Below, piece by piece: positions 1 to 64,000 of a stretch of 64,000 nucleotides of DNA. Position numbers and translations under genes: made by a program. Source of the DNA: Cytobacillus gottheilii (GTDB taxonomy: Bacteria > Bacillota > Bacilli > Bacillales > Cytobacillaceae); NCBI RefSeq assembly GCF_001636345.1, contig NZ_KV440945.1:2271631-2335630 (forward strand). Reading direction: 5' to 3'. The first letter of the stretch is position 1, and every line of letters begins with the position of its first letter. The notes under the pieces are model-generated. The model saw only the letters and a list, made by a program, of their open reading frames with translations. It made no database searches and had not been told where the DNA came from.

Positions 1-16
1 TATAAGAGATGGGATC

Positions 17-448
17 ATGTCGGAGAATAAAGATGAATTCAGAAGAATCCGTTTTAAGGATGAGAAATGGATGACCTATTTAGAACAATATGCAAAAGAA
101 TTTAAAGGCAGAAAAATTACTTATGAAATAATAGCGGAAGATGAAGTGAAAATGCTGATTAACGATAGCATGGAGGCATTGTACACACTAACATGGGGAC
201 CAGAAGCCTTTGCACATGAAGTGCAGGAGCAATTTGGCTACTTTACACCGGCAGAATATGATGAATTTATTAAGAAAACACTAGGGGAAGAGGCAAAGAT
301 TATTTGTTTAAAGCATTATTTGCAGGAAGGATACCCCGTTCATTTAGGTGAGAAAATACTGTATATGGATGAGTTTGGAAGAGAAGTTGCTTTACCAGAT
401 AGTACATGCTTGATCGTTATTGAAAAGAGAGAAACTAATTATAACTAG
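17..448 (+). CDS. hypothetical protein, 143 aa
   Basis: I do not recognise this protein. It is soluble, rich in Glu and Lys, has no signal peptide and no membrane segment, and carries no motif I can tie to an enzyme family. The middle (about residues 45-100) reads like a compact alpha/beta fold, with LTWGPEAFAHEVQEQFGYF as its most distinctive stretch. The ATG follows a weak GAGATGGGA ribosome binding site. The upstream context lies outside the window. No clear terminator separates it from ctaB, but ctaB appears to have its own promoter. Confidence 0.6.
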   Translation: MSENKDEFRRIRFKDEKWMTYLEQYAKEFKGRKITYEIIAEDEVKMLINDSMEALYTLTWGPEAFAHEVQEQFGYFTPAEYDEFIKKTLGEEAKIICLKHYLQEGYPVHLGEKILYMDEFGREVALPDSTCLIVIEKRETNYN

Positions 449-536
449 GGAATTAAGGGGTATTGCCTAAATGGTTCTGTGAAGCTAGATGATTTTTGTC
501 TTATAGGCATATTTTCCTCAGACTGCTTAGAATGTA

Positions 537-545
537 TGATACAAT
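537..545 (+). promoter_or_regulatory. candidate extended -10 promoter of ctaB
   Basis: TGATACAAT reads as an extended -10 element (TGn plus TACAAT) 38 bases ahead of the GTG start of ctaB. No good -35 box is visible. It is supported by position and motif only. Confidence 0.35.
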
Positions 546-582
546 CCTTATATATAGTGATTACATGTAAAGGAAAGAATAT

Positions 583-1509
583 GTGGTAATGGCAAATAAA
601 CATGAAGAGATAACAATACAGAAACAACCAATGACAAAAATTTTAGCTGCAACAGTTAAAACAGGAATTATAAAATCGAATCTAATTCCTATGTTTGCTG
701 GACTTACATTGGCAATATACACGTATGATTTAGATCTTATAGATCAAATCCCGAATATATTTTTTGCCCTTATTGGTTCAATTTTAGTGATGGGAGCAGC
801 TGGTGCATTTAATAACCTGTATGACCGGGATATTGATGCTGTAATGGAAAGAACAAAGCAAAGACCAACTGTTACAAATGAAATAACATTTTCTAAAGCA
901 TTATGGCTGGCAATCATTATGACAATCGCAGGAATTATTTCGCTAGCATTAGCCTCACCATTAGCTTCCATCATCGGTTTTGCGGGCTTGTTCTTATATG
1001 TGGTGCCATACACCATGTGGAGCAAGAGAAGAACCGTCTATAATACGGAAATCGGGAGTCTGTCTGGAGCTACACCTCCATTGATTGGCTGGGCTGCTAT
1101 TAATCCTGAAATTACCCATCCAGCGGTATTAGGATTATTTATTATTACGATTATTTGGCAAATGCCGCATTTTTACGCAATTGGCATTCGCAGACATGAT
1201 GAATATAAACGTGCTGGTGTGCCTATGCTTCCTGTTGTAAAAGGGATAAAACGGACATATTGGCAAACGAATTTTTATCTGGTTTTATTGATCTTAACAA
1301 GCTTTCTTTTTAGCTCTTTAAGCATGGGTTTAACACTTGTTTCTTTTCTGCTTGGAGGCGGATGGCTGGCTTTAAGTATTTACGGATATCATAAAATGGA
1401 TCCGGAAAAATGGGCAAAAACAATGTTTATCTATTCGCTTTTGCATATGACCATTCTTTTTTCAACAGTCATAGTCTACTCGCTAGTAGGCACGATCTTT
1501 AATTTATAG
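583..1509 (+). CDS. ctaB: protoheme IX farnesyltransferase (heme O synthase)
   Basis: A membrane UbiA-family prenyltransferase that adds a farnesyl group to heme B to give heme O, the precursor of heme A in cytochrome oxidases. The first Asp-rich motif NNLYDRDID lies at residues 77-85, followed by MERTKQRP. A second conserved block is RHDEYKRAGVPMLP. Eight or nine hydrophobic segments and the 308-aa length fit the family. AGGAAAG precedes GTG 583; the ATG at 589 is an alternative start. In many bacilli ctaB sits beside ctaA and the ctaCDEF genes; here it is alone. The product call is secure, but which of two possible ctaB paralogues this is cannot be told. Confidence 0.93.
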   Translation: MVMANKHEEITIQKQPMTKILAATVKTGIIKSNLIPMFAGLTLAIYTYDLDLIDQIPNIFFALIGSILVMGAAGAFNNLYDRDIDAVMERTKQRPTVTNEITFSKALWLAIIMTIAGIISLALASPLASIIGFAGLFLYVVPYTMWSKRRTVYNTEIGSLSGATPPLIGWAAINPEITHPAVLGLFIITIIWQMPHFYAIGIRRHDEYKRAGVPMLPVVKGIKRTYWQTNFYLVLLILTSFLFSSLSMGLTLVSFLLGGGWLALSIYGYHKMDPEKWAKTMFIYSLLHMTILFSTVIVYSLVGTIFNL

Positions 1510-1523
1510 GCAGAAATAAAAAG

Positions 1524-1554
1524 AAGCCAAGGCGTCTGAAGAACGCTTTGGCTT
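1524..1554 (-). terminator. terminator between ctaB and bioY
   Basis: A 12-bp stem with one mismatch (AAGCCAAGGCGT paired with ACGCTTTGGCTT). The T-rich flank (CTTTTTATTT) is on the minus strand, so it mainly serves bioY. It may also slow readthrough from ctaB. Confidence 0.75.
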
Positions 1555-1568
1555 ACTTTGTGTTTTAT

Positions 1569-2147
1569 TTAAGCTGATTTCTTCGCTGTATACTCTGTAG
1601 GCAGTAAAAGCTTGGCAGATTGCAGCCGTTTCCTTACTAAAACACCAATCCATGCAGCCATTGCGGCTTTAATAAGACCAACAATGATGAATGGTGTAAA
1701 TCCGCCGGCAATAGCAGCAAGCCAGGACATATCAGCAGCAATCTTTAGCCATACTGTACCGAAAATAAGTGCGATCAGCATACCGATTGTATTGGCGATC
1801 ATTGCCTGTAAAAAGGTAAAAGCGGTTTTCTCCATATAAAAGCCCATTATAAAAACGGCAGGAATGAAGCCAATTAAATATCCGCCAGTTGGTCCAACAA
1901 TGGTAGAAAGCCCACCTGAAAATTCCGCAAAGACAGGGACACCAGCAGCGCCAATCATTAAATATAAAAGAACAGAAAAAGTGCCATATTTTGCCCCTAA
2001 AATAGTTGCAGCAAGTCCGATTGCCAGTGTCTGGCCTGTAATCGGTACGGGAGGAATAGGAATGACCATCTGTGCCATCACACCGATCACTGCCGCAAAT
2101 AGAGCGGTAACAATCATTGATCTAAGTTTAATTTGTTCGCTGTTCAT
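1569..2147 (-). CDS. bioY: biotin transporter substrate-binding protein BioY
   Basis: The S component of an energy-coupling-factor (ECF) biotin importer. It is a small hydrophobic protein (192 aa) with about six membrane segments. The N-terminal half carries the BioY-type stretch IPPVPITGQTLAIGLAA, followed by GPTGGYLIGF. The start has an AAAGGGAG ribosome binding site six bases upstream. The ECF ATPases and the T component are not nearby, as is usual in Firmicutes, where these modules are shared. A perfect BirA operator overlaps the promoter, so expression should fall when biotin is abundant. The transporter call is firm; biotin as the substrate is also supported by the operator. Confidence 0.95.
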   Translation of the reverse strand: MNSEQIKLRSMIVTALFAAVIGVMAQMVIPIPPVPITGQTLAIGLAATILGAKYGTFSVLLYLMIGAAGVPVFAEFSGGLSTIVGPTGGYLIGFIPAVFIMGFYMEKTAFTFLQAMIANTIGMLIALIFGTVWLKIAADMSWLAAIAGGFTPFIIVGLIKAAMAAWIGVLVRKRLQSAKLLLPTEYTAKKSA

Positions 2148-2168
2148 ATGTATCTCCCTTTCTAAATA

Positions 2169-2226
2169 TGTAAACTATCTTTCTTTGTTAGTTTACATTA
2201 TAAAGAAAAGGATGGTTTTTAGTCAA
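2169..2226 (-). promoter_or_regulatory. bioY promoter with BirA operator
   Basis: On the minus strand, TTGACT (2226-2221) and TATAAT (2202-2197) are separated by 18 bases. The inverted repeat TGTAAAC-N15-GTTTACA at 2169-2197 matches the bacillus BirA (biotin repressor) operator and covers the region from the -10 box to just past the transcription start. This predicts repression by biotinyl-AMP-loaded BirA. Confidence 0.85.
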
Positions 2227-2251
2227 CTAATTTTTATATTAAGTTTACTAT

Positions 2252-3367
2252 TTAACTCCATAAATAATCGCTTAAAGCACCACGGAATAAGTTTGTATCA
2301 ATATTGCATGTTTGAGCGTCAAGACCATATTGCCATCCATAGATTTGTGAACCTTCAGGAGCTTCTGGATTATATGCTGGCGCATTTTCCTTCGTCGTAA
2401 TCCCTACCTGTGGAGAGGCGGTCCAAATAATCATATCATTCTGCAAGTCAGAATGATTTTCAGCCGCTGCAGCATATTCTGTAAATAATGCTCGTTCTGA
2501 ATCAAATACCCCGTACACACCAGGAACATAAGAAGATTCACTTATTCCCTCATAATAACCGCGAATAAATTCACTATCTACCGGATAATTTGGTTCAATA
2601 TCCGCAAAAATGGCAACTCCTTCTGGTATTCCAAGCTGCCTTGCTTCTTCAATTGCTTGTCTAGCTTCGTTTTGCCCATTTTCGTAGCCTGTGGCATTGG
2701 TGAAATGATTCCATATAATTAGGATTTCAATTCCTTCAGTATGAAGAAGTTCAATTTCTTCAGGGGTAATACCAGCAGATACACCTTCCTTTTCCCCTAA
2801 ATATCGGCCCCAGATTGCTGGATCACCAAAATTTTCACGTACACAGGAAAGCAAGTCGTTTGTGGTTAGACTTGCCGAGTCTACACCCCAAACGACTTCT
2901 TCACTTCCGTTTCCGTTACCGCTGGCATTTTGATCGCTGCTGCTTTGATTCGAACTTTCTTCACTAGAATTCTGGTCATTTTCAGCATCATTACTCTCAT
3001 CAGTGCTTTGATCTTGATTGGATGATGCACCATCAGTATTGTTTGTAATATCATTTTGAACGTTTACGTCGACATTAACGTTAATATTGTTAGTTATATT
3101 GTTATCAATTGAATTATTGTTTCCGTTTTCTATTTGATTATCTATCGAATTATTAATATTTGCTTTATCGCTATTAACATCATTTTCAACATTATTTATA
3201 ACACCGTTTTCTCCGCCGCTAGCTGGTTCGGATTCCCCGGTTTCATTGGCATGCGTTTCTCCGCTTGGGTGATCTTCCTTACTATCAATAAAAGAAAATA
3301 GAAATATAGACACTACCGCTGCAGCAAATGCTGTGATGGCATAAGATAGCCATTTTTTTCGATTCAA
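2252..3367 (-). CDS. membrane-anchored or secreted DUF1906 (glycoside hydrolase-like) protein with Asn-rich linker
   Basis: Residues 8-25 form one hydrophobic segment (signal anchor or signal peptide). Residues about 40-155 are a low-complexity linker very rich in Asn, Asp and Ser. The C-terminal ~210 residues match the DUF1906 / Rv2525c-like fold: it starts GVDSASLTTNDLL, continues WGRYLG and GIEILIIWNHF, and has an acidic strand VAIFADIEPNY and the aromatic end IYGWQYGLD. These TIM-barrel domains resemble wall lytic enzymes, but their substrate is not established. I chose TTG 3367 because a strong AAGGAGG lies nine bases upstream and it opens directly into the hydrophobic segment; the frame is open for 31 more codons upstream. 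It likely acts at the cell surface. Confidence 0.75.
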   Translation of the reverse strand: MNRKKWLSYAITAFAAAVVSIFLFSFIDSKEDHPSGETHANETGESEPASGGENGVINNVENDVNSDKANINNSIDNQIENGNNNSIDNNITNNINVNVDVNVQNDITNNTDGASSNQDQSTDESNDAENDQNSSEESSNQSSSDQNASGNGNGSEEVVWGVDSASLTTNDLLSCVRENFGDPAIWGRYLGEKEGVSAGITPEEIELLHTEGIEILIIWNHFTNATGYENGQNEARQAIEEARQLGIPEGVAIFADIEPNYPVDSEFIRGYYEGISESSYVPGVYGVFDSERALFTEYAAAAENHSDLQNDMIIWTASPQVGITTKENAPAYNPEAPEGSQIYGWQYGLDAQTCNIDTNLFRGALSDYLWS

Positions 3368-3530
3368 TGTTCCTTGCCTCCTTCGGCATATAGTTGTCAA
3401 TACTTTGTGGGTAAGATCCATACATCCTATGCACAATGAGAGGGAGGCGTGAAAAAGCAAAAATTAGTGAGTAAGAGAAAAAAAATAGGGAAAATAAAGT
3501 AAAAGACTTTCTTTCTTGGAGAAGATTGCA

Positions 3531-3562
3531 TATAATAAAATTAACAATTAACATTTTGTTAA
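3531..3562 (+). promoter_or_regulatory. promoter and candidate operator of the NAD-salvage operon
   Basis: TATAAT at 3531-3536 is followed by a perfect palindrome TTAACA-TTT-TGTTAA at 3548-3562, with a further TTAACAATT copy at 3541-3549. A third TTAACAATT overlaps the TTG start at 3583-3591. This position over the transcription start is typical of a repressor operator. The product of the first gene is the obvious candidate regulator, which is my inference. Confidence 0.5.
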
Positions 3563-3589
3563 ATATAAAAGGTGGTGACGTTTTAACAA

Positions 3590-4342
3590 TTGGATATGAA
3601 CCAAAAATATCGTACACCTGATGGCTATACGGCTGATATTGCTGTTTTCACGATTGTCACTGAAAAAAGAGAGGCTTTTAAACCTCCTGTTATGTCATTG
3701 AAAATCATGCTTATAAAGCGCAGTGAATTGACTGCTGAAGGAACAGAAAATATTGAGGCAGGAAAGTGGGCACTTCCTGGCGGTTTCGTCAAAGATAGTG
3801 AAAATGGACTGGAAGCCGCTGAAAGAGAATTAATGGAAGAGACAGGCATTCAAAATATTCATATGAAGCATTTTGGAGTGTTTGATCAGCCTGGAAGGGA
3901 TCCGCGCGGCTGGATTCTTTCAAATGCCTTCTACGCTCTAGTGCCTGAACACTTATTAAAAAGCCGTCAAGCAAATGATGATGCAGCAGATGTTGCCCTT
4001 TTTTCAGTTGCCGATGTGCTGCAATCGGAATTAGCTTTTGATCACCAGGAAATAATCAAACAAGCACTTGAAATGGTTACCAAGGTTATGCTTCAGACAA
4101 CCGCAGCTAAAAACTTTCTGCCAGATGAGTTCACATATTCAGAGCTTCAAGCTGTGCTCTCAACCGTCACAGAGGATTCTGCCATTTTGAATGAGCAATC
4201 TTTTGCAAGAAAGATTAAAACATTGCCGTTTATTGAATTAGCAGATGGAAAAACAACACAGCGGACATCCAAAAAAGGAACAAAGCTCTATCGCTTTATT
4301 GATATGGATATCGTAAATCCAATCTATACCGCAAGATATTAA
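3590..4342 (+). CDS. Nudix hydrolase with C-terminal winged helix (NrtR-like)
   Basis: The N-terminal ~150 residues are a Nudix domain with a complete catalytic box at residues 65-87 (G-x5-E-x7-REL-x-EE-x-GI). The C-terminal ~90 residues (LPDEFTYSELQAVL onward, then TSKKGTKLYRF) match the winged-helix end of NrtR/ADP-ribose-pyrophosphatase-type proteins. NrtR proteins repress NAD genes and release DNA on binding ADP-ribose; many of them have lost the catalytic Nudix residues. This one has not, so it may be an ADP-ribose hydrolase, a regulator, or both. It leads an operon with pncA, pncB and nadE, and a palindrome lies at the promoter. The TTG start follows GGTGGTGA by 11 bases; ATG 3596 is possible. 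Confidence 0.8.
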   Translation: MDMNQKYRTPDGYTADIAVFTIVTEKREAFKPPVMSLKIMLIKRSELTAEGTENIEAGKWALPGGFVKDSENGLEAAERELMEETGIQNIHMKHFGVFDQPGRDPRGWILSNAFYALVPEHLLKSRQANDDAADVALFSVADVLQSELAFDHQEIIKQALEMVTKVMLQTTAAKNFLPDEFTYSELQAVLSTVTEDSAILNEQSFARKIKTLPFIELADGKTTQRTSKKGTKLYRFIDMDIVNPIYTARY

Positions 4343-4358
4343 TGAAGGAGGAATCAGT

Positions 4359-4901
4359 GTGAAGAAAGCTTTAATAGTCATTGACTACACAAATGATTTT
4401 GTTACAGGTGCATTGCCATGCGGAGAACCTGCCATCAAGATTGAAGATAAAATCACTTCATTAACGGAAGAGTTTATAAATGCAGGAGATCCAGTCTTTT
4501 TTGCCATCGATTTGCATCACGAAGGAGATCCTTTTCACCCAGAAACTGCATTATATCCTCCGCACAATATAGCTGGAACTGAAGGAAGAAATTTATATGG
4601 GAAGCTTGCAGATGTGTATGATAAATATAAATTGGAAAACCATGTAATATGGAAAGATAAAACACGATACAGCGCATTTGCCGGAACCAACATTGAGTTG
4701 CTGCTTCGCGAAAGAGGTATTCAAGAGCTGCTTCTTGTTGGGGTCTGTACAGATATTTGTGTGCTTCATACTGCTGTTGATGCATATAACAAAGGATTTA
4801 AAATCAATATTCATAGTGATGCAGTTGCAAGTTTTAATGAAATAGGACATGAGTGGGCACTTTCCCATTTTAAAAATACTTTAAATGCAAACATAATCTA
4901 A
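4359..4901 (+). CDS. pncA: nicotinamidase
   Basis: Converts nicotinamide to nicotinate in NAD salvage. It is an isochorismatase-fold cysteine hydrolase of 180 aa. The catalytic triad can be read as Asp9 (VIDYTNDF), Lys101 (KDKTRYSAF) and Cys134 (TDICVLHTA). The metal site is Asp51, His53 and His60 in IDLHHEGDPFH, probably with His69. The GTG start has AAGGAGG eight bases upstream. It lies 16 bases after the Nudix gene and 18 bases before pncB, so it is clearly within one operon. The order of steps in the operon follows the pathway: nicotinamide, nicotinate, nicotinate mononucleotide, and finally NAD. Confidence 0.93.
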   Translation: MKKALIVIDYTNDFVTGALPCGEPAIKIEDKITSLTEEFINAGDPVFFAIDLHHEGDPFHPETALYPPHNIAGTEGRNLYGKLADVYDKYKLENHVIWKDKTRYSAFAGTNIELLLRERGIQELLLVGVCTDICVLHTAVDAYNKGFKINIHSDAVASFNEIGHEWALSHFKNTLNANII

Positions 4902-4919
4902 AGGAGAAGGTGAGTCACC

Positions 4920-6383
4920 ATGGGTACAATTTTTGAAGATGATAGCTTAGGACTTCACACAGATCTTTACCAAATCAATATGGCTTTCACTTATTGGCAG
5001 GACGGCATTCATGAAAATAAGGCTGTTTTTGATCTCTTTTTTCGCAAGCTGCCTTTTGGAAATGGATATGGAATTTTTGCAGGTTTAGAGAGAGTGATTG
5101 AATACCTGCAAGGTTTTTCATTTACAACAAGTGATATTCAATTTTTACGTGAAACATTGAACTATCCAGAGGATTTTCTTGCGTATTTAAGTGAATTGCG
5201 TTTTACAGGTACAGTTAACTGTATGGAAGAAGGAGAATTGGTTTTCGGTAATGTGCCGATTTTAAGGGTGGAGGCATCACTAGCAGAAGCACAATTGATT
5301 GAAACAGCCCTGTTAAACATTGTTAACTATCAAACATTGATCGCTACAAAAGCGGCAAGAATTAAAGAGGTTGTTGGTGATGAAGTTGCCATGGAATATG
5401 GTTCACGCCGCGCCCAAGAACTTGATGCTGCGATTTGGGGCACTAGAGCAGCTTTTATTGGCGGATTTCAGGCTACATCAAATGTAAGGGCCGGAAAGAA
5501 ATTCGGAATACCAGTAGCTGGTACGCATGCCCATGCCCTAGTTCAAGCATATGGAGATGAATATAAGGCTTTTCATAAATATGCAGAAAGCCATACAGAT
5601 TGTGTATTTCTAGTCGACACTTATAACACCCTCCGTTCAGGAGTGCCTAATGCAATTAAAGTGGCAAAAGAGCTTGGAGATAAGATCCGATTTAAAGGAA
5701 TTCGGCTTGATAGCGGTGACTTAGCGTATCTGTCAAAGGAAGCACGCAAAATGCTTGATGATGCTGGGTTCACTGATACAAAAATCATTGCTTCTAATGA
5801 TCTTGATGAGTATACCATTATGAACTTAAAGGCCCAAGGTGCTAAAATTGATATATGGGGAATCGGGACGAAGCTAATTACTGGCTATGACCAGCCAGCA
5901 CTGGGAGCGGTATATAAACTAGTCAGTATTGAAAGAGACGGAGAAATGACCGATACCATTAAAATTAGTGCGAATCCTGAAAAAGTATCAACACCAGGAC
6001 TTAAAAAAGTTTACCGTATAATCAATAAGGCAAATGATAAATCAGAAGGCGATTATATTGCCCTAGATTATGAAGATCCTCAGCAGGAGGAACGGTTAAA
6101 AATGTTCCATCCAGTCCACACGTATATTAGTAAATTTGTGACAAATTTTGAGGCAAAAGAACTTCATGTGCAAGTTTTCAGTAATGGCGAACTGACTTAT
6201 CAAAAGCCGGAGATTGATAAAATTCAGCAAAAAGTAAAAGCAAATCTCAGCCTGCTTTGGGATGAATATCGCCGAGCATTAAATCCTGAAGAGTACCCTG
6301 TTGATTTAAGTCCTGCTTGCTGGGAAAACAAAATGAATCATATTGCCACTATTAAAGAGAAAGTTAAACAAAATGAAAAATAG
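4920..6383 (+). CDS. pncB: nicotinate phosphoribosyltransferase
   Basis: Joins nicotinate to PRPP to make nicotinate mononucleotide, with ATP use. The protein is 487 aa, the usual length for Gram-positive PncB. Typical stretches are LHTDLYQINMAFTYW at the N-terminus, AMEYGSRRAQ in the middle, GTHAHALVQAYGDE, and the phosphate-binding region FKGIRLDSGDLAYLS with IWGIGTKLITGYDQPALG. It begins after AAAGGAGAAGGTG, is preceded closely by pncA, and is followed 15 bases later by nadE. It should be co-regulated with the rest of the NAD operon. Confidence 0.95.
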   Translation: MGTIFEDDSLGLHTDLYQINMAFTYWQDGIHENKAVFDLFFRKLPFGNGYGIFAGLERVIEYLQGFSFTTSDIQFLRETLNYPEDFLAYLSELRFTGTVNCMEEGELVFGNVPILRVEASLAEAQLIETALLNIVNYQTLIATKAARIKEVVGDEVAMEYGSRRAQELDAAIWGTRAAFIGGFQATSNVRAGKKFGIPVAGTHAHALVQAYGDEYKAFHKYAESHTDCVFLVDTYNTLRSGVPNAIKVAKELGDKIRFKGIRLDSGDLAYLSKEARKMLDDAGFTDTKIIASNDLDEYTIMNLKAQGAKIDIWGIGTKLITGYDQPALGAVYKLVSIERDGEMTDTIKISANPEKVSTPGLKKVYRIINKANDKSEGDYIALDYEDPQQEERLKMFHPVHTYISKFVTNFEAKELHVQVFSNGELTYQKPEIDKIQQKVKANLSLLWDEYRRALNPEEYPVDLSPACWENKMNHIATIKEKVKQNEK

Positions 6384-6398
6384 AGAGGATGCTGTAAA

Positions 6399-7220
6399 AT
6401 GAGCTTGCAGTCTGAAATTATTTCCGCATTAAATGTAAAATCAGAAATTGACCCAAAAGAAGAGATAACAAATCGTATTCAGTTTCTAAAGGATTACCTG
6501 AAAAAAACAAACGCAAAAGGCTATGTGCTGGGCATTAGCGGTGGACAGGATTCTTCATTAGCTGGACGCCTTGCTCAATTAGCTGTAGAGGAATTGCGCT
6601 CAGAAGGATATGATGCAACATTTGCAGCAATCAGACTGCCTTATGGTACACAACTGGATGAAGATGATGCACAGTGTGCCTTGGATTTTATTAAGGCAGA
6701 TCAAGAATTTTCATTTAATATTAAAACAGCCGTGGATGCAGTTAAAGAAACCTATGACACGTCTGGAGCCGGAGATGAACTCAAGGATTATCATAAAGGA
6801 AATGTAAAGGCAAGAATGAGAATGATCGCACAATATGTTTTTGGCGGACAAAAAAACCTGCTTGTCATTGGAACAGATCATGCTGCAGAAGCGGTAACTG
6901 GGTTCTTTACTAAATATGGTGATGGCGGTGCGGACGTTCTGCCATTAACAGGTTTATCCAAACGGCAAGGAAAACAGCTGCTTCAAGAGCTTGGGGCAGA
7001 AGAGAGAATTTATTTAAAGGTTCCAACAGCAGATTTACTTGATCAAAAGCCCGGCCAGGCAGATGAAACAGAGCTTGGAATTTCTTATGATCAGCTGGAC
7101 GACTATTTGGAAGGCAAAACAGTTCCAGCAGATGTTGCTGAAAAAATTGAAAAACGCTATGTGATGACAGAACATAAGCGACAAGTGCCAGCATCTATGT
7201 TTGATACGTGGTGGAAGTAA
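6399..7220 (+). CDS. nadE: NH3-dependent NAD+ synthetase
   Basis: Last step of NAD synthesis: amidates nicotinate adenine dinucleotide with ammonia and ATP. It is the short 273-aa form without a glutaminase domain. The ATP pyrophosphatase P-loop is ISGGQDSS at residues 46-53. Other family blocks are [29 protein letters not shown] and [19 protein letters not shown]. The start follows GAGAGGATG. It is the last gene of the NAD-salvage operon; a strong terminator lies 30 bases downstream. Confidence 0.96.
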
Positions 7221-7250
7221 ATTCTGTGACATATTATTTAATGTAATTGC

Positions 7251-7307
7251 AAAACCCAAACGAATTGGAGAGAGTCTTTAATTCCATCAAATCGTTTGGG
7301 TTTTTTT
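7251..7307 (+). terminator. terminator of the NAD-salvage operon
   Basis: Stem AAACCCAAACGA with TCGTTTGGGTTT followed by a T-run. A second small loop lies inside. It ends the operon 30 bases after the nadE stop. Confidence 0.9.
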
Positions 7308-7439
7308 GTCCTTTTTTCTATGATTGCTTATCATCTCCTTTTTAAAAAGTACTTTAAAAAAGTCCTATTTTTGATTGGTGAATCTAAACTCCTAATGAAA
7401 TAGGTTTAAGACAAAGAATTCAGGTTAAAGTGAAATATC

Positions 7440-7465
7440 TGTAACTTTTCATCAAATATTACGTC
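7440..7465 (+). promoter_or_regulatory. candidate ECF-sigma promoter upstream of the acidic secreted protein
   Basis: TGTAAC-N16-CGTC resembles the promoters used by Bacillus extracytoplasmic-function sigma factors (SigX, SigM and SigW families). It lies about 137 bases upstream of the TTG start at 7602. The rest of 7308-7592 is AT-rich with no gene. The match is suggestive only. Confidence 0.3.
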
Positions 7466-7601
7466 AAATGTAGAAAGATAGATAGATATTGAAATCATTT
7501 TGTAACATTTTTGAAATATTTTTAAATAAATTATCAACTTTTATGTTTTTTGCATCGTCTAATAAGTAAACAAATGAAAGCAACAAAAAGGAGTGAATGA
7601 T

Positions 7602-8282
7602 TTGAAGAAAAAATGGATTTATACTTTAGTAGCGGCTTTGTTCTTTTCTGCTGCAGGAGCTTTTTATTATGAAGGCAGACCAGATGATGCTTCTGCAAAC
7701 GAAGAGCAAGTAAATGAGGAGATTAAAAGTGACAGTCAGGATGCTGTAACTGAAACTGAAGAGGAAGAAACTGAATCTAATAATGAGTTAAATAGGGAAG
7801 ATCCTAGTGAAACAGAAGAACCAGTAAAAGAAGAAGTTGATCATCAATCTGAAACCGAGCCAGCTAATGATGAAAAGCAAGAAGGAAAGACGGAAGACAA
7901 AAATGAGGATCCTGAGACAATTGTATCTCCAGAAGGGGATACCTATCATTTAATTGAAGATAAAACAAAATATAGTAATCTTGCAGATTTAATCGATGCT
8001 GCTGCAAACATTGATGCATCCTTGTATGGTATTAAAAATTCTGATGTATTTACACTGATTAAGAATGGCGAGCCAATCGGTGGGTTTTCAACCGGCAGTT
8101 TGTCTATTGATCCGGAGTATAAAAGCTTTGCCATTCAAAAACACAGTTTTTATAAGGACAAAGGGTTGGAAGATAATATTAATCTAGCTATTCGTACAGG
8201 TGCCAGCATTACTGTTAACTTTGATGAATATACAGGTTATCATATTGAATATAAAAACGGCAGACTAATTATTAATCATTAA
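7602..8282 (+). CDS. secreted or membrane-anchored protein with acidic linker
   Basis: I do not recognise the family. Residues 1-20 (LKKKWIYTLVAALFFSAAGAF) are a signal peptide or anchor. Residues about 30-105 are a very acidic Glu/Thr/Ser/Asn linker. The C-terminal ~115 residues form a globular domain (TYHLIEDKTKYSNLADLI, NGEPIGGFSTGSLSIDPEY, GYHIEYKNGRLIINH). The TTG at 7602 is chosen because AAAGGAG lies eight bases upstream; the GTG at 7593 overlaps that site. It stands alone between two terminators. Secretion is well supported by sequence, function is not. Confidence 0.65.
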   Translation: MKKKWIYTLVAALFFSAAGAFYYEGRPDDASANEEQVNEEIKSDSQDAVTETEEEETESNNELNREDPSETEEPVKEEVDHQSETEPANDEKQEGKTEDKNEDPETIVSPEGDTYHLIEDKTKYSNLADLIDAAANIDASLYGIKNSDVFTLIKNGEPIGGFSTGSLSIDPEYKSFAIQKHSFYKDKGLEDNINLAIRTGASITVNFDEYTGYHIEYKNGRLIINH

Positions 8283-8348
8283 TTATGTTGTTGTTTTCTG
8301 TACAATGGACAGTAAATGAAATATACACTAATCACTCATACATGTATG

Positions 8349-8382
8349 AAAAAAGCATTCCTGATCAAGAGGAATGCTTTTT
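8349..8382. terminator. bidirectional terminator
   Basis: AAAAAGCATTCCT and AGGAATGCTTTTT form a 13-bp stem with A and T runs on both sides. It lies between the convergent acidic-protein gene and pflA. Confidence 0.9.
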
Positions 8383-8386
8383 CGTA

Positions 8387-9115
8387 TTATTGTGATGTTA
8401 ATAGCTGATAAGCCCACTCAGCTACTTCTTCGCTTGGTGGTTCAATATCCTTTAAAGGGTAGTCTAATCCAAGAGCTTCCCATTTATAAACACCAAGTTT
8501 ATGATAAGGCAATACTTCTACCTTTTTAACGTTATTTAAAGTGCTAATAAAGCGGCCTAAATTGAGCAAATCTTCTTCAGAATCTGATATTGTTGGAACA
8601 AGTACATGCCGAACCCAAACAGGGATCTGTTGCTCTGATAAAAATTTGGCAAATGACAAAATATGCTCGTTTGTTAATCCAGTTAATTTCTTATGTTTGT
8701 CTTTATCAATATGCTTAAGATCAAGCAATATTAAATCTGTGTATTTCAGTACTTCTTTTAATTGATTCTGGAAATGAGGGGAGGTGGAATAGCATCCTCC
8801 TGAAGAGTCAATAGTAGTATGGATACCAAGCTTCTTGCATTCCTTGAATAATTCGATTAAAAAGGGCAGCTGCAATAAAGGTTCTCCACCGCTGACTGTA
8901 ATACCTCCGCCTGATGATTCAATGAAAGGAAGGTATGTCTTTAAATCAGCAATGATTTCGGAAACAGACATTTGTTTACCTGTGCCAATCTCCCAAGTAT
9001 CTGCGTTATGACAGAATTGGCAGCGCAGAAGGCACCCCTGCGTAAAAATGACATATCGAATGCCTGGTCCATCAACTGTTCCAAAGGTTTCAATAGAATG
9101 TATATTTCCGTTCAT
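8387..9115 (-). CDS. pflA: pyruvate formate-lyase activating enzyme
   Basis: A radical-SAM enzyme that installs the glycyl radical on PflB under anaerobic conditions. The [4Fe-4S] cluster Cys are C28, C32 and C35 (GCLLRCQFC), and the SAM-binding region is GGGITVSGGEPLLQ. Length is 242 aa, as usual. I place the start at ATG 9115, which has AAAGGAAG seven bases upstream; the frame continues to 9139. In this family pflA normally follows pflB closely; here about 600 bases of hairpin repeats separate them. It may depend on readthrough from the pflB promoter. Confidence 0.95.
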   Translation of the reverse strand: MNGNIHSIETFGTVDGPGIRYVIFTQGCLLRCQFCHNADTWEIGTGKQMSVSEIIADLKTYLPFIESSGGGITVSGGEPLLQLPFLIELFKECKKLGIHTTIDSSGGCYSTSPHFQNQLKEVLKYTDLILLDLKHIDKDKHKKLTGLTNEHILSFAKFLSEQQIPVWVRHVLVPTISDSEEDLLNLGRFISTLNNVKKVEVLPYHKLGVYKWEALGLDYPLKDIEPPSEEVAEWAYQLLTSQ

Positions 9116-9152
9116 TGTGATCTTCCTTTCATGATTCAAGAGTATAGAAGGG

Positions 9153-9178
9153 GAGAAATCAGGCGAAGCTGATTTCTC
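9153..9178 (-). repeat. 10-bp perfect hairpin in the pflA leader
   Basis: GAGAAATCAG and CTGATTTCTC with a 6-base loop sit 38 bases upstream of the pflA start on the minus strand. There is no T-run, so it is unlikely to terminate transcription. It could shield a processed pflA mRNA end. Confidence 0.6.
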
Positions 9179-9186
9179 ATTGTAAG

Positions 9187-9715
9187 AAGGTCGAGCGCTT
9201 CCGCTTTTCTGTTTGTCTAGCTGCAGCGCCTAGCCCCTCGAGGTCATAAGTCAATCCAGTCAAAAGGTCAAAGAACGACCTTCCGCCTGGCTCGACTTAA
9301 GCTTGTCGTCCCTGGGCGAGCGCCTTCCGCATTTATTGTTGTCTAGCTGCAGCGCCTAGCCCCTCGAGGTCATAAGTCAATCCAGTCAAAAGGTCAAAGA
9401 ACGACCTTCCGTCTGTCTTGCCTTATGCTTGTCGGGGCTGAGCAAGGCGCTTTCGCTTTTCTGTTTGTCTAGCTGCAGGCGCTAGGGACTCGAGGTCTTA
9501 AGCCAATCTGTCCAGAAGGTTAAAGAACAACCTTCTAGCCATCTTGTCTTAAGCTTGTCGTCCCTGGGCGAGCGCCTTCCGCTTTTCATGTTGTCTAGCT
9601 GCAGCGCCTAGCCCCTCGAGGTCATAAGTCAATCCAGTCAAAAGGTCAAAGAACGACCTTCCGTCTGTCTTGCCTTATGCTTGTCGGGGCTGAGCAAGGC
9701 GCTTTCGCTTTTCTT
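9187..9715. repeat. four tandem 126-bp hairpin repeats between pflB and pflA
   Basis: Units begin (TGTCTAGCTGCAG) at 9214, 9340, 9466 and 9592, exactly 126 bases apart, and are preceded by a partial unit at 9187-9213. Each folds into nested stems: an outer GC-rich stem (GCGCCTAGCCCC with GGGGCTGAGCAAGGCGC), a middle stem (CATAAG with CTTATG) and an inner hairpin (AAGGTC-AAAGAAC-GACCTT). Units 2 and 4 are almost identical. Unit 3 differs in all three stems but with matching changes on both arms. Unit 1 combines the left arm of the 2/4 type with the right arm of the unit-3 type. The array begins right after the pflB stop, so the elements lie in the pflB-pflA intergenic transcript. Confidence 0.92.
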
Positions 9716-9716
9716 G

Positions 9717-11942
9717 TTACATTGTTTCGTGGAAGGTTCTGTTGATTACGTCTAGTTGCTGTTCTTTTGTTAGTTTAATAAAGTTTACTGCGTATCCTGA
9801 GACACGAATGGTTAGCTGCGGGTATTCTTCAGGGTGTTCCATAGCGTCTAAAAGTGTTTCTCTGTTAAATACGTTAACATTTAAATGGTGGCCTTCTTTA
9901 ATGGAATACCCATCAAGGATGGAAACAAGGTTGCTTTTTCTTGACTCATCATCTTTACCAAGAGCTTTAGGGACGATTGAGAAGGTATTAGAAATACCAT
10001 CCTGTGCGTAATCGTAAGGGAGCTTTGCTACAGATGATAAGGAAGCAAGTGTTCCTTTACGGTCACGGCCATGCATTGGGTTTGCACCAGGTGCAAATGG
10101 TTCACCAGCACGGCGGCCATCAGGTGTGTTGCCAGTTTTCTTACCATAAACGACGTTAGAAGTAATGGTTAAGATTGACATGGTATGCAATGAATTGCGG
10201 TATGTCTGGTGTTTGCGAAGCTTTGTCATAAATGTTTCAACAATATCAACCGCGATGCTGTCTACACGATCATCGTTGTTTCCATATTGCGGATATTCAC
10301 CTTCTGTTTCAAAATCAACAGCAACTCCGTTTTCATCACGGATTACTTTTACTTTTGCGTGTTTGATGGCACTTAATGAGTCAGCTACAACACTCAATCC
10401 AGCGATACCTGTTGCCATCGTGCGAAGAATTTCTGTATCATGTAATGCCATTTCAATTCGCTCATAGCTGTATTTGTCATGCATGTAGTGAATTACATTT
10501 AATGTGTTGATATATAATCCTGCGAGCCACTCCATAACATTATCAAACTTTTGCATTACTTCTTCATAATCAAGTACATCAGAAGTAATCGGAGAGAAGG
10601 TAGGAGCTACCTGGATTTTCAGTTTTTCATCTACGCCGCCGTTAATCGCATATAATAATGCTTTTGCAAGGTTGGCGCGTGCTCCGAAGAATTGCATTTG
10701 TTTGCCGATTTCCATTGCAGATACACAGCAGGCAATTCCATAATCATCACCATACTCTGGTCGCATGATGTCATCATTTTCGTATTGGATAGAACTCGTA
10801 TCAATTGACATCATCGCACAATATTTCTTAAATCCTTCAGGAAGATCTTTGGACCATAGAACCGTTAAATTTGGCTCTGGTGCTGGTCCAAGGTTCTTTA
10901 ATGTATGAAGGAAGCGGAATGAGTTTTTTGTTACGAGCGGACGGCCGTCAATTGCCATACCGCCGATTGATTCAGTCACCCAAGTAGGGTCTCCGCTGAA
11001 TAGGTCGTTATAATCAGGTGTACGTGCAAATTTTACTAAACGAAGCTTCATGATGAAATGATCAACAATTTCTTGTGCTTCAACTTCAGTAAGGGTACCA
11101 TTCTCGATATCTCTTTCTATATAAATATCAAGGAATGTAGATACACGTCCAAGGCTCATTGCCGCACCATTTTGTTCTTTAATGGCAGCCAGGTAACCAA
11201 AGTATAGCCATTGGAATGCTTCTGCCGCATTGTTTGCAGGTTCTGAAATGTCAAAGCCATAGCTTGCAGCAAGTTGTTTTAATTCATTGAGAGCCCGCAC
11301 TTGCTCTGAAAGCTCCTCGCGAAGACGAATTGTTTCTTCAGACATTACGCTGCTTGAATTTTTGATATCTTCTTTCTTAGCTTGAATTAAGCGGTTAACT
11401 CCATATAAAGCTACGCGTCTATAGTCACCAATGATTCTGCCGCGGCCATAAGCATCTGGAAGTCCGGTAATAATTGCCGCTTTTCTAGCTAATTTCATTT
11501 CATCTGAATAAGCATCAAATACACCTTGGTTGTGTGTTTTACGGAATTCTGTAAAGATTTTTTCCATTTCTTTGCTTGCTTCAAATCCATATGATTCACA
11601 AGCTTGCACAGCCATGCGGACACCGCCAAATGGCTGCAGGGAACGTTTGAAAGGTTTATCAGTTTGTACACCAACTACCTTTTCTAAATCCTTGTTTAAA
11701 TAGCCAGGTCCATGTGAAGTAATCGTTGAAACAATTTCAGTATCCATGTCAAGGACACCGCCATTTTCTCTCTCCTGCTTTGTAAGATCCATAACTTGTT
11801 CCCATAATCGGTCAGTTCCATCAGTTGAACCGACTAAGAATGACTCATCTCCATCATAAGGCTTAAAATTCTGAAGAATAAAATCGCGGACATTTACTTC
11901 TTTATTCCATTTGCCGTCAGTAAAACCATTCCATTGTTTCAT
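9717..11942 (-). CDS. pflB: pyruvate formate-lyase (formate C-acetyltransferase)
   Basis: Glycyl-radical enzyme that splits pyruvate with CoA into acetyl-CoA and formate during fermentation. The protein is 741 aa. The two active-site cysteines are in [10 protein letters not shown] and the radical Gly lies in RVSGYAVNF near the C-terminus. Other PFL blocks are [17 protein letters not shown] and [16 protein letters not shown]. The ATG at 11942 has AGAGGTGA seven bases upstream; a TTG at 11948 is too close to it. Activated by PflA downstream. A palindrome matching Fnr and Rex sites lies about 85 bases upstream of the start. Confidence 0.97.
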
Positions 11943-12026
11943 TATCAAGTCACCTCTGTAAAAATGATTTTAAATATCTTATAACAGTTGGTACAACTTA
12001 ACTACAATTTGAGTATAACAGATTTA

Positions 12027-12044
12027 TTGTGAAAACAATCACAA
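12027..12044 (-). promoter_or_regulatory. Fnr/Rex-type palindrome upstream of pflB
   Basis: TTGTGAAAACAATCACAA is a perfect inverted repeat with a 6-base spacer. It contains the B. subtilis Fnr consensus TGTGA-N6-TCACA and also satisfies the Rex consensus TTGTGA-N6-TCACAA. Complementary flanks extend the arms to nine bases. It is centred about 42 bases upstream of a plausible start site near 11994, the spacing used by Fnr as an activator. Confidence 0.75.
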
Positions 12045-12190
12045 TAATTATGAACGTATTGTGAACACTTGGTAAATATAGATTTTTTATTTATTTTACA
12101 CTATGAACGTAGTGGTAAATAGATAACTGTATTATATTAATAGGTCATAAAACATGAACTGTTATATATAGTAATCTATGGGGGACTTTA

Positions 12191-12877
12191 ATGAATTTAG
12201 GCAACTTCGGCAACATTTACCTCTATTTAATTAGCAAGTTATCTGTTTTAATTAAGACTATGAAAAAACTACTTCTAACTTTCATGTTGTCTGTTACTCT
12301 AGTCTTTGGAATTTATACCTCAGCATCTGCAGCGTCTGTACACAGTGTTCAGACAGGAGACACGATGTGGAAAATTGCGTTAAAATATCAGGTTGGAGTT
12401 TCTGAGATTATAAGTGCAAATCCATCTGTTTCAAATCCTAATATGATATATCCTGGTCAAAAGCTTAATATACCATCTTTATCAGCTTCTACATTAACGA
12501 TTGAAGAAGAAGTTTTAAAGCTGGTAAATCAAGAAAGAGTCAAATATGGTTTAAAACCATTAACATCAAATTGGGAGCTTGCAAGAGTTGCTAGATACAA
12601 ATCTCAAGATATGATTAATAAGAATTACTTTGACCATAATTCACCAACGTATGGTACACCATTCCAAATGATTAAAAACTTTGGAATCACGTATAAAACA
12701 GCTGGTGAAAATATAGCTGCAGGTCAAACTTCAGCCCAAGCAGTTGTGACTGCGTGGATGAATAGTGAAGGGCACCGTAAAAATATTCTTTCTTCAAGCT
12801 ACACGCAAATGGGTGTTGGTTACGTAAAAGGCGGATCATATGGCCATTACTGGACACAGATGTTTATTTCAAAATAA
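12191..12877 (+). CDS. secreted LysM-CAP domain protein
   Basis: A signal peptide (MKKLLLTFMLSVTLVFGIYT, ending SASA) is followed by one LysM peptidoglycan-binding repeat (VQTGDTMWKIALKYQVG to GQKLNIPS). A C-terminal CAP/SCP domain follows (VNQERVKYGLKPL, YFDHNSPTYGTPFQMI, AGENIAAGQ, SEGHRKNILSSSYTQMGVG, HYWTQMF). It resembles the YkwD/SafA-associated class of bacterial CAP proteins, whose biochemical activity is unclear. GGGGGA supports ATG 12191, giving 23 residues ahead of the usual signal peptide. ATG 12260 would give a textbook signal peptide but has no ribosome binding site. It acts at the cell wall or spore surface. Confidence 0.88.
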   Translation: MNLGNFGNIYLYLISKLSVLIKTMKKLLLTFMLSVTLVFGIYTSASAASVHSVQTGDTMWKIALKYQVGVSEIISANPSVSNPNMIYPGQKLNIPSLSASTLTIEEEVLKLVNQERVKYGLKPLTSNWELARVARYKSQDMINKNYFDHNSPTYGTPFQMIKNFGITYKTAGENIAAGQTSAQAVVTAWMNSEGHRKNILSSSYTQMGVGYVKGGSYGHYWTQMFISK

Positions 12878-12898
12878 AAAGATAAGTATTTATCCATT

Positions 12899-12937
12899 AA
12901 AAAGGATGTCCAATCTAAATTTAGGACATCCTTTTTT
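12899..12937 (+). terminator. terminator after the LysM-CAP gene
   Basis: AAAAGGATGTCC pairs with GGACATCCTTTT across an 11-base loop, followed by T residues. The A-run upstream makes it partly bidirectional. Confidence 0.9.
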
Positions 12938-13088
12938 GCATATTAAATAGTTGGAAATGAGCAGCTGAGAATGATTATGCGAAGCAGGTAATTGATGTGA
13001 AAATGTATGTGGAATCAAACTAAGCCGTTTTCTTTCTGGTTTTGTCTTAATAAGGTAACTTGATAAAATATTACAATCTGTCAATTTT

Positions 13089-13541
13089 TTAATCTACCAC
13101 GATATATGCAATCATCGTACCATGATTTTCATGGTGGGAATGAACATTACAAATGAGCTTATATGTTCCTTCTTTTGCAAAATTTAATGGTACTACGGTT
13201 TCCTCTCCTTTTTTAACAACACCTTTTATGTCTGTACCTTCAATGTAAAATGGATGCTCACTTCCATTAACACCTAAAATTTTCAAATTTACATTTTCGC
13301 CTTTTTCAACAAATATGGTACCGGGATCCCAGCGGTAAACTTCCATCTCTTTTCCATCAGCAATGTTTGTTGTAAATTCGCCTGTTACCATGTGAATGTC
13401 TCTGACATTCTCACCTGCAGCAGGACTGAATGCAGTAACATTTTCAGATCTTGTGTAAATAACTGCTGCTGCACTTGCAACTACAGTTAACACAGCCAAA
13501 AACAAGATAATTGTTCTCTTTTTTAATACAAAAAATGTCAT
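13089..13541 (-). CDS. membrane-anchored cupredoxin-domain protein
   Basis: Residues 9-29 form an N-terminal membrane anchor. The rest is a single cupredoxin fold like the soluble domain of cytochrome c oxidase subunit II or plastocyanin. Likely copper ligands are His96 (SEHPF), Cys131, His134 or His137, and Met143 in CNVHSHHENHGTM. The run of four His between Cys131 and Met143 is unusual and could bind extra metal. It would sit outside the membrane as an electron carrier or copper-handling protein. GGGGGAG lies eight bases before the ATG. No oxidase genes adjoin it; a SCO copper chaperone lies 5 kb away. Confidence 0.8.
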   Translation of the reverse strand: MTFFVLKKRTIILFLAVLTVVASAAAVIYTRSENVTAFSPAAGENVRDIHMVTGEFTTNIADGKEMEVYRWDPGTIFVEKGENVNLKILGVNGSEHPFYIEGTDIKGVVKKGEETVVPLNFAKEGTYKLICNVHSHHENHGTMIAYIVVD

Positions 13542-13775
13542 TCCTTTTTCTCCCCCTCAAATAGTTTGTCCATTATAAAGGTATGCGAAATAGACAGGCA
13601 AACTTGTCTATTTTCATGTTTTTTTTTAGAAAATCTAGAAAACATTTTTTTAACATGAACATAGTGATTTCCATGTAGACAAAAAGAGGGAGAAGTGTAA
13701 AAATTTAAATATAACTTATGGTTAAATACCAGTTCCTTTAATTTTGATGTTTTTCTAAAGAAATGGGGGAGAGGC

Positions 13776-14726
13776 ATGGAATTTTTTATTGTTATTTTTA
13801 TAATGATCTTCTTAGCTGTGATCCTTACAGCAGCAAACAGACCTAAAAAACGAATTGGGACTTTAAAGAAAACACCAGTACCAGATGATTTAGGCCTGCA
13901 AATAACAGCTGCAATGCCAATTGAAGAAAAACTTGAGCAGTCACTGCCATTTTCCTATGAAGACAATGTGCTTAACAGAGTATTAAGAGAGTTTCCAAAA
14001 ACGACTTCTCTTCAGGTTGACTGGGCAATTTATGAGCTGAAAAGGTATTTTGTCATGAATGCCATTTTAAAATCTGTTCCAATGTTCAGTGCAAAGGCTG
14101 ATGAGGTCTGGCATGAAATGCTGATGTTTACAAGAGAGTATCAGCAATTTTGCAATTCGTTCTTTGGAGGATATTTACACCATGCGCCAAACTTAAATAC
14201 TGCTCCAATTCCTGGAGAACGTGCATTTTTTGATTGGGTCTATTTAAGTTTATTTAACGTAGAAGAAAACAGTAAGATCATTTGGGGAGCATTTCTTAAA
14301 CATCCAATGAAAAAAGAAATTCTTAGTGATTTTCGCAATAAGGATGAAGAAGCGTTGCTTGAAAAATATTTTAATACAGGCAAAGAATACATGGATGTAA
14401 AAATGTATCTAATTCACAAGATGAAAGATGAAATGAATGAAGCGAATCGTTTAATGAACAATGGAGATTTATTGACCCTTGAAAAAGGGACGGACAAATC
14501 TCAAGTATATATGTATGCTTCGAGTGCGATTATCTTTTATTCTCTATACGAACCTGATCTTTTTGAAGATCATATGCATGAATACATGCCGAAAGAAATG
14601 ACGAAGGATCACTATGCAGGAGGAGGATCATCCTGCTCCGGGTTTGGGTGCAGCAGTTCATCAGATTCAGATAGCGGTGGAGGTTCAAGCTGTTCGAGCT
14701 GCGGCGGCGGAGGGTGCAGCAGTTAA
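13776..14726 (+). CDS. membrane-anchored GRDP-like protein with Cys/Gly/Ser tail
   Basis: Residues 1-20 form a membrane segment. The central region contains ADEVWHEMLMFTREYQQFC and FFGGYLHHAPN (residues 108-138), the hallmark W-H and F-G-x-x-H-H pattern of the glycine-rich-domain-containing-protein-like family. The last ~34 residues are almost only Gly, Ser and Cys, with pairs such as CSSCGGGGC. Similar tails occur in TIGR04222-type bacillus membrane proteins. The role is unknown; the tail could be disulfide-linked or bind metal outside the cell. GGGGAGAGG lies just upstream. It is transcribed divergently from the cupredoxin gene, sharing about 230 bases of promoter region. Confidence 0.75.
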   Translation: MEFFIVIFIMIFLAVILTAANRPKKRIGTLKKTPVPDDLGLQITAAMPIEEKLEQSLPFSYEDNVLNRVLREFPKTTSLQVDWAIYELKRYFVMNAILKSVPMFSAKADEVWHEMLMFTREYQQFCNSFFGGYLHHAPNLNTAPIPGERAFFDWVYLSLFNVEENSKIIWGAFLKHPMKKEILSDFRNKDEEALLEKYFNTGKEYMDVKMYLIHKMKDEMNEANRLMNNGDLLTLEKGTDKSQVYMYASSAIIFYSLYEPDLFEDHMHEYMPKEMTKDHYAGGGSSCSGFGCSSSSDSDSGGGSSCSSCGGGGCSS

Positions 14727-14763
14727 TAAGCTATAACACTGACCAGATGCCAATATTAAAATT

Positions 14764-14786
14764 CCTGTCATTAGACAGGTTTTTTT
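14764..14786 (+). terminator. terminator after the GRDP-like gene
   Basis: Short stem CCTGTC/GACAGG followed by seven T residues, 38 bases after the stop. Confidence 0.85.
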
Positions 14787-15006
14787 AATTGTAATCAAAT
14801 ATAATATGCGGAGGTATCTCTTTTATGGTAAGAATCTAAGTAAAAAGAATTAGATGCAGAGACTTCAAATAGGACATTAAACTTACTAATTCTCATTTTT
14901 TTCAAAAAAAGGAAGAAACATTTCATTTTATTAACAATTTAATTTCATTTATAAATCACAGACAATATTTTGGTACAATCTATAAAGGTTAAAGGCTAAG
15001 TATTGG

Positions 15007-16209
15007 ATGTGTTTATTTGTGAAGAAACTAATATTATTTGTTCTAATATCTTTAATTATGATTCCTTTTTCAACTTACACTTACGCTGAAAATGAAATTT
15101 CTGAAGAAAAAAAAGAAGGGCATCCTGAAATCGTCAGCGAAGCCGCTATTTTAATGGATTCAGATACAGGTGCAATCCTCTATGAGAAAAATGCACAGGA
15201 AAAAATGGCTCCTGCGAGCTTAACGAAAATAGCTACTGCGATCTACGCACTCGAAAAAGGAGATTTATCAGATATTGTGACTGTTAGTGAGGCTGCAAGA
15301 AATGTTGTTGGTACTCGTGTTTATTTAGAAGAAGGAGAGCAGGTTTCTCTTTTGAAACTGCTTCAGGGAATGCTAATTAACTCGGGAAATGATGCAGCAT
15401 GGACAATTGCTGAATACACTGACGGAAATATCGATCAATTTTCAAAACATTTAAATGAATTCTTAGAAGAAAAAATAGGAGTGAAAAACACTCATTTTAC
15501 TAACCCTCATGGTTTATACAGCGATGATCATTATACAACTGCAGAAGATTTAGCTTTAATTACGAATTATGCAATGCAAAATGAAACCTTTCGAGCCATT
15601 TTTGGTGAAACAGAATTGAAGTGGCTGGGAGAATCGTGGGATACTACTTTATATACGCACCATTTAATGCTTCTAGGTCAGTATCCATACGAATGGGTGA
15701 CAGGCGGAAAAACTGGATTTGTAAATGAATCAAAGCAAACGCTGGCTACAACTGCCTCTAACGGGTCATTAAATTTAACCGCTATTGCCCTAAAAGCCGA
15801 TTTCAAGCGTGATATCTATCAAGACACAATAAAGATTTTTGATTATGGATTTAATACCTATGTCCATGAACGTATCGATAAAAATGAAGTCTATCAGGAT
15901 AAAGAAAATGTCTATACAACAAATGGACAAACAATTGAAGTTACCGTTCCATCCAACAATGAGTATAGGGAAGAGTTATCAGATAATGGAGAGTTGCAAT
16001 TTTTTAATGAGGATCGTACGTATGTGCAGTCCATTCAGCTTCACCGTAAACCTTCAGAAGAGAATATATCACAGCATTTAAAAAGTGCAGCGCCTCCTCT
16101 AGCTGAAGAAAAAAGCGAGGATAATAAAAACTGGGTTGTGAATGCATTTTTAGCTGCTGGAATTCTTGTAATGATTATAGTCGGCGTTCGTAAATTAAAA
16201 AGACTTTAG
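15007..16209 (+). CDS. D-alanyl-D-alanine carboxypeptidase (peptidase S11, DacF/DacA-like)
   Basis: Trims the terminal D-Ala of peptidoglycan pentapeptides outside the membrane. The family motifs are present: S71-L-T-K74, S126-G-N and K235-T-G. An N-terminal signal peptide ends near residue 27. A C-terminal domain is followed by a hydrophobic tail (VVNAFLAAGILVMIIVGV) with RKLKRL, which would anchor it in the membrane. In many DacA proteins this is an amphipathic helix; here it looks like a true transmembrane helix. The ATG follows AAAGG by 11 bases; GTG 15019 is an alternative. An extended -10 (TGGTACAAT) lies at 14971-14979. Confidence 0.92.
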   Translation: MCLFVKKLILFVLISLIMIPFSTYTYAENEISEEKKEGHPEIVSEAAILMDSDTGAILYEKNAQEKMAPASLTKIATAIYALEKGDLSDIVTVSEAARNVVGTRVYLEEGEQVSLLKLLQGMLINSGNDAAWTIAEYTDGNIDQFSKHLNEFLEEKIGVKNTHFTNPHGLYSDDHYTTAEDLALITNYAMQNETFRAIFGETELKWLGESWDTTLYTHHLMLLGQYPYEWVTGGKTGFVNESKQTLATTASNGSLNLTAIALKADFKRDIYQDTIKIFDYGFNTYVHERIDKNEVYQDKENVYTTNGQTIEVTVPSNNEYREELSDNGELQFFNEDRTYVQSIQLHRKPSEENISQHLKSAAPPLAEEKSEDNKNWVVNAFLAAGILVMIIVGVRKLKRL

Positions 16210-16224
16210 GAACTATAGTCTGGC

Positions 16225-16257
16225 GAGAATTGCTTTTATGAGCAATTCTCTTTTTTT
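16225..16257 (+). terminator. terminator after the D,D-carboxypeptidase gene
   Basis: GAGAATTGCT pairs with AGCAATTCTC around a 6-base loop, followed by seven T residues. Confidence 0.92.
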
Positions 16258-16339
16258 ATTTTTTGAAGCAGGATGCCAGAATTTCTTTTGAAGAATAAAA
16301 AAGAGCCATAGAAGAACTATAAGAATGGAGGTGTTAGAA

Positions 16340-16468
16340 ATGGGAAAGCGAAAGAAGGATCCATCAAAGACCGGATTAGGTGCTCCTGAAGTAAAAGGGC
16401 AGGGCACGACACAGTCAGAATCAGGCATTAGTTTATCATCAGCCCGTCATAAAACAAAAAAGCATTGA
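16340..16468 (+). CDS. yuzL: YuzL family small protein
   Basis: A 42-aa basic protein beginning MGKRKKDPSKTGLGAPEVKG with the continuation QGTTQSESG and a basic end (ARHKTKKH). This composition and the DPS-x-x-GLGAPEVKGQGTT block are those of the YuzL family of Bacillus small proteins, whose function is not known. TGGAGGTG lies six bases before the ATG. It sits between two strong terminators, so it is probably a separate transcript. Confidence 0.75.
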   Translation: MGKRKKDPSKTGLGAPEVKGQGTTQSESGISLSSARHKTKKH

Positions 16469-16473
16469 AAAAA

Positions 16474-16501
16474 AAGGAGTCAGCCTATTTGCTGACTCCT
16501 T
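16474..16501. terminator. bidirectional terminator between yuzL and the ABC-F gene
   Basis: AAGGAGTCAGC pairs perfectly with GCTGACTCCTT across six bases. The long A-run on the left serves the minus-strand ABC-F gene; the right side is TCGGTATT. Confidence 0.85.
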
Positions 16502-16506
16502 CGGTA

Positions 16507-18126
<1,620 letters not shown>

Positions 18127-18371
18127 TTATTTAAATTCCTCCAAATGTACATAATCTCTAGAATTATAACATTTACAGTGCAGATTATAAAGGAATTAAC
18201 GAAAACGCAGAGAATTAGTTAATGCAGAACGTTTACAAGAACTGCTGCAGGGAAAATAGTAAAAAAGAAAATCATAAAAAAGAACAATTTTTTTAAAATT
18301 GTTCATAGTTTTTTCATATTTATCCTGTACAATGAATTTATAAACGGCAGGTAAGAAGGAGAGTATGTCAA

Positions 18372-18506
18372 ATGGCCAAAAAGCAGCTGGTAGAATTAGT
18401 TAATCGATTAAAAAAGTCGGGAATTAAAGTTAGCTTTACAAAGCCAAGAACTCAAGCAATTTTGTCCTTACATGCAAGTAAAACATTGCCTACTGCCACG
18501 AATTAA
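18372..18506 (+). CDS. small basic protein, 44 aa, unknown
   Basis: Begins MAKKQLVELVNRLKKSGIKV and continues SFTKPRTQAILSLHASKT. The family is not recognised. The first half should form an amphipathic helix; the pattern LKKSGIKVSFTKPRTQAIL is faintly like the N-terminal helix of Fur-type regulators, but the protein is far too short to be one. A near-perfect AAGGAGAG lies eight bases before the ATG. Upstream at 18282-18304 an inverted repeat GAACAATTTT/AAAATTGTTC may be an attenuator. Confidence 0.5.
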   Translation: MAKKQLVELVNRLKKSGIKVSFTKPRTQAILSLHASKTLPTATN

Positions 18507-18611
18507 ACATAGATCTTGTATGGGTGACAAAAGCTGGAGCTGGCTCCATTTAAGCTTGGCGCCGAATGAAGCTTTTATTTAGCGGCGTCATGAGAAACTA
18601 CATATAAATAT

Positions 18612-18643
18612 AAAAAAGCGAGTGCATAAGCATCCGCTTTTTT
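18612..18643. terminator. bidirectional terminator after the SCO gene
   Basis: AAAAAGCGAGTGC pairs with GCATCCGCTTTTT, with A and T runs on both sides. It lies 19 bases from the SCO stop codon. Confidence 0.88.
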
Positions 18644-18661
18644 GTTTGATAAAGGTCATAT

Positions 18662-19261
18662 TCAGATTTCATTCATAATTTTATTGTAAACTTCTTCTTT
18701 GCTGAATTCTTCTCCCATTGGAAATTTCTTAATATAACGATTATTCTCGTCTAATAGATATACAAATGTGCTATGTACAAAAAAACCATCTCCCGGATCT
18801 CGGTATTGGAATTTGAAGGTATTTGCCAGATCAAGTATTTCTTGCTGATCTTGCTTCATACCATCTTGATCGCCAGTAAGCATAATCCAATTACCATCAT
18901 CTTCAATTTCAAAAGTATTCATATAATTTTTCATGATTTCAGGAGTGTCACGATAGGGGTCTATCGTAATGGTTAGAAACTGTACATTCTCCCCAAAAAC
19001 ACCTTCTTTTTGTAAGTCACTTTTTAATAAATTCATTTTTTGCGTTGTCGTCGGACAAATATCAGGGCAATGAGTATACATGAATTCCACTAGCTTTAAT
19101 TTCTTTTCCGACTGAGCAAAATCATATGTTTCTCCATTCATGGTCACAAGGGTTGTATTTTCTGGAATTGTCGCCATATGATCACGAATGATAAAAAATG
19201 AAATCCCTGCAGTAATCCCCACTGCCACAATTAAACTGCAAATGATATAGATCTTTTTCAT
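18662..19261 (-). CDS. SCO1/SenC family copper chaperone
   Basis: Delivers copper to the CuA site of cytochrome c oxidase, or acts as an extracellular thioredoxin-like protein. Residues about 5-25 form a membrane anchor. The copper motif CPDIC follows the strand LVEFMYTHCPDIC, and the third ligand His lies in FVHSTFVYLLD. The protein is 199 aa. I chose ATG 19261 because GGGAGGGG is six bases upstream; the GTG at 19276 lies within that site. It fits with the ctaB and cupredoxin genes as parts of respiratory copper/heme biogenesis, though not in one operon. Confidence 0.93.
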   Translation of the reverse strand: MKKIYIICSLIVAVGITAGISFFIIRDHMATIPENTTLVTMNGETYDFAQSEKKLKLVEFMYTHCPDICPTTTQKMNLLKSDLQKEGVFGENVQFLTITIDPYRDTPEIMKNYMNTFEIEDDGNWIMLTGDQDGMKQDQQEILDLANTFKFQYRDPGDGFFVHSTFVYLLDENNRYIKKFPMGEEFSKEEVYNKIMNEI

Positions 19262-19448
19262 GATTTCCCCTCCCACTATTAAGATAATGAATACCGTAAA
19301 ATATTCCTATGGATAATATGTGAACACGCTAATAAAGTGACAAATGTGTGAAATGTCACTTTGTTTATATTCGATTATTGATAGGTGGAAGGGGGAGTGA
19401 GGAATGTGAACGACACCAAGATGTATTTCGTTCAATTTTGGCATATTT

Positions 19449-19477
19449 AAAACCGGGAAAGAGTTCTTCCCGGTTTT
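19449..19477. terminator. terminator of the aldehyde dehydrogenase gene
   Basis: AAAACCGGGAA and TTCCCGGTTTT form an 11-bp stem, eight bases past the aldehyde dehydrogenase stop on the minus strand. It has AT-rich flanks on both sides. Confidence 0.85.
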
Positions 19478-19484
19478 GTTAGAA

Positions 19485-20969
19485 TTAATTCATATTAATC
19501 CATACACTTTTGACTTCTGTGTAATTATCCAGTGCATAGGAGCCCATTTCACGGCCCATACCGGATTGTTTATAGCCGCCAAATGGAGATGCAGCATCAA
19601 AAACGTTGTAGCAATTTACCCAGACTGTACCAGCACGCAAGCGGTTTGCAATATAATGACCGTTCTTAATATCCTGCGTCCAAACTCCAGCTGCAAGACC
19701 ATATTCACTCTTGTTTGCACGGGCAATTAATTCATCTAAATCGTCGTAAGGCATTGCTGAAATGACAGGTCCAAAAATTTCTTCTTTGGCAATAGTCATG
19801 TCATCATTGACGTTAGCGAAAATGGTAGGAGAGACAAAGTAGCCTTGTTCCTGAGGTTTATTTCCGCCTACAAGCAATTCAGCACCTTCGTTTACTCCTT
19901 TTTCGATATAGCCAAGAACACGTTTTTGCTGCTCGGTTGAAACAAGCGGTCCAATTTCCGTGTCACTGTGCAAGCCAGCCCCTTGTTTAATTGATTGAGC
20001 ATGGCTGGCCATATCAGAAACGACGTTGTCGTAATGTTTCTTCTGAATAAACACACGAGAACCAGCACAGCAAACTTGTCCCTGATTAAACATAACCCCA
20101 TTTAGAGCACCAGGAATAGCTTTCGTTAAATCTGCATCAGGCAGAATGATGTTCGGTGATTTGCCTCCAAGCTCTAACGTAACTCGTTTCAATGTTTTTG
20201 AAGCATTTTTCATAATCATTTTTCCTACTTCTGTCGAACCGGTAAAAGCAATTTTATCAACAAGAGGGTGATCTACAAGCGGCTGTCCAGCTGTTTCTCC
20301 AAATCCAGGAACAATATTTATTGCTCCTTCAGGAAAGCCTGCTTCATCAATTAATTCAGCCAAATAGAGAGCGGTCAATGGAGTCTGCTCAGCAGGCTTC
20401 AGCACAACTGAACATCCTGTTGCCAAGGCAGCACCAAGCTTCCACATTGCCATTAGAAGAGGGAAGTTCCAAGGAATTATCTGACCGACAACCCCTACAG
20501 CTTCATGTCTAGTATAGTTAAAGTAAGAACCGTTAACAGGAATGGTTTGGCCAGTGATCTTAGTAGACCAGCCTGCATAATAGCGCATATGCTCAATGGC
20601 AAGAGGAATGTCTGCGGCAGAGGTTTCCCGAATCGGTTTCCCGTTATCAAGCGTTTCTAATTGGGCAAGTTCTTCACTGTTTTCTTCCATTAAATCAGCC
20701 AGTTTATACATAAGACGGCTTCTTTCTGCAGCAGTCAGTTTAGACCAGCTTCCTTCATCAAACGCTCGACGGGCCGCCTGAACTGCCAGGTCTATATCTT
20801 CTGATGTGGCTTCATATACGTGTGCAAGAACTTCACCAGTTGCCGGGTTAAAAGTTTCAAAGGTTTTCTCAAATTTACTTTCTACGAATTGTCCATTGAT
20901 ATAAAGTTTCTTTTTCCCTGATAGGAATCTCTCAACTTTTTCTTTTAATGCTGCCGTTAATTGACTCAT
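19485..20969 (-). CDS. dhaS: NAD(P)-dependent aldehyde dehydrogenase (DhaS-like)
   Basis: Oxidises aldehydes to acids. Full-length 494-aa class ALDH1/2-type enzyme. Catalytic Cys lies in QGQVCCAGSR and the general-base Glu in TLELGGKSPN. The oxyanion and cofactor motifs PWNFPLLMAMWK and FTGSTEVGKMI are intact, and the C-terminal FGGYKQSGMGREMG is typical. ATG 20969 has TAGGAGG eight bases upstream, which decides against TTG 20975. It is a single-gene unit. The resemblance to Bacillus DhaS is strong, but the substrate is not fixed by sequence. Confidence 0.9.
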   Translation of the reverse strand: MSQLTAALKEKVERFLSGKKKLYINGQFVESKFEKTFETFNPATGEVLAHVYEATSEDIDLAVQAARRAFDEGSWSKLTAAERSRLMYKLADLMEENSEELAQLETLDNGKPIRETSAADIPLAIEHMRYYAGWSTKITGQTIPVNGSYFNYTRHEAVGVVGQIIPWNFPLLMAMWKLGAALATGCSVVLKPAEQTPLTALYLAELIDEAGFPEGAINIVPGFGETAGQPLVDHPLVDKIAFTGSTEVGKMIMKNASKTLKRVTLELGGKSPNIILPDADLTKAIPGALNGVMFNQGQVCCAGSRVFIQKKHYDNVVSDMASHAQSIKQGAGLHSDTEIGPLVSTEQQKRVLGYIEKGVNEGAELLVGGNKPQEQGYFVSPTIFANVNDDMTIAKEEIFGPVISAMPYDDLDELIARANKSEYGLAAGVWTQDIKNGHYIANRLRAGTVWVNCYNVFDAASPFGGYKQSGMGREMGSYALDNYTEVKSVWINMN

Positions 20970-21309
20970 CTGCAATTCCTCCTAAATCATTAATAAAGTA
21001 GGTAAAACAAAAAAGGAAACGCTTACATAAATATGTTATCATTTCTACCAATAAACTTTCAATAAAGAATAGTATAAAAATTCTGATAAATTTTGACATA
21101 ATCTACTATTTACAAATAGATTAGAAGATGAGGTAGGGACAATTATAAATAATCAAGTGAAAAGACGAATGATCATAATATGCGCTGTTCGTTCTATTAC
21201 GCCGGATTCTCGCTTCCTAAATGCGCAATCTTTCTTCTAGTTCTTTCCAGAATCGAGGTGCTCCGTTCCGTTTCTGCAAATCTAAATTTTGTAAGCAAAG
21301 CGCACAAAA
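20970..21309. other. intergenic region without recognisable gene
   Basis: About 340 bases lie between the aldehyde dehydrogenase start and the nupC terminator. It is AT-rich near the gene and more GC-balanced at 21170-21300. I see no open frame with a ribosome binding site and no RNA fold I can name. Confidence 0.5.
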
Positions 21310-21365
21310 AGACCCGAACCATTAAACAGATAAAAGGGGCAAATATCTGTTAATAGTTCGGGTCT
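21310..21365 (-). terminator. long terminator hairpin after nupC
   Basis: AGACCCGAAC and GTTCGGGTCT form the base, with a second inner stem ACAGATA/TATCTGT. On the minus strand it is followed by TTTTTGTGCG. It lies about 40 bases past the nupC stop. Confidence 0.85.
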
Positions 21366-21404
21366 ATTAATGGCTAAGAAAAGTAAGACTTAGACTCATA
21401 TTTA

Positions 21405-22622
21405 TTAAAATAGCATTCCAGCAATCGCAGCACTTAAGAGTGAAGCGAGAGCTCCAGCAATAACAGCTTTCAATCCAAGCTTAGCAATATCATTTCTTCT
21501 ATCAGGAGCCAGATTTCCAAGTCCGCCTAGCAGAATTGCCATTGAAGAAATATTAGCAAAGCCGCAAAGTGCAAAGCTAATAATTAGAGATGTCTTCTCA
21601 GATAAATTGCCGATTTCAGGTGCAAAATCAGAATATGCAACAAATTCATTTAACACAAGCTTCTGGCCAATGTAGCCGCCAGCCTGAACGGCTTCAGCCC
21701 ATGGAACACCGATGGCAAAAGCCAGAGGAGAAAATATGTAACCTAAAAGCATTTCAATTGTTAGGTTTTCATATCCAAATAGGCCGCCAACAAAGCCGAA
21801 TAAACCATTAATTAATGCGACTAAAGCTATAAATGCCAATAACATAGCTCCGATATTCAAAGCAAGCTGTAAACCGACACTTGCTCCTTTAGCGGCTGCA
21901 TCTACAACATTTACAGAATCAGTATCTTTTTCAATTGTAATGTCATCTGTAGTTTCAGATTTTTCCGTTTCAGGAATCATCATTTTAGCCATAATTAAAC
22001 CAGCAGGTGCTGCCATAAAGCTGGCTGCCAGTAAATATTCTAAAGGGACACCAAGCAATGAATAACCGATTAAGACAGAACCTGCTACAGAAGCAAGTCC
22101 GCCGGTCATGACAGCAAAAAGCTCTGATTTTGTCATTCTATTAATAAAAGGGCGAACGATTAAAGGAGCTTCGGTTTGTCCGACGAAAATATTAGCAGCA
22201 GCTGAGATGGATTCTGCCTTGCTTGTGCCAAGCAGTTTGGAAAGACCGCCACCGATAAACTTAATAACGACCTGCATAATCCCTGTATAATAGAGGACAG
22301 AAATTAGCGATGAAAAGAAAATGACGACTGGAAGAACCTGAAAAGCAAAAACTGATCCTATATTCGTTCCTTCTTGAAAAAATCCGCCAAAAAGAAAGTT
22401 AATTCCTTCATTTGCATAGCCGACTACATCATTGACTGCATATGTTACTTTTTCAAGTGCAGATTTGCCTAGATCCCATTTTAGTACAAGAAAAGCAAAT
22501 ATAAATTGGATGAGAAGACCGCCAATAATGGTACGGACATTAATGGCTTTACGGTTTTCTGACATTAAAAAGGCAATCATGAAAATCGTAAATATCCCAA
22601 ATAATCCCCAAATAATATTCAT
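21405..22622 (-). CDS. nupC: concentrative nucleoside transporter (NupC family)
   Basis: Proton- or sodium-coupled uptake of nucleosides across the membrane. It is 405 aa with about 9-10 hydrophobic segments. Typical CNT blocks are [43 protein letters not shown], and near the C-terminus [34 protein letters not shown]. The ATG has GAGGTG eight bases upstream. Bacilli carry several CNT paralogues (nupC, nupG, yutK), so the symbol is a family-level label. A partial cre-like sequence lies upstream. Confidence 0.88.
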
Positions 22623-22676
22623 TGTTTAACACCTCAATTGATAGATTCGTAGTTGTATAGACTTGTACAAGTTAAC

Positions 22677-22690
22677 TGTAAACGTTTGCT
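22677..22690 (-). promoter_or_regulatory. cre-like site upstream of nupC
   Basis: TGTAAACGTTTGCT matches 12 of 14 positions of the CcpA consensus TGWAANCGNTNWCA. It lies 55 bases upstream of the nupC start. Just beside it are the palindromes CTTGTACAAG (22662-22671) and CAGACGTCTG. Carbon-catabolite control is plausible but unproven. The rest of 22691-23002 is AT-rich with no gene visible. Confidence 0.35.
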
Positions 22691-23002
22691 TGGAGAACAG
22701 ACGTCTGACATCCAACTTGTTCGTTTAATATTGTAACATGAATCCGTTTTCAGTAAAGAGTTATTTTTATTTTTTTTAAAATTATAGAATAGAAATACGG
22801 AATAGGGAGGATATGAATAATAGTTGAAGCATTCCAATACATCATAACAATGACCTTTTTCAAAAGAATTTCAAGTGCAATCAGCATAAAAATGGTTAAA
22901 CTACTCTCTTTTGCATATTAAATAGTGCTAAAATAGATTTTATGCTAAATTAGGGCAGCTAAATGGAACTTATACGAATTTTTAAAGAAATGGTGATTGA
23001 CT

Positions 23003-24181
23003 ATGACATCAATAAGAAAAACAATTATAACCATGCAGGGATTTTACTTGCTTACCTTCTTTGCGGTTGGAAGCATGATGCCGTTATTAAGCGTTTATTT
23101 AAGTGAAGCAGAAAACTTAAATGGATATCAAATTGGCCTCATTATGTCGATAAATCCCGTTGTAATGATCTTTTTTCAGCCGTTATGGGGGATGATTTCT
23201 GATAAAACAAACGCGCCAATTAAAATTCTGACTCTTACTACTTTTATCGCAGGGAGCTTTGCTTTAGGATATATAGCTTTTAGCGGATATACTGCGATCT
23301 TTTTTATTGCGGTTCTTGTGGCCATTTTTCAGAGTGCAATCATCCCAGTTTCAGATAGTATTTCTATTAGCTACACAAGCAAAGTCGGTTACAATTACGG
23401 GAATATTCGTTTGTTTGGATCTTTGGGTTTCGGACTTGCTGTCTTTATCATGGGCAGACTTTCAGAATGGAATAACCAGGTTATTTTTATTTCCTTTTTT
23501 TCAGCACTGGTGCTTGCTTCCCTTTTAGCGTGGAAGATGCCAACGGAAAAAAAGACGCAGAAGCCCAATCTGCTGCTGGGCGTAAAAGAGATTCTGACCA
23601 TGAAAAAATTTCTGCTTTTCCTGATCGTTACGTTTTTGATTTTTGGACCTAATCTAGCCAACAATACGTATTTTGGTCTTTTTATTGAAGGAAGCGGAGG
23701 GACCTATACGGGCATAGGGGTAGCCTTTTTAATTGCTGTTTTATCGGAAGCTCCCTTTATGAAAGCTGCTGGGGGACTGATTCAAAGACTTGGTTTACTG
23801 AGAATCATGTTACTTGCATCTGGTGTTTCCTTAATCCGCTGGCTTCTTTATTTTACAGAGCCAAGTTTATGGGTTGTGTATGCGACAGCTGTATTTCAAG
23901 GGATATCAATCGGTTTATTTATTCCTGCTGCACTCCAATATTTAAGACAAATAACACCTTTACACATAACGGCTACAGCAATTACGCTATATTCTGCGAT
24001 TGGAAATGGGTTAGGCAACTGGTTTTGTACGTTTTTGGGAGGAATTATTTTTGAAGAGTACAGCATTTTTCATGTTTACTTATTTTTTGCCATTTTAGCG
24101 TTATTGGGCGTTATTCTTACAATCGGTCTGATACAGATGCAAAAAGCGGAACAAAAGAAATACATTGTTACTTCTGGCTAA
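23003..24181 (+). CDS. MFS transporter (PPP/HcaT-NupG type)
   Basis: A 12-segment major facilitator of 392 aa. The N-terminal half has QPLWGMISDKTNAPIK, the loop-2/3 signature of the family that includes 3-phenylpropionate and nucleoside permeases, and the segment SISYTSKVGYNYGNIRLFGSLGFG is typical of this group. The substrate is unknown. GGTGA lies seven bases before ATG 23003; a TTG at 22997 is too close. It stands as a single-gene unit, divergent from nupC. Confidence 0.85.
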   Translation: MTSIRKTIITMQGFYLLTFFAVGSMMPLLSVYLSEAENLNGYQIGLIMSINPVVMIFFQPLWGMISDKTNAPIKILTLTTFIAGSFALGYIAFSGYTAIFFIAVLVAIFQSAIIPVSDSISISYTSKVGYNYGNIRLFGSLGFGLAVFIMGRLSEWNNQVIFISFFSALVLASLLAWKMPTEKKTQKPNLLLGVKEILTMKKFLLFLIVTFLIFGPNLANNTYFGLFIEGSGGTYTGIGVAFLIAVLSEAPFMKAAGGLIQRLGLLRIMLLASGVSLIRWLLYFTEPSLWVVYATAVFQGISIGLFIPAALQYLRQITPLHITATAITLYSAIGNGLGNWFCTFLGGIIFEEYSIFHVYLFFAILALLGVILTIGLIQMQKAEQKKYIVTSG

Positions 24182-24373
24182 AGTTGAAGTCCTCTGTTAT
24201 GGAGGGCTTTTATTATTATCTAAAAAAAATTACGGAGTTTCGCTCTTAAATTATGCAGTTTGTTCTTATCACTTTCACTCTGATTTCTGGATCTGAAAAA
24301 CAAGTTTTTTCTTCGTTTCTGTATGTTATTCAAAATTATGTTTAACAATAAATGGAGAAGGGAGGATTCAGTA

Positions 24374-24595
24374 ATGCAGAATGAAAATATTCCAATGCGA
24401 GAAATCTTTCATATTGAAACAGATGAATATATTCCGTTTGATGATTTTTCATCAGGATTAATTGGTGATGAACAAAATAGTGTTGCTCCGTACGACAGCG
24501 AAAACTCACAAGGTTATATAGAGGATGTTGATATAGCAATATCAATAAAAGCAAAACAGCTTGACTCAAACACCGTAAACGATGCAACTGAGTAG
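24374..24595 (+). CDS. hypothetical acidic protein, 73 aa
   Basis: Not recognised. A small, strongly acidic soluble protein without Cys or hydrophobic segments. GGGAGG lies seven bases before ATG 24374, so the open frame back to 24323 is probably leader. It precedes ydjO by 85 bases without an obvious terminator between them, so they might be co-transcribed. Confidence 0.5.
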   Translation: MQNENIPMREIFHIETDEYIPFDDFSSGLIGDEQNSVAPYDSENSQGYIEDVDIAISIKAKQLDSNTVNDATE

Positions 24596-24680
24596 CTAGA
24601 CGAACAATAAATATAGTAAAAAAAGGATTTTTATCATAATTTCCCCTCATTTGTCCATACTAACAATAAAAGGGGGCGTT

Positions 24681-24875
24681 ATGGTGTTCTTCAACAGAAA
24701 AGGCCAAGATGATACACCGGAAATAGTAATGCTGGATACGGAAGTGTACTCGTGTTCAACTGATAGCTGCAACGGCTGGATGCGTAAGGATTTTGCTTCT
24801 GATGATTTAAAATGTCCATTATGTGGAAATGAGACAACTGCGGAAATCAGGGAGCTGCCTGCAATTCAAAATTAA
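24681..24875 (+). CDS. ydjO: YdjO-like cold-inducible zinc-ribbon protein
   Basis: A 64-aa protein with two Cys pairs, CSTDSCNGWMR and CPLCG, which should form a zinc ribbon. The arrangement VYSCSTDSCNGWMRKDFAS followed by LKCPLCGNET and a C-terminal LPAI matches Bacillus YdjO, a small protein reported as cold-inducible. AGGGGG lies five bases before the ATG, which excludes the longer frame from 24651. Its molecular role is unknown. Confidence 0.78.
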   Translation: MVFFNRKGQDDTPEIVMLDTEVYSCSTDSCNGWMRKDFASDDLKCPLCGNETTAEIRELPAIQN

Positions 24876-25009
24876 AAAGAAAAAGATTAATGGTCTCACG
24901 GCTTTTAAATTCCTTCCAGGAGACAAATCTAATAATTAGACCTTGTTGCTCTTGCACTTTATGTGGTGGAAAAAATGGTTTGCTGCTGATTTATCCTTTC
25001 ATAAAGCGG

Positions 25010-25042
25010 AAAAAACCCCTCCGAATACGGAGAGGGTTTTTT
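25010..25042. terminator. bidirectional terminator between ydjO and pepF
   Basis: AAAAAACCCCTCCG pairs with CGGAGAGGGTTTTTT around a 4-base loop, with A and T runs on both sides. The stretch from 24876 to here has no recognisable gene. Confidence 0.92.
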
Positions 25043-25054
25043 GTGTCCTTCTTA

Positions 25055-26866
25055 TTAGAAACTTTCTTCTAATTCTTTTATAAGTGATCCAACATAGTGA
25101 ACAGCACTTTTAATTGGCTCAGGCTGAGACATATCAATTCCAGCCATTTGAAGAAGGTCTAATGGTTTCTTTGTTCCGCCAGCTTTTAATACATTTAACC
25201 AGCTTTCAACAGCTTTTGATCCATTGTCACGGATTTTAATAGCCATTGCGGTTGAAGCAGTTAACCCGGCAGAATACGTATATGGATATAATCCCATGTA
25301 ATAGTGAGGCTGACGCATCCATGTTAAGGCTGCATCATCATCAATTACTACGTCATTTCCCCAGAAGGAAGTCAGCACAGCTTTCTTCTCAGCACATAAT
25401 TTTGCAGCTGTTAGAGGAATGCCTTTTTCCGCCAAATCATAAATTTTACGCTGAAATGCTCCTTCTAACAGATGGGTAACGAAGTTGTGATAGTACGTTC
25501 CAAGAAGCTGCAGGATTACCCATCTTTTCATTTTAACATCAGTTGTATTGGACATTAAATGCTGTGCGAGCAATAGTTCATTTAATGTGGATGGAGCTTC
25601 TACAAAATAAGTGGAAGGTCTAGTACTCATGACGCGCTGTTCTTTATTCGCCAAATAAAAGTGTCCGGCATGACCAAGTTCATGAGCAAGGACAAATGCT
25701 CCACGCATTGTATCAGTCCAAGTCATCAGGATATATGGATGTGCTCCGTATGGACTTGAGCAAAAGGCTCCTGTTGATTTTCCAATATTATCAGATAAAT
25801 CAACCCATCTCTCTGTTAATCCTTTTTTCATAATCTCGCTATATTCTGGACCCATCACCTTTAAGGATTCAAGTATGGTTTCACAAGCTTCTTCGTAGCT
25901 TGTATTTGGATTGAAATCCGGATCAAGTGGAGCTTTTAAATCTGCAAAATGCATTTCCTCAAGACCAAGAATCTTTTTCTTAAGGCTTGCGAATTTCCTC
26001 ATATGCGGAGCAAGCTCCGTCTGTATAATGTCAAGCTGGTTATGATACATCTCTTCCGTAACATCCTGAGAATCTAGTAGCATTTGTGTAACAGACTCGT
26101 ACCCGCGTAACGTAGATAGAGCAACCTGCTTTTTCACTTCAGCTGAATAGACAGCTGCAAAGGTATTTTTATAGTGATGGAGGGTGGATGAAAAAGCTTT
26201 AAAAGCATTTCTTCTTACATCTGCCTTTGGTGAAAATTCATATTTATCTTCATAAAGGGCAAACGAATTGGGAAGAACATTCCCATCATCATCAGTGAAA
26301 TTTTCAAATGGCATGTCAGCTAGCTTCGCAGCATTGTATATCCTGTATGGAGCACCATGAACTTCGCCAAGAGATGCTAACGCTTCTTCGGTTTCTGGTG
26401 ATAAACGGTGCTTTTTCGATTGCAGCAAGTCAGTAAGAAAACGAGCAAAAGGTAAAAACCGCGGATCGTTTTTAACAAGCTCTTCAACTTTTCCTTCAGG
26501 GTATTGTAGAATTTCTGATTCTATGAATGAAAGATTAGCACTTACTTTTGCCTGCAATGAAGCGATAACGGAAGAATTGGCTTGGTTTTCTGGATCTGTG
26601 CCATCGCCTGATTGCTTAAGTGAAGCATATGTAGCAGCTTGTATAAATGAAATCATCAGATTTTCATATGCAAGCAGACATTCTAATAAAGTATCACTGC
26701 TTTCATGTAATTTATCTTTATAGGCAGTTACTTCCGGTAAAGTATTCTCAATGGCTGTTACAGCTTTATGCCAGCTTTCATCAGAAGGAAATAAAGCGGT
26801 TAAATCCCATGTTAGCTTTTCAGGCACTTCTGAACGATGAAGTCTTTTAGAAATAGTTTGTTCCAT
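25055..26866 (-). CDS. pepF: oligoendopeptidase F (M3 metallopeptidase)
   Basis: Cytoplasmic zinc peptidase that cleaves oligopeptides of roughly 7-17 residues. Length 603 aa. The zinc motif is HELGHAGHF, with the third ligand Glu in FVEAPSTLNELLL. N-terminal PepF domain (VPEKLTWDLTALFPSD) and C-terminal PYTYSAGLTASTAMA are both typical. TAGGAGG lies seven bases before the ATG. It is a single-gene unit between a terminator and a repeat element. Confidence 0.95.
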   Translation of the reverse strand: MEQTISKRLHRSEVPEKLTWDLTALFPSDESWHKAVTAIENTLPEVTAYKDKLHESSDTLLECLLAYENLMISFIQAATYASLKQSGDGTDPENQANSSVIASLQAKVSANLSFIESEILQYPEGKVEELVKNDPRFLPFARFLTDLLQSKKHRLSPETEEALASLGEVHGAPYRIYNAAKLADMPFENFTDDDGNVLPNSFALYEDKYEFSPKADVRRNAFKAFSSTLHHYKNTFAAVYSAEVKKQVALSTLRGYESVTQMLLDSQDVTEEMYHNQLDIIQTELAPHMRKFASLKKKILGLEEMHFADLKAPLDPDFNPNTSYEEACETILESLKVMGPEYSEIMKKGLTERWVDLSDNIGKSTGAFCSSPYGAHPYILMTWTDTMRGAFVLAHELGHAGHFYLANKEQRVMSTRPSTYFVEAPSTLNELLLAQHLMSNTTDVKMKRWVILQLLGTYYHNFVTHLLEGAFQRKIYDLAEKGIPLTAAKLCAEKKAVLTSFWGNDVVIDDDAALTWMRQPHYYMGLYPYTYSAGLTASTAMAIKIRDNGSKAVESWLNVLKAGGTKKPLDLLQMAGIDMSQPEPIKSAVHYVGSLIKELEESF

Positions 26867-26964
26867 TATAATCCTCCTATTTGCCTTTTTATTTCGATAC
26901 TCTAACTATTATACATGAAAGATTGTCTTTTTTATAGATTTTTCTAAATAATCAAATTAAAAAT

Positions 26965-27163
26965 GAGGCTGTCACAAAATGAAAATACTATTTCTAAACC
27001 ACGAATATCCATATTCATGGTTTGCGAGTATACGTTAGCCCGCTCCATTTCACTCATGTTAATAAAATATATTTTATAATCATAAAAAAATCCGAATGAT
27101 TAGAAAGATGACTTCTTAACCATTCGGTTCTATGAAAGTGTTAAATACTTATGTCCCAGCCTC
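26965..27163. mobile_element. MITE-like element, copy A (core deleted)
   Basis: Ends GAGGCTGTCACA and TGTCCCAGCCTC are inverted repeats with two mismatches. The interior shares long stretches with copy B at 42113 (flanking parts CACGAATAT and the ACTCATGTTAATAAAATATA block, plus the CCGAATG hairpin), but the ~120-bp GC-rich core is missing, leaving GTTAGCCCGCTCCATTTCACTC at the junction. It encodes no protein. The CCGAATG hairpin is followed by T residues on the minus strand. Confidence 0.8.
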
Positions 27164-27274
27164 TTAAATAGGATTGTTAACAGCTTTAATAATCAAACTA
27201 GCTTAAAAAAACGGTGAACATACAATCAACTGCTTTAATCAGTATTCAGGAGAGTATTAAATTAAGGACAAGCT

Positions 27275-27412
27275 TTATTTATTAATATGTTTATTCGTGC
27301 ATTCCTGGCATTCCACTAAATAGGATTCAGCTTGTTCCGAAAAAGGTTGGCCGCATTCTGGGCATTGTTTTTTAGGCAGGTTCCGGAAGAATTCAACTGG
27401 ACTTTGCATCAT
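27275..27412 (-). CDS. yhfH: YhfH family small zinc-ribbon protein
   Basis: A 45-aa protein with two CxxC pairs: KQCPECGQPF and ECQECTN. The N-terminal VEFFRNLPKKQC is the hallmark of the YhfH family of Bacillus, which has no known function. AAAGGAGTG precedes the first of two consecutive ATG codons (27412 and 27409). A perfect 14-bp palindrome lies about 50 bases upstream. The terminator hairpin of MITE copy A lies downstream on the same strand. Confidence 0.8.
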   Translation of the reverse strand: MMQSPVEFFRNLPKKQCPECGQPFSEQAESYLVECQECTNKHINK

Positions 27413-27463
27413 AACAAACACTCCTTTTTATAATACAGATTTTTTGTTTATTACCTGTTATGA

Positions 27464-27477
27464 TACAGTATACTGTA
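27464..27477. promoter_or_regulatory. perfect palindrome between yhfH and the kinase gene
   Basis: TACAGTATACTGTA is a perfect 14-bp inverted repeat in the shared promoter region of two divergent genes. It is a candidate operator; the regulator is unknown. Confidence 0.35.
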
Positions 27478-27629
27478 AATTTTCTTTCTTGTGTAGGGTT
27501 TTTTCTCATTTTTTTGAAAATTATTATTTTGACGCTTGTTTTGTCATTTGGAAAATCCTCTTCCATCTAGAATGTGTTTCCATTACAATCAATATTGAAA
27601 GCTTAGAAAAAGGAGTCTGACTTATTTTA

Positions 27630-29783
27630 ATGAATGACATTATTTCCTTCAGCCCTATTTTAATATTAGTAGCTATTGGCCTAACCTTTATGGCAACCTA
27701 TACTGCTCTTGACTTATTCAGTTTAATACATTCTAAAGAAAGCAATAGAAAGTTTTTGTTTATTGGTGGAACATTTTCATTGGGCATTGGTATTTGGCTG
27801 ATGAACTTTATTGGAATGCTTGCACTTAATATTGAAGGATCCGGGAATTATCATATCATTTTTATCATTTTATCTATGCTGTTTGGCATTTGTTTTACCG
27901 GTTTGGCTTTTCTGAATATCATTGATAAAAAGATGTCATATCGAAGAATTCTGATTGGCGGATTCTTCTTAACTTTGGCTGTGCTAGCCATTCATATAAC
28001 AGGCATGTTTGCGATTGGAAAGTTAATTACGTTTCATCCGATCCTATTAATGATTTCTGTATTGTTAATTTTTTTATCATTCTCATTTTCACTTTGGCTT
28101 TTGTTCTTCAAAAAGCATGTTTCAAAAAGGCATCGCAGCTGGTTAAAACCTGTTAGTGCCCTTATAATGACTGGCGCAAATATTGAAGGGTATTTACTGC
28201 TGATCAGGGCTTCTTCTATTCAGTCTGCATTTCAGCCATTAATAAATATTGAACCTGGCTCCTATGCCATCTATTTGCTCACATTTGTTGGATTTGTCAT
28301 TCTTGGCGGTATGGTAGGCTCTAGCTCTGTAACGAATAAAAAACTCTCTGCCAGCGATCATCTTCTTACAGATATACAATCTGCATTAGACAAATCATCA
28401 ATTGTCGCTATTACAGATCCAAAAGGTGTCATAACATATGTAAATGACAAGTTTGTTGAGATTTCTAAATATTCAAGAGAAGAATTGATTGGGAAGACGC
28501 ATAGTATTCTTAATTCTAATTATCATCCATCATCTTTTTTTGAAGATCTTTGGACTACTATTTCTGCAGGTGAGACGTGGAGAGGGGAAATTCAAAACAG
28601 AGCAAAGGATGGAAGTCTTTATTGGGTTGAAACAACAATCGTGCCCTTTTTAAATGCAAATGGGAGACCATACCAATATGTAGCAATCCGTACTGACATT
28701 ACACCTTTAAAAACTGCAGAAATTCATTTGAAAGAAAGTTTAAAGGAAGTGAGTGATATCACTTTTGCCTTAAATCAGTCTTCAATTGTCGCTTTTACGG
28801 ATGCAAAAGGGAAGATTCTTTCCGTAAATGATAAGCTATGTGAAATATCAAAGTATTCAAGAGAGGAACTGATCGGACAGGATCATTCTATTTTGAATTC
28901 AGGCTATCATTCTTCTTCATTTTTCAAAGACCTCTGGAAAACCATCGGCAGCGGAGAGGTATGGAAAGGGGAGATTCGAAATCGGGCGAAGGATGGCTCA
29001 TTTTATTGGGTAGACACAACGATTGTCCCCTTTATAAATGAATCTGGAAGACCATATCAATATTTAGCAATCAGAAATGATATTACAGAAAGAAAGCAGT
29101 CAGAAGAATTATTGCATAGGCAAGATAAACTGGCTGCTGTTGGCCAGCTTGCTGCGGGAGTTGCACATGAAATCCGCAATCCTCTTACATCCATGAAGGG
29201 TTATGCCGAGTTTCTTCTATTAGATGAACAAAATGATGAACGCAGAGAGTTTATTGACATTATCTTAGATGAAATTGACCGTGTAGATTCGATCGTAGAG
29301 GATTTTATGGTGCTGGCAAAGCCAAAGGCTATTCAACTAGAAGAAAAAAACATTATTCCCATCATTGAAAATGTCATTTCTTTATTAGAATTTGAAGCCA
29401 GAAAACGGAATGTGAATATCCATTTTGAATCGGAGGAACCTATCATCCAAATTGAATGTGATGAAAATCGCCTCAAGCAAGTATTTTTAAATTTTATTAA
29501 AAATGGAATCGAAGCGATGCCTGGCGGAGGGACGATTAAGATAAAGATTGAAAATATGGATGAAAAATTGACCATATCTATTCAGGATACTGGTGTGGGA
29601 ATTCCGCAGGATAAATTGATGAAAATTGGAGATCCATTTTATACAACCAAGAAAAATGGAAATGGATTGGGCTTAATGGTTAGTTTTAAAATAATAGAAA
29701 GCCATAATGGCAAGGTGTATATTGAAAGTGAACTTAACAAAGGAACCACCTTCAATATTGTATTTCCATTAAAAACAGCATAA
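27630..29783 (+). CDS. MHYT-PAS-PAS sensor histidine kinase
   Basis: Membrane kinase of 717 aa. Residues 1-240 hold seven hydrophobic segments of an MHYT-type sensor. The expected M-H-Y-T/I-G-M motif appears as MNFIGM (58-63), IHITGM (121-126) and ANIEGY (183-188), so only one His of three remains. Two PAS domains follow (about 255-365 and 380-490); they are identical at 78 of 103 aligned residues by my count. The kinase core has H-box HEIRNPLTSMKGY, N-box NFIKNGIEAM, DTGVGI and GNGLGL. It resembles Bacillus sporulation-type kinases; no response regulator adjoins it. AAAGGAG lies 14 bases before the ATG, longer than usual. Confidence 0.9.
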   Translation: MNDIISFSPILILVAIGLTFMATYTALDLFSLIHSKESNRKFLFIGGTFSLGIGIWLMNFIGMLALNIEGSGNYHIIFIILSMLFGICFTGLAFLNIIDKKMSYRRILIGGFFLTLAVLAIHITGMFAIGKLITFHPILLMISVLLIFLSFSFSLWLLFFKKHVSKRHRSWLKPVSALIMTGANIEGYLLLIRASSIQSAFQPLINIEPGSYAIYLLTFVGFVILGGMVGSSSVTNKKLSASDHLLTDIQSALDKSSIVAITDPKGVITYVNDKFVEISKYSREELIGKTHSILNSNYHPSSFFEDLWTTISAGETWRGEIQNRAKDGSLYWVETTIVPFLNANGRPYQYVAIRTDITPLKTAEIHLKESLKEVSDITFALNQSSIVAFTDAKGKILSVNDKLCEISKYSREELIGQDHSILNSGYHSSSFFKDLWKTIGSGEVWKGEIRNRAKDGSFYWVDTTIVPFINESGRPYQYLAIRNDITERKQSEELLHRQDKLAAVGQLAAGVAHEIRNPLTSMKGYAEFLLLDEQNDERREFIDIILDEIDRVDSIVEDFMVLAKPKAIQLEEKNIIPIIENVISLLEFEARKRNVNIHFESEEPIIQIECDENRLKQVFLNFIKNGIEAMPGGGTIKIKIENMDEKLTISIQDTGVGIPQDKLMKIGDPFYTTKKNGNGLGLMVSFKIIESHNGKVYIESELNKGTTFNIVFPLKTA

Positions 29784-29821
29784 TGAATTTGATTGAATTT
29801 TCAAACTCTTCGTCATCTCGC

Positions 29822-29855
29822 TGTTATGTTCCTGTTATAACTGTAACTGTATTAT
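29822..29855 (+). promoter_or_regulatory. WalR box and promoter of the LysM-3D gene
   Basis: TGTTAT-N5-TGTTAT at 29822-29838 matches the WalR (YycF) consensus TGTWAH-N5-TGTWAH exactly. It overlaps the -35 region of a TATTAT -10 box at 29850-29855, the position used for WalR activation. B. subtilis yocH is a known WalR target. Confidence 0.7.
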
Positions 29856-29937
29856 AAAACAGCTGTTCTTTTTTTGAGCGATTTTCATGTTATGATTATT
29901 CCCGTTAGCGAATACAAGCTATACGAGGAGGTACAAC

Positions 29938-30666
29938 ATGAAAAAATCATTCGTAACCATGGCAGCAGCAGCTGTTTTTTTCAGTACAGCAGGAGCAGCC
30001 GTACAAGCTGAGGAAGTGACCGTCCAAAAAGGAGATACACTTTGGAAGCTTGCAGGAGAATATGATGTCAGTGTTGAACAAATTAAGGATTGGAACAGCC
30101 TGTCATCTGATAAAATTGTCGTTAATCAAGTTTTGGATATTCATAGAGAGAAAGCATATACAGTGGAAAAAGGAGATACACTTTGGAGTATAGCCAAAGC
30201 GAATGAAGTCACTGTTGAGCAATTAAAAGAATGGAATCAAATAAAAGGTGACATCATTGTCTTAGGTCAAAAGATTGTCATTTTCCCTGGGTCAACTGCT
30301 TCAGCAGCAAATGAGGGCGGAAGCACAGTTAAGACAGCAGCATCTAAGCCTGTCAAAACAGCAAGTGAGGGTGCTGTAAAGGAGATTTCAGTAGAGGCTA
30401 CAGCGTATACAGCAAGCTGTAATGGCTGTTCTGGTACTACAGCAACTGGAATTAATTTAAAACAAAATCCGAATCAAAAGGTCATTGCCGTCGATCCTTC
30501 TGTAATCCCGCTTGGAAGCAGAGTATTTGTTGAAGGCTATGGCGAAGCAATTGCAGGAGATACTGGCGGAGCCATTAAAGGCAATAAAATTGACGTATTC
30601 ATGCCAGAAAAGCAAGATGCACTTAACTGGGGAAGAAAAACAGTAAATGTAAAAATTTTAGACTAA
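29938..30666 (+). CDS. yocH: secreted LysM-LysM-3D domain wall hydrolase (YocH-like)
   Basis: Signal peptide (residues 1-24, ending VQAEE) and two LysM repeats (VTVQKGDTLWKLAGEYDVS and YTVEKGDTLWSIAKANEVT), then a Ser/Thr/Lys linker. The C-terminal 3D domain carries ATAYTASCNGCSG, VIAVDPSVIPLG and DTGGAIKGNKIDVF; its three Asp give the domain its name and place it in the lytic transglycosylase-like double-psi barrel group. ACGAGGAGG lies seven bases before the ATG. A perfect WalR box upstream suggests control by the essential WalKR wall-homeostasis system. Confidence 0.88.
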   Translation: MKKSFVTMAAAAVFFSTAGAAVQAEEVTVQKGDTLWKLAGEYDVSVEQIKDWNSLSSDKIVVNQVLDIHREKAYTVEKGDTLWSIAKANEVTVEQLKEWNQIKGDIIVLGQKIVIFPGSTASAANEGGSTVKTAASKPVKTASEGAVKEISVEATAYTASCNGCSGTTATGINLKQNPNQKVIAVDPSVIPLGSRVFVEGYGEAIAGDTGGAIKGNKIDVFMPEKQDALNWGRKTVNVKILD

Positions 30667-30712
30667 ACTAATACATAGTTTGTAAAAGCTAATGTTTAAA
30701 AGTTTAATAGAT

Positions 30713-30755
30713 AAGCCCAATGCTCAGTATTTAATGATAAGCATTGGGCTTTTTT
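30713..30755 (+). terminator. terminator after the LysM-3D gene
   Basis: AAGCCCAATGCT pairs perfectly with AGCATTGGGCTT across 15 bases, followed by T residues. An inner pairing may shorten the loop. Confidence 0.9.
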
Positions 30756-30761
30756 GTATGA

Positions 30762-31547
30762 TTAAATCTTTTTCTGCTCTTCATCTTTCATATCTGTTTG
30801 TTTAAGAAAAAAGCTCTGCACAGGCTTTGCAATGAGTTTGAATTGTGTTTCAAATTTCTCGGAAAGATAGGATGCTCTTTCATAAATGGCCGATTTAAGA
30901 GAATCCAGCTGCCGCATCATTTTATCTGTTAAAGCTTCCTGCTGATCAAGTCTTTCCATAACAGTGTTATGGAACATTTCTTGAACATCCATCTTTTTAT
31001 CTAATTCTTCATTCACTAATTCCTGAGTTGCCATTTTCTCAGTCAGCTGTTCAGAAAATGTTTCCAGAACATCCAGTTTACGTGCTAAGCTTTGAGTTGA
31101 TGCATCCTGATAGTGCAGCTGATTTAGCATCTCTTCATGAAGCGCTTCTTCTTGCTGAAGCAGTTGAACGATTATAGTGTTTGATTCTTCTAAGGAAGAT
31201 AAGCGCTCCATGATTATGGCATTATTGCTCTCTTGCTTTTCGGTAAATAGAATGAATTTAGATATTAATGTATCCTGTACCTGCAGCTGATGTAAAACAT
31301 TTTCATATTGCTCTTGATGACTGCTTTTTAATATTTGGACTTGATGATTCATTGCCTGATAAGAGGAAGATAATCTATTCTCCATAGTGCGACTATGATC
31401 GGAAAGCTGTTCATTTATAACAGCCTGCTGTTTCAAGAGATCCTGCAGATAATTAAGACGAAAAGAATCTTGATTATTATCAGTCAGGTGCTCTTCATCA
31501 TTTGTAAATAGTTTAAGAGATCCTTCCTGATTTTCTTTTTTTAACAA
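30762..31547 (-). CDS. cytoplasmic coiled-coil protein
   Basis: Not a recognised family. From about residue 30 to 235 it is almost entirely heptad-patterned coiled coil, with repeated phrases such as LDQQEALTDKMMRQLDSLKS and LEEMLNQ-type motifs spaced roughly every 20-30 residues. The C-terminus (FETQFKLIAKPVQSFFLKQ) may be an amphipathic helix. It has no signal peptide. TTG 31547 is preferred because GGGGTGG lies five bases upstream; GTG 31556 sits inside that site. It could be a structural or spore-associated protein, which is a guess. Confidence 0.6.
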   Translation of the reverse strand: MLKKENQEGSLKLFTNDEEHLTDNNQDSFRLNYLQDLLKQQAVINEQLSDHSRTMENRLSSSYQAMNHQVQILKSSHQEQYENVLHQLQVQDTLISKFILFTEKQESNNAIIMERLSSLEESNTIIVQLLQQEEALHEEMLNQLHYQDASTQSLARKLDVLETFSEQLTEKMATQELVNEELDKKMDVQEMFHNTVMERLDQQEALTDKMMRQLDSLKSAIYERASYLSEKFETQFKLIAKPVQSFFLKQTDMKDEEQKKI

Positions 31548-31871
31548 AATGACCACCCCAATTGATGCTTGTTATTCCTGTTAATTGTCAGTATATGTGT
31601 TTTACCCATAAAATGTGGCGAAAATAGGCAGATCCCTAAGAATAGACAGAATTTTGCAGATTAATGACCATATCAGTTTACTGAATGAATGATAACGTTT
31701 AAACTAATAGTGTACATATGTAAAAAAAGACTGTTTGCACAAGAAAGTTGATTATAGCCGCAAACAAGATCAATAATATCTTTAGGCTGCTTAAGATTCT
31801 TAGTTAGAACAGTCTGCAAAAATGTATTATGAAATTAAAATTTCACTTATAACATGGAAAGGATGATTTAA
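31548..31871. other. intergenic region ahead of the TerD pair
   Basis: About 320 AT-rich bases separate the coiled-coil gene from the TerD genes, which diverge here. No sigma-B or sigma-W type promoter that I would trust is visible and no RNA structure stands out. Control of the TerD pair therefore cannot be read from this sequence. Confidence 0.4.
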
Positions 31872-32450
31872 ATGGCTATTTCATTATCAAAAGGGCAAAA
31901 AGTTGACTTAACGAAAACAAATCCAGGTCTATCAAAAGTAATTGTTGGTCTTGGCTGGGATACAAACAAATATGACGGTGGAAATGACTTTGACTTAGAT
32001 GCAAGTGTATTTCTCCTGGATTCATCAAACAAGTGTGCTTCTGAGAAAGATTTTATCTTCTACAATCAGCTTGAAGGCGGTGCTGGATCCGTTGTACATA
32101 CTGGAGACAACCGTACAGGTGAAGGAGATGGCGATGACGAGCAAGTTAAGGTAAATTTATCAGCAGTACCAGCGGGAATCGAAAAAATTTCCTTCGTTAT
32201 TACGATTCATGACGGTGAAAACCGCGGTCAGAATTTTGGACAAGTTTCCAATGCTTTTGTACGAATCGTGAATGAAGAATCAAATGAAGAAATCATTCGT
32301 TATGATCTTGGAGAAGACTTCTCTATTGAAACAGCTATTGTGGTTGGTGAATTATATCGTCATGCAGGCGAATGGAAATTCTCTGCGGTAGGTTCAGGCT
32401 ACCAAGGCGGTCTTGCTCGCATTGCAACTGACTTTGGTTTACAAGTATAA
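31872..32450 (+). CDS. TerD family protein, paralogue 1
   Basis: A 192-aa TerD domain protein (tellurite resistance / general stress protein 16U family; YceD/YceE in Bacillus). The calcium-binding motifs are [14 protein letters not shown] and [16 protein letters not shown], and the C-terminal block [21 protein letters not shown] is typical. These proteins are thought to bind Ca2+ at membranes as part of a stress-linked surface complex; the biochemistry is unsettled. GAAAGGATG precedes the ATG. It is followed 44 bases later by a close paralogue. Confidence 0.93.
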
Positions 32451-32494
32451 GTTTAGCTTTTTATAAGAAAGAGTAAGGAGGCGGCTCAGGAAAA

Positions 32495-33073
32495 ATGGGT
32501 ATTCAGCTTTCAAAAGGACAGAGAATAGACTTAACGAAAACAAATCCTGGACTAGTTAAAGCAGTTATTGGACTAGGCTGGGATACAAATAAGTACCAGG
32601 GCGGACAGGATTTTGACCTTGATGCGTCTGCATTCCTCGTTGATGCACAGAACAAATGTGTTAATGATCACGATTTTATCTTTTATAATAACCTTCAGCA
32701 TCCAAGCGGCGCCGTTATCCATACAGGCGATAACCGTACAGGTGAGGGAGATGGAGATGATGAGCAGCTGATCGTTGACTTTTCATCTATACCGTCATAT
32801 GTCGACCGTATTGGGATCACTGTTACCATACATGATGCTGAACTAAGAAAACAAAACTTTGGACAAGTTTCTAATGCGTTTGTGCGCTTAGTAGATGAAG
32901 CAAATGGTCAGGAACTGCTCCGTTTTGATTTAGGTGAAGATTTCTCTATTGAAACAGCAGTGGTAGTATGTGAATTATACCGTCACGGCAATGACTGGAA
33001 ATTCAATGCCGTCGGCAGCGGTTTCTCTGGCGGTCTTGCCTCACTTTGCAAAAACTATGGATTGCAAGTATAA
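32495..33073 (+). CDS. TerD family protein, paralogue 2
   Basis: Same length (192 aa) and same motifs as the preceding gene: [14 protein letters not shown] and [16 protein letters not shown], ending [21 protein letters not shown]. The two are clear tandem duplicates. Here Cys replaces Gly in the VVVCELYR strand. AAGGAGG lies eight bases before the ATG. The usual Bacillus neighbours (YceF/TerC, YceG, YceH) are absent; an SF1 helicase follows after a terminator instead. Confidence 0.93.
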
Positions 33074-33082
33074 TATGTAATC

Positions 33083-33114
33083 AAAAAGAAGAGCGATTTC
33101 GCTCTTCTTTTTTT
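33083..33114 (+). terminator. terminator after the TerD pair
   Basis: AAAGAAGAGCG pairs with CGCTCTTCTTT around ATTT, followed by T residues. It lies between the second TerD gene and the helicase start. Confidence 0.9.
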
Positions 33115-33144
33115 ACTTCAAAAGTAACAGTACTGAGGGATAAA

Positions 33145-35391
33145 ATGACAACGGTTAAAACATATATAAAAGAATGGCAAAAAGCATTGCAATCAGAGAT
33201 TATGTTTCTAAAAACAAAAGGAAGCACAAGGTACACCCTTTTTAACGGCAGATTACTATCTAAACAGGAAAAATTTAATTATTACTTTGAAACGGCAATA
33301 CAAATTAAGATCCCGGTCGGTTCATTAGTACGTATTGTATGGGGAACTGGAGAGGTGCAAGGACGGATTCTTTCATCTGAAGGAGAAAATATGATCCTTG
33401 CACTTGAAGCCTTTTTAGGGAATGAACTATCACAGCTGCAATTGTATTATGATCCATGGGAATTGTTAGATGAATTGCATACAAGGCTTGAAGAATTAAA
33501 AAAAAGCAAAAGAAAACGAGCAAGAGTCCAGCGTCTCATGAATCCGGATATGGAGGATAAGCATCCTTCTGAAAAGGCTGGCTCAAATGTACATGAACTT
33601 GTTCTTCGCTCCAAATATAATCCAGTAACATACGTATGGGGACCACCCGGAACTGGAAAAACATATACATTGGCTCGAACAGCAGTCAATAAGTATTTAA
33701 AGAATCAAAAAGTATTAATCCTCGCCCAGAGTAATCAGGCAGTAGATGTTCTAATGGCCGAAACAGCTGCTTTTTTGAAAAAGAAAGGCAAATTTCACGA
33801 AGGTGACATGCTCCGCTATGGGATGAGTACGGGTGAAACGCTTGCTATACATCCGGAACTGACAGCTGCTCATCTATTGTCTGCCGATCAAAACCAGATT
33901 GGAAAAGAGAAGGAAGAGCTTTTACAGGAAAGAAGGCTATTAAAACACGATCTATCAAACTCATTTAGCGGAAGAGATACGGATACATTGCTGGCTGTGG
34001 AAAAAAAGCTATCAAATCTACTTGAGAAAATACGTCAGAAGGAAATGAAGTTAGTAAAAGAAGCAAGAATAGTTGGTGTCACACTTTCAAAAGCTGCTAG
34101 AGATGCCAGCATTTATGAAAGTGAATTTGACGTTATTATCATTGATGAAGCAAGTATGGCGTATACCCCGCAAATTGCCTTTGCGGCATCCATAGGAAAA
34201 AGAGTAATCGTATGCGGAGACTTTAAGCAGCTGCCGCCAATTGCCTCAGCAAACAGTCTCATTGTCAATCAGTGGCTTAAGGAAGATATTTTCCATCATG
34301 CAAAAGTGACAAATTGGATCGGAGAAGGTAAGCTGCATCCTCACCTATTTTTGTTAAAAGAACAGAGAAGGATGCATCCACAGATTTCTGCCTTCACAAA
34401 TAAGCATGTCTATCATTCTCTTGTGGATGATTTTCCAGGGGTTGAACAAGCGCGTAATGTCATTGCAGAACTTCAGCCATTTCCTCAGAATGCCTCTATC
34501 CTGCTAAATTCTGCCGGTGCAGGGACATACGGAATGACAGAAAGAACGTCTCGCTCACGAGTGAATTTATGGCAGCTGCTTTTATCTTTTCAAGTCTTGC
34601 ATGAAGCATATTCAGCTGGAATTCAATCTATTGGCTATGTAACGCCATATCGTTCTCAGGCGAACCTAATGGAGCAGCTTCTTAATGAATTTTATGGTGA
34701 GAAATTAGAGAAATCGGATATTCTTGCTGCTACTGTTCATCGTTTTCAAGGCAGTGAAAAGGATGTAATGATTTTTGATTCAACAGACAGTTTTTCTCAT
34801 ACTCGTCCTGGAATGCTTTTAACAGGCAAAGATAGTGAAAGATTAATAAATGTTGCGATTACAAGATCCAGAGGGAAATTTATTCATATTGCAGATGCAG
34901 AATTTGTCCAAAAGACCGTAGCAAAAGAAAAAACATGGCGCAAGCTCGTTTCCCATCAAGAAAGGAACCACCAAGCAGTTTCACAGCAGCAGATTGGAAC
35001 CTGGATTCAAACTCCGCATATGAATTTAAAATGGCTGCATGCAAGAAGGCTTGATCTTGTTAAAACCGATATTCAGCGAACAAATAAAGGGATTATTTTT
35101 GGTCTGTCCTCTAGCAATAGATTGCCTGACGAATGGATCAATCTGCTAAATGAGCGAGGAAAAGGAGTCGAATTGACTTTGTTATCTGATCAGAAAATCA
35201 ATTCTTTACAGATAAACGATCAGTATCCAAATCCGCTGCCGTTTCCATTCCTCATTTTTGATGAGAAGGTTGTCTGGCTGGGAATGCCAGTTGAAGACTT
35301 AATGAGAGCAAAACCCCCATACGCAGCCGCAAGAGTACGTTCCAAAGTGCTGGCTGGTTATTTAATGACTCAAGTAAATGCAATGAAGTAA
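33145..35391 (+). CDS. SF1 helicase (DNA2/Upf1-like) with C-terminal PLD-like region
   Basis: ATP-dependent nucleic-acid helicase of 748 aa. All SF1 motifs are visible: Walker A GPPGTGKT (166-173), Walker B IIDEAS, motif III GDFKQLPPIA, motif IV EQRRMHPQIS, VTPYRSQ, and motifs V-VI TVHRFQGSEKD and NVAITRSRGKF. The first ~140 residues are a separate substrate-binding or OB-like part. The last ~130 residues end FPFLIFDEKVVWLGMP, recalling the degraded phospholipase-D-like domains at the end of many such helicases. ATG 33145 has GAGGGA four bases upstream; the frame is open back to 33046. DNA or RNA as substrate cannot be told. Confidence 0.87.
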   Translation: MTTVKTYIKEWQKALQSEIMFLKTKGSTRYTLFNGRLLSKQEKFNYYFETAIQIKIPVGSLVRIVWGTGEVQGRILSSEGENMILALEAFLGNELSQLQLYYDPWELLDELHTRLEELKKSKRKRARVQRLMNPDMEDKHPSEKAGSNVHELVLRSKYNPVTYVWGPPGTGKTYTLARTAVNKYLKNQKVLILAQSNQAVDVLMAETAAFLKKKGKFHEGDMLRYGMSTGETLAIHPELTAAHLLSADQNQIGKEKEELLQERRLLKHDLSNSFSGRDTDTLLAVEKKLSNLLEKIRQKEMKLVKEARIVGVTLSKAARDASIYESEFDVIIIDEASMAYTPQIAFAASIGKRVIVCGDFKQLPPIASANSLIVNQWLKEDIFHHAKVTNWIGEGKLHPHLFLLKEQRRMHPQISAFTNKHVYHSLVDDFPGVEQARNVIAELQPFPQNASILLNSAGAGTYGMTERTSRSRVNLWQLLLSFQVLHEAYSAGIQSIGYVTPYRSQANLMEQLLNEFYGEKLEKSDILAATVHRFQGSEKDVMIFDSTDSFSHTRPGMLLTGKDSERLINVAITRSRGKFIHIADAEFVQKTVAKEKTWRKLVSHQERNHQAVSQQQIGTWIQTPHMNLKWLHARRLDLVKTDIQRTNKGIIFGLSSSNRLPDEWINLLNERGKGVELTLLSDQKINSLQINDQYPNPLPFPFLIFDEKVVWLGMPVEDLMRAKPPYAAARVRSKVLAGYLMTQVNAMK

Positions 35392-35436
35392 GATATAATA
35401 AGACTAGGCAAATAAATTGAAAGCGGTGGGATTACT

Positions 35437-36417
35437 ATGGACTTAAAACCAATACTAGGACAGCACCATGTCTCAGCTTTAACAGCAAATGCCCAGAAAA
35501 ACTATCATTTTTATACGGAAATTCTCGGTTTGCGTCTTGTGAAAAAAACAGTAAATCAAGATGATACAACAATGTACCATTTGTTCTATGCTGATGAGAG
35601 CGGATCACCTGGCACTGATTTAACATTCTTTGAAATTAAAAATGCCGGGAGAACTTATCCAGGACATAGTAGTATTTCTGAAACAGCTCTAAGAGTTCCA
35701 AATGACCGTGCACTTTTCTATTGGATCGATCGGTTTGTTCAATTCGGAGTAAAACATGATGATATCACTGAATATGCGGGCAGAAAGGTCGTTGCTTTTG
35801 AAGATCATGAAGGACAGCGGCTATCACTTGTATCAGATGAGAATAATAGAGGTGTCAAAGGGGGAGAGCCTTGGAGACAAGGTCCAGTTCCTGCTGAACA
35901 CGCTATAATTGGTCTCGGTCCGGTTGCACTGACAGTAAAAAGCATAAAAGAAACAGCTCATATTTTAACCAACGTTCTCCAGTATAAGGAAAGTGGAAAA
36001 TATACAAGAGTAAAAGGAAGCAGCACAACCACATACTATGTTTTTTCAACAGGTGAAGGAGGAACAGGTGCCGAAATTCATGTTGAGGAACAGCCGGACA
36101 TGCCAAAAGAGCGACCTGGCCGGGGAAGCGTGCATCATGTTGCCATTAGAGTTGAAAACATGGTTGAATTAAGTAAGTGGGCAGAGTATTTAAAGCAATT
36201 GCGTATTGGCAATTCAGGTATCGTGGAAAGATATTATTTTAAATCTATTTATTTCCGAGATGAAAATAGGATTTTATTCGAACTGGCTACAGATGGACCT
36301 GGATTTTTGCAGGATGAACACTTAGATACGCTTGGTGAAAAACTGGCGCTGCCTCCGTATCTGGAACATAAAAGAGCAGAAATAGAAGCGAATTTAACTC
36401 CACTTAAAACATCGTAA
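35437..36417 (+). CDS. ring-cleaving dioxygenase (MhqO/MhqA family, VOC fold)
   Basis: Extradiol-type dioxygenase with two glyoxalase/VOC domains, 326 aa. Metal ligands are likely in LGQHHVSALT (His10 or His11), GSVHHVAIR in the second domain, and Glu in LFELATDGPGF near the end. In Bacillus these enzymes (MhqO, MhqE, MhqA) break down quinone and hydroquinone stress compounds and are repressed by MhqR or CatR. No marR-type regulator or azoreductase is nearby, so control is unclear. GGTGGG precedes the ATG. Confidence 0.88.
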   Translation: MDLKPILGQHHVSALTANAQKNYHFYTEILGLRLVKKTVNQDDTTMYHLFYADESGSPGTDLTFFEIKNAGRTYPGHSSISETALRVPNDRALFYWIDRFVQFGVKHDDITEYAGRKVVAFEDHEGQRLSLVSDENNRGVKGGEPWRQGPVPAEHAIIGLGPVALTVKSIKETAHILTNVLQYKESGKYTRVKGSSTTTYYVFSTGEGGTGAEIHVEEQPDMPKERPGRGSVHHVAIRVENMVELSKWAEYLKQLRIGNSGIVERYYFKSIYFRDENRILFELATDGPGFLQDEHLDTLGEKLALPPYLEHKRAEIEANLTPLKTS

Positions 36418-36564
36418 TGACGTCTGATGGATTCTGCCAGCCTATTGACTTGATGATTTATTGATCATATATGAAACCTTTCTCTCTATTTTACGTTTAA
36501 TATATAGTAATAGTATCTAGCATCAGGAAGATTGAGTTCAAAAGGTACTGTAAAGGAGAAAGAT

Positions 36565-38634
36565 ATGAGCAGATTACAGCCCATTTGGGAAAATATAAAA
36601 CGTTATTGGAAAAAGTTCCATCTGACACAAATCATTTTATTGCTGGGTTTATCGGCAATATTGTTTACCATTTTGTTCTTTGCTTTTTTAGCTGCGACAG
36701 CAAATGTCGAGACATTGCAGGATGGACTCAGGCAGTCAACCGTTATATATGATAAAGATGGAGATGCAGCAGCAAAATTAGCTTCTAATCGTGCAGAAGG
36801 TGTATCAATTGAAGAAATTCCGGAGCATGTAATGAATGCAGTCATCGCCATTGAGGATGAGCGTTTTTATGAGCATAATGGTTTTGATGTTAAGGGGATC
36901 GCACGGGCCTTTTTCAGTAATTTGTTTGCAGGAAAAATTACTGGCGGGGGAAGTACGCTTACACAGCAATTAACGAAAAATGCTCTTTTAACAACAGAAC
37001 AGACGTATCGCCGCAAGGCTGAGGAGCTTTTCTTAGCCGTTGAAATTGAAAAGAAGTATGAAAAAGATGAAATCCTGCAAATGTATTTGAATCAAGTATA
37101 CTTTGGCAGTGGAGCATGGGGCATCAGCAGTGCAGCTAACACATACTTCAGCAAAAAGCCATCACAACTTACCATAAGCGAAGCTGCTGTACTGGCAGGA
37201 CTACTGCAGTCACCATCTGTTCTGGATCCGAATAAGAATTATGATCGTTCGATGGAACGGCGAAATGTTGTATTAAGTAAAATGAACGAATTAGGATATA
37301 TTACAGAGCAAGAATTCAGCGATGCAAAAGCAGAAAAAATTGTATTAAAAGAAGGATCAGGAACGGCAATGGAACGTAAATATCCATATTATATCGATGC
37401 TGTTCTTGATGAGGCGATTCACACGTATGGTTTAACACAAGAAGAGATTTTTACTAGAGGCTATAAAATATATACAGAACTGGATCAAAATCTGCAATCT
37501 GGGTTAGAACTTGTCTACAGCAGAGACTCATTATTCCCACAAGGCAGGAGCGGGGAGATTGTTCAAAGCGGTGGCGTACTGCTCGATCCTGAAACAGGAG
37601 GAGTTCGTGCTTTAGTAGGTGGAAGAGGAGAACATGTATTCCGCGGTTTTAACAGAGCTACACATATTAAAATGCAGCCTGGTTCAACATTAAAGCCACT
37701 TGCTGTTTATACACCTGCTCTGGAGGAAGGCTACACAGGAGAATCTATGCTGAAAGATGAGCTTCAAACTTACGGTGATTATCAGCCTGAAAATGCTTCA
37801 AAGCAATATGCTGGAGAAGTAACAATGAGAAAAGCCATAGAGCAATCAATCAACGCACCAGCTGTCTGGCTTCTAAATGAAATTGGATTAGAAAAGGGAA
37901 TTGACGCTTTAACTCGGTTTGGCATTCCCCTGCAAGATGAAGATGAATATTTAGGAATCGGATTAGGCGGCATGCGAAGCGGTATTTCCCCGTTAAAGCT
38001 TGCAGAAGCATACGCTGCTTTCCCTAATGAAGGAAAAAGAAATCATGCTCACCTTATTACGAAGATCGAAGGCCCTACAGGGAAAGTAATTGCCGAAAGA
38101 AAAAAAATAACGGTTAAAGTAACATCGAAAAAGGTTTCTGAAGAAATGACGGCTCTGCTCCGAGGGGTCGTTGATGAGGGTACAGGAACAGGCACGAAAA
38201 TGGATGATGTACAGATTGCCGGTAAAACAGGATCAACACAGCTTCCATATGGAGATATTAATGGTACAAAAGATCAGTGGTTTGTCGGCTATACAAAGAA
38301 CTTAGTTGGAGCTGTCTGGCTCGGTTATGACAAAACTGATCGTGAGCATTATTTATCAACCAGCAGTTCCGAAACTGTAGTCCCTGTATTCCGTGCGATT
38401 ATGGAGCAATCGGTTCAGCATATGGAAATGGAGAACTTTACGGAAGAGCGTTTGAACGCAGAAGAAATCCGAAAAGATGTCGAAGAAACGTTAAAAGAAC
38501 AAGCTGAAAAGATTGAAGGAAAACTTAAAGAAGAGATGCCAAAATGGAAAGAAAGCTTAAATAAGGGAATAGAAGAACTAGATCAATTTGGCGACTTCTT
38601 AAAAGAAAAATGGGGAGAAATAAAAGGAAATTAG
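36565..38634 (+). CDS. class A penicillin-binding protein (PBP1A family, PbpF/PbpG-like)
   Basis: Bifunctional peptidoglycan synthase of 689 aa. A membrane segment (22-45) is followed by a GT51 glycosyltransferase domain with the catalytic Glu in EDERFYEHNGFD (about 97) and GGSTLTQQL. The transpeptidase domain has S374-TLK, S428-IN and K554-TG. The final ~65 residues are a charged, probably helical tail. The length and architecture fit Bacillus PbpF and PbpG (PBP2c/2d). ATG 36565 has AAAGGAG nine bases upstream. It is a single-gene unit ending in a strong terminator. Confidence 0.93.
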   Translation: MSRLQPIWENIKRYWKKFHLTQIILLLGLSAILFTILFFAFLAATANVETLQDGLRQSTVIYDKDGDAAAKLASNRAEGVSIEEIPEHVMNAVIAIEDERFYEHNGFDVKGIARAFFSNLFAGKITGGGSTLTQQLTKNALLTTEQTYRRKAEELFLAVEIEKKYEKDEILQMYLNQVYFGSGAWGISSAANTYFSKKPSQLTISEAAVLAGLLQSPSVLDPNKNYDRSMERRNVVLSKMNELGYITEQEFSDAKAEKIVLKEGSGTAMERKYPYYIDAVLDEAIHTYGLTQEEIFTRGYKIYTELDQNLQSGLELVYSRDSLFPQGRSGEIVQSGGVLLDPETGGVRALVGGRGEHVFRGFNRATHIKMQPGSTLKPLAVYTPALEEGYTGESMLKDELQTYGDYQPENASKQYAGEVTMRKAIEQSINAPAVWLLNEIGLEKGIDALTRFGIPLQDEDEYLGIGLGGMRSGISPLKLAEAYAAFPNEGKRNHAHLITKIEGPTGKVIAERKKITVKVTSKKVSEEMTALLRGVVDEGTGTGTKMDDVQIAGKTGSTQLPYGDINGTKDQWFVGYTKNLVGAVWLGYDKTDREHYLSTSSSETVVPVFRAIMEQSVQHMEMENFTEERLNAEEIRKDVEETLKEQAEKIEGKLKEEMPKWKESLNKGIEELDQFGDFLKEKWGEIKGN

Positions 38635-38692
38635 AATTAATTCTTTTTGCTCAACTATAGAAAGTTTATCATTTCATTTAAGAGATTATACG

Positions 38693-38746
38693 AACAATAG
38701 ACAGACAAAGATCCTAAAAAATCTTTTCAGTCTATTGTTTTTTTTG
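38693..38746 (+). terminator. terminator after the PBP gene
   Basis: AACAATAGAC pairs perfectly with GTCTATTGTT, with an inner AAGAT/ATCTT stem, followed by eight T residues. Confidence 0.9.
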
Positions 38747-38875
38747 TTAGCTGCAGATTTGACTGATTTTAATACTCTTAAAAGTCTTATATACACTTTT
38801 AGCGTATGCAAGGAAGAGTGAATGAAAAAATGCGAGACAACACAAGAATACTTAGTAAATAAGAGAGAAATATTC

Positions 38876-38916
38876 ATGTTATCAACTGCTAGCATTTTGC
38901 TATATTTATGTTATCA
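38876..38916 (+). promoter_or_regulatory. direct repeat ahead of the ribbon-helix-helix gene
   Basis: ATGTTATCA occurs at 38876-38884 and again at 38908-38916, 32 bases (about three helical turns) apart, and each is followed by a TGCTA-containing stretch. Ribbon-helix-helix proteins often bind such repeats upstream of their own gene, so this is a candidate autoregulatory operator. Confidence 0.4.
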
Positions 38917-38938
38917 TATGCTATATGAGGTGATAAAT

Positions 38939-39133
38939 ATGAGTTCAGATCAAAGAATCCAGGTAAATGTAAGATTAAAAAAAGATACGAATAATAAGTT
39001 AGATGAAATCGTCGAATATTATCAGGAGAATACAAAATTTGGACGTGTTTATAAAGGAGACGTTCTAACCGATATCATTGAAAAATCATATGATATTATG
39101 TTAAAGCAAAAAAAGATGGGTAAAAAAATGTAA
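38939..39133 (+). CDS. ribbon-helix-helix (CopG-like) DNA-binding protein
   Basis: A 64-aa protein with the pattern of a ribbon-helix-helix domain: a beta strand IQVNVRLKKDT, helix KLDEIVEYYQE, and helix VYKGDVLTDIIEKSYDIML. It should dimerise and bind short direct repeats. GAGGTGA lies five bases before ATG 38939, so the open frame back to 38822 is leader. It precedes an HD-domain gene by 44 bases. The pair is not a standard toxin-antitoxin set, but a regulator-enzyme pairing is plausible. Confidence 0.65.
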   Translation: MSSDQRIQVNVRLKKDTNNKLDEIVEYYQENTKFGRVYKGDVLTDIIEKSYDIMLKQKKMGKKM

Positions 39134-39177
39134 GATGACGATATCGATATCTTTCTAGATGGTAAGGAGAGTGGAAC

Positions 39178-39699
39178 ATGAGGGATGTTACCTTAACTGA
39201 GATCTATCAGCACAGAATTGCACAAAAATATGTAACACGTTCGGGTCTGGCCCATGCTATTGCTGTCAGTTATCATGCATTTCGTCTGGCAAAAGAGCAA
39301 GGAGTTGATCCAGACAGTGCTGCCAAAGCAGGCTTCCTTCATGACATTGGCCATTATACTTGGTACAAAAATGGAAAATGGGATTATGATTTATATAAAA
39401 AGAACGATATTCACGCCATAAAAGGTGCTGAAAGAGCCCATAAACTGCTTATCCGACTTGGTGAAAATCCGGTCAAAGCTAAGGAAATTGCGCTAGCTAT
39501 CCTTTTTCACACTGACTCATTTATGCCAGGAGGCGAAGTGATCCGTACTCCGCTGCAAACTATTGTCAAAACAGCTGACGAATTAGATGAAGAACCAGGC
39601 GGTGCCCATCACTACCGCACCTTAGAATACGACCGCGCCCTTAAAAGCCTGCAGGAATTGGATGAAAGAATTGAGAAGTTCCTAAACCAAAATGAATAA
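39178..39699 (+). CDS. HD-domain phosphohydrolase
   Basis: A 173-aa HD-superfamily protein. The metal motif is GFLHDIGHYTW, with an upstream His in SYHAFRLA or HAIAVSYH and a distal Asp in IVKTADELDE. AILFHTDSF supplies further conserved His/Asp residues. The family hydrolyses phosphate esters of nucleotides or similar substrates; this one cannot be assigned further. AAGGAGAG lies six bases before the ATG. The ribbon-helix-helix gene upstream may control it. Confidence 0.8.
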   Translation: MRDVTLTEIYQHRIAQKYVTRSGLAHAIAVSYHAFRLAKEQGVDPDSAAKAGFLHDIGHYTWYKNGKWDYDLYKKNDIHAIKGAERAHKLLIRLGENPVKAKEIALAILFHTDSFMPGGEVIRTPLQTIVKTADELDEEPGGAHHYRTLEYDRALKSLQELDERIEKFLNQNE

Positions 39700-39810
39700 G
39701 GTGAAAAAAACCGTAAGACTAAAAAGAGTTTAAACAACTATTCATCTGATAAAGTTATAAAAGCCTTTTGAAATTAGATTTTTGGTTCTTATTAATATGC
39801 GATTATTTGT

Positions 39811-39948
39811 AAGTGAAATGGAGCGTAGGGCACTCGACTCCAACGGGCTATAGAGGAAAGGGTGAGACCCCGCAGGAGCGAATGCGACGAGGAGGCTCAG
39901 CTTCCTCCCCGTGGAAAGCGAGTGACCGAAGCGCAATGGAACGGACTC
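39811..39948. repeat. GC-rich core repeat, isolated copy
   Basis: The ~140-base block (GTGAAATGGAGCG, then GGGTGAGACCCCGCAGGAGCG, GACGAGGAGGCTCAGC, AAAGCGAGTG and GCGCAATGGAACGGAC) matches the centre of the MITE-like elements at 42113 and 55662. The terminal inverted repeats are missing here. Apart from this block and a small ORF at 40139, the stretch 39700-40384 has no gene I can support. Confidence 0.8.
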
Positions 39949-40138
39949 GATTTACAGGCTGCTATACTTTAATGATTTGTATATTCCGTTTATCTCAGCC
40001 TATCAAAGGAACAGAATGTTTTTATAGTTCTTTTATCCTCTTTTCAGCAGAATAATGCCGCTATCCCCTCTTTTTGTCGTAATAATATTGTCCTAAATCT
40101 CATTTTTGGATACTATTTAATTAAGGAAGGTGGATAGC

Positions 40139-40273
40139 ATGCGGCCCAGAACGAAAAAATCAGCGATCTCATTTGATAATCTAAAGTACAATCTAACTAC
40201 TGTTTTCTTGCATTTATCATTTTACGGAATTATTATTCTAATCTTACTATTATTTTTCGAATTCTTTGGTTGA
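40139..40273 (+). CDS. small single-span membrane protein, 44 aa
   Basis: Starts MRPRTKKSAISFDNLKYNL and continues into one hydrophobic helix of ~20 residues (FLHLSFYGIIILILLLFFEF). AAGGAAGGTGG lies seven bases before the ATG. It follows the positive-inside rule, with a basic N-terminus in the cytoplasm. The family is unknown; the good ribosome binding site is the main support for it being real. Confidence 0.5.
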   Translation: MRPRTKKSAISFDNLKYNLTTVFLHLSFYGIIILILLLFFEFFG

Positions 40274-40384
40274 TTTATAAGATTCTGAAACCATGCATTT
40301 CCTATATTAAACTGCAAATAATTTTGTTCTTGTACAGTTTAATGGTAATATGTAAGAGGATTTTAAACAAAGGAGATGCTTTTA

Positions 40385-40822
40385 ATGACTAAAAAAGGAT
40401 ACATACAACTGCAAAACGGTAAAAAAGTAGAATTCGAATTATATCCTAATGAAGCACCTGGAACGGTTGCAAACTTTGAAAAGCTTGCAAATGAAGGGTT
40501 CTATGATGGATTAACTTTCCACCGTGTAATTCCTGGATTTGTTAGCCAAGGTGGCTGCCCTAACGGAACAGGAACTGGCGGACCTGGCTACACAATCAAA
40601 TGTGAAACAGAAGGAAATCCTCATAAGCACGAAGTTGGTTCTTTATCTATGGCACATGCCGGAAAAGATACGGGCGGAAGCCAATTCTTTATCGTACATG
40701 AGCAACAGCCGCACTTAAATGGTGTGCATACTGTATTTGGTAAAGTAACTTCAGGTATGGATGCTGTAACAGATATGAATAATGGCGATGTAATGGAGAA
40801 AGTAGTCGTTACTGAAGCATAA
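40385..40822 (+). CDS. ppiB: peptidyl-prolyl cis-trans isomerase (cyclophilin)
   Basis: Cytoplasmic cyclophilin that speeds proline isomerisation in folding proteins; 145 aa, the short bacterial form. Active-site signatures [13 protein letters not shown] and GGSQFFIV are intact, as is the conserved [15 protein letters not shown] sits nine bases before ATG 40385; the ATG at 40376 overlaps that site. Single-gene unit with its own terminator. Confidence 0.96.
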
Positions 40823-40829
40823 TCATTTG

Positions 40830-40855
40830 AAAAAGAGTCGACTTCGGCTCTTTTT
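40830..40855 (+). terminator. terminator after ppiB
   Basis: AAAAAGAG pairs with CTCTTTTT, with GTCG/ACTTCGG in the loop. Eight bases past the ppiB stop. Confidence 0.85.
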
Positions 40856-40893
40856 CTATGTGTTTTTTTAAACAAATAAAAAAGAGGTGCGCT

Positions 40894-41409
40894 ATGAAGC
40901 CAGTAAATGATATAATATGCCCGGATTTGGATGTGTTATTTATTGGTTTTAACCCCAGCATAAAATCATCTGAAACCGGCCATCATTTCGCGAACCGCAG
41001 CAATCGTTTTTGGAAGATCCTTCATGAATCAGGCTTGACGCCTTATCAATATTTGCCTGAACAAGATCAGGAATTATTAGAGTTAAACTATGGGTTAACA
41101 AATATCGTGGCACGTCCAACAAAGGCTGCAGATGAAATAACCAAAGAAGAATACAATGAAGGACGATTACTTCTCGCTGAAAAGCTACAAACATACCATC
41201 CTAAAATTGCCTGTTATGTAGGAAAGGGAGTATATGAGCAACTGGCAAAAAAGAAAAAGATTCCTTGGGGTATTCAAGAAACTTCTGTTGTACCGGGAAT
41301 CATTGATTTTGTCGCTCCTTCATCTAGTGGACTTGTTCGCATGAAACTCAATGAGATAGTCGATATATATAAGCTGGTAAATAAACAATTAACAGAGTTA
41401 CAGCAATAA
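40894..41409 (+). CDS. mug: mismatch-specific uracil/thymine-DNA glycosylase (MUG/TDG family)
   Basis: Removes uracil or related bases paired with guanine. The 171-aa protein has the MUG hallmark FIGFNPSIKS (the Asn20 is the expected catalytic residue), NRSNRFWKIL, NIVARPTKAADEIT, and the minor-groove loop VAPSSSGLVRM. AGAGGTG lies five bases before ATG 40894. It is followed 18 bases later by an alkyltransferase-like gene, giving a two-gene DNA-damage unit. The substrate range of Bacillus homologues is less studied than that of E. coli Mug. Confidence 0.85.
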   Translation: MKPVNDIICPDLDVLFIGFNPSIKSSETGHHFANRSNRFWKILHESGLTPYQYLPEQDQELLELNYGLTNIVARPTKAADEITKEEYNEGRLLLAEKLQTYHPKIACYVGKGVYEQLAKKKKIPWGIQETSVVPGIIDFVAPSSSGLVRMKLNEIVDIYKLVNKQLTELQQ

Positions 41410-41427
41410 GAGAGGAGGTATTTCAGT

Positions 41428-41775
41428 ATGCTCCCTTTTACAGAAAAAGTACTGGAAATTATTAAAGAAATACCTTCTGGCAGTGTAATGACTTATGGTC
41501 AGATTGCTGCCATTGCAGGCAGCAAAAGGGGAGCAAGACAAGTAGCCCGAATTTTGCATTCTATGAGTGAAAAGTATTCGCTGCCATGGCATCGAGTGGT
41601 TAATGCGCAAGGGAAAATTGTTTTACATAATCAAGAACTTGCTAATAGGCAGAAGGAATTGTTAGAAAATGAGGGTGTTTTCATTCAAGAAGATCAGAGG
41701 ATCGACTTAAACCATTATAAATATACGGGTGAAATGGCCTTTGAAAAAGAAAAAGAAGACTTCCCATGGGAATAA
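41428..41775 (+). CDS. alkyltransferase-like protein (ATL, MGMT family)
   Basis: A 115-aa protein of the O6-methylguanine-DNA methyltransferase fold in which the catalytic Cys of PCHRV is replaced: the motif reads LPWHRVVNAQGK, with Trp54. Such ATL proteins bind O6-alkylguanine without repairing it and pass the lesion to nucleotide-excision repair. The helix-turn-helix part is VMTYGQIAAIAGSKRGARQVARIL. GAGAGGAGG lies ahead of the ATG. It is co-transcribed with the MUG gene, 18 bases downstream. Confidence 0.9.
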   Translation: MLPFTEKVLEIIKEIPSGSVMTYGQIAAIAGSKRGARQVARILHSMSEKYSLPWHRVVNAQGKIVLHNQELANRQKELLENEGVFIQEDQRIDLNHYKYTGEMAFEKEKEDFPWE

Positions 41776-41784
41776 GAAGTCTTC
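41755..41784 (-). terminator. terminator of the YpbS-like gene, inside the ATL 3' end
   Basis: GAAGACTTC and GAAGTCTTC form a 9-bp stem followed on the minus strand by a T-rich tract. It overlaps the last codons of the converging ATL gene. Confidence 0.65.
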
Positions 41785-42046
41785 AGGATGTTCCTAATTT
41801 TTCAGCATATTCTTCAACCATTTCTGCCGTGACAATTTTTCGTTGGGGAACAGCTCCCAGCTTGGCTAATTCGTTCATTTTTCCTGTGATTGCATTTATT
41901 TCAGTCACACTAAATGCCTTACCAGCCTGACAATTTTGAACAGCAATATCAATATAACGTTCTCTTTCATGATCAAGTCTGATAAACTCTGTGATTCTGC
42001 TGTTTTGTTTCTTCACATGATTAGTAATAGCTTTATGTACACTCAT
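41783..42046 (-). CDS. ypbS: YpbS-like (DUF2533) protein
   Basis: An 87-aa soluble, mostly helical protein: MSVHKAITNHVKKQNSR, LDHERERYIDIAVQNC, FSVTEINAITGKMNELAKLG and KIVTAEMVEEYAEKLG. This layout matches my memory of the DUF2533/YpbS family of Bacillus, function unknown; I hold the name loosely. GGGGGAAAG lies seven bases before the ATG. It converges on the ATL gene, with the stop codons eight bases apart. Confidence 0.6.
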   Translation of the reverse strand: MSVHKAITNHVKKQNSRITEFIRLDHERERYIDIAVQNCQAGKAFSVTEINAITGKMNELAKLGAVPQRKIVTAEMVEEYAEKLGTS

Positions 42047-42112
42047 CTATACTTTCCCCCTGAATCATTGTATCAGTGACACAATCATACTATGCGGACC
42101 AGATAAAAGAAA

Positions 42113-42431
42113 GAGGCTGGGACAAAACGAAATTAATCTTTCTAAAACACGAATATTCACTATCTTGGTTTGGGTGTTTAAACAAGTCCGTTCCACTGCG
42201 CTGCGGACCCTGTTTTTTCGTGGGATCACAAGCTGAGCCTCCTCGAAGCTAAGCTTCTGCGGGGTCTCACCTTTTCCTCTATTGCCCACAGGAGTCGAGG
42301 GTCCTCCGCTCCATTTCACTCATGTTAATAAAATATATTTTATAATCATAAATAAAAAACCGAATGATTAGAAAGATAACTTCCTAACCATTCGGTTCTA
42401 TGAGTGTGTTAAATACTTATGTCACAGCCTC
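42113..42431. mobile_element. MITE-like element, copy B (full length, 319 bp)
   Basis: Bounded by GAGGCTGGGACA and TGTCACAGCCTC, inverted repeats with one mismatch. From the left: an AAACACGAATATTC arm, the GC-rich core (inverted relative to 39811), then ACTCATGTTAATAAAATATA and the CCGAATGATTAG hairpin with an A-run, ending AAATACTTATG next to the right end. No open reading frame of note. Same orientation as copy A, opposite to copy C. Confidence 0.85.
42354..42397 (-). terminator. terminator within MITE copy B, downstream of the YceI gene
   Basis: On the minus strand, AACCGAATGGTTAGGAAG pairs with CTTTCTAATCATTCGGTT and is followed by six T residues. It lies about 50 bases past the YceI stop, so the element supplies this gene's terminator. 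Confidence 0.8.
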
Positions 42432-42446
42432 TTTTTCGTTTGAAAA

Positions 42447-42980
42447 TTATTCAGCTTTTGCTGCTTGAAGTTCAAGTTGAATTTTTACTTTATCGCCGAC
42501 TAAAACGCCGCCAGTTTCTAATGCTGTGTTCCAAGTTAGACCATAATCGCTTCTTTTAAGAACACCTTCAACACTAAAGCCTGCTTTTTCATTTCCCCAT
42601 GGATCTTTTCCAGAACCTTCGTAAGTTGCATTTAATGTTTCAGATTTCGTAATGCCGTTTAACGTAAGATCACCAGTAATTAGATAATCTCCATCACCCT
42701 CGCTTACGATGTTTGTTGCTTTAAACGTTAATACCGGGTGATTTTCTACATCGAAGAAATCAGCTGAACGAAGGTGGTTGTCACGGTCTTCGTTTCTTGT
42801 ATCAATGCTTGCAAGGTCTACTGTGAATTCAATCGTTGCTGTTGTTAAATCAGTAGTATCAGCTTCAATCACTGCATCAAACTTTTTGAAAGAACCTTTA
42901 ACATTTGCAATCATCATGTGTTTGATTGAGAAATCTACCGCACTGTGTGTTTGATCTAAAGCCCATTTTGTTTTAGCCAT
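42447..42980 (-). CDS. YceI family protein
   Basis: A 177-aa lipocalin-like beta barrel that binds a polyprenoid-type ligand in the structures known for the family. Family blocks: WALDQTHSAVDFSIKHMM, VKGSFKKFDA, LASIDTRNEDRDNHLRSADFFDVENHPVLTF and LTLNGITKSETL. It has no signal peptide, unlike Gram-negative YceI, so it is cytoplasmic. GGAGGAG lies seven bases before the ATG. A dyad lies upstream and the terminator is supplied by the adjacent MITE-like element. Confidence 0.93.
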   Translation of the reverse strand: MAKTKWALDQTHSAVDFSIKHMMIANVKGSFKKFDAVIEADTTDLTTATIEFTVDLASIDTRNEDRDNHLRSADFFDVENHPVLTFKATNIVSEGDGDYLITGDLTLNGITKSETLNATYEGSGKDPWGNEKAGFSVEGVLKRSDYGLTWNTALETGGVLVGDKVKIQLELQAAKAE

Positions 42981-43009
42981 TTTAAATCTCCTCCAAATAG
43001 TTATTATTT

Positions 43010-43048
43010 ATTTATCTTTAATTCAAGATGTATTAATTCTAGATAAAT
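43010..43048 (-). promoter_or_regulatory. dyad symmetry upstream of the YceI gene
   Basis: ATTTATCT (43010-43017) and AGATAAAT (43041-43048) are perfect inverted repeats around an inner TTAATTC/ATTAATT region. It lies in the promoter area 30-70 bases upstream of the start. A candidate repressor operator with no assigned regulator. Confidence 0.35.
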
Positions 43049-43285
43049 TATATGAGGATTTTGATGAGGTGTCAATTCTTTTTTTCAGAACTTTACAGTT
43101 GTTTTCAAAAAATTAATACTACTGCAAAAAATGATAAGCTTATACTCATTTCAAAAGAGAATAGGGGTGTATTATGGATATTTTCACTTCGTAACTTCAT
43201 AATAAAGGATAAACAGCGATGTATAAGTATTGATCATGATACAATAAGAAAACTAGACGTTATTTTACATAAAAGGGGTACATAA

Positions 43286-45859
43286 ATGGAGTTTCTCGAT
43301 TATATTCATAAGGACGCAGTTCAACATACAAAAGAAAAAATTTTAGAGGATTTGGATGCTTATCTAGGCAGCAGGAGTGTGCAGCCATCCTTTCAGGAAT
43401 ATATGCAGGATCGTTTAATTTATATTGAACAAATTTGGAAAAATGTCTGGGTGAATAAGGCGCACAATAAAATGTCCAGACATAAGAAACGGCAGTATTT
43501 AGAAGAGAAGGGCATTGAGACCGTTTCAGCTGACAAAAAACTGATCAATCAGCTTTTTAAAAAAGAGATTAGTGATTACCGGCCATTTGATGCTGAAAGA
43601 TGGCTGCTGGAAGGATTCTCTCATCAGGATGATAAATGGAATGAACGTTTTAATCACGCTCGAAAACAATTCAAGTTAAAGCAGGCTGTCCGCAATAAAG
43701 AGATGGAAAAGCAAAAACTTCATGAGGTGATTGAGAACTTAACAGAAGGTCTGATTATTCAAAATGAAAGATCTCTTTACCTGAAGCTAAGATATCATAT
43801 TGCAAAGCAGCTTTTAAATGATGTATCAGCAAAGGTTCGATATAGAAAAATTGAAACAACAGCACTTGAAGAGCAGCTGGAAGAAATCGGTGCATTTTCT
43901 TTCGAACCATTCAGCAAAATGGGAGATTTCTTTGAAGAGCTTACAGGCAATATTCATAAGACCATGTATAGAGGCAGATGGTATTTTGAATATGAAACCT
44001 ACTTTTATATTTATGAACGAGCTATTCGTTCTTTTTTATCAGAAGCCTTGCAGGTAATGCTGTTGGAAAATATGCCGCATTCCATTTTTGAACAATACGA
44101 AAATGTTTATGAGAAAGCACTTACTGGCAGTATTTTAAAGAAAAAGGTTTCTTATTTGTTTGGAGAATTGACGGAGCATTTTATTGAATTAATTCAAGAT
44201 GAGTATGCAGAAAATCTTTTAGGATTAGCGAAGCTTCCATTTGAAGAGTCTGTTCATGATCAGTTGTATGAAGAACACCTCGCTGAGCGCAAAAAGCGGG
44301 AACAGGAGGAACGAGCAGAGCGAAAAAGGAAGAAAGAAGAAGAAGAGAGAATGCTTTCTGATATATTTGGAGCCGAATATAGTCCGTCAGTTGATCGGCC
44401 AGTGAAATTTACGCTCCACATCGGTGACACAAATACAGGGAAAACGTATCATGCTCTTGAAGAGATGAAAAAGAAAGATAGTGGCATCTATTTAGCTCCG
44501 CTTCGCCTTTTAGCATTAGAGGTATTTGAAAAGCTAAATCAAGATGGTACACCATGTTCATTAAAAACGGGTGAAGAAGAAAAAATTGTAGACAATGCTG
44601 CCCATATGGCTTGTACCGTCGAAATGTATTATGAAAAACAATATTATGACATCATTGTGATTGATGAAGCACAAATGATTACCGATAAGGATCGCGGTTT
44701 TTCATGGTACAAAGCGATTACAAAAGCGAATGCAAAAGAAGTTCATATAATCGGCAGTAAAAGTGCAAAACCGATGCTGCTTCAGCTGCTCGAAGATTCC
44801 GATGTCACTGTGAAAGAGTATACCAGGGATACGCCGCTGCAAGTCGAGGATCGAGAGTTTCAGTTTAAATTTGTTAAAAAAGGGGATGCGCTCATTTGCT
44901 TTTCACGAAGAAAAGTACTTGAGACAGCTTCAAGACTGCAGAACGCAGGACATTCAGTCAGTATGATCTATGGCAGTATGCCGCCAGAAACAAGAAAAAA
45001 GCAAGTACAGCAATTTGTCAATGGGCAGACAACTGTTATTGTTTCAACTGATGCCATTGGAATGGGACTTAATTTGCCGATCCGCCGCGTTGTTTTTCTT
45101 GAAAATGAGAAATTTGACGGCACAAGACGCAGGCAGCTTACATCACAGGAAGTGAAGCAAATTGCCGGCAGAGCTGGAAGGAAGGGTCTTTACAATAAAG
45201 GAATGGTCAGCTTTGTCAAAGACGTGAAGGAAATGGGGCAGCTTCTGCTTATGAAAGATGAACCTGTTTTTTCCTTTGCGATCGCTCCTACACAGGGCGT
45301 TTTCGAACGCTTTCAAAAATATTCCCGCGATCTAGGCTTATTTTTTGAGCTATGGGATAAATTTGAAAGTCCGGCAGGTACAGTTAAAGCGGCACTACAT
45401 GAAGAACGGGAGCTATATAGTATTGTTCGCGGTACCGAGATTGAGGCAAAACTGCCTTTAACAGATCTATATGGTTTTTTGCATCTGCCTTTTTCAAAAA
45501 AAGAGACAGACTTAATCAGACTTTGGGAAGAAACGATGTATGCGATTGTCGATGGTTCTGAGATGCCAGAGCCGCGTTTAAAAAATAAAAACTTAGAAGA
45601 ACTAGAGCTGAGTTATAAAGCAATTGGGCTTCATTTGTTATTTTTGTACAGGCTCGATCAAAGAACGGAAGCACTGTACTGGGAACGGGTAAGGGAAGAA
45701 ATCAGCCAGCATGTTCATGACAAGCTAAATTCAGATGTTCGCAACTTAACAAAAAAATGTAAACGATGCGGCAAACAGCTTCCTTGGGAACATGATTTTC
45801 AAATTTGTGATGATTGCCATCAAACTCGCCCATATCGTCAACGATACTATAAAAGGTAA
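43286..45859 (+). CDS. SUV3-like DExD/H-box helicase with N-terminal extension and zinc ribbon
   Basis: An 857-aa protein. Residues 1-330 are a unique, mostly helical region; 331-357 are a Glu/Arg/Lys-rich charged helix. The helicase core resembles eukaryotic and bacterial SUV3: Walker A GDTNTGKTYHAL (380-391), APLRLLALEVFEKLN with TGEEE, DEAQ at 460-463, then STDAIGMGLNLPIRRVVF and QIAGRAGRKG. The C-terminus has a zinc ribbon, CKRCG with CDDC. SUV3 proteins unwind RNA, and mitochondrial SUV3 works with an exoribonuclease. The role here is unknown; RNA decay or surveillance is a reasonable guess. AAGGGG precedes the ATG. Confidence 0.85.
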   Translation: MEFLDYIHKDAVQHTKEKILEDLDAYLGSRSVQPSFQEYMQDRLIYIEQIWKNVWVNKAHNKMSRHKKRQYLEEKGIETVSADKKLINQLFKKEISDYRPFDAERWLLEGFSHQDDKWNERFNHARKQFKLKQAVRNKEMEKQKLHEVIENLTEGLIIQNERSLYLKLRYHIAKQLLNDVSAKVRYRKIETTALEEQLEEIGAFSFEPFSKMGDFFEELTGNIHKTMYRGRWYFEYETYFYIYERAIRSFLSEALQVMLLENMPHSIFEQYENVYEKALTGSILKKKVSYLFGELTEHFIELIQDEYAENLLGLAKLPFEESVHDQLYEEHLAERKKREQEERAERKRKKEEEERMLSDIFGAEYSPSVDRPVKFTLHIGDTNTGKTYHALEEMKKKDSGIYLAPLRLLALEVFEKLNQDGTPCSLKTGEEEKIVDNAAHMACTVEMYYEKQYYDIIVIDEAQMITDKDRGFSWYKAITKANAKEVHIIGSKSAKPMLLQLLEDSDVTVKEYTRDTPLQVEDREFQFKFVKKGDALICFSRRKVLETASRLQNAGHSVSMIYGSMPPETRKKQVQQFVNGQTTVIVSTDAIGMGLNLPIRRVVFLENEKFDGTRRRQLTSQEVKQIAGRAGRKGLYNKGMVSFVKDVKEMGQLLLMKDEPVFSFAIAPTQGVFERFQKYSRDLGLFFELWDKFESPAGTVKAALHEERELYSIVRGTEIEAKLPLTDLYGFLHLPFSKKETDLIRLWEETMYAIVDGSEMPEPRLKNKNLEELELSYKAIGLHLLFLYRLDQRTEALYWERVREEISQHVHDKLNSDVRNLTKKCKRCGKQLPWEHDFQICDDCHQTRPYRQRYYKR

Positions 45860-45876
45860 AAGCATCTGCAAACAAA

Positions 45877-45923
45877 AAAGACGCAATACATTCACACCTG
45901 TTATGTGAATGTATTGCGTCTTT
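45877..45923. terminator. perfect 20-bp bidirectional terminator
   Basis: AAAGACGCAATACATTCACA pairs without a mismatch with the copy at 45904-45923 around a 7-base loop. A-rich and T-rich flanks serve both the helicase gene and the converging dehydrogenase gene. Confidence 0.92.
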
Positions 45924-45930
45924 ATTTATG

Positions 45931-47073
45931 TTATGGTTTCAAAACAACTTTAATACAATCATCTTCATGATTGTTAAACACCTTGTAGCCTTTAGGAGCA
46001 TCATCTAATGTGATCTTATGTGTGATTATTTCAGTAGGATCAAACAATCCATCAGTAATCTGCTTATATAACTCGGGCATAATCGGTATAACTGGAGCCT
46101 GTCCCATTTTTAATGTAACGTTTCTCGAGAAAAAAGCTCCAAGCGGAAAGAGATTGTAATTTCCTCCATATACACCTGTCAATTGAACAACACCTGACTT
46201 TCGGACAGCTTTTGTTGCAATTTGAATAGGACCAAGTGTCCCGCCTTGAAGCTTCATTTTTTGTTCTATATATTCCAGCGGTGATTTTTTACCATCCATG
46301 CCAACACAATCAATGACGACATCTGCTCCGCCTTTTGTGATTTCTTTTAAATGTTCTCCCATATCTGGATAATCGGTAAAATCAAAGGTTTCAACTTTAT
46401 TCGTTGCAGCAGCATGCTGAAGGCGGTAGGGTAAATGGTCAACGGCGATTACCCGTGAAGCCCCTTCAAGCCAAGCAAACTTTTGCGCCATTAAGCCGAT
46501 TGGCCCGCTTCCTAATATAATGACCGAATCACCCTTTTTAACACCAGCATTCTTGACACTCCAATAAGCTGTTGGAATAACATCTGATAAGAATACAAGG
46601 GATTCATCTTCAAGCTCACAGGATTCAGGGATTTTAAATGGAGTAAAGTTGCCAAAAGGAACCTTTAAGTATTCCGCTTGGCCTCCTGGGTGATCACCAA
46701 ATTTTTCTGAATAGCCGAAATAGCCGCCCGAATCATAGTGTGGATTTGAATTATCACATTGGCTGGTTTCATCACTTTTGCAATATTGACATTCTCCGCA
46801 GGAAACATTGAAAGGAACAACAACACGATCTCCTTTTTTGACCTTTGTCACTTCTGGTCCGACTTCTTCCACGATTCCCATCGGCTCATGTCCAATGATA
46901 TACCCTGGAGGCAAAGGAAAGTTTCCTTGATACAGATGCAAATCTGATCCGCAAATCGCTGTTGTTGTAATTTTTACAATAATGTCATCCTTTTTCGTTA
47001 TAGCTGGGTCTTCCACATGATCAACTGATATTGTATTTGGTCCTTGGTATGTGACAGCTTTCACTGATTTCAC
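45931..47073 (-). CDS. zinc-dependent alcohol dehydrogenase (formaldehyde-dehydrogenase-like)
   Basis: Medium-chain dehydrogenase of 380 aa. Catalytic zinc ligands Cys41 (AICGSDLH) and His62 (GHEPMG), structural zinc Cys92, Cys95, Cys98 and Cys106. The Rossmann motif is GSGPIGLM. The insertion after the structural zinc (NPHYDSGGYFGYSEKFG) and the segment PLEYIEQKMKLQGGT match the glutathione-independent formaldehyde dehydrogenase / AdhB subgroup. NAD as cofactor is likely; the real substrate is unknown. It is a single-gene unit converging on the helicase gene. Confidence 0.87.
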   Translation of the reverse strand: MKSVKAVTYQGPNTISVDHVEDPAITKKDDIIVKITTTAICGSDLHLYQGNFPLPPGYIIGHEPMGIVEEVGPEVTKVKKGDRVVVPFNVSCGECQYCKSDETSQCDNSNPHYDSGGYFGYSEKFGDHPGGQAEYLKVPFGNFTPFKIPESCELEDESLVFLSDVIPTAYWSVKNAGVKKGDSVIILGSGPIGLMAQKFAWLEGASRVIAVDHLPYRLQHAAATNKVETFDFTDYPDMGEHLKEITKGGADVVIDCVGMDGKKSPLEYIEQKMKLQGGTLGPIQIATKAVRKSGVVQLTGVYGGNYNLFPLGAFFSRNVTLKMGQAPVIPIMPELYKQITDGLFDPTEIITHKITLDDAPKGYKVFNNHEDDCIKVVLKP

Positions 47074-47246
47074 TCCTTTTTCTCTATATCTCTTGTTTAT
47101 TATTTGTTTAAAGGCCTATTTCAATCCTTGAAGAATCATGGACGGAATGATTTTTGCTATGTGCCATTATGTTGGCATGAATTGGTCTAGCACTGTATAA
47201 ACATGGTAATGAGCTAGTTTTAACTTCAAAAAAAGGAGCGTCTTCT

Positions 47247-47708
47247 ATGCCAAATTACAGTCATACAGTGGAAGTTGACCTACCAATTCAGCAATTATGG
47301 AATTTTGTTCATGTAATGGACAATTGGGCACCGCTTGTTCCAGGATATATTAGTCACAGAAAGGTCAATGACAATCAATCATTATGGAGTTTTTACACAG
47401 ATATTGGTGTAATGAAAAAGAAAATTGAATTACAAGTAGATATTACAGAATGGTCAGAACCGCACAAAGTAGCCTTTCAACTTACTGGTATTAACGAAAA
47501 ATTATCAGGTAGCGGCTATTTCTCTGCGCAAGTATCGGAAGGTAAGAAAGTCGAAATGACCGGATTTTTGGACTTAACAGCAGAAGGAATGATGGCGAAA
47601 ATGGCTAATTCCATTATGAAATCCTCCTTGCCGGAAATCACAAAGGAACTGACTGAAGCGGTTGCTGAAAAGGCAGAACAGCCATTAGCGCCAATTCAAA
47701 GAAATTAA
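47247..47708 (+). CDS. CoxG/SRPBCC family protein
   Basis: A 153-aa START/SRPBCC-fold protein: YSHTVEVDLPIQQLWNFV, MDNWAPLVPGYISHR, SEPHKVAFQLTGINEKLSGSGYF, and MANSIMKSSLPEITKELTEAV. CoxG-type proteins bind lipids or assist oxidase and CO-dehydrogenase assembly, but in bacilli their role is unassigned. AAAAAAGGAGCG lies before the ATG. Divergent from the alcohol dehydrogenase gene. Confidence 0.82.
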   Translation: MPNYSHTVEVDLPIQQLWNFVHVMDNWAPLVPGYISHRKVNDNQSLWSFYTDIGVMKKKIELQVDITEWSEPHKVAFQLTGINEKLSGSGYFSAQVSEGKKVEMTGFLDLTAEGMMAKMANSIMKSSLPEITKELTEAVAEKAEQPLAPIQRN

Positions 47709-47734
47709 GTAAGAGGGCAAGGATTTATTTAAAA

Positions 47735-47761
47735 AATAATAAAACAGGCTTTAGCAGCCTG
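47735..47761 (-). terminator. terminator after ykuK
   Basis: CAGGCT/AGCCTG stem with a T-rich tract on the minus strand, 14 bases past the ykuK stop. Confidence 0.7.
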
Positions 47762-47774
47762 CTCCATGTACGAT

Positions 47775-48311
47775 TTATTTTGTATACTTATTTGCGTAGC
47801 TCGATGCAACAAATGCATCGGGCTTTATGACGGGTTCAAAGCCTGCTGATTGAATTCTTGCAACCATTTCCTGTACATATTCTCTCGTTTTGTTCCGCTT
47901 GCCGGCTCCAATATCAAGATGCCCTTCCATTACAAAAGATGCGCCGCTATATATAAAAGGGAGCACAATGTCTGCCAATTGTATTTTTTTATCATTGGTA
48001 AATAAAGACACAACTTCTTCTGTCAGGGCAGTTTCATACGAAATTCGTTCATGAAGTGAATGCATTTTTCGTTTTAAACTCATTTTTTTAATGCATGCCC
48101 ATGCCCCTTTTCCTTCTCTTTGAATGACAATTCCCGTAATAAACAAGGTTTTATCAGGATGGACTTGTGAATCAGTTCCAACCATCAGCCGAAAACTGGA
48201 GCGCGGATCAAGTCTCATAAAAGAGATAATTTTACTAAAAACATCATCAAATGACATCGCAGTCTCTTGCAGATTTTGAAAAACAAAGCTGTTTTCCTGT
48301 TCGGTTTCCAT
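47775..48311 (-). CDS. ykuK: YkuK family (DUF458) RNase H-like protein
   Basis: A 178-aa protein of the YkuK/DUF458 family, predicted to have an RNase-H-like fold. Key stretches: SSFRLMVGTDSQVHPDKTLFITGIVI, with the conserved GTDSQ, and MEGHLDIGAGKRNKTREYVQEMVARIQSAGFEPVIKPDAFVASSYANKYTK, with DIG and the final SYANKYTK. The biochemical role is unknown. I chose ATG 48311 (METEQ) behind GGTGATTGG; the frame is open to 48389. Confidence 0.88.
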   Translation of the reverse strand: METEQENSFVFQNLQETAMSFDDVFSKIISFMRLDPRSSFRLMVGTDSQVHPDKTLFITGIVIQREGKGAWACIKKMSLKRKMHSLHERISYETALTEEVVSLFTNDKKIQLADIVLPFIYSGASFVMEGHLDIGAGKRNKTREYVQEMVARIQSAGFEPVIKPDAFVASSYANKYTK

Positions 48312-48523
48312 CCAATCACCACTCATTTTTTGTTTTGGCCGTCCAGTACATTCATGTCTTTGCTTGTTACAGTATATTGCTGTATACAAGAAAGTTTGTC
48401 ACTTTTTTCTGTAGGGGGCATATTCTGCTTTTTGTTCCCTGGTCATTTCCTGCATGTTGAGCATCAATTCAGCGTTTCTGTTAAACAATATGCTATGATG
48501 ATGGCAAGAGAGGATGATTATTA

Positions 48524-49255
48524 ATGAAAATTCAAGTATGGTCAGATTTTGTATGCCCATTCTGTTATATAGGAAAAAGAAGATTAGAAAAGGCCATTGC
48601 TGCATTTGAACATAGTGAGCAGGTCGAAGTGGAATTTAAAAGCTTTGAATTAGATCCGAATGCGAAAACAAATAATGGTGAGAACATACATGAAATGCTG
48701 GCTGCTAAATATGGCATGTCAGTACAGCAGGCAAAGCAGACAAATGAAGGATTGAAACAGCAGGCAGCTGCAGAAGGTTTAACATTCGTTTTTGATGAAA
48801 TGAAACCGACAAACACATTCGATGCTCACCGTCTGGCAAAATTTGCTGGTGAAAAAGGCAAAGAAGCTGTTGTAACGGAAAAGCTGCTTGCGGCGTATTT
48901 TACAGAGTCCAAAAACTTAAGTGATCATGAAACACTTATTGCAGTGGCAGAAGAAGCAGGACTTTCTGGAGATGAAGTAAAAGAAGTGCTGGCAGATGAA
49001 GCTAAATTTGCCAATGATGTAAGAATAGATGAAGCACTGGCACAGCAATATCAGATCACTGGTGTTCCTTTCTTTATTATCAATAATAAATACGCTATTT
49101 CTGGTGCGCAGCCACAGGAGACCTTTGAAGGTGCTCTCAAAAAAGTATGGGAAGAAGAAAATGAAACGCCAGTTCTCAAAACGTTTGACTTTGAAACGAA
49201 GTCAGAAAGCTGCTCTGGCGATGAATGTGAGCTTCCTGAAAAAGACGAAAACTAA
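48524..49255 (+). CDS. DsbA family oxidoreductase (FrnE-like)
   Basis: A 243-aa cytoplasmic thioredoxin-fold protein with an inserted helical domain. The active site is CPFC (Cys11-Cys14) in SDFVCPFCYIGKRR, and the cis-Pro loop is TGVPFF. A second Cys pair lies in the C-terminal tail SCSGDECELPE, as in FrnE-type stress oxidoreductases. Names such as 2-hydroxychromene-2-carboxylate isomerase are also applied to this family. It likely handles disulfide or thiol exchange. It diverges from ykuK and ends at a clear terminator. Confidence 0.9.
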   Translation: MKIQVWSDFVCPFCYIGKRRLEKAIAAFEHSEQVEVEFKSFELDPNAKTNNGENIHEMLAAKYGMSVQQAKQTNEGLKQQAAAEGLTFVFDEMKPTNTFDAHRLAKFAGEKGKEAVVTEKLLAAYFTESKNLSDHETLIAVAEEAGLSGDEVKEVLADEAKFANDVRIDEALAQQYQITGVPFFIINNKYAISGAQPQETFEGALKKVWEEENETPVLKTFDFETKSESCSGDECELPEKDEN

Positions 49256-49265
49256 GCAATGGTTG

Positions 49266-49295
49266 AAGACTGCATAATATAGGCAGTCTTTTTTT
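49266..49295 (+). terminator. terminator after the DsbA-like gene
   Basis: AAGACTGC pairs with GCAGTCTT around nine bases, followed by T residues. Confidence 0.9.
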
Positions 49296-49400
49296 AATAT
49301 ATAAAAAAGCAACTCTCTATCATTCATTTGTGCACTTGCATTTTTTTGTATTTACAAGCATGATATGTAACGAATACATAGAAGAAAGTAGGAAGTTTGT

Positions 49401-50576
49401 TTGCCGAATTTTAATCAATTAGGATTATCTCCTTCCCTTGCAGCAGCTGTTGAACAGGCTGGATTTATTCATCCGACAGATATTCAAAACAAAGCGATTC
49501 CACAGATCATTGCAGGAAACGATCTTGTTGCATTAGCACAGACAGGAACAGGGAAAACATTTGCGTTCATTTTGCCTATTTTAGAGCATGTGGATCCGGC
49601 CTTAAATATCATTCAAGCCTTAATCGTTACACCCACTCGAGAGCTCGCTCTTCAAGTAACTGATGAACTGGAAAAATTGGTTCATGTTAAGGAAGGTCTC
49701 AATGTGCTGGCGGTCTATGGCGGTCAGGATGTTGAAAAGCAGCTGTCATCTCTCAGCAGCTCAGTCCATATTGCTGTTGGAACGCCAGGCAGGATCATAG
49801 ACCATATGAATAGAGGCAGCATTGATTTATCACATGTATCAATGCTGGTCCTTGACGAAGCAGATCAAATGCTCCATATTGGTTTTCTTAATGAAGTTGA
49901 AAAAATCATCTCTGCGTGCACAGCTAAACGACAGACGCTGCTTTTTTCTGCTACAATGCCTGAGGATATTAAAAAGCTATCAGCATCATATATGAATGAT
50001 CCGCGGCTGATCGAAACGAAAAAATTATATAAAAAAGCTGAACATATCAAACAGCTTGCCTACTATACAACTGATCGTGCCAAGCAGCAAACGCTGATTG
50101 ATATTTTGCGTACACATCGTCCATTCTTAGCGATTATCTTTTGCAGAACCAAAAGGAGAGTGACGAAATTATATCAATCTTTAATGGAAAAAGGATTTTC
50201 ATGTGCTGAGCTGCACGGCGGCCTTTCCCAGGCAAAGCGGGAAGAAACGATGAGAGCGTTCCGAGAGAATGAGTTTCAACTTTTAATAGCAACAGATGTC
50301 GCAGCCCGCGGACTCGATGTCGAAGGTGTTACACATGTTTTTAATTATGACATTCCACTTGATACAGACAGCTATATTCACCGCATTGGCAGGACTGGAA
50401 GAGCTGGCATGAGAGGGTTGGCGATCACATTATATACTAGAGCGGAAACGTCCAAACTTGAACAGATTGAAAATGATTTATCTGCTAATCTCTCCAAAAG
50501 GACAATGGAACCACAACAGCCGCAACAAAACAGAGAACATCATTCGAAAAAAAGATATGGAAAACATAGAAAATAA
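49401..50576 (+). CDS. DEAD-box RNA helicase
   Basis: A 391-aa RNA helicase with every DEAD-box motif: Q motif (HPTDIQNKAIPQIIAG), AQTGTGKT, PTRELALQ, GTPGRII, VLDEADQM, SATMP, then RGLDVEGV and HRIGRTGRAG. The C-terminal tail is short and ends in a basic stretch (SKKRYGKHRK). It is shorter than CshA or DbpA and matches the compact CshE/YfmL-sized class; I do not assign a symbol. It starts at TTG 49401 with AGGAAG five bases upstream. The next gene begins 18 bases later, probably in the same transcript. Confidence 0.92.
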   Translation: MPNFNQLGLSPSLAAAVEQAGFIHPTDIQNKAIPQIIAGNDLVALAQTGTGKTFAFILPILEHVDPALNIIQALIVTPTRELALQVTDELEKLVHVKEGLNVLAVYGGQDVEKQLSSLSSSVHIAVGTPGRIIDHMNRGSIDLSHVSMLVLDEADQMLHIGFLNEVEKIISACTAKRQTLLFSATMPEDIKKLSASYMNDPRLIETKKLYKKAEHIKQLAYYTTDRAKQQTLIDILRTHRPFLAIIFCRTKRRVTKLYQSLMEKGFSCAELHGGLSQAKREETMRAFRENEFQLLIATDVAARGLDVEGVTHVFNYDIPLDTDSYIHRIGRTGRAGMRGLAITLYTRAETSKLEQIENDLSANLSKRTMEPQQPQQNREHHSKKRYGKHRK

Positions 50577-50594
50577 TAATAGAAGAGGTGCAAA

Positions 50595-51173
50595 ATGCTT
50601 ACTGCAGAAATAAAGAAACTTTTAGAACAACAGCCAATTAAGCTATTTAATGAGGAAAAAGAGTATGCAATCGCAAACAGCCTGATTTCCGCAGAAGAAA
50701 TCAATGAAGTTCTGCCATCACAGCAAAGATGGACTGATCTGTACATTGAACGAGGAAACAAAGAAACAGAAGAGTTTTTAGGTGAAGAAACAGCTTCTTT
50801 TTTACAAGATAAGATCTCTTATTTACGATCAAATCAGCAGGAATTTTTATATATGGAATCAAAGTGGTTTGAAAACATAGGAATTGAAGGAATAATACTT
50901 GAAGAAAACGATGTCTTTCATACATATGACATTATATTTGGTCTGAAAAAGCAAAAAAAGTATGGAGATCACCTTCGAAAAATACTATCTGAAAAATTCC
51001 CTCCAGAAGCAAAGTATTCAATTCTTTTTAATGGAAATGATGGATTATGGGATATCAATTTGCCGATCAGCTATCTCAATGGATTTTCAGAAGATATGAC
51101 GATTGAGGAAGTACTTTCACATAGCTATCAGTTTCTATTTAAAATGGTTGTTGATTTAGAAAATAACAGGTGA
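50595..51173 (+). CDS. hypothetical protein, 192 aa
   Basis: Not recognised. A soluble alpha/beta protein with many acidic residues. The phrases GIIGFG-like EGIILEEND, SILFNGNDGLWDINLPISYLNGF and FLFKMVVDLENNR suggest a compact fold resembling branch-of-SMI1 or DUF-type proteins, but I cannot assign one. AGAGGTG lies six bases before the ATG. It follows the DEAD-box helicase gene closely and may be co-expressed with it. Confidence 0.65.
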   Translation: MLTAEIKKLLEQQPIKLFNEEKEYAIANSLISAEEINEVLPSQQRWTDLYIERGNKETEEFLGEETASFLQDKISYLRSNQQEFLYMESKWFENIGIEGIILEENDVFHTYDIIFGLKKQKKYGDHLRKILSEKFPPEAKYSILFNGNDGLWDINLPISYLNGFSEDMTIEEVLSHSYQFLFKMVVDLENNR

Positions 51174-51174
51174 C

Positions 51175-51249
51175 CATGACATTTATCATGTAACGTGTAT
51201 GACAGCTATGTCTTTTCGGATTGATATCGTTTTCTTATGATAGATATAT
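51175..51249 (+). promoter_or_regulatory. des promoter region with candidate DesR repeats
   Basis: ATGACATTTATCATGT and ATGACAGCTATGTC form an imperfect direct repeat at about 51176-51212. A TATGAT -10 box follows at 51236-51241. In B. subtilis, phosphorylated DesR binds such a pair just upstream of a weak -35 region of des. The layout here is the same, though I cannot confirm the exact box. Confidence 0.45.
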
Positions 51250-51273
51250 AAACACATGAAAGGAAATGAATTC

Positions 51274-52302
51274 ATGACAAAACAGCTGCTCACTAGCTTA
51301 AAAAAAGAAATGGCGCCATTTGAAAAGGCCAATAGAAACGCAAGCATTAGACAATTAATTAACACTTTAGTTCCTTTTTTTGCATTATGGTATGCAGCCT
51401 ATTTAAGTTTAGAGGTATCATACCTTCTAACTTTGGCTCTATCTGTCATTGCATCAGGATTTTTAGTCCGGATTTTCATTATCTTTCATGATTGCTGTCA
51501 CAATTCGTTTTTTAAAAGCAGAAAAGCCAATAAAATTATCGGTACCATTGCCGGTATTATAACGCTATTCCCGTTTACCCAATGGCAGCGTGATCACTCT
51601 ATCCACCATGCGACAAGCAGCAACCTTGATAAGCGCGGAACCGGAGACATATGGGTTTTAACGGTTCAAGAATATATAGACGCACCGTTCTGGACAAAGG
51701 TAGGGTACAGGCTTTATCGTAATCCATTCATTATGTTTGGATTAGGACCTATTTATCAATTTTTAATTATCAATCGCTTTAACCGTAAGGATGCAAAATG
51801 GAAAGAGCGACTTAACACATATATAACGAATATTTCAATAGCAGCTCTATATAGCGGATTGTGCTGGTTAATCGGCTGGGAAGCTTTTCTGCTGGTTCAG
51901 CTGCCAATCTTTCTTCTCTCAGGATCTGCAGGGATCTGGCTGTTCTACATTCAGCATACATTTGAACAATCATACTTTGAAGTAGATTCAGAGTGGGAGT
52001 ATGTTAAGGCGGCGGTTGAAGGAAGTTCTTATTACAAACTTCCCAAAATACTGCAATGGCTGACTGGAAACATTGGTTTCCACCATGTGCATCATTTGAG
52101 TCCAAGAGTGCCCAATTACCTTTTAGAAGAGGCGCATAATGAATCTGAGGCACTGCAGCATGCTCCAACCATTACGATGGCCAAAAGTCTGGAATCTCTA
52201 CGCTTTAAACTATGGGACGAAGAAAATAAAAACTTTGTTGGCTATAAAGCAGTGAAAAAATATATTCAAAAGAGCAATACAGTTGTAACAGATAAGGCAT
52301 AA
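51274..52302 (+). CDS. des: membrane fatty-acid desaturase
   Basis: Adds a double bond to acyl chains of membrane lipids, restoring fluidity after cooling. It is 342 aa with hydrophobic segments and three His boxes: HDCCH (72-76), HSIHH (108-112) and HHVHH (270-274), which hold the di-iron centre. ATG 51274 has AAAGGA nine bases upstream; ATG 51256 leaves almost no leader after the promoter. It is followed by desK and desR, the thermosensor pair that controls it, with an intervening hairpin that could limit readthrough. Confidence 0.94.
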   Translation: MTKQLLTSLKKEMAPFEKANRNASIRQLINTLVPFFALWYAAYLSLEVSYLLTLALSVIASGFLVRIFIIFHDCCHNSFFKSRKANKIIGTIAGIITLFPFTQWQRDHSIHHATSSNLDKRGTGDIWVLTVQEYIDAPFWTKVGYRLYRNPFIMFGLGPIYQFLIINRFNRKDAKWKERLNTYITNISIAALYSGLCWLIGWEAFLLVQLPIFLLSGSAGIWLFYIQHTFEQSYFEVDSEWEYVKAAVEGSSYYKLPKILQWLTGNIGFHHVHHLSPRVPNYLLEEAHNESEALQHAPTITMAKSLESLRFKLWDEENKNFVGYKAVKKYIQKSNTVVTDKA

Positions 52303-52309
52303 AAGTAAA

Positions 52310-52343
52310 AACTCCTTTGTTTTTTGCAAAGGAGTTCTATTTT
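52310..52343 (+). terminator. terminator between des and desK
   Basis: AACTCCTTTG pairs perfectly with CAAAGGAGTT, followed by CTATTTTAT. It would separate strong des transcription from low desKR expression, with partial readthrough. Confidence 0.85.
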
Positions 52344-52456
52344 ATCCATTGAAGCAGTGCAGCAGCTGCATCATGTTTAATTGTTAAAGCTTCTCCATTT
52401 TTCAATTCTCTTGCAGAAATCAAAGACAGACATTATCAGTAAATTTGAGGGATATT

Positions 52457-53596
52457 ATGGCGAAAAAGTATATTGCATTTTTAAAAAATCCAGGAATCTC
52501 TCCATACATTTGGATTCTATTAAGCATTCTTCCTTTTTATTTTATTTTCCAATCTTCGTCAACATATGAAATTGCAGTGGGAATTTTATTAACGATTACT
52601 TTTTTTATTGTGTATCGATTTGCCTTTATTTCTGACCGATGGCCGGTGTATTTATGGTCCTCAATTTTAATTGCGATCTCAATGACCATGGCAATTTTAT
52701 TTCATTATATTTATTTTGCTATTTTTATTGCCAGCTATAATGGAAATATAAAGAACAAGGTTGCATTTTATACAATTTATGTTGCACATCTGGTTGTGAC
52801 AACAGCTGCTATAAATTTTAATATTGTGATTGGTGAACAGCTCTTTTTAACTCAGCTTCCATTTATCATCATCATATGGATAAGTGTCATTTTGCTTCCG
52901 TTCACGATTTCTAATAAGCATAAACAAGAAAAGCTTGAACGGGAGCTTGCGTATGCGAATAAAAGAATTTCAGATTTGGTCAAGCAGGAAGAACGGCAGC
53001 GCATTGCCCGAGATCTCCATGATACTCTAGGACAGAAACTATCTCTCATTGGATTAAAGAGCGATCTGGCACGCAGACTGATTTATAAAAATCCTGAGCA
53101 GGCCCGTGAAGAGCTTAAGGATGTGCAGCAGACAGCAAGAACAGCATTAAATGAAGTGCGGAAAATGGTTTCGCAAATGCGAGGCATCAGGTTAAAAGAA
53201 GAGCTGGTAAGCGTTAAACAATTATTAAAAGCGGCTGAGATTGAATACATTGGAAGCGACGCGCTTAAGGTCGTCAATGTTTCACTGTTTATTGAAAATA
53301 TACTAAGCATGTGTTTAAAAGAAGCGGTGACGAATGTAGTCAAGCACAGCAAAGCTAGTTATTGTAAGATTAAGATTATACAAACCGAAAAAGAAATAAA
53401 AATTATCGTCGAAGACAATGGGGTTGGTTTTGATCCAACTGAACATGAAACAAAAGGCAATGGACTGATTGGCATGAAAGAAAGACTTGATTTTGTAAAT
53501 GGTACGCTTGACATCCACTCCAATGCTGGCACAACCGTGACCATGAGTGTACCAACCGTTTTACGGGCAGTTGAACAGGAGGGAAAAGAAATATGA
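52457..53596 (+). CDS. desK: membrane thermosensor histidine kinase DesK
   Basis: Sensor of membrane thickness and fluidity. Residues 15-150 hold about five membrane segments; the polar residues Lys10 and Asn11 just before the first helix correspond to the sunken-buoy region important for sensing in B. subtilis DesK. The kinase is of the HisKA_3 type with phospho-acceptor His188 in ARDLHDTLGQ, the same position as in B. subtilis. ATPase motifs are ALNEVRK, VTNVVKHSKA and VEDNGVGFD. GAGGGA lies before ATG 52457. Its end overlaps desR by four bases. Confidence 0.93.
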   Translation: MAKKYIAFLKNPGISPYIWILLSILPFYFIFQSSSTYEIAVGILLTITFFIVYRFAFISDRWPVYLWSSILIAISMTMAILFHYIYFAIFIASYNGNIKNKVAFYTIYVAHLVVTTAAINFNIVIGEQLFLTQLPFIIIIWISVILLPFTISNKHKQEKLERELAYANKRISDLVKQEERQRIARDLHDTLGQKLSLIGLKSDLARRLIYKNPEQAREELKDVQQTARTALNEVRKMVSQMRGIRLKEELVSVKQLLKAAEIEYIGSDALKVVNVSLFIENILSMCLKEAVTNVVKHSKASYCKIKIIQTEKEIKIIVEDNGVGFDPTEHETKGNGLIGMKERLDFVNGTLDIHSNAGTTVTMSVPTVLRAVEQEGKEI

Positions 53597-54192
53597 TTAC
53601 CATAGTCATTGCAGAAGACCAGCGTATGATGCTCGGTGCGCTAGGATCACTGTTAAGTTTAGAGGAAGATATGGAAGTGGTCGGCAAGGCAAACAATGGT
53701 GCTGAAGCAGTCTCCCTCGTTCATAAACTGAAACCGGATGTGTGCATCATGGATATTGAAATGCCTGAAAAAAATGGATTAGAAGCGGCAGAGGAAATTA
53801 GAGACTTAGATTGTAAGGTCATCATTTTAACGACCTTTGCACGCACTGGTTATTTTCAGAGGGCGGTAAAAGCTGGTGTCGGCGGCTATTTATTAAAAGA
53901 TAGTCCAAGCGAAGAACTGGCAGACTCAATCCGCAGCGTTATGGCCGGCAAACGTTTGTATGCTCCAGAATTAATGGAAGATCTTTATAGTGAGGAAAAT
54001 CCCCTGACAGATCGGGAAAAAGATGTGCTTGAGCTGATTGCAGAAGGAAAAAACACAAAAGAGATTGCCAGCAATCTGAACATTAAAACCGGCACAGTCA
54101 GAAATTATATTTCAGCCATTATGGAAAAATTAGAAGTGACCAACCGCATTGAGGCAATCACGCAATCAAAGAAAAAAGGCTGGTTTAAATAA
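53593..54192 (+). CDS. desR: response regulator DesR
   Basis: NarL-family regulator of 199 aa. The receiver domain has Asp54 in CIMDIEMPEKNG as phosphorylation site, with the acidic pair EDQR near the start. The LuxR-type helix-turn-helix is LTDREKDVLELIAEGKNTKEIASNL with SAIMEKLEVTNR. In the cold, DesK phosphorylates it and it activates des. The ATGA overlap with desK shows translational coupling. Confidence 0.94.
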   Translation: MITIVIAEDQRMMLGALGSLLSLEEDMEVVGKANNGAEAVSLVHKLKPDVCIMDIEMPEKNGLEAAEEIRDLDCKVIILTTFARTGYFQRAVKAGVGGYLLKDSPSEELADSIRSVMAGKRLYAPELMEDLYSEENPLTDREKDVLELIAEGKNTKEIASNLNIKTGTVRNYISAIMEKLEVTNRIEAITQSKKKGWFK

Positions 54193-54220
54193 GTTTATAA
54201 AGTATTTAACATGACAATAG

Positions 54221-54265
54221 AACTGACTGGTTAGGATATGAATCTTCTAATCAGTCGGTTTTTTT
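54221..54265 (+). terminator. terminator after desR
   Basis: AACTGACTGGTTAG and CTAATCAGTCGGTT form a long stem with one side loop, followed by T residues. Confidence 0.9.
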
Positions 54266-54414
54266 GTTCCGATGCTATTGGCTGATTTATAGAGCAGGAA
54301 ATAGGAACAGCAATTTTTTTAATGGGTCTAGATACTTAACCACTAATTGCGCCTCAAATCCTATCACCCTTTGTAAAACTCTAATTTAATCAAAAAAATT
54401 AACTAAATACGCTG

Positions 54415-54443
54415 TTGACTTTTGTGAAAAGTAGGTTCATAAT
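54415..54443 (+). promoter_or_regulatory. ilvE promoter with CodY-like box
   Basis: TTGACT and CATAAT are spaced by 17 bases. Between them, ACTTTTGTGAAAAGT (54418-54432) matches the CodY consensus AATTTTCWGAAAATT at 12 of 15 positions and is itself palindromic. CodY is the branched-chain-amino-acid-sensing repressor, so a site inside the promoter of a branched-chain aminotransferase is expected. Confidence 0.6.
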
Positions 54444-54545
54444 ATTTTAAAAAATCAATATGCTTTATTTATTAAATGCTTTTATGCGTTAAAGTGAATT
54501 TGTTGTAAGAAAACAATTATTCCAAAACAGGGAGACTGAGTGCTG

Positions 54546-55652
54546 ATGAATGATTATGATCAAATCAAGGTTCATTTAACATCGAATAGTAAAGAGAAAC
54601 CACCATTTGATAAGCTGCAATTTGGAAGGAATTTTACAGACCACATGTTTGTAATGGATTATAAGGAAGGTCTTGGCTGGCATGATGCCCGAATTATTCC
54701 TTATCAGCCGCTGCAGCTCGATCCATCAGCAATGGTTTTCCATTATGGCCAAAGTGTTTTTGAAGGTTTAAAATCTTATTTGAGTACAGATGGAGACGTG
54801 CTGCTGTTTAGACCGTCAGATAATATGAAGAGGCTGAATCGTTCTAATAACAGGCTCTGTATTCCTCAGATCGATGAAGAATTTGCAGTGGAAGCCCTAA
54901 AAAGATTAATACAGATTGATCATGAATGGGTGCCAAATGGTGAGGGAACTTCATTGTATATTCGCCCGTTCATCATTTCAACAGAACCTTTCCTTGGAGT
55001 TGCTCCTTCGAAAGCATATCAATTTTATATCATTATGTCTCCGGTAGGCGCTTATTATAAGGAAGGAATCAATCCAGTTAAAATTGCAGTACAAAGTGAG
55101 TTTGTTCGTGCTGTAAAAGGTGGAACAGGTAATGCGAAAACAGGCGGGAATTATGCTGCAAGCCTTAAAGCGCAAGAATCAGCAGAAGGATTAGGCTATT
55201 CACAAGTTCTTTGGCTTGATGGCAATGAGCATAAATATATTGAAGAAGTAGGAAGCATGAACATTTTCTTTAAGATAGACGGTGAGATTGTAACCCCTGA
55301 ATTAAACGGAAGCATTTTAGAAGGAATCACCAGAAATTCAGTTATCCAGCTTATTAAGCATTGGAATTTGCCGCTGACGGAAAGAAAAGTATCTATTGAT
55401 GAGATCTTTGAAGCCCATAAGCAAGGCAAACTGGAAGAGGCATTCGGGACAGGGACTGCAGCAGTTATTTCACCAATCGGCGAATTTTTCTGGCAGGACG
55501 AAAAGATTGTGATCAATGATCATAAAACCGGAAAAATCGCCAAGCAACTATATGAAACTTTAACAGGTATTCAAAAAGGGACCGTCCCTGATCCATTTGG
55601 ATGGACTACACCAGCATATAACTCTTCTAAAAAAGCAACAGCCGTAAACTAA
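54546..55652 (+). CDS. ilvE: branched-chain amino acid aminotransferase
   Basis: PLP-dependent class IV aminotransferase (368 aa) that interconverts leucine, isoleucine and valine with their keto acids. The PLP lysine is Lys198 in GTGNAKTGGNYAASL. Other family blocks: FHYGQSVFEGLKSY, RPFIISTEPFLGVAPS, YIEEVGSMNIFF and EAFGTGTAAVISPIG. GGGAGA lies ten bases before ATG 54546; GTG 54540 is possible. Similar to the YbgE/YwaA enzymes of B. subtilis. Single-gene unit with a CodY-like box and a terminator provided by MITE copy C. Confidence 0.94.
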   Translation: MNDYDQIKVHLTSNSKEKPPFDKLQFGRNFTDHMFVMDYKEGLGWHDARIIPYQPLQLDPSAMVFHYGQSVFEGLKSYLSTDGDVLLFRPSDNMKRLNRSNNRLCIPQIDEEFAVEALKRLIQIDHEWVPNGEGTSLYIRPFIISTEPFLGVAPSKAYQFYIIMSPVGAYYKEGINPVKIAVQSEFVRAVKGGTGNAKTGGNYAASLKAQESAEGLGYSQVLWLDGNEHKYIEEVGSMNIFFKIDGEIVTPELNGSILEGITRNSVIQLIKHWNLPLTERKVSIDEIFEAHKQGKLEEAFGTGTAAVISPIGEFFWQDEKIVINDHKTGKIAKQLYETLTGIQKGTVPDPFGWTTPAYNSSKKATAVN

Positions 55653-55661
55653 AAAATGTAA

Positions 55662-55966
55662 GAGTGTGGGACATAAGTATATAACACACCTATTGAACCG
55701 AATGGTTAGGAAGGTCATCTTTCTAATCATTCGGTTTTTTTAAAATATATTTTATTTACATGAGTGAAATGGAGCGGAGGGCCCTACTCCTGCGGGCTGC
55801 AGAGCAAAGGGTGAGACCCCGCAGGACGAAGTGACGAGGAGGCTCAGCTTGCTCCTCGCGGAAAGCGAGGGTCCGCAGCGCAATGGAACGGTCTTGATTA
55901 AATACCGAAACCTAGATATTGAATATTCGTGTTTTAGAAATATTAATTTCGTTTTGTCCCATCCTC
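55662..55966. mobile_element. MITE-like element, copy C (inverted relative to A and B)
   Basis: Ends GAGTGTGGGACA and TGTCCCATCCTC are inverted repeats with two mismatches. Order from the left: hairpin with CCGAATGG, AT-rich spacer, GTGAAATGGAGCGGAGG core, then CGAATATTCGTGTTTTAGAAATATTAATTTCG. This is copy B read in reverse. It starts nine bases after the ilvE stop. Beyond it, 55967-56190 is AT-rich and holds no gene. Confidence 0.85.
55696..55741 (+). terminator. terminator within MITE copy C, downstream of ilvE
   Basis: AACCGAATG pairs with CATTCGGTT, with inner TTAG/CTAA pairing, followed by eight T residues. It is the only terminator candidate after ilvE. Confidence 0.85.
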
Positions 55967-56191
55967 TTTTTAGTATCTTTCTCCCGTATTTGGTTTGCTT
56001 TCTATTTGTTTAAGGGTAGTTCGTTAATAATAATGTAAGATAAATTGGTGAAAAAAAGTGTATTTTGAAACTTTTATACACTTCCATTCGTTTATTATAA
56101 TAGATAGAATTCTGCCATATTATCATAGTTGAGAAACATTTAAAGGAATAAGTGGATTAAAAGCAAAAAAGAGCGTTTACTAAGCAGAAGT

Positions 56192-56272
56192 TTTACAGAT
56201 ATTGCTATTGTTTTTATATAATAGTATATTCATATATATGAAAAATATATAAATATTGAGTATTTTCATATA
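56192..56272 (+). promoter_or_regulatory. candidate promoter and dyad ahead of the fusion gene
   Basis: TTTACA (56192-56197) and TATAAT (56217-56222) are 19 bases apart. Downstream, TATATGAAAA (56235-56244) and TTTTCATATA (56263-56272) are perfect inverted repeats, at or just after the transcription start. This could be an operator or a leader hairpin. Confidence 0.4.
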
Positions 56273-56346
56273 GCAATTTCAGCTGAGAAAAGGTAAAGAC
56301 ATGGCAGCGAAACACCATTAGTAGCTTCAAACGTAGGAGGATAACC

Positions 56347-57951
56347 ATGAAAGACATCTCACTCATTTATAAGGTAGCTGCAGAGGCAGATGAATACAAA
56401 CAAATATATGAGTTGAATTACCAGACATTTGTTGAAGAAATACCGCAGCACCAAGAAAATACAGAGAAAAGATTAATTGATAAATTTGATGAAGAAAATA
56501 CATATATTATCGCAAAAGACGGAGCTGAAGTGGTAGGGATGATTGCTGTTCGTGCAAAACGGCCGTTTTCGCTCGATCATAAGCTTCCAGATATTGATTC
56601 ATATTTGCCAAAAGAAGCAAGACCCTGTGAAATCAGACTGCTTTCAGTAAAAGAAAAATACCGAAGCACATTCGTATTTTTTCAGCTTTGTGAATTGCTG
56701 GTGAGTTATTGCTTAGAAAATCATTATAATCTTGCTCTTATTTCAGGTACTCTTAGACAAACAAAGCTCTATAAACGGATCGGTTTTACTAGTTTTGGTC
56801 CGGAAGTTGGGGAGGCAGATGCACGTTTTCAGCCGATGTATCTGACGAAGGAGCGTTTTGAAGAGAATACATTGGCATTTAAAGAGCTTATGAAAAAGAA
56901 AAACCCTGAACCATATACATTTCTGCCTGGACCAGTCCCAATGGATGAGGAAGTTACCGCCCATTTGAATAGAATTCCGCTGTCACACCGAGATCGTGAA
57001 TTTATGGACGCCATTCATCGTGTGAGCAGAACAATGTGCCAACTAACGAATGCTAATCATGCTGAGATTGTAGTGGGAACAGGTACACTTGCTAATGATA
57101 TTGTTGCAGCTCAGCTAAGTAGGATGCCTGGCACAGGATTGATATTGGCAAATGGAGAATTTGGCTATCGTTTGATCGAACATGCAAGCAGGATGGGGCT
57201 GACTTTTGAAACCATTAAAAAAGAATGGAATGTGAATATTGATCTTAGTGAAATCGAAGAAAAGGTAAAAGCGAACAGTGAAATCAGTTGGGTATGGACC
57301 GTTCATTGTGAAACATCTACAGGATATTTATATGATATAAATGCTATTCAGGAATTGTGCAAAAAGGTTGGAACAGAGCTATGTGTTGATAGCTGCAGCA
57401 GTGTTGGAACCATTCCAGTAAACTTGAAGGACATATATCTTGCTACTGCTGTAAGTGGGAAGGGATTAGGATCATATCCAGGAATAGGTATTATTTTACA
57501 TAGAGAAAACATTCGGCCGGATGCGTCCATTCCCCGTTATTTAGATTTAGGATTGTATGCAATGTCTGATGTGCCATTTACACATTCTTCTAACTTGTTA
57601 TTTGCACTTGAAACAGCCTTACATCATCATACAGGCTATGAAAATACGGTACTTGGAAATGAGATAAAAGGTAAATTGATACAATCGGGTCTGCCAGTGC
57701 TGGGAGATGAGGAATATTCGCCACATGTAATCACCATAGAGATGCCCGCGGGGATCTCTTCACAGGAATTCGGAGATCGTCTGAAAAAGAAAATGATATT
57801 GATAAGTTATGAGAGTAAATATTTACTTGATAGAAATTGGGTTCAGGTAGCTATAATGGGTAAACATAATCGTACTTATGCGTTAAGAGCAATAAAAACA
57901 TTAATCCAGGAATATTTCTTTATCACTTCAGTAAGGCATGAGATCGGATGA
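56347..57951 (+). CDS. fusion of GNAT/FeeM-like acyltransferase and class V aminotransferase
   Basis: A 534-aa two-domain protein. Residues 1-180 are a GNAT-type fold; YQTFVEEIPQHQENTEKRLIDKFDEEN and ARPCEIRLLSVKEKYR recall the LuxI/FeeM branch that moves acyl groups onto amino compounds. Residues 190-534 are a fold-type-I PLP enzyme of the alanine-glyoxylate / 2-aminoethylphosphonate class: LPGPVPMDEEV, HCETSTGYLYDI, CVDSCSSVGTIPV and the PLP Lys372 in SGKGLGSYPG. Both halves look intact. AGGAGGATAACC lies before the ATG. The stop overlaps the start of an LtaS-like gene by four bases, so the two are translationally coupled. Substrates are unknown; the link to envelope lipid or teichoic-acid chemistry is inference from that coupling. 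Confidence 0.8.
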   Translation: MKDISLIYKVAAEADEYKQIYELNYQTFVEEIPQHQENTEKRLIDKFDEENTYIIAKDGAEVVGMIAVRAKRPFSLDHKLPDIDSYLPKEARPCEIRLLSVKEKYRSTFVFFQLCELLVSYCLENHYNLALISGTLRQTKLYKRIGFTSFGPEVGEADARFQPMYLTKERFEENTLAFKELMKKKNPEPYTFLPGPVPMDEEVTAHLNRIPLSHRDREFMDAIHRVSRTMCQLTNANHAEIVVGTGTLANDIVAAQLSRMPGTGLILANGEFGYRLIEHASRMGLTFETIKKEWNVNIDLSEIEEKVKANSEISWVWTVHCETSTGYLYDINAIQELCKKVGTELCVDSCSSVGTIPVNLKDIYLATAVSGKGLGSYPGIGIILHRENIRPDASIPRYLDLGLYAMSDVPFTHSSNLLFALETALHHHTGYENTVLGNEIKGKLIQSGLPVLGDEEYSPHVITIEMPAGISSQEFGDRLKKKMILISYESKYLLDRNWVQVAIMGKHNRTYALRAIKTLIQEYFFITSVRHEIG

Positions 57952-59801
57952 AAATAAAAGAGAAGTTACGTTTAACGGTTAATCCTCAGAAGTTAGTACT
58001 CTTTGCTCTTATCGTTTTATGGCTGAAAACGGTGATTGTTTCACTGATTGGTTTTAACTTTCATATTCAATCAGCGGCAGATATTCTATTAATTTTATTG
58101 AACCCAATCGGATCCTTAGTTTTAATATTGTCAGTTTGTCTCCTTTTTAGAAAGAGATTTAATAAGGCGATATTTATTGCCATTAATATCATTATAACGG
58201 GGCTATTATATGGTGATTTGCTGTATTACCGATTTTATACTGATTTTGTAACAGTCCCTATTCTATTTCAGTTTAAAAATGTAGGCGGCCTCGGACCAAG
58301 TACACTTGAACTAATGAGTTTTTGGGATCTCCTTTTATTTGCTGATCTGGCTGTCATCATTCTTTTGGCGATTAAAATGAAGAATACCGATTCCATTCAA
58401 TGGCCCTTTATAAAGAAGTTTGTAGTTGCAGGAACTGTATTGTTTGTTGTTACTGCGGGATTGGCTCTGTTAAAATCACCGTATCTTTTTTCAACAGCAT
58501 ATGACAGGGAACAGATGGTAAAATCAATCGGCCCTTATAATTATCATCTATTTGATATATCGTATGCTGCTTTTTCACCATTAAAAAAAGTACTTGCAAC
58601 TGAAACAGATACAATCGCGGCAGTAAATTATACAGATGCAAAAGAAGATGAAGAAACAAGTGTGCAAGGAATAGCCGAGGGAAAGAATGTTGTATTAATT
58701 AGCATGGAATCTACACAGAATTTTGTTATTAATCAACAAGTAAATGGCGAAGAAATCACTCCCTTTCTGAATGAACTAATAAACGAAAGTTACTATTTCA
58801 ATTCAATCTATGACCAAACGGCACAAGGCAAAACATCTGATTCTGAGTTCATGGTTGATACATCCTTATATCCATTATCAAGCGGTTCTGTCTTTGTAAG
58901 AAAACCATCAAATGTATTTAATGCACTGCCTAAAATCTTAAAAGACAATGGAGGGTATTACAGTGCCGTCCTGCATGGAAATGATGCTGATTTTTGGAAC
59001 CGCGAAAATATGTATAATGAACTCGGATATGATCGCTTTTTCTCTAAAGTGGATTATGAAGTAAATGAAGAGAATTCAGTTAATTATGGCTTGAAGGATA
59101 TCCCTTTCTTTGAACAAAGTGCAGAATATATTTCTGAACTGCCTCAGCCGTTTTATACAAGACTAATCACATTAACTAATCATTTTCCATTTTTGCTTGA
59201 TGAAGAAGATCAATTAATATCTGAAGCAGCAACTTCTCAAGATGTTGTTAACCGCTATGTGACAACGGTGCGCTATCAGGATGAAGCGATCAGAAGGCTT
59301 TTCGATCAGTTCAAAGAATTAGGGTTATATGAGGATACAGTATTTGTCTTATATGGCGATCATTACGGGATATCTGAAAAATATGAAGATGGCGTATTAG
59401 AATTGCTTGATCTCGAGCCATCACCCGTCCACCATGTTGAACTGCAAAAAGTGCCGGTCATTATCCATGTGCCAGGCCAAGCAGGTAAGGTGTTTTCAAA
59501 TATTGGCGGGGAGATCGATATCCGTCCGACTCTGCTATCGCTATTAGGTATTACGGATGTTGACACACCTTCATTCGGCCAGAATTTAATGACGCGTGAT
59601 CATGATCAGCCTGTCATTTTCCGTGACGGATCTTATGTGTCTGATCAGCATATTTATATCAATAATGTCTGCTATGATAAAAAAAGTGGTGAAGAAGCTG
59701 AAGAAGGTGCCTGTAATTCTAATTTAGAAAAGGTAAGAGATGAGCTAAATATGTCAGATGAAATTTTAAATGGAGATTTATTGAGGTTTTTAGATTTATA
59801 A
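57948..59801 (+). CDS. LtaS-type phosphoglycerol transferase (sulfatase fold)
   Basis: A 617-aa membrane protein with five N-terminal membrane segments (about residues 15-175) and an extracellular sulfatase-fold domain. Metal and catalytic residues match LtaS of S. aureus almost by position: Glu254 (ISMESTQNF), Thr296 (QGKTSDSEF), and Asp471-His472 (YGDHYGI). LtaS enzymes polymerise glycerol phosphate from phosphatidylglycerol into lipoteichoic acid; bacilli have several paralogues. The ATGA overlap with the aminotransferase fusion suggests this paralogue serves a special polymer or modification rather than the main LTA. A Cys pair in NVCYDKKSGEEAEEGACNS is extracellular. Confidence 0.88.
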   Translation: MKIKEKLRLTVNPQKLVLFALIVLWLKTVIVSLIGFNFHIQSAADILLILLNPIGSLVLILSVCLLFRKRFNKAIFIAINIIITGLLYGDLLYYRFYTDFVTVPILFQFKNVGGLGPSTLELMSFWDLLLFADLAVIILLAIKMKNTDSIQWPFIKKFVVAGTVLFVVTAGLALLKSPYLFSTAYDREQMVKSIGPYNYHLFDISYAAFSPLKKVLATETDTIAAVNYTDAKEDEETSVQGIAEGKNVVLISMESTQNFVINQQVNGEEITPFLNELINESYYFNSIYDQTAQGKTSDSEFMVDTSLYPLSSGSVFVRKPSNVFNALPKILKDNGGYYSAVLHGNDADFWNRENMYNELGYDRFFSKVDYEVNEENSVNYGLKDIPFFEQSAEYISELPQPFYTRLITLTNHFPFLLDEEDQLISEAATSQDVVNRYVTTVRYQDEAIRRLFDQFKELGLYEDTVFVLYGDHYGISEKYEDGVLELLDLEPSPVHHVELQKVPVIIHVPGQAGKVFSNIGGEIDIRPTLLSLLGITDVDTPSFGQNLMTRDHDQPVIFRDGSYVSDQHIYINNVCYDKKSGEEAEEGACNSNLEKVRDELNMSDEILNGDLLRFLDL

Positions 59802-59803
59802 AT

Positions 59804-59839
59804 AAAAAGGAGGATCGTTTTTGAACGATTCTCCTTTTT
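59804..59839. terminator. bidirectional terminator between the LtaS-like gene and aroK
   Basis: AAAAAGGAGGATCGTT pairs with AACGATTCTCCTTTTT with one mismatch around a short loop, A and T runs on both sides. Confidence 0.92.
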
Positions 59840-59851
59840 ATTTTCAGCCGT

Positions 59852-60352
59852 TTACACTTCTTGAAGGATCTCTTTTGCTGTTTGTTCTGCTCCATTGTCT
59901 GCTTTTATTTTAAAATGATAAGTGTTATATATTTTTTGCCGGTCTGTGAAAATGCGGTGAATTTCATTTTCTGTTTTTCCCTGCAGAAGTGGTCTTGAAG
60001 GCACTAAAGAATCCAGTCTCTGCTTCCAAACGTCCCAAGAAACGGAAAGGTAAAAGACCGTTCCATTTTCCATGCAAGTATTCCTGATTTCTTCCTGCAG
60101 AAAGGCACCTCCACCTAATGAAACGACTTGAATTTCTGTATTGCTGCAAATTCTTTTTACTTGATCAAGTTCAGTACGGCGGAATTCCTGTTCTCCAAAT
60201 TGCTGAAAAATCTCAGTCGTTTTTAGACCATACCATTTTTCTATTTCTTCATCGACATCAATAAAAGGAACTTTTAGCTCTTTGGCAATTAGTTGTCCCA
60301 CAGTTGTCTTACCAGAGCCCATAAAACCTGTTAAGATAATTTTTTTATGCAT
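59852..60352 (-). CDS. aroK: shikimate kinase
   Basis: Phosphorylates shikimate in the aromatic amino acid pathway; 166 aa. Walker A is GFMGSGKTT (residues 9-17), the shikimate-binding Asp lies in FIDVDEEIEKWYG, the Arg in FRRTELDQV, and the GGG loop in VSLGGGAFLQ; the lid is SRPLLQG. The ATG follows a weak GGGGA. It is alone here, not in the main aro cluster. Confidence 0.92.
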   Translation of the reverse strand: MHKKIILTGFMGSGKTTVGQLIAKELKVPFIDVDEEIEKWYGLKTTEIFQQFGEQEFRRTELDQVKRICSNTEIQVVSLGGGAFLQEEIRNTCMENGTVFYLSVSWDVWKQRLDSLVPSRPLLQGKTENEIHRIFTDRQKIYNTYHFKIKADNGAEQTAKEILQEV

Positions 60353-60572
60353 ATTAAGCGATGATCCCCATTTCCTTTTGCATTTTAAGAGAATTATAAT
60401 ATAGAAATAATTTGCTGTAAAAATTAAATAGTGTGATAACTCCTTTTTATCTTTCGAATATAATGAAGCTTGTATGTAGATACCTAAAGAAAACGCTCAA
60501 AGTATTTATCAATATCTGTATAGATAGGGATCATCAGGGAACATTATAAGAAACGAATATATAGGTGAGTAT

Positions 60573-61487
60573 GTGAAAATTTTAGCTATTGATGGCGGCG
60601 GAATACGGGGTATTTTGGCGGTCACCGTCTTAAAAAATATTGAAAAACAATATAAATGTAAGATTGCTGATCTCTTTGATGTCTTTGCTGGAACCAGTAC
60701 AGGTGCCATTATTGCAGCTGCTGCATCTGTAGGTAAAGAAATGGAAGATGTTTATGATATTTATCTACAGCATGGTGAAAAGATCTTTGAAAGACATGCT
60801 ACAGTTGGTTTATTTAAAAGCATTTATACAAACCATCATTTACGACAATATTTACAAGATGCCTACGGAGAGACATTGCTATGTGAAGTGGAAAAGCCAT
60901 TGCTTTTACCAGCGGTCGATATTCATAAAGGAAAGCCGTATGTTCATCGCTCACATGTACGCAATCCTGGAGAGAAAAAGGAAGAGATTAAACTGTGGGA
61001 TGCCGTGCTTTCATCCTGTTCTGCACCGGTTTATTTTCCCCCTAATGAAATGCAAAATAAACTTTTAGCCATTGATGGCGGCTTATGGGCAAATAATCCA
61101 ACATTGGTTACAATCACAGAGGCACTCAGTTTTTTTCATCAAAAACTTGAAGATATCCATGTTTTATCGATTGGGACTGGACTGCAATCTATTCCTTTTC
61201 AGGAAGAGGAAGGCAGAGAATGGGGTGCTCAAAGCTGGCTGCCTTTTCAATTTCCCTCTTTTAGGATGACACCAAAACTTCTTGATCTTGCGCTTCATAT
61301 TTCTTCAGAAGCCATCTCATATCATTGCCGGCATTTGCTGCATGACCAATATTTACGTCTGAATGCCGAGCTGGAAAAAGAAATGCCATTTGATGATGTG
61401 ACATTTTCACATGAACTGGCTCTTATGGGAGAAAAGCTATATGAGGAGCAAAAAAAGGATATTGAGGAATTTCTAAAAAAGACATAA
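60573..61487 (+). CDS. patatin-like phospholipase
   Basis: A 304-aa soluble acyl hydrolase of the patatin fold. The oxyanion loop is DGGGIRG (7-13), the nucleophile Ser42 lies in GTSTG, and the catalytic Asp168 in AIDGGLW. It probably hydrolyses phospholipid or another acyl ester. GTG 60573 follows AGGTGA by four bases. Related proteins act as membrane-degrading effectors in CBASS defence, but here no cyclase or accessory gene adjoins it, and the neighbours (aroK, thiamine genes) are housekeeping, so a lipid-metabolism role is more likely. Confidence 0.88.
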   Translation: MKILAIDGGGIRGILAVTVLKNIEKQYKCKIADLFDVFAGTSTGAIIAAAASVGKEMEDVYDIYLQHGEKIFERHATVGLFKSIYTNHHLRQYLQDAYGETLLCEVEKPLLLPAVDIHKGKPYVHRSHVRNPGEKKEEIKLWDAVLSSCSAPVYFPPNEMQNKLLAIDGGLWANNPTLVTITEALSFFHQKLEDIHVLSIGTGLQSIPFQEEEGREWGAQSWLPFQFPSFRMTPKLLDLALHISSEAISYHCRHLLHDQYLRLNAELEKEMPFDDVTFSHELALMGEKLYEEQKKDIEEFLKKT

Positions 61488-61543
61488 CGTTTGCAAAATA
61501 ATACAAAAATGTTATGATAGTGTTGAAAAATGAATACTTCTTA

Positions 61544-61628
61544 CACTAGGGGTGTCTTTTTAAGACTGAGATGGCAGTAATGCCAAACCCTCTGAACCTG
61601 ATCCTGTTAACACTGGCGTAGGGAAGTG
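61544..61628 (+). ncRNA. TPP riboswitch 1
   Basis: The thi-box is complete: CACTAGGGGTG, CTGAGATGGC, AACCCTCTGAACCTGATC and GGCGTAGGGAAGTG, with the outer stem closing CACT with AGTG. Thiamine pyrophosphate binding should promote the terminator at 61663. It is the first of two in tandem. Confidence 0.95.
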
Positions 61629-61662
61629 CTATAGATTATATTCTGCTGATCTATACATATTC

Positions 61663-61691
61663 GCCGCTCGTGTTTTCATGAGCGGCTTTTT
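61663..61691 (+). terminator. terminator of TPP riboswitch 1
   Basis: GCCGCTC pairs with GAGCGGC, followed by TTTTT. An alternative TATAGAT/ATCTATA hairpin (61631-61657) lies between aptamer and terminator and may form the antiterminator. Confidence 0.85.
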
Positions 61692-61777
61692 GTCTCTATG
61701 GAATCATTCCTTTAAGCCAATGGAACAGAAATCGGAATATCTTGATATGGTGTAAAACAAACTTGAAAATTAAAAAT

Positions 61778-61850
61778 CTGCTGGGGGCGCCAAATTGGCT
61801 GAGAAGAACCCTTTGAACCTGATCTAGTTAGAACTAGCGTAGGGAAGCAG
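61778..61850 (+). ncRNA. TPP riboswitch 2
   Basis: A second complete thi-box: CTGCTGGGGGCGCC, GGCTGAGAAGAACCC, TTTGAACCTGATCTAGTT and AGCGTAGGGAAGCAG. Outer stem CTGC/GCAG. It controls the same thiW-thiD-thiM transcript as riboswitch 1 and shares little sequence with it outside the conserved core. Confidence 0.95.
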
Positions 61851-61879
61851 TTAACATAAGTGCACATGTGCTGTTTGTT

Positions 61880-61908
61880 AACCGCTTCTGCTATAGGAGC
61901 GGTTTTTT
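61880..61908 (+). terminator. terminator of TPP riboswitch 2
   Basis: AACCGCT pairs with AGCGGTT and is followed by T residues. The competing antiterminator would pair AAGCAGTTAAC (aptamer end) with GTTAACCGCTT, so ligand binding frees the terminator. This is off-switch logic. Confidence 0.9.
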
Positions 61909-62019
61909 ATATTGAGGAATAAGCCGTATTCATTCACAAAGTGTGCTGCCGGGAGGGAAGAGATTGGCTTATATAATATGAGGATTCGCACTTATTAAAT
62001 ATTAAGGGGGAAATAAAAA

Positions 62020-62517
62020 ATGATGAACAGTACAAAAAAACTAACCATTACTGCATTTATTGCAGCTATTACGACGGTTTCCAGCAGTCTTATTTACATA
62101 CCGGTAGGATTTGCAAAAATCTTTCCTATTCAGCATTTTGCTAATGTGCTCTCGGCTGTTTTGCTTGGCCCATGGTATGCAGTTATTCAAGCTTTTCTTT
62201 CATCAACTTTAAGAAATATGCTGGGAACAGGCAGTATTTTTGCTTATCCAGGCAGTATGATTGGTGCCTTTTTAGCAGCAATTCTTTTCTCCAAAACTCG
62301 TAAACTCAGTTTTGCAGCAGCAGGTGAAGTGGTTGGAACAGGCATATTAGGTGCAATGGCGACCTATCCGATTTCTGTCCTTTTCCTTGGACAGGAAGCA
62401 GCGCTATTTGGGTTTGTGCCTGCATTTATCTTCAGCAGCTTTACAGGTGCTTTGATGGGTTACGGATTATTGAAAGTAATGGTGAAAAATAAAGCATTAG
62501 GAGGCATTTTACAATGA
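62020..62517 (+). CDS. thiW: ECF thiamine-precursor transporter S component ThiW
   Basis: A 165-aa membrane protein with five or six hydrophobic segments, the S component of an ECF importer for the hydroxyethylthiazole precursor of thiamine. Family stretches: IPVGFAKIFPIQHFANVLSAVLLGPWYAV, STLRNMLGTGSIFAYPGSMIGAF and ATYPISVLFLG. GGGGGA lies before two consecutive ATG codons. The last four bases overlap thiD. Control is by the tandem TPP riboswitches directly upstream. Confidence 0.92.
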   Translation: MMNSTKKLTITAFIAAITTVSSSLIYIPVGFAKIFPIQHFANVLSAVLLGPWYAVIQAFLSSTLRNMLGTGSIFAYPGSMIGAFLAAILFSKTRKLSFAAAGEVVGTGILGAMATYPISVLFLGQEAALFGFVPAFIFSSFTGALMGYGLLKVMVKNKALGGILQ

Positions 62518-63341
62518 AAACAGCATTGACGATTGCAGGCTCAGATTCAGGCGGAGGTGCCGGTATTCAAGCGGACTTAAAATCATTTAGCGCAAATGGC
62601 GTTTTTGGGATGTCCGTTATTACTGCTATTACAGCTCAAAATACACAGGAAGTTCGTTCTGTACAGGATATAGATGTGAATATTATCAGAGATCAAATAG
62701 AAGCTGTATTTGATGATATTACGGTTGATGCCGTAAAAATCGGGATGCTTTCATCTGCAGACACAATTAAAACGGTAACGCAAGGCCTGCAAAAATATGC
62801 GCCGTCTCATATTGTGCTTGACCCAGTCATGGTTTCAAAAGGCGGGCATCATTTGCTGAGACAAGAAGCAGTGACTTCTTTAATAGATCACATGCTTCCG
62901 CTCGCAACTATTATAACCCCTAATATCCCAGAAGCAGAGGTCATTCTTGGTTATCCTATTTCAAACAAGAAAGACATGGAGAAAGCATGTATGGATATGA
63001 CACAACTTGGTGCCAGATCGGTGTTGTTAAAGGGAGGGCATATGGAAGGGGATCCAGATGATTTGTACTATGATGGAACCAATTTTCATTGGATTAGCGG
63101 CACGAGAATTGAGACAAAAAATACACATGGAACAGGGTGTACTCTTTCTTCGGCAATTGCTGCTAACCTTGCTCGCGGGTTTGATATGCTTGAAGCGGTG
63201 AAGCGAGGAAAATCATATATACATATGGCAATTGAGCATAGCCTTGATATTGGCAACGGTCATGGCCCAACAAACCATTTTTATGATTTATACAGAAAAG
63301 CAAAAATGTATCAGGAGGCAGAGAAGACATGGAGCAACTGA
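62514..63341 (+). CDS. thiD: hydroxymethylpyrimidine (phosphate) kinase
   Basis: Phosphorylates hydroxymethylpyrimidine and its monophosphate for thiamine synthesis; 275 aa. Ribokinase-fold motifs are AGSDSGGGAGIQADLK near the start, LDPVMVSKGGHHLL and the GTGCTLSSAIAA anion hole with catalytic Asp-equivalent region. It is coupled to thiW by an ATGA overlap and overlaps thiM by 13 bases. Repressed with the operon by TPP. Confidence 0.95.
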   Translation: MKTALTIAGSDSGGGAGIQADLKSFSANGVFGMSVITAITAQNTQEVRSVQDIDVNIIRDQIEAVFDDITVDAVKIGMLSSADTIKTVTQGLQKYAPSHIVLDPVMVSKGGHHLLRQEAVTSLIDHMLPLATIITPNIPEAEVILGYPISNKKDMEKACMDMTQLGARSVLLKGGHMEGDPDDLYYDGTNFHWISGTRIETKNTHGTGCTLSSAIAANLARGFDMLEAVKRGKSYIHMAIEHSLDIGNGHGPTNHFYDLYRKAKMYQEAEKTWSN

Positions 63342-64000
63342 GCGTGAATCAAATTTTCAGAGACTTGGAAACTGGGAAACCTTTAATCCATCAAATTACG
63401 AATAATGTAACCATTAACGATTGTGCGAATGCAACATTGGCAATTGGTGCATCTCCTGTAATGGCTACAAGTATAGAAGAAGTTGAAGCGATGGCTGGAC
63501 TTGCAGATGCTCTAGTGATTAATTTTGGTACCATTACAGCCGATATGTACGAATCCATGGTGCTGGCAGGAAAGGCAGCAAACAGAAAAGGGATTCCAGT
63601 CGTTTTTGATCCGGTTGGAGTAGGCGCTACTCCATATAGAACCCAAAAGGCAATGGATTATATGAAAAAAGTGAAGGTGGATATTGTAAGAGGGAATGGA
63701 ACGGAGGTTTACGCACTTATTGGCGATCAGGCGAATACCCGAGGTGTTGATGCTGGTGAATTATCCTTAACTCATACTGAATTAGCAAAGCTGGCTGCTG
63801 AGAAGCTGAATGCAGTTATTGTCATAAGCGGTAAACATGATGCCATATCAGATGGAACTAGAGTGGCAGAAATCGAGAATGGTGATATTTGGTTAACAGC
63901 TGTGACTGGCACTGGATGCATGACAACCGCTCTAATTGCTTCTTGTGCAGGTGTTTCTGAGGATTATTTCTCTGCAGCAGTTGTTGGAATGGGCATTATG
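63329..64000 (+). CDS. thiM: hydroxyethylthiazole kinase (partial, runs off window)
   Basis: Phosphorylates the thiazole precursor of thiamine. The first 224 codons are in the window and open throughout. Recognisable blocks: LIHQITNNVTINDCANATLAIGASPVM, VFDPVGVGATPYR and VTGTGCM near the cut end. TCAGGAGGCAG lies eight bases before the ATG, inside the end of thiD. In bacilli thiM is often followed by thiE; that would lie beyond the window. Confidence 0.94.
   Translation, partial: MEQLSVNQIFRDLETGKPLIHQITNNVTINDCANATLAIGASPVMATSIEEVEAMAGLADALVINFGTITADMYESMVLAGKAANRKGIPVVFDPVGVGATPYRTQKAMDYMKKVKVDIVRGNGTEVYALIGDQANTRGVDAGELSLTHTELAKLAAEKLNAVIVISGKHDAISDGTRVAEIENGDIWLTAVTGTGCMTTALIASCAGVSEDYFSAAVVGMGIM

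Follow-up and report, generated by a model that had tools for sequence, protein, structure and literature searches.

A fusion of a FeeM/LuxI-like acyltransferase domain with a class V aminotransferase, together with the divergent PlsY-family acyltransferase PlsY3 and, in many Bacillaceae, a lipoteichoic acid synthase (LtaS) paralogue of a clade of its own, may well make an undescribed two-chain membrane lipid, one chain of which is amide-linked. Judged from the genes, the set would represent a new design of aminolipid pathway, whose amide-linked lipid could serve as an anchor for surface polymers. No description of the operon or of the fusion was found in the titles or abstract openings of the literature searched. 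If the proposal is true, the membranes of many Bacillaceae, and of some distant bacteria, contain a lipid for which that literature gave no description, and the genes offer a genetic entry point to the unidentified amino(phospho)lipids recorded in species descriptions.

The gene pair lies on the forward strand of a 64,000-nucleotide stretch of the Cytobacillus gottheilii genome, hereafter the window. The fusion gene (56347..57951, 534 aa) is followed by an LtaS-type sulfatase-family gene of the operon-linked clade (57948..59801, 617 aa), the latter assigned by Pfam, NCBIfam, comparison with the solved chain 2w8d and a tree. Both are intact open reading frames, and the overlap of stop and start codons in an ATGA (57948..57951, + strand) was also confirmed, as the sequence-only reading had claimed for each, making translational coupling of the fusion and ltaS probable. 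An AGGAGG (56335..56340, + strand) read directly before the first ATG probably serves the fusion gene as its ribosome-binding site. A 20-pair hairpin with a U-rich 3′ arm starts at the ltaS stop codon (59800..59843, + strand; −23.7 kcal/mol and z −7.85 by fold calculation); it is absent from the output of the consensus terminator scan, and it is probably the terminator that ends ltaS.

The N-terminal GNAT domain of the fusion (residues 1–185; 56347..56901, + strand) was characterised by Pfam, AlphaFold and Foldseek. FeeM (PF21926) is the strongest GNAT-type Pfam match of the protein (42.5 bits, cut-off 27), and Acetyltransf_5 (PF13444; 32.2 bits, cut-off 22.4) and generic GNAT models likewise exceed their cut-offs. 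Every one of the 23 fusions in alignment A1 matches both FeeM and Aminotran_5, and 22 of them match PF13444, with the FeeM and PF13444 matches counted at E 1e-3. Foldseek matches of the AlphaFold model of the domain (pLDDT 91) include FeeM (2g0b) and the acyl-homoserine lactone (AHL) synthases BjaI, LasI and MesI, which bears out the FeeM/LuxI-like character first read from motifs. Among the 50 matches listed, the AHL synthases and FeeM have the top query-normalised TM-scores (0.76 for BjaI, 0.74 for MesI, 0.71 for LasI and 0.70 for FeeM), whereas the best E-value among the matches listed belongs to 5jph, a CoA-bound acetyltransferase with a TM-score of 0.65. That E-value and the generic GNAT matches are what would be expected of an ordinary acetyltransferase–aminotransferase fusion of central amine metabolism, with the lipid genes nearby by chance or shared regulation. 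However, the TM-score ranking and the FeeM match, strongest of its type here and present in every fusion of A1, argue against this explanation, which we consider rather unlikely. A short acyl donor is nevertheless possible for the domain, since 5jph tops the E-values and the structure of BjaI, the best match by TM-score, was solved with the short isovaleryl-CoA.

The remainder of the fusion (56902..57951, + strand), comprising a linker and the PLP aminotransferase domain, was assigned from Pfam, solved structures and residue counts. It matches Aminotran_5 (PF00266; 52.3 bits, cut-off 21.5), and its closest solved structures are a 2-aminoethylphosphonate (AEP) transaminase, 7e7g, and an alanine-glyoxylate aminotransferase, 1vjo, in agreement with the aminotransferase type proposed earlier. 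Lys372, at the catalytic position, is kept in 228/228 sequences. Position 500 is Gln in 226 of the 228 (His in one, a gap in one) and aligns with an Arg of 7e7g and 2dr1, a conserved C-terminal residue that presumably binds the acid group. Because this Arg is replaced by Gln, the homologues are no guide to the substrates of the domain, which also scores 137.8 bits against the PhnW/AEP transaminase equivalog TIGR03301, under the cut-off of 360.8. A phosphonate head group, one of the products suggested in the sequence-only reading, was dropped as unlikely, since no PEP mutase reaches the cut-off in this genome (best 143.8 vs 319.55 bits).

The second protein contains a Sulfatase domain (144.2 bits in Pfam, cut-off 25), matches the LtaS chain 2w8d with an E-value of 1.8e-107 and reaches 656.5 bits against the NCBIfam lipoteichoic acid synthase model, under the equivalog cut-off of 970. 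Its residues Glu254, Thr296, Asp471 and His472, which we take to be the LtaS active site, align with the conserved motifs of 2w8d and 2w5q, presumably the LtaS of B. subtilis and S. aureus, respectively, so the identification as an LtaS paralogue carrying these four residues stands. In a tree, the operon LtaS form one clade, separate from the other LtaS paralogues of eight genomes, which supports a specific partnership between this LtaS and the fusion. Because one paralogue is thus linked to one particular putative lipid operon, the distinct roles of the several LtaS paralogues become testable.

The neighbourhoods of the fusion were compared over 126 distinct loci (145 including 19 duplicates), adjacency being defined as the same strand and a gap between −200 and 600 nt. 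A PlsY-family gene lies directly upstream in 110 of these loci, with a gap of at most 80 nt in 106, and LtaS lies directly downstream in 74; both adjoin the fusion in 64 loci and neither does in 6. The last group consists of L140, which is cut at a contig end, and L091–L095. These counts supersede an earlier one among all 145 loci, duplicates included, in which PlsY was within four genes in 123 and LtaS in 90, and in which spurious N-terminal extensions had masked PlsY in L167–L170 and L173. It had been proposed that the product of the fusion is a head group, acylated or aminated, which the LtaS paralogue moves to the envelope. The downstream LtaS of those 74 loci, its separate clade and the ATGA coupling seen here all fit such a head-group role. 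However, LtaS does not adjoin the fusion in 52 of the 126 loci, and its standing as the defining partner is not supported; the commoner partner, PlsY, is a relative of chain-adding enzymes; and among solved structures the operon LtaS is most similar to lipoteichoic acid synthases. Moreover, three genomes in which the fusion and LtaS are unlinked (G072, G122 and G123) hold no LtaS more than 46% identical to that of the window, whereas identity reaches 59% in three fusion-linked LtaS. A head-group product is therefore not supported, and we regard it as improbable. In addition, three Verrucomicrobia-type metagenome contigs (57–60% GC) pair PlsY3 with the fusion and carry no LtaS, and the core product is thus not necessarily a teichoic acid.

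The PlsY partner was invisible to the sequence-only reading because the window carries no linked PlsY; the PlsY3 of this genome is 83 kb from the fusion. Raw PlsY copy number was dropped as a marker, as three copies also occur, by eye, in many genomes lacking the fusion, and PlsY3 was for this reason detected by a profile (at least 152 vs at most 131 bits). PlsY3 is present in 63/63 of the genomes drawn from the family that carry a full-length fusion and in 28/88 without a detected one (G073 being a contig-edge case), counts that are descriptive, as the genomes are related. Its occurrence in fusion-less genomes indicates that PlsY3 has a use without the fusion, and some PlsY3 genomes have what is apparently the same locus with the fusion missing. 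The fusion itself is not universal, being found at E 1e-40 in 3 of the 398 genomes of a phylum draw, this genome included. The fold shared with AHL synthases and FeeM would also suit an enzyme making a diffusible N-acyl amine signal or small natural product, with PlsY3 and LtaS as mere neighbours. This is quite improbable in our view, since the linkage to PlsY3 persists across differing flanking contexts, its co-occurrence with the full-length fusion is complete in the family draw and the commonest other same-strand neighbour family appears in only 13 loci; a receptor or exporter may nevertheless be present among these other neighbours.

In the PlsY tree, PlsY3 is placed apart from the 18 rows of the canonical clade and is not recovered as a single lineage. 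Each of the nine genomes with every PlsY placed in the tree has two canonical PlsY and one PlsY3, seven of the nine, including this one, having been picked because their fusion has no adjoining PlsY. The fusion-adjacent PlsY of L106 is sister to the canonical clade (95/72), a position flagged as a possible long-branch artefact. One paired PlsY3 matches PF02660 (114.2 bits). The equivalog cut-offs of TIGR00023 (137.2) and NF001254 (199) are missed both by the paired PlsY3 of L038 (92.3 and 74.2 bits) and by the PlsY3 of this genome (105.4 and 138.9 bits), whereas both canonical copies of this genome lie above the TIGR00023 cut-off. Across the PlsY3 rows, Ser35 (118/118), Arg45 (117/118), Lys104 (116/118) and His177 (118/118) are kept, and Thr41 and Asn180 are found in only 41 and 40 of the 118, with 8 gaps at 180. 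An excerpt of PMC5700162 gives Ser35, Arg45, Lys104 and Asn180 as the phosphate clamp for glycerol 3-phosphate in PlsY and reports a loss of more than 95% of activity for N180D in Aquifex PlsY. Judged by the alignment, PlsY3 mostly keeps the predicted phosphate clamp, and the predicted acyl-phosphate and acceptor residues are often altered. In the PlsY3 of this genome, Asn180 is replaced by Asp; given the cost of N180D in Aquifex, the enzyme may take another acceptor or be weak. The unlinked PlsY3 of G104 has lost Lys104 as well.

In the proposed two-chain lipid pathway, the aminotransferase domain would convert a small ketone, or a ketone acylated by PlsY3, to an amine, and the FeeM-like domain would N-acylate this amine with a chain from acyl-ACP or acyl-CoA. 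PlsY3 would attach a chain, drawn from acyl-phosphate, by an ester bond to a hydroxyl on an acceptor that bears a phosphate. The operon LtaS, where present, may use the resulting N,O-diacyl lipid as anchor or acceptor for glycerol phosphate. One possible, if unlikely, version starts from dihydroxyacetone phosphate or its acyl form, which the aminotransferase would convert to serinol phosphate; N-acylation by the FeeM domain and O-acylation by PlsY3 would then yield N,O-diacyl serinol phosphate, an amide-linked mirror of phosphatidic acid, as a new phospholipid class and, in many Bacillaceae, a private lipid anchor for an LtaS of their own. If true, this version would be a ceramide-like solution arising from glycerol metabolism and would account for some of the 'unidentified aminophospholipids' of Bacillaceae.

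One of the closest known systems is OlsB/OlsA, which makes ornithine, glutamine and glycine lipids. According to a review (PMC11631085) in which 'Bacill' has 0 occurrences, aminolipid N-acyltransferases share PF13444, and OlsB/OlsA likewise combines an N-acyltransferase of the PF13444/FeeM superfamily with a second acyltransferase. However, the second acyltransferase found to recur here is of the PlsY type, in contrast to a PlsC-like enzyme, with other same-strand neighbours recurring in at most 13 loci, and the N-acyltransferase forms a single protein with an aminotransferase, so that, if the proposal is true, the enzyme set for an amide lipid differs from OlsBA. That fusion also separates the GNAT domain from FeeM, an N-acyl amino acid synthase, and the AHL synthases, which it resembles in Pfam match and fold. 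PntC-AEPT (6pd1) and the M. penetrans MetRS fusion (9os7) similarly join an N-terminal partner to a class V aminotransferase, but their partner domain is either a nucleotidyltransferase or shares its fold (PMC13215547), in contrast to the GNAT domain here, and kinship with 9os7, whose N-terminal domain has the nucleotidyltransferase fold, was rejected. The aminotransferase domain is like PhnW and alanine-glyoxylate aminotransferase in fold, class V profile and the Lys372 position, and differs from PhnW/AEP transaminase in its TIGR03301 score, in Gln500 for Arg and in a genome with no PEP mutase above the cut-off. PlsY3 resembles PlsY, a glycerol-3-phosphate acyltransferase, in its family match and mostly kept clamp residues, whereas its place in the tree, the equivalog scores of the two PlsY3 tested and the frequent changes at Thr41 and Asn180 set it apart. 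Finally, the operon LtaS shares motif residues and catalytic-domain similarity with LtaS, and is distinguished from it by a score below the equivalog cut-off and by its separate, fusion-linked clade.

The window, 2271631–2335630 on the main contig (genome size 4.59 Mb), carries an intact fusion ORF (56347–57951, 534 aa) whose stop overlaps the start of an intact LtaS-type ORF (57948–59801, 617 aa) as ATGA, bearing out the gene pair described in the sequence-only reading; the second gene has a strong hairpin at its end. The fusion protein joins a FeeM-type GNAT domain to a class V aminotransferase domain, both above the Pfam cut-off, and the closest named fusion in a database search is from Cytobacillus gottheilii (81% identity). 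The second protein is of the LtaS type within the sulfatase family, and four further LtaS-type proteins in the same genome show 40–44% identity over most of the length. Upstream of the operon, at 51256–55652, genes for a fatty-acid desaturase, a DesK-type histidine kinase, a LuxR-type response regulator and a class IV aminotransferase make up a membrane-fluidity system close to the putative lipid operon, and two genes downstream of the LtaS paralogue lies a gene for a patatin-like phospholipase (60573–61487).

An AlphaFold model of the full-length fusion (mean pLDDT 89, pTM 0.69) gave as best Foldseek matches the AEP transaminase 7e7g and the alanine-glyoxylate aminotransferase 1vjo. When the GNAT domain was modelled separately (pLDDT 91), the lowest Foldseek E-value belonged to the acetyltransferase 5jph, and the top query-length TM-scores among the 50 matches listed to BjaI (0.76), MesI (0.74), LasI (0.71) and FeeM (0.70), the first three being acyl-homoserine-lactone (AHL) synthases, which the domain resembles in fold. 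Since these TM-scores favour AHL synthases and FeeM, and Pfam names FeeM, the earlier motif reading of the N-terminal domain as LuxI/FeeM-like was right at the family level. At this level the acyl donor may be long or short, and the BjaI structure contains the short donor isovaleryl-CoA. Merging identical sequences from the 126 loci and the top 120 database matches left 228 distinct fusions. All 228 have Lys372 at the catalytic position; at position 500, 226 have Gln, one has His and one a gap. In a profile alignment, position 500 faces an Arg of 7e7g and 2dr1 that presumably holds the substrate acid group in AGXT and PhnW. With Gln in place of this Arg, the aminotransferase domain probably acts on substrates that differ from the usual ones.

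Gathering the loci of 61 family fusions, the 80 top-ranked named loci from a collection scan that found 577 relatives, and 4 more gave 145 loci, or 126 distinct ones after removal of 19 duplicates, a set in which restriction to the best 80 named loci favours close relatives of the window. PlsY was counted as adjoining when it lay upstream on the same strand with a gap of −200 to 600 nt, and LtaS likewise downstream. A PlsY-family gene precedes the fusion at 110 of the 126 loci (gap of at most 80 nt in 106), and LtaS follows it at 74; both are present at 64, PlsY alone at 46, LtaS alone at 10, window included, and neither at 6, one of which (L140) ends at a contig edge. The family draw accounts for PlsY at 54/63 and LtaS at 26/63 loci, and the loci outside it for 56/63 and 48/63; the gene surroundings vary from genus to genus. 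The expected pairing with LtaS thus holds at many loci, but LtaS is not always beside the fusion and PlsY is the commoner neighbour, a difference that makes PlsY look like the deeper partner and LtaS like a later or regional addition. The PlsY–fusion pair without LtaS also occurs on the metagenome contigs L186 (labelled Limisphaera), L188 and L190 (labelled Verrucomicrobia), with a GC content of 57–60%; L188 and L190 are probably from one lineage. At 13 loci of Rossellomorea and Bacillus (L112 and 12 others), the gene that precedes PlsY3, two upstream of the fusion, encodes a membrane-like protein of ~250 aa, which we take to be YwaF/TIGR02206-like. At locus L105 (genome G535), the fusion-adjacent PlsY is split into two ORFs, and it is a single ORF in the relative G496 (L106).

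A PlsY tree was built from 109 fusion-linked PlsY and every PlsY of nine genomes, seven of them picked because the fusion there has no adjoining PlsY. Every one of these genomes carries two canonical PlsY plus a third copy. The 18 canonical rows together make up one side of a branch (support 100/100, length 2.01), and the third copies group on the opposite side with the fusion-linked PlsY; those on this side were named PlsY3. In the window genome, PlsY3 lies 83 kb upstream of the fusion. The linked PlsY of L106 is placed beside the canonical clade (95/72) and several branches are long, so PlsY3 may comprise a single lineage or several. A profile built from 16 PlsY3 and applied to 151 family genomes separated cleanly, among the rows listed, PlsY3 (at least 152 bits) from other PlsY (at most 131 bits). 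Taking related genomes as separate, PlsY3 occurs in 63/63 genomes with a full-length fusion and in 28/88 others, in one of which (G073) a contig edge cuts the fusion. Fourteen of the 28 were inspected (L216–L229; e.g., G003, G028, G144, G132), and at some of these loci the fusion is, by eye, absent where relatives have it; because the neighbours of PlsY3 there seem to match those found in genomes with the fusion, the fusion seems to have been lost. Genome G021 holds a relic (L255, about 7977–8893), a PlsY3 fragment beside a fragment of the GNAT half of the fusion, and the remainder of neither gene was found at this site. The dependence looks one-way, in that a genome with the fusion has PlsY3, but one with PlsY3 may lack the fusion.

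In the structure of Aquifex PlsY, four residues (Ser35, Arg45, Lys104, Asn180) form the clamp around the phosphate group of glycerol-3-phosphate, the 2-OH of this substrate is in contact with Ser142 and His177, and binding of the acyl-phosphate falls to Thr41 and His92 (PMC5700162). These positions were transferred by motif, with the Aquifex chain aligned over the first two motifs only; His177 and Asn180, in the third motif, were placed by the HxxN pattern, and the placement of Ser142 is uncertain. All seven positions counted are kept in the 18 canonical rows. Among 118 PlsY3 rows, in which two genes are present twice, Ser35, His92 and His177 are invariant, Arg45 is kept in 117, Lys104 in 116, Thr41 in 41 and Asn180 in 40. 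Asn180 is retained in 5/64 PlsY3 from operons with LtaS versus 32/45 from those without, a difference for which shared descent can account in part. Because most of the phosphate clamp is kept, the PlsY3 acceptor probably carries a phosphate, and we infer that PlsY3 still acylates such an acceptor, perhaps one other than glycerol-3-phosphate. The PlsY3 of the window genome is unlinked to the fusion and has Asp at the Asn180 position, which makes activity less certain in this strain than for the operon at large.

A quick LtaS tree, made from 36 of the 73 linked rows (every second one and that of the window) together with 23 that genome searches supplied, unites the linked LtaS in one group (SH-aLRT 99); the three "other" rows inside it (L236–L238) are linked genes too, those of G104, G105 and G025, retrieved a second time. 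Three genomes with the fusion and no linked LtaS (G072, G122, G123) have a best LtaS 41–46% identical to that of the window, versus 59% for three linked LtaS in the same search. Among the genomes examined, the operon-type LtaS thus occurs only with the operon.

From sequence, fold and neighbourhood, we infer the following function for the fusion, PlsY3 and LtaS operon. The fusion of an aminotransferase to an N-acyltransferase suggests that one protein would make an amine and acylate it. The PlsY-type partner would then add a second chain, which suggests a membrane lipid rather than a soluble compound, and this lipid may serve the operon LtaS as an anchor or an acceptor. Among the papers listed in literature searches of one open collection, none dealt with the operon. 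The transaminases RtxA (PMC3222319) and Cj1437 (PMC11800397) convert dihydroxyacetone phosphate to serinol phosphate, though neither is described as class V in the passages on them. From the chemical side, N,O-diacyl serinol phosphate would be a reasonable hypothetical product. Aminolipid N-acyltransferases share PF13444, and a PlsC-like enzyme typically performs the second step (PMC11631085). The GNAT domain of the fusion likewise passes the PF13444 cut-off; however, its partner is PlsY-like rather than PlsC-like.
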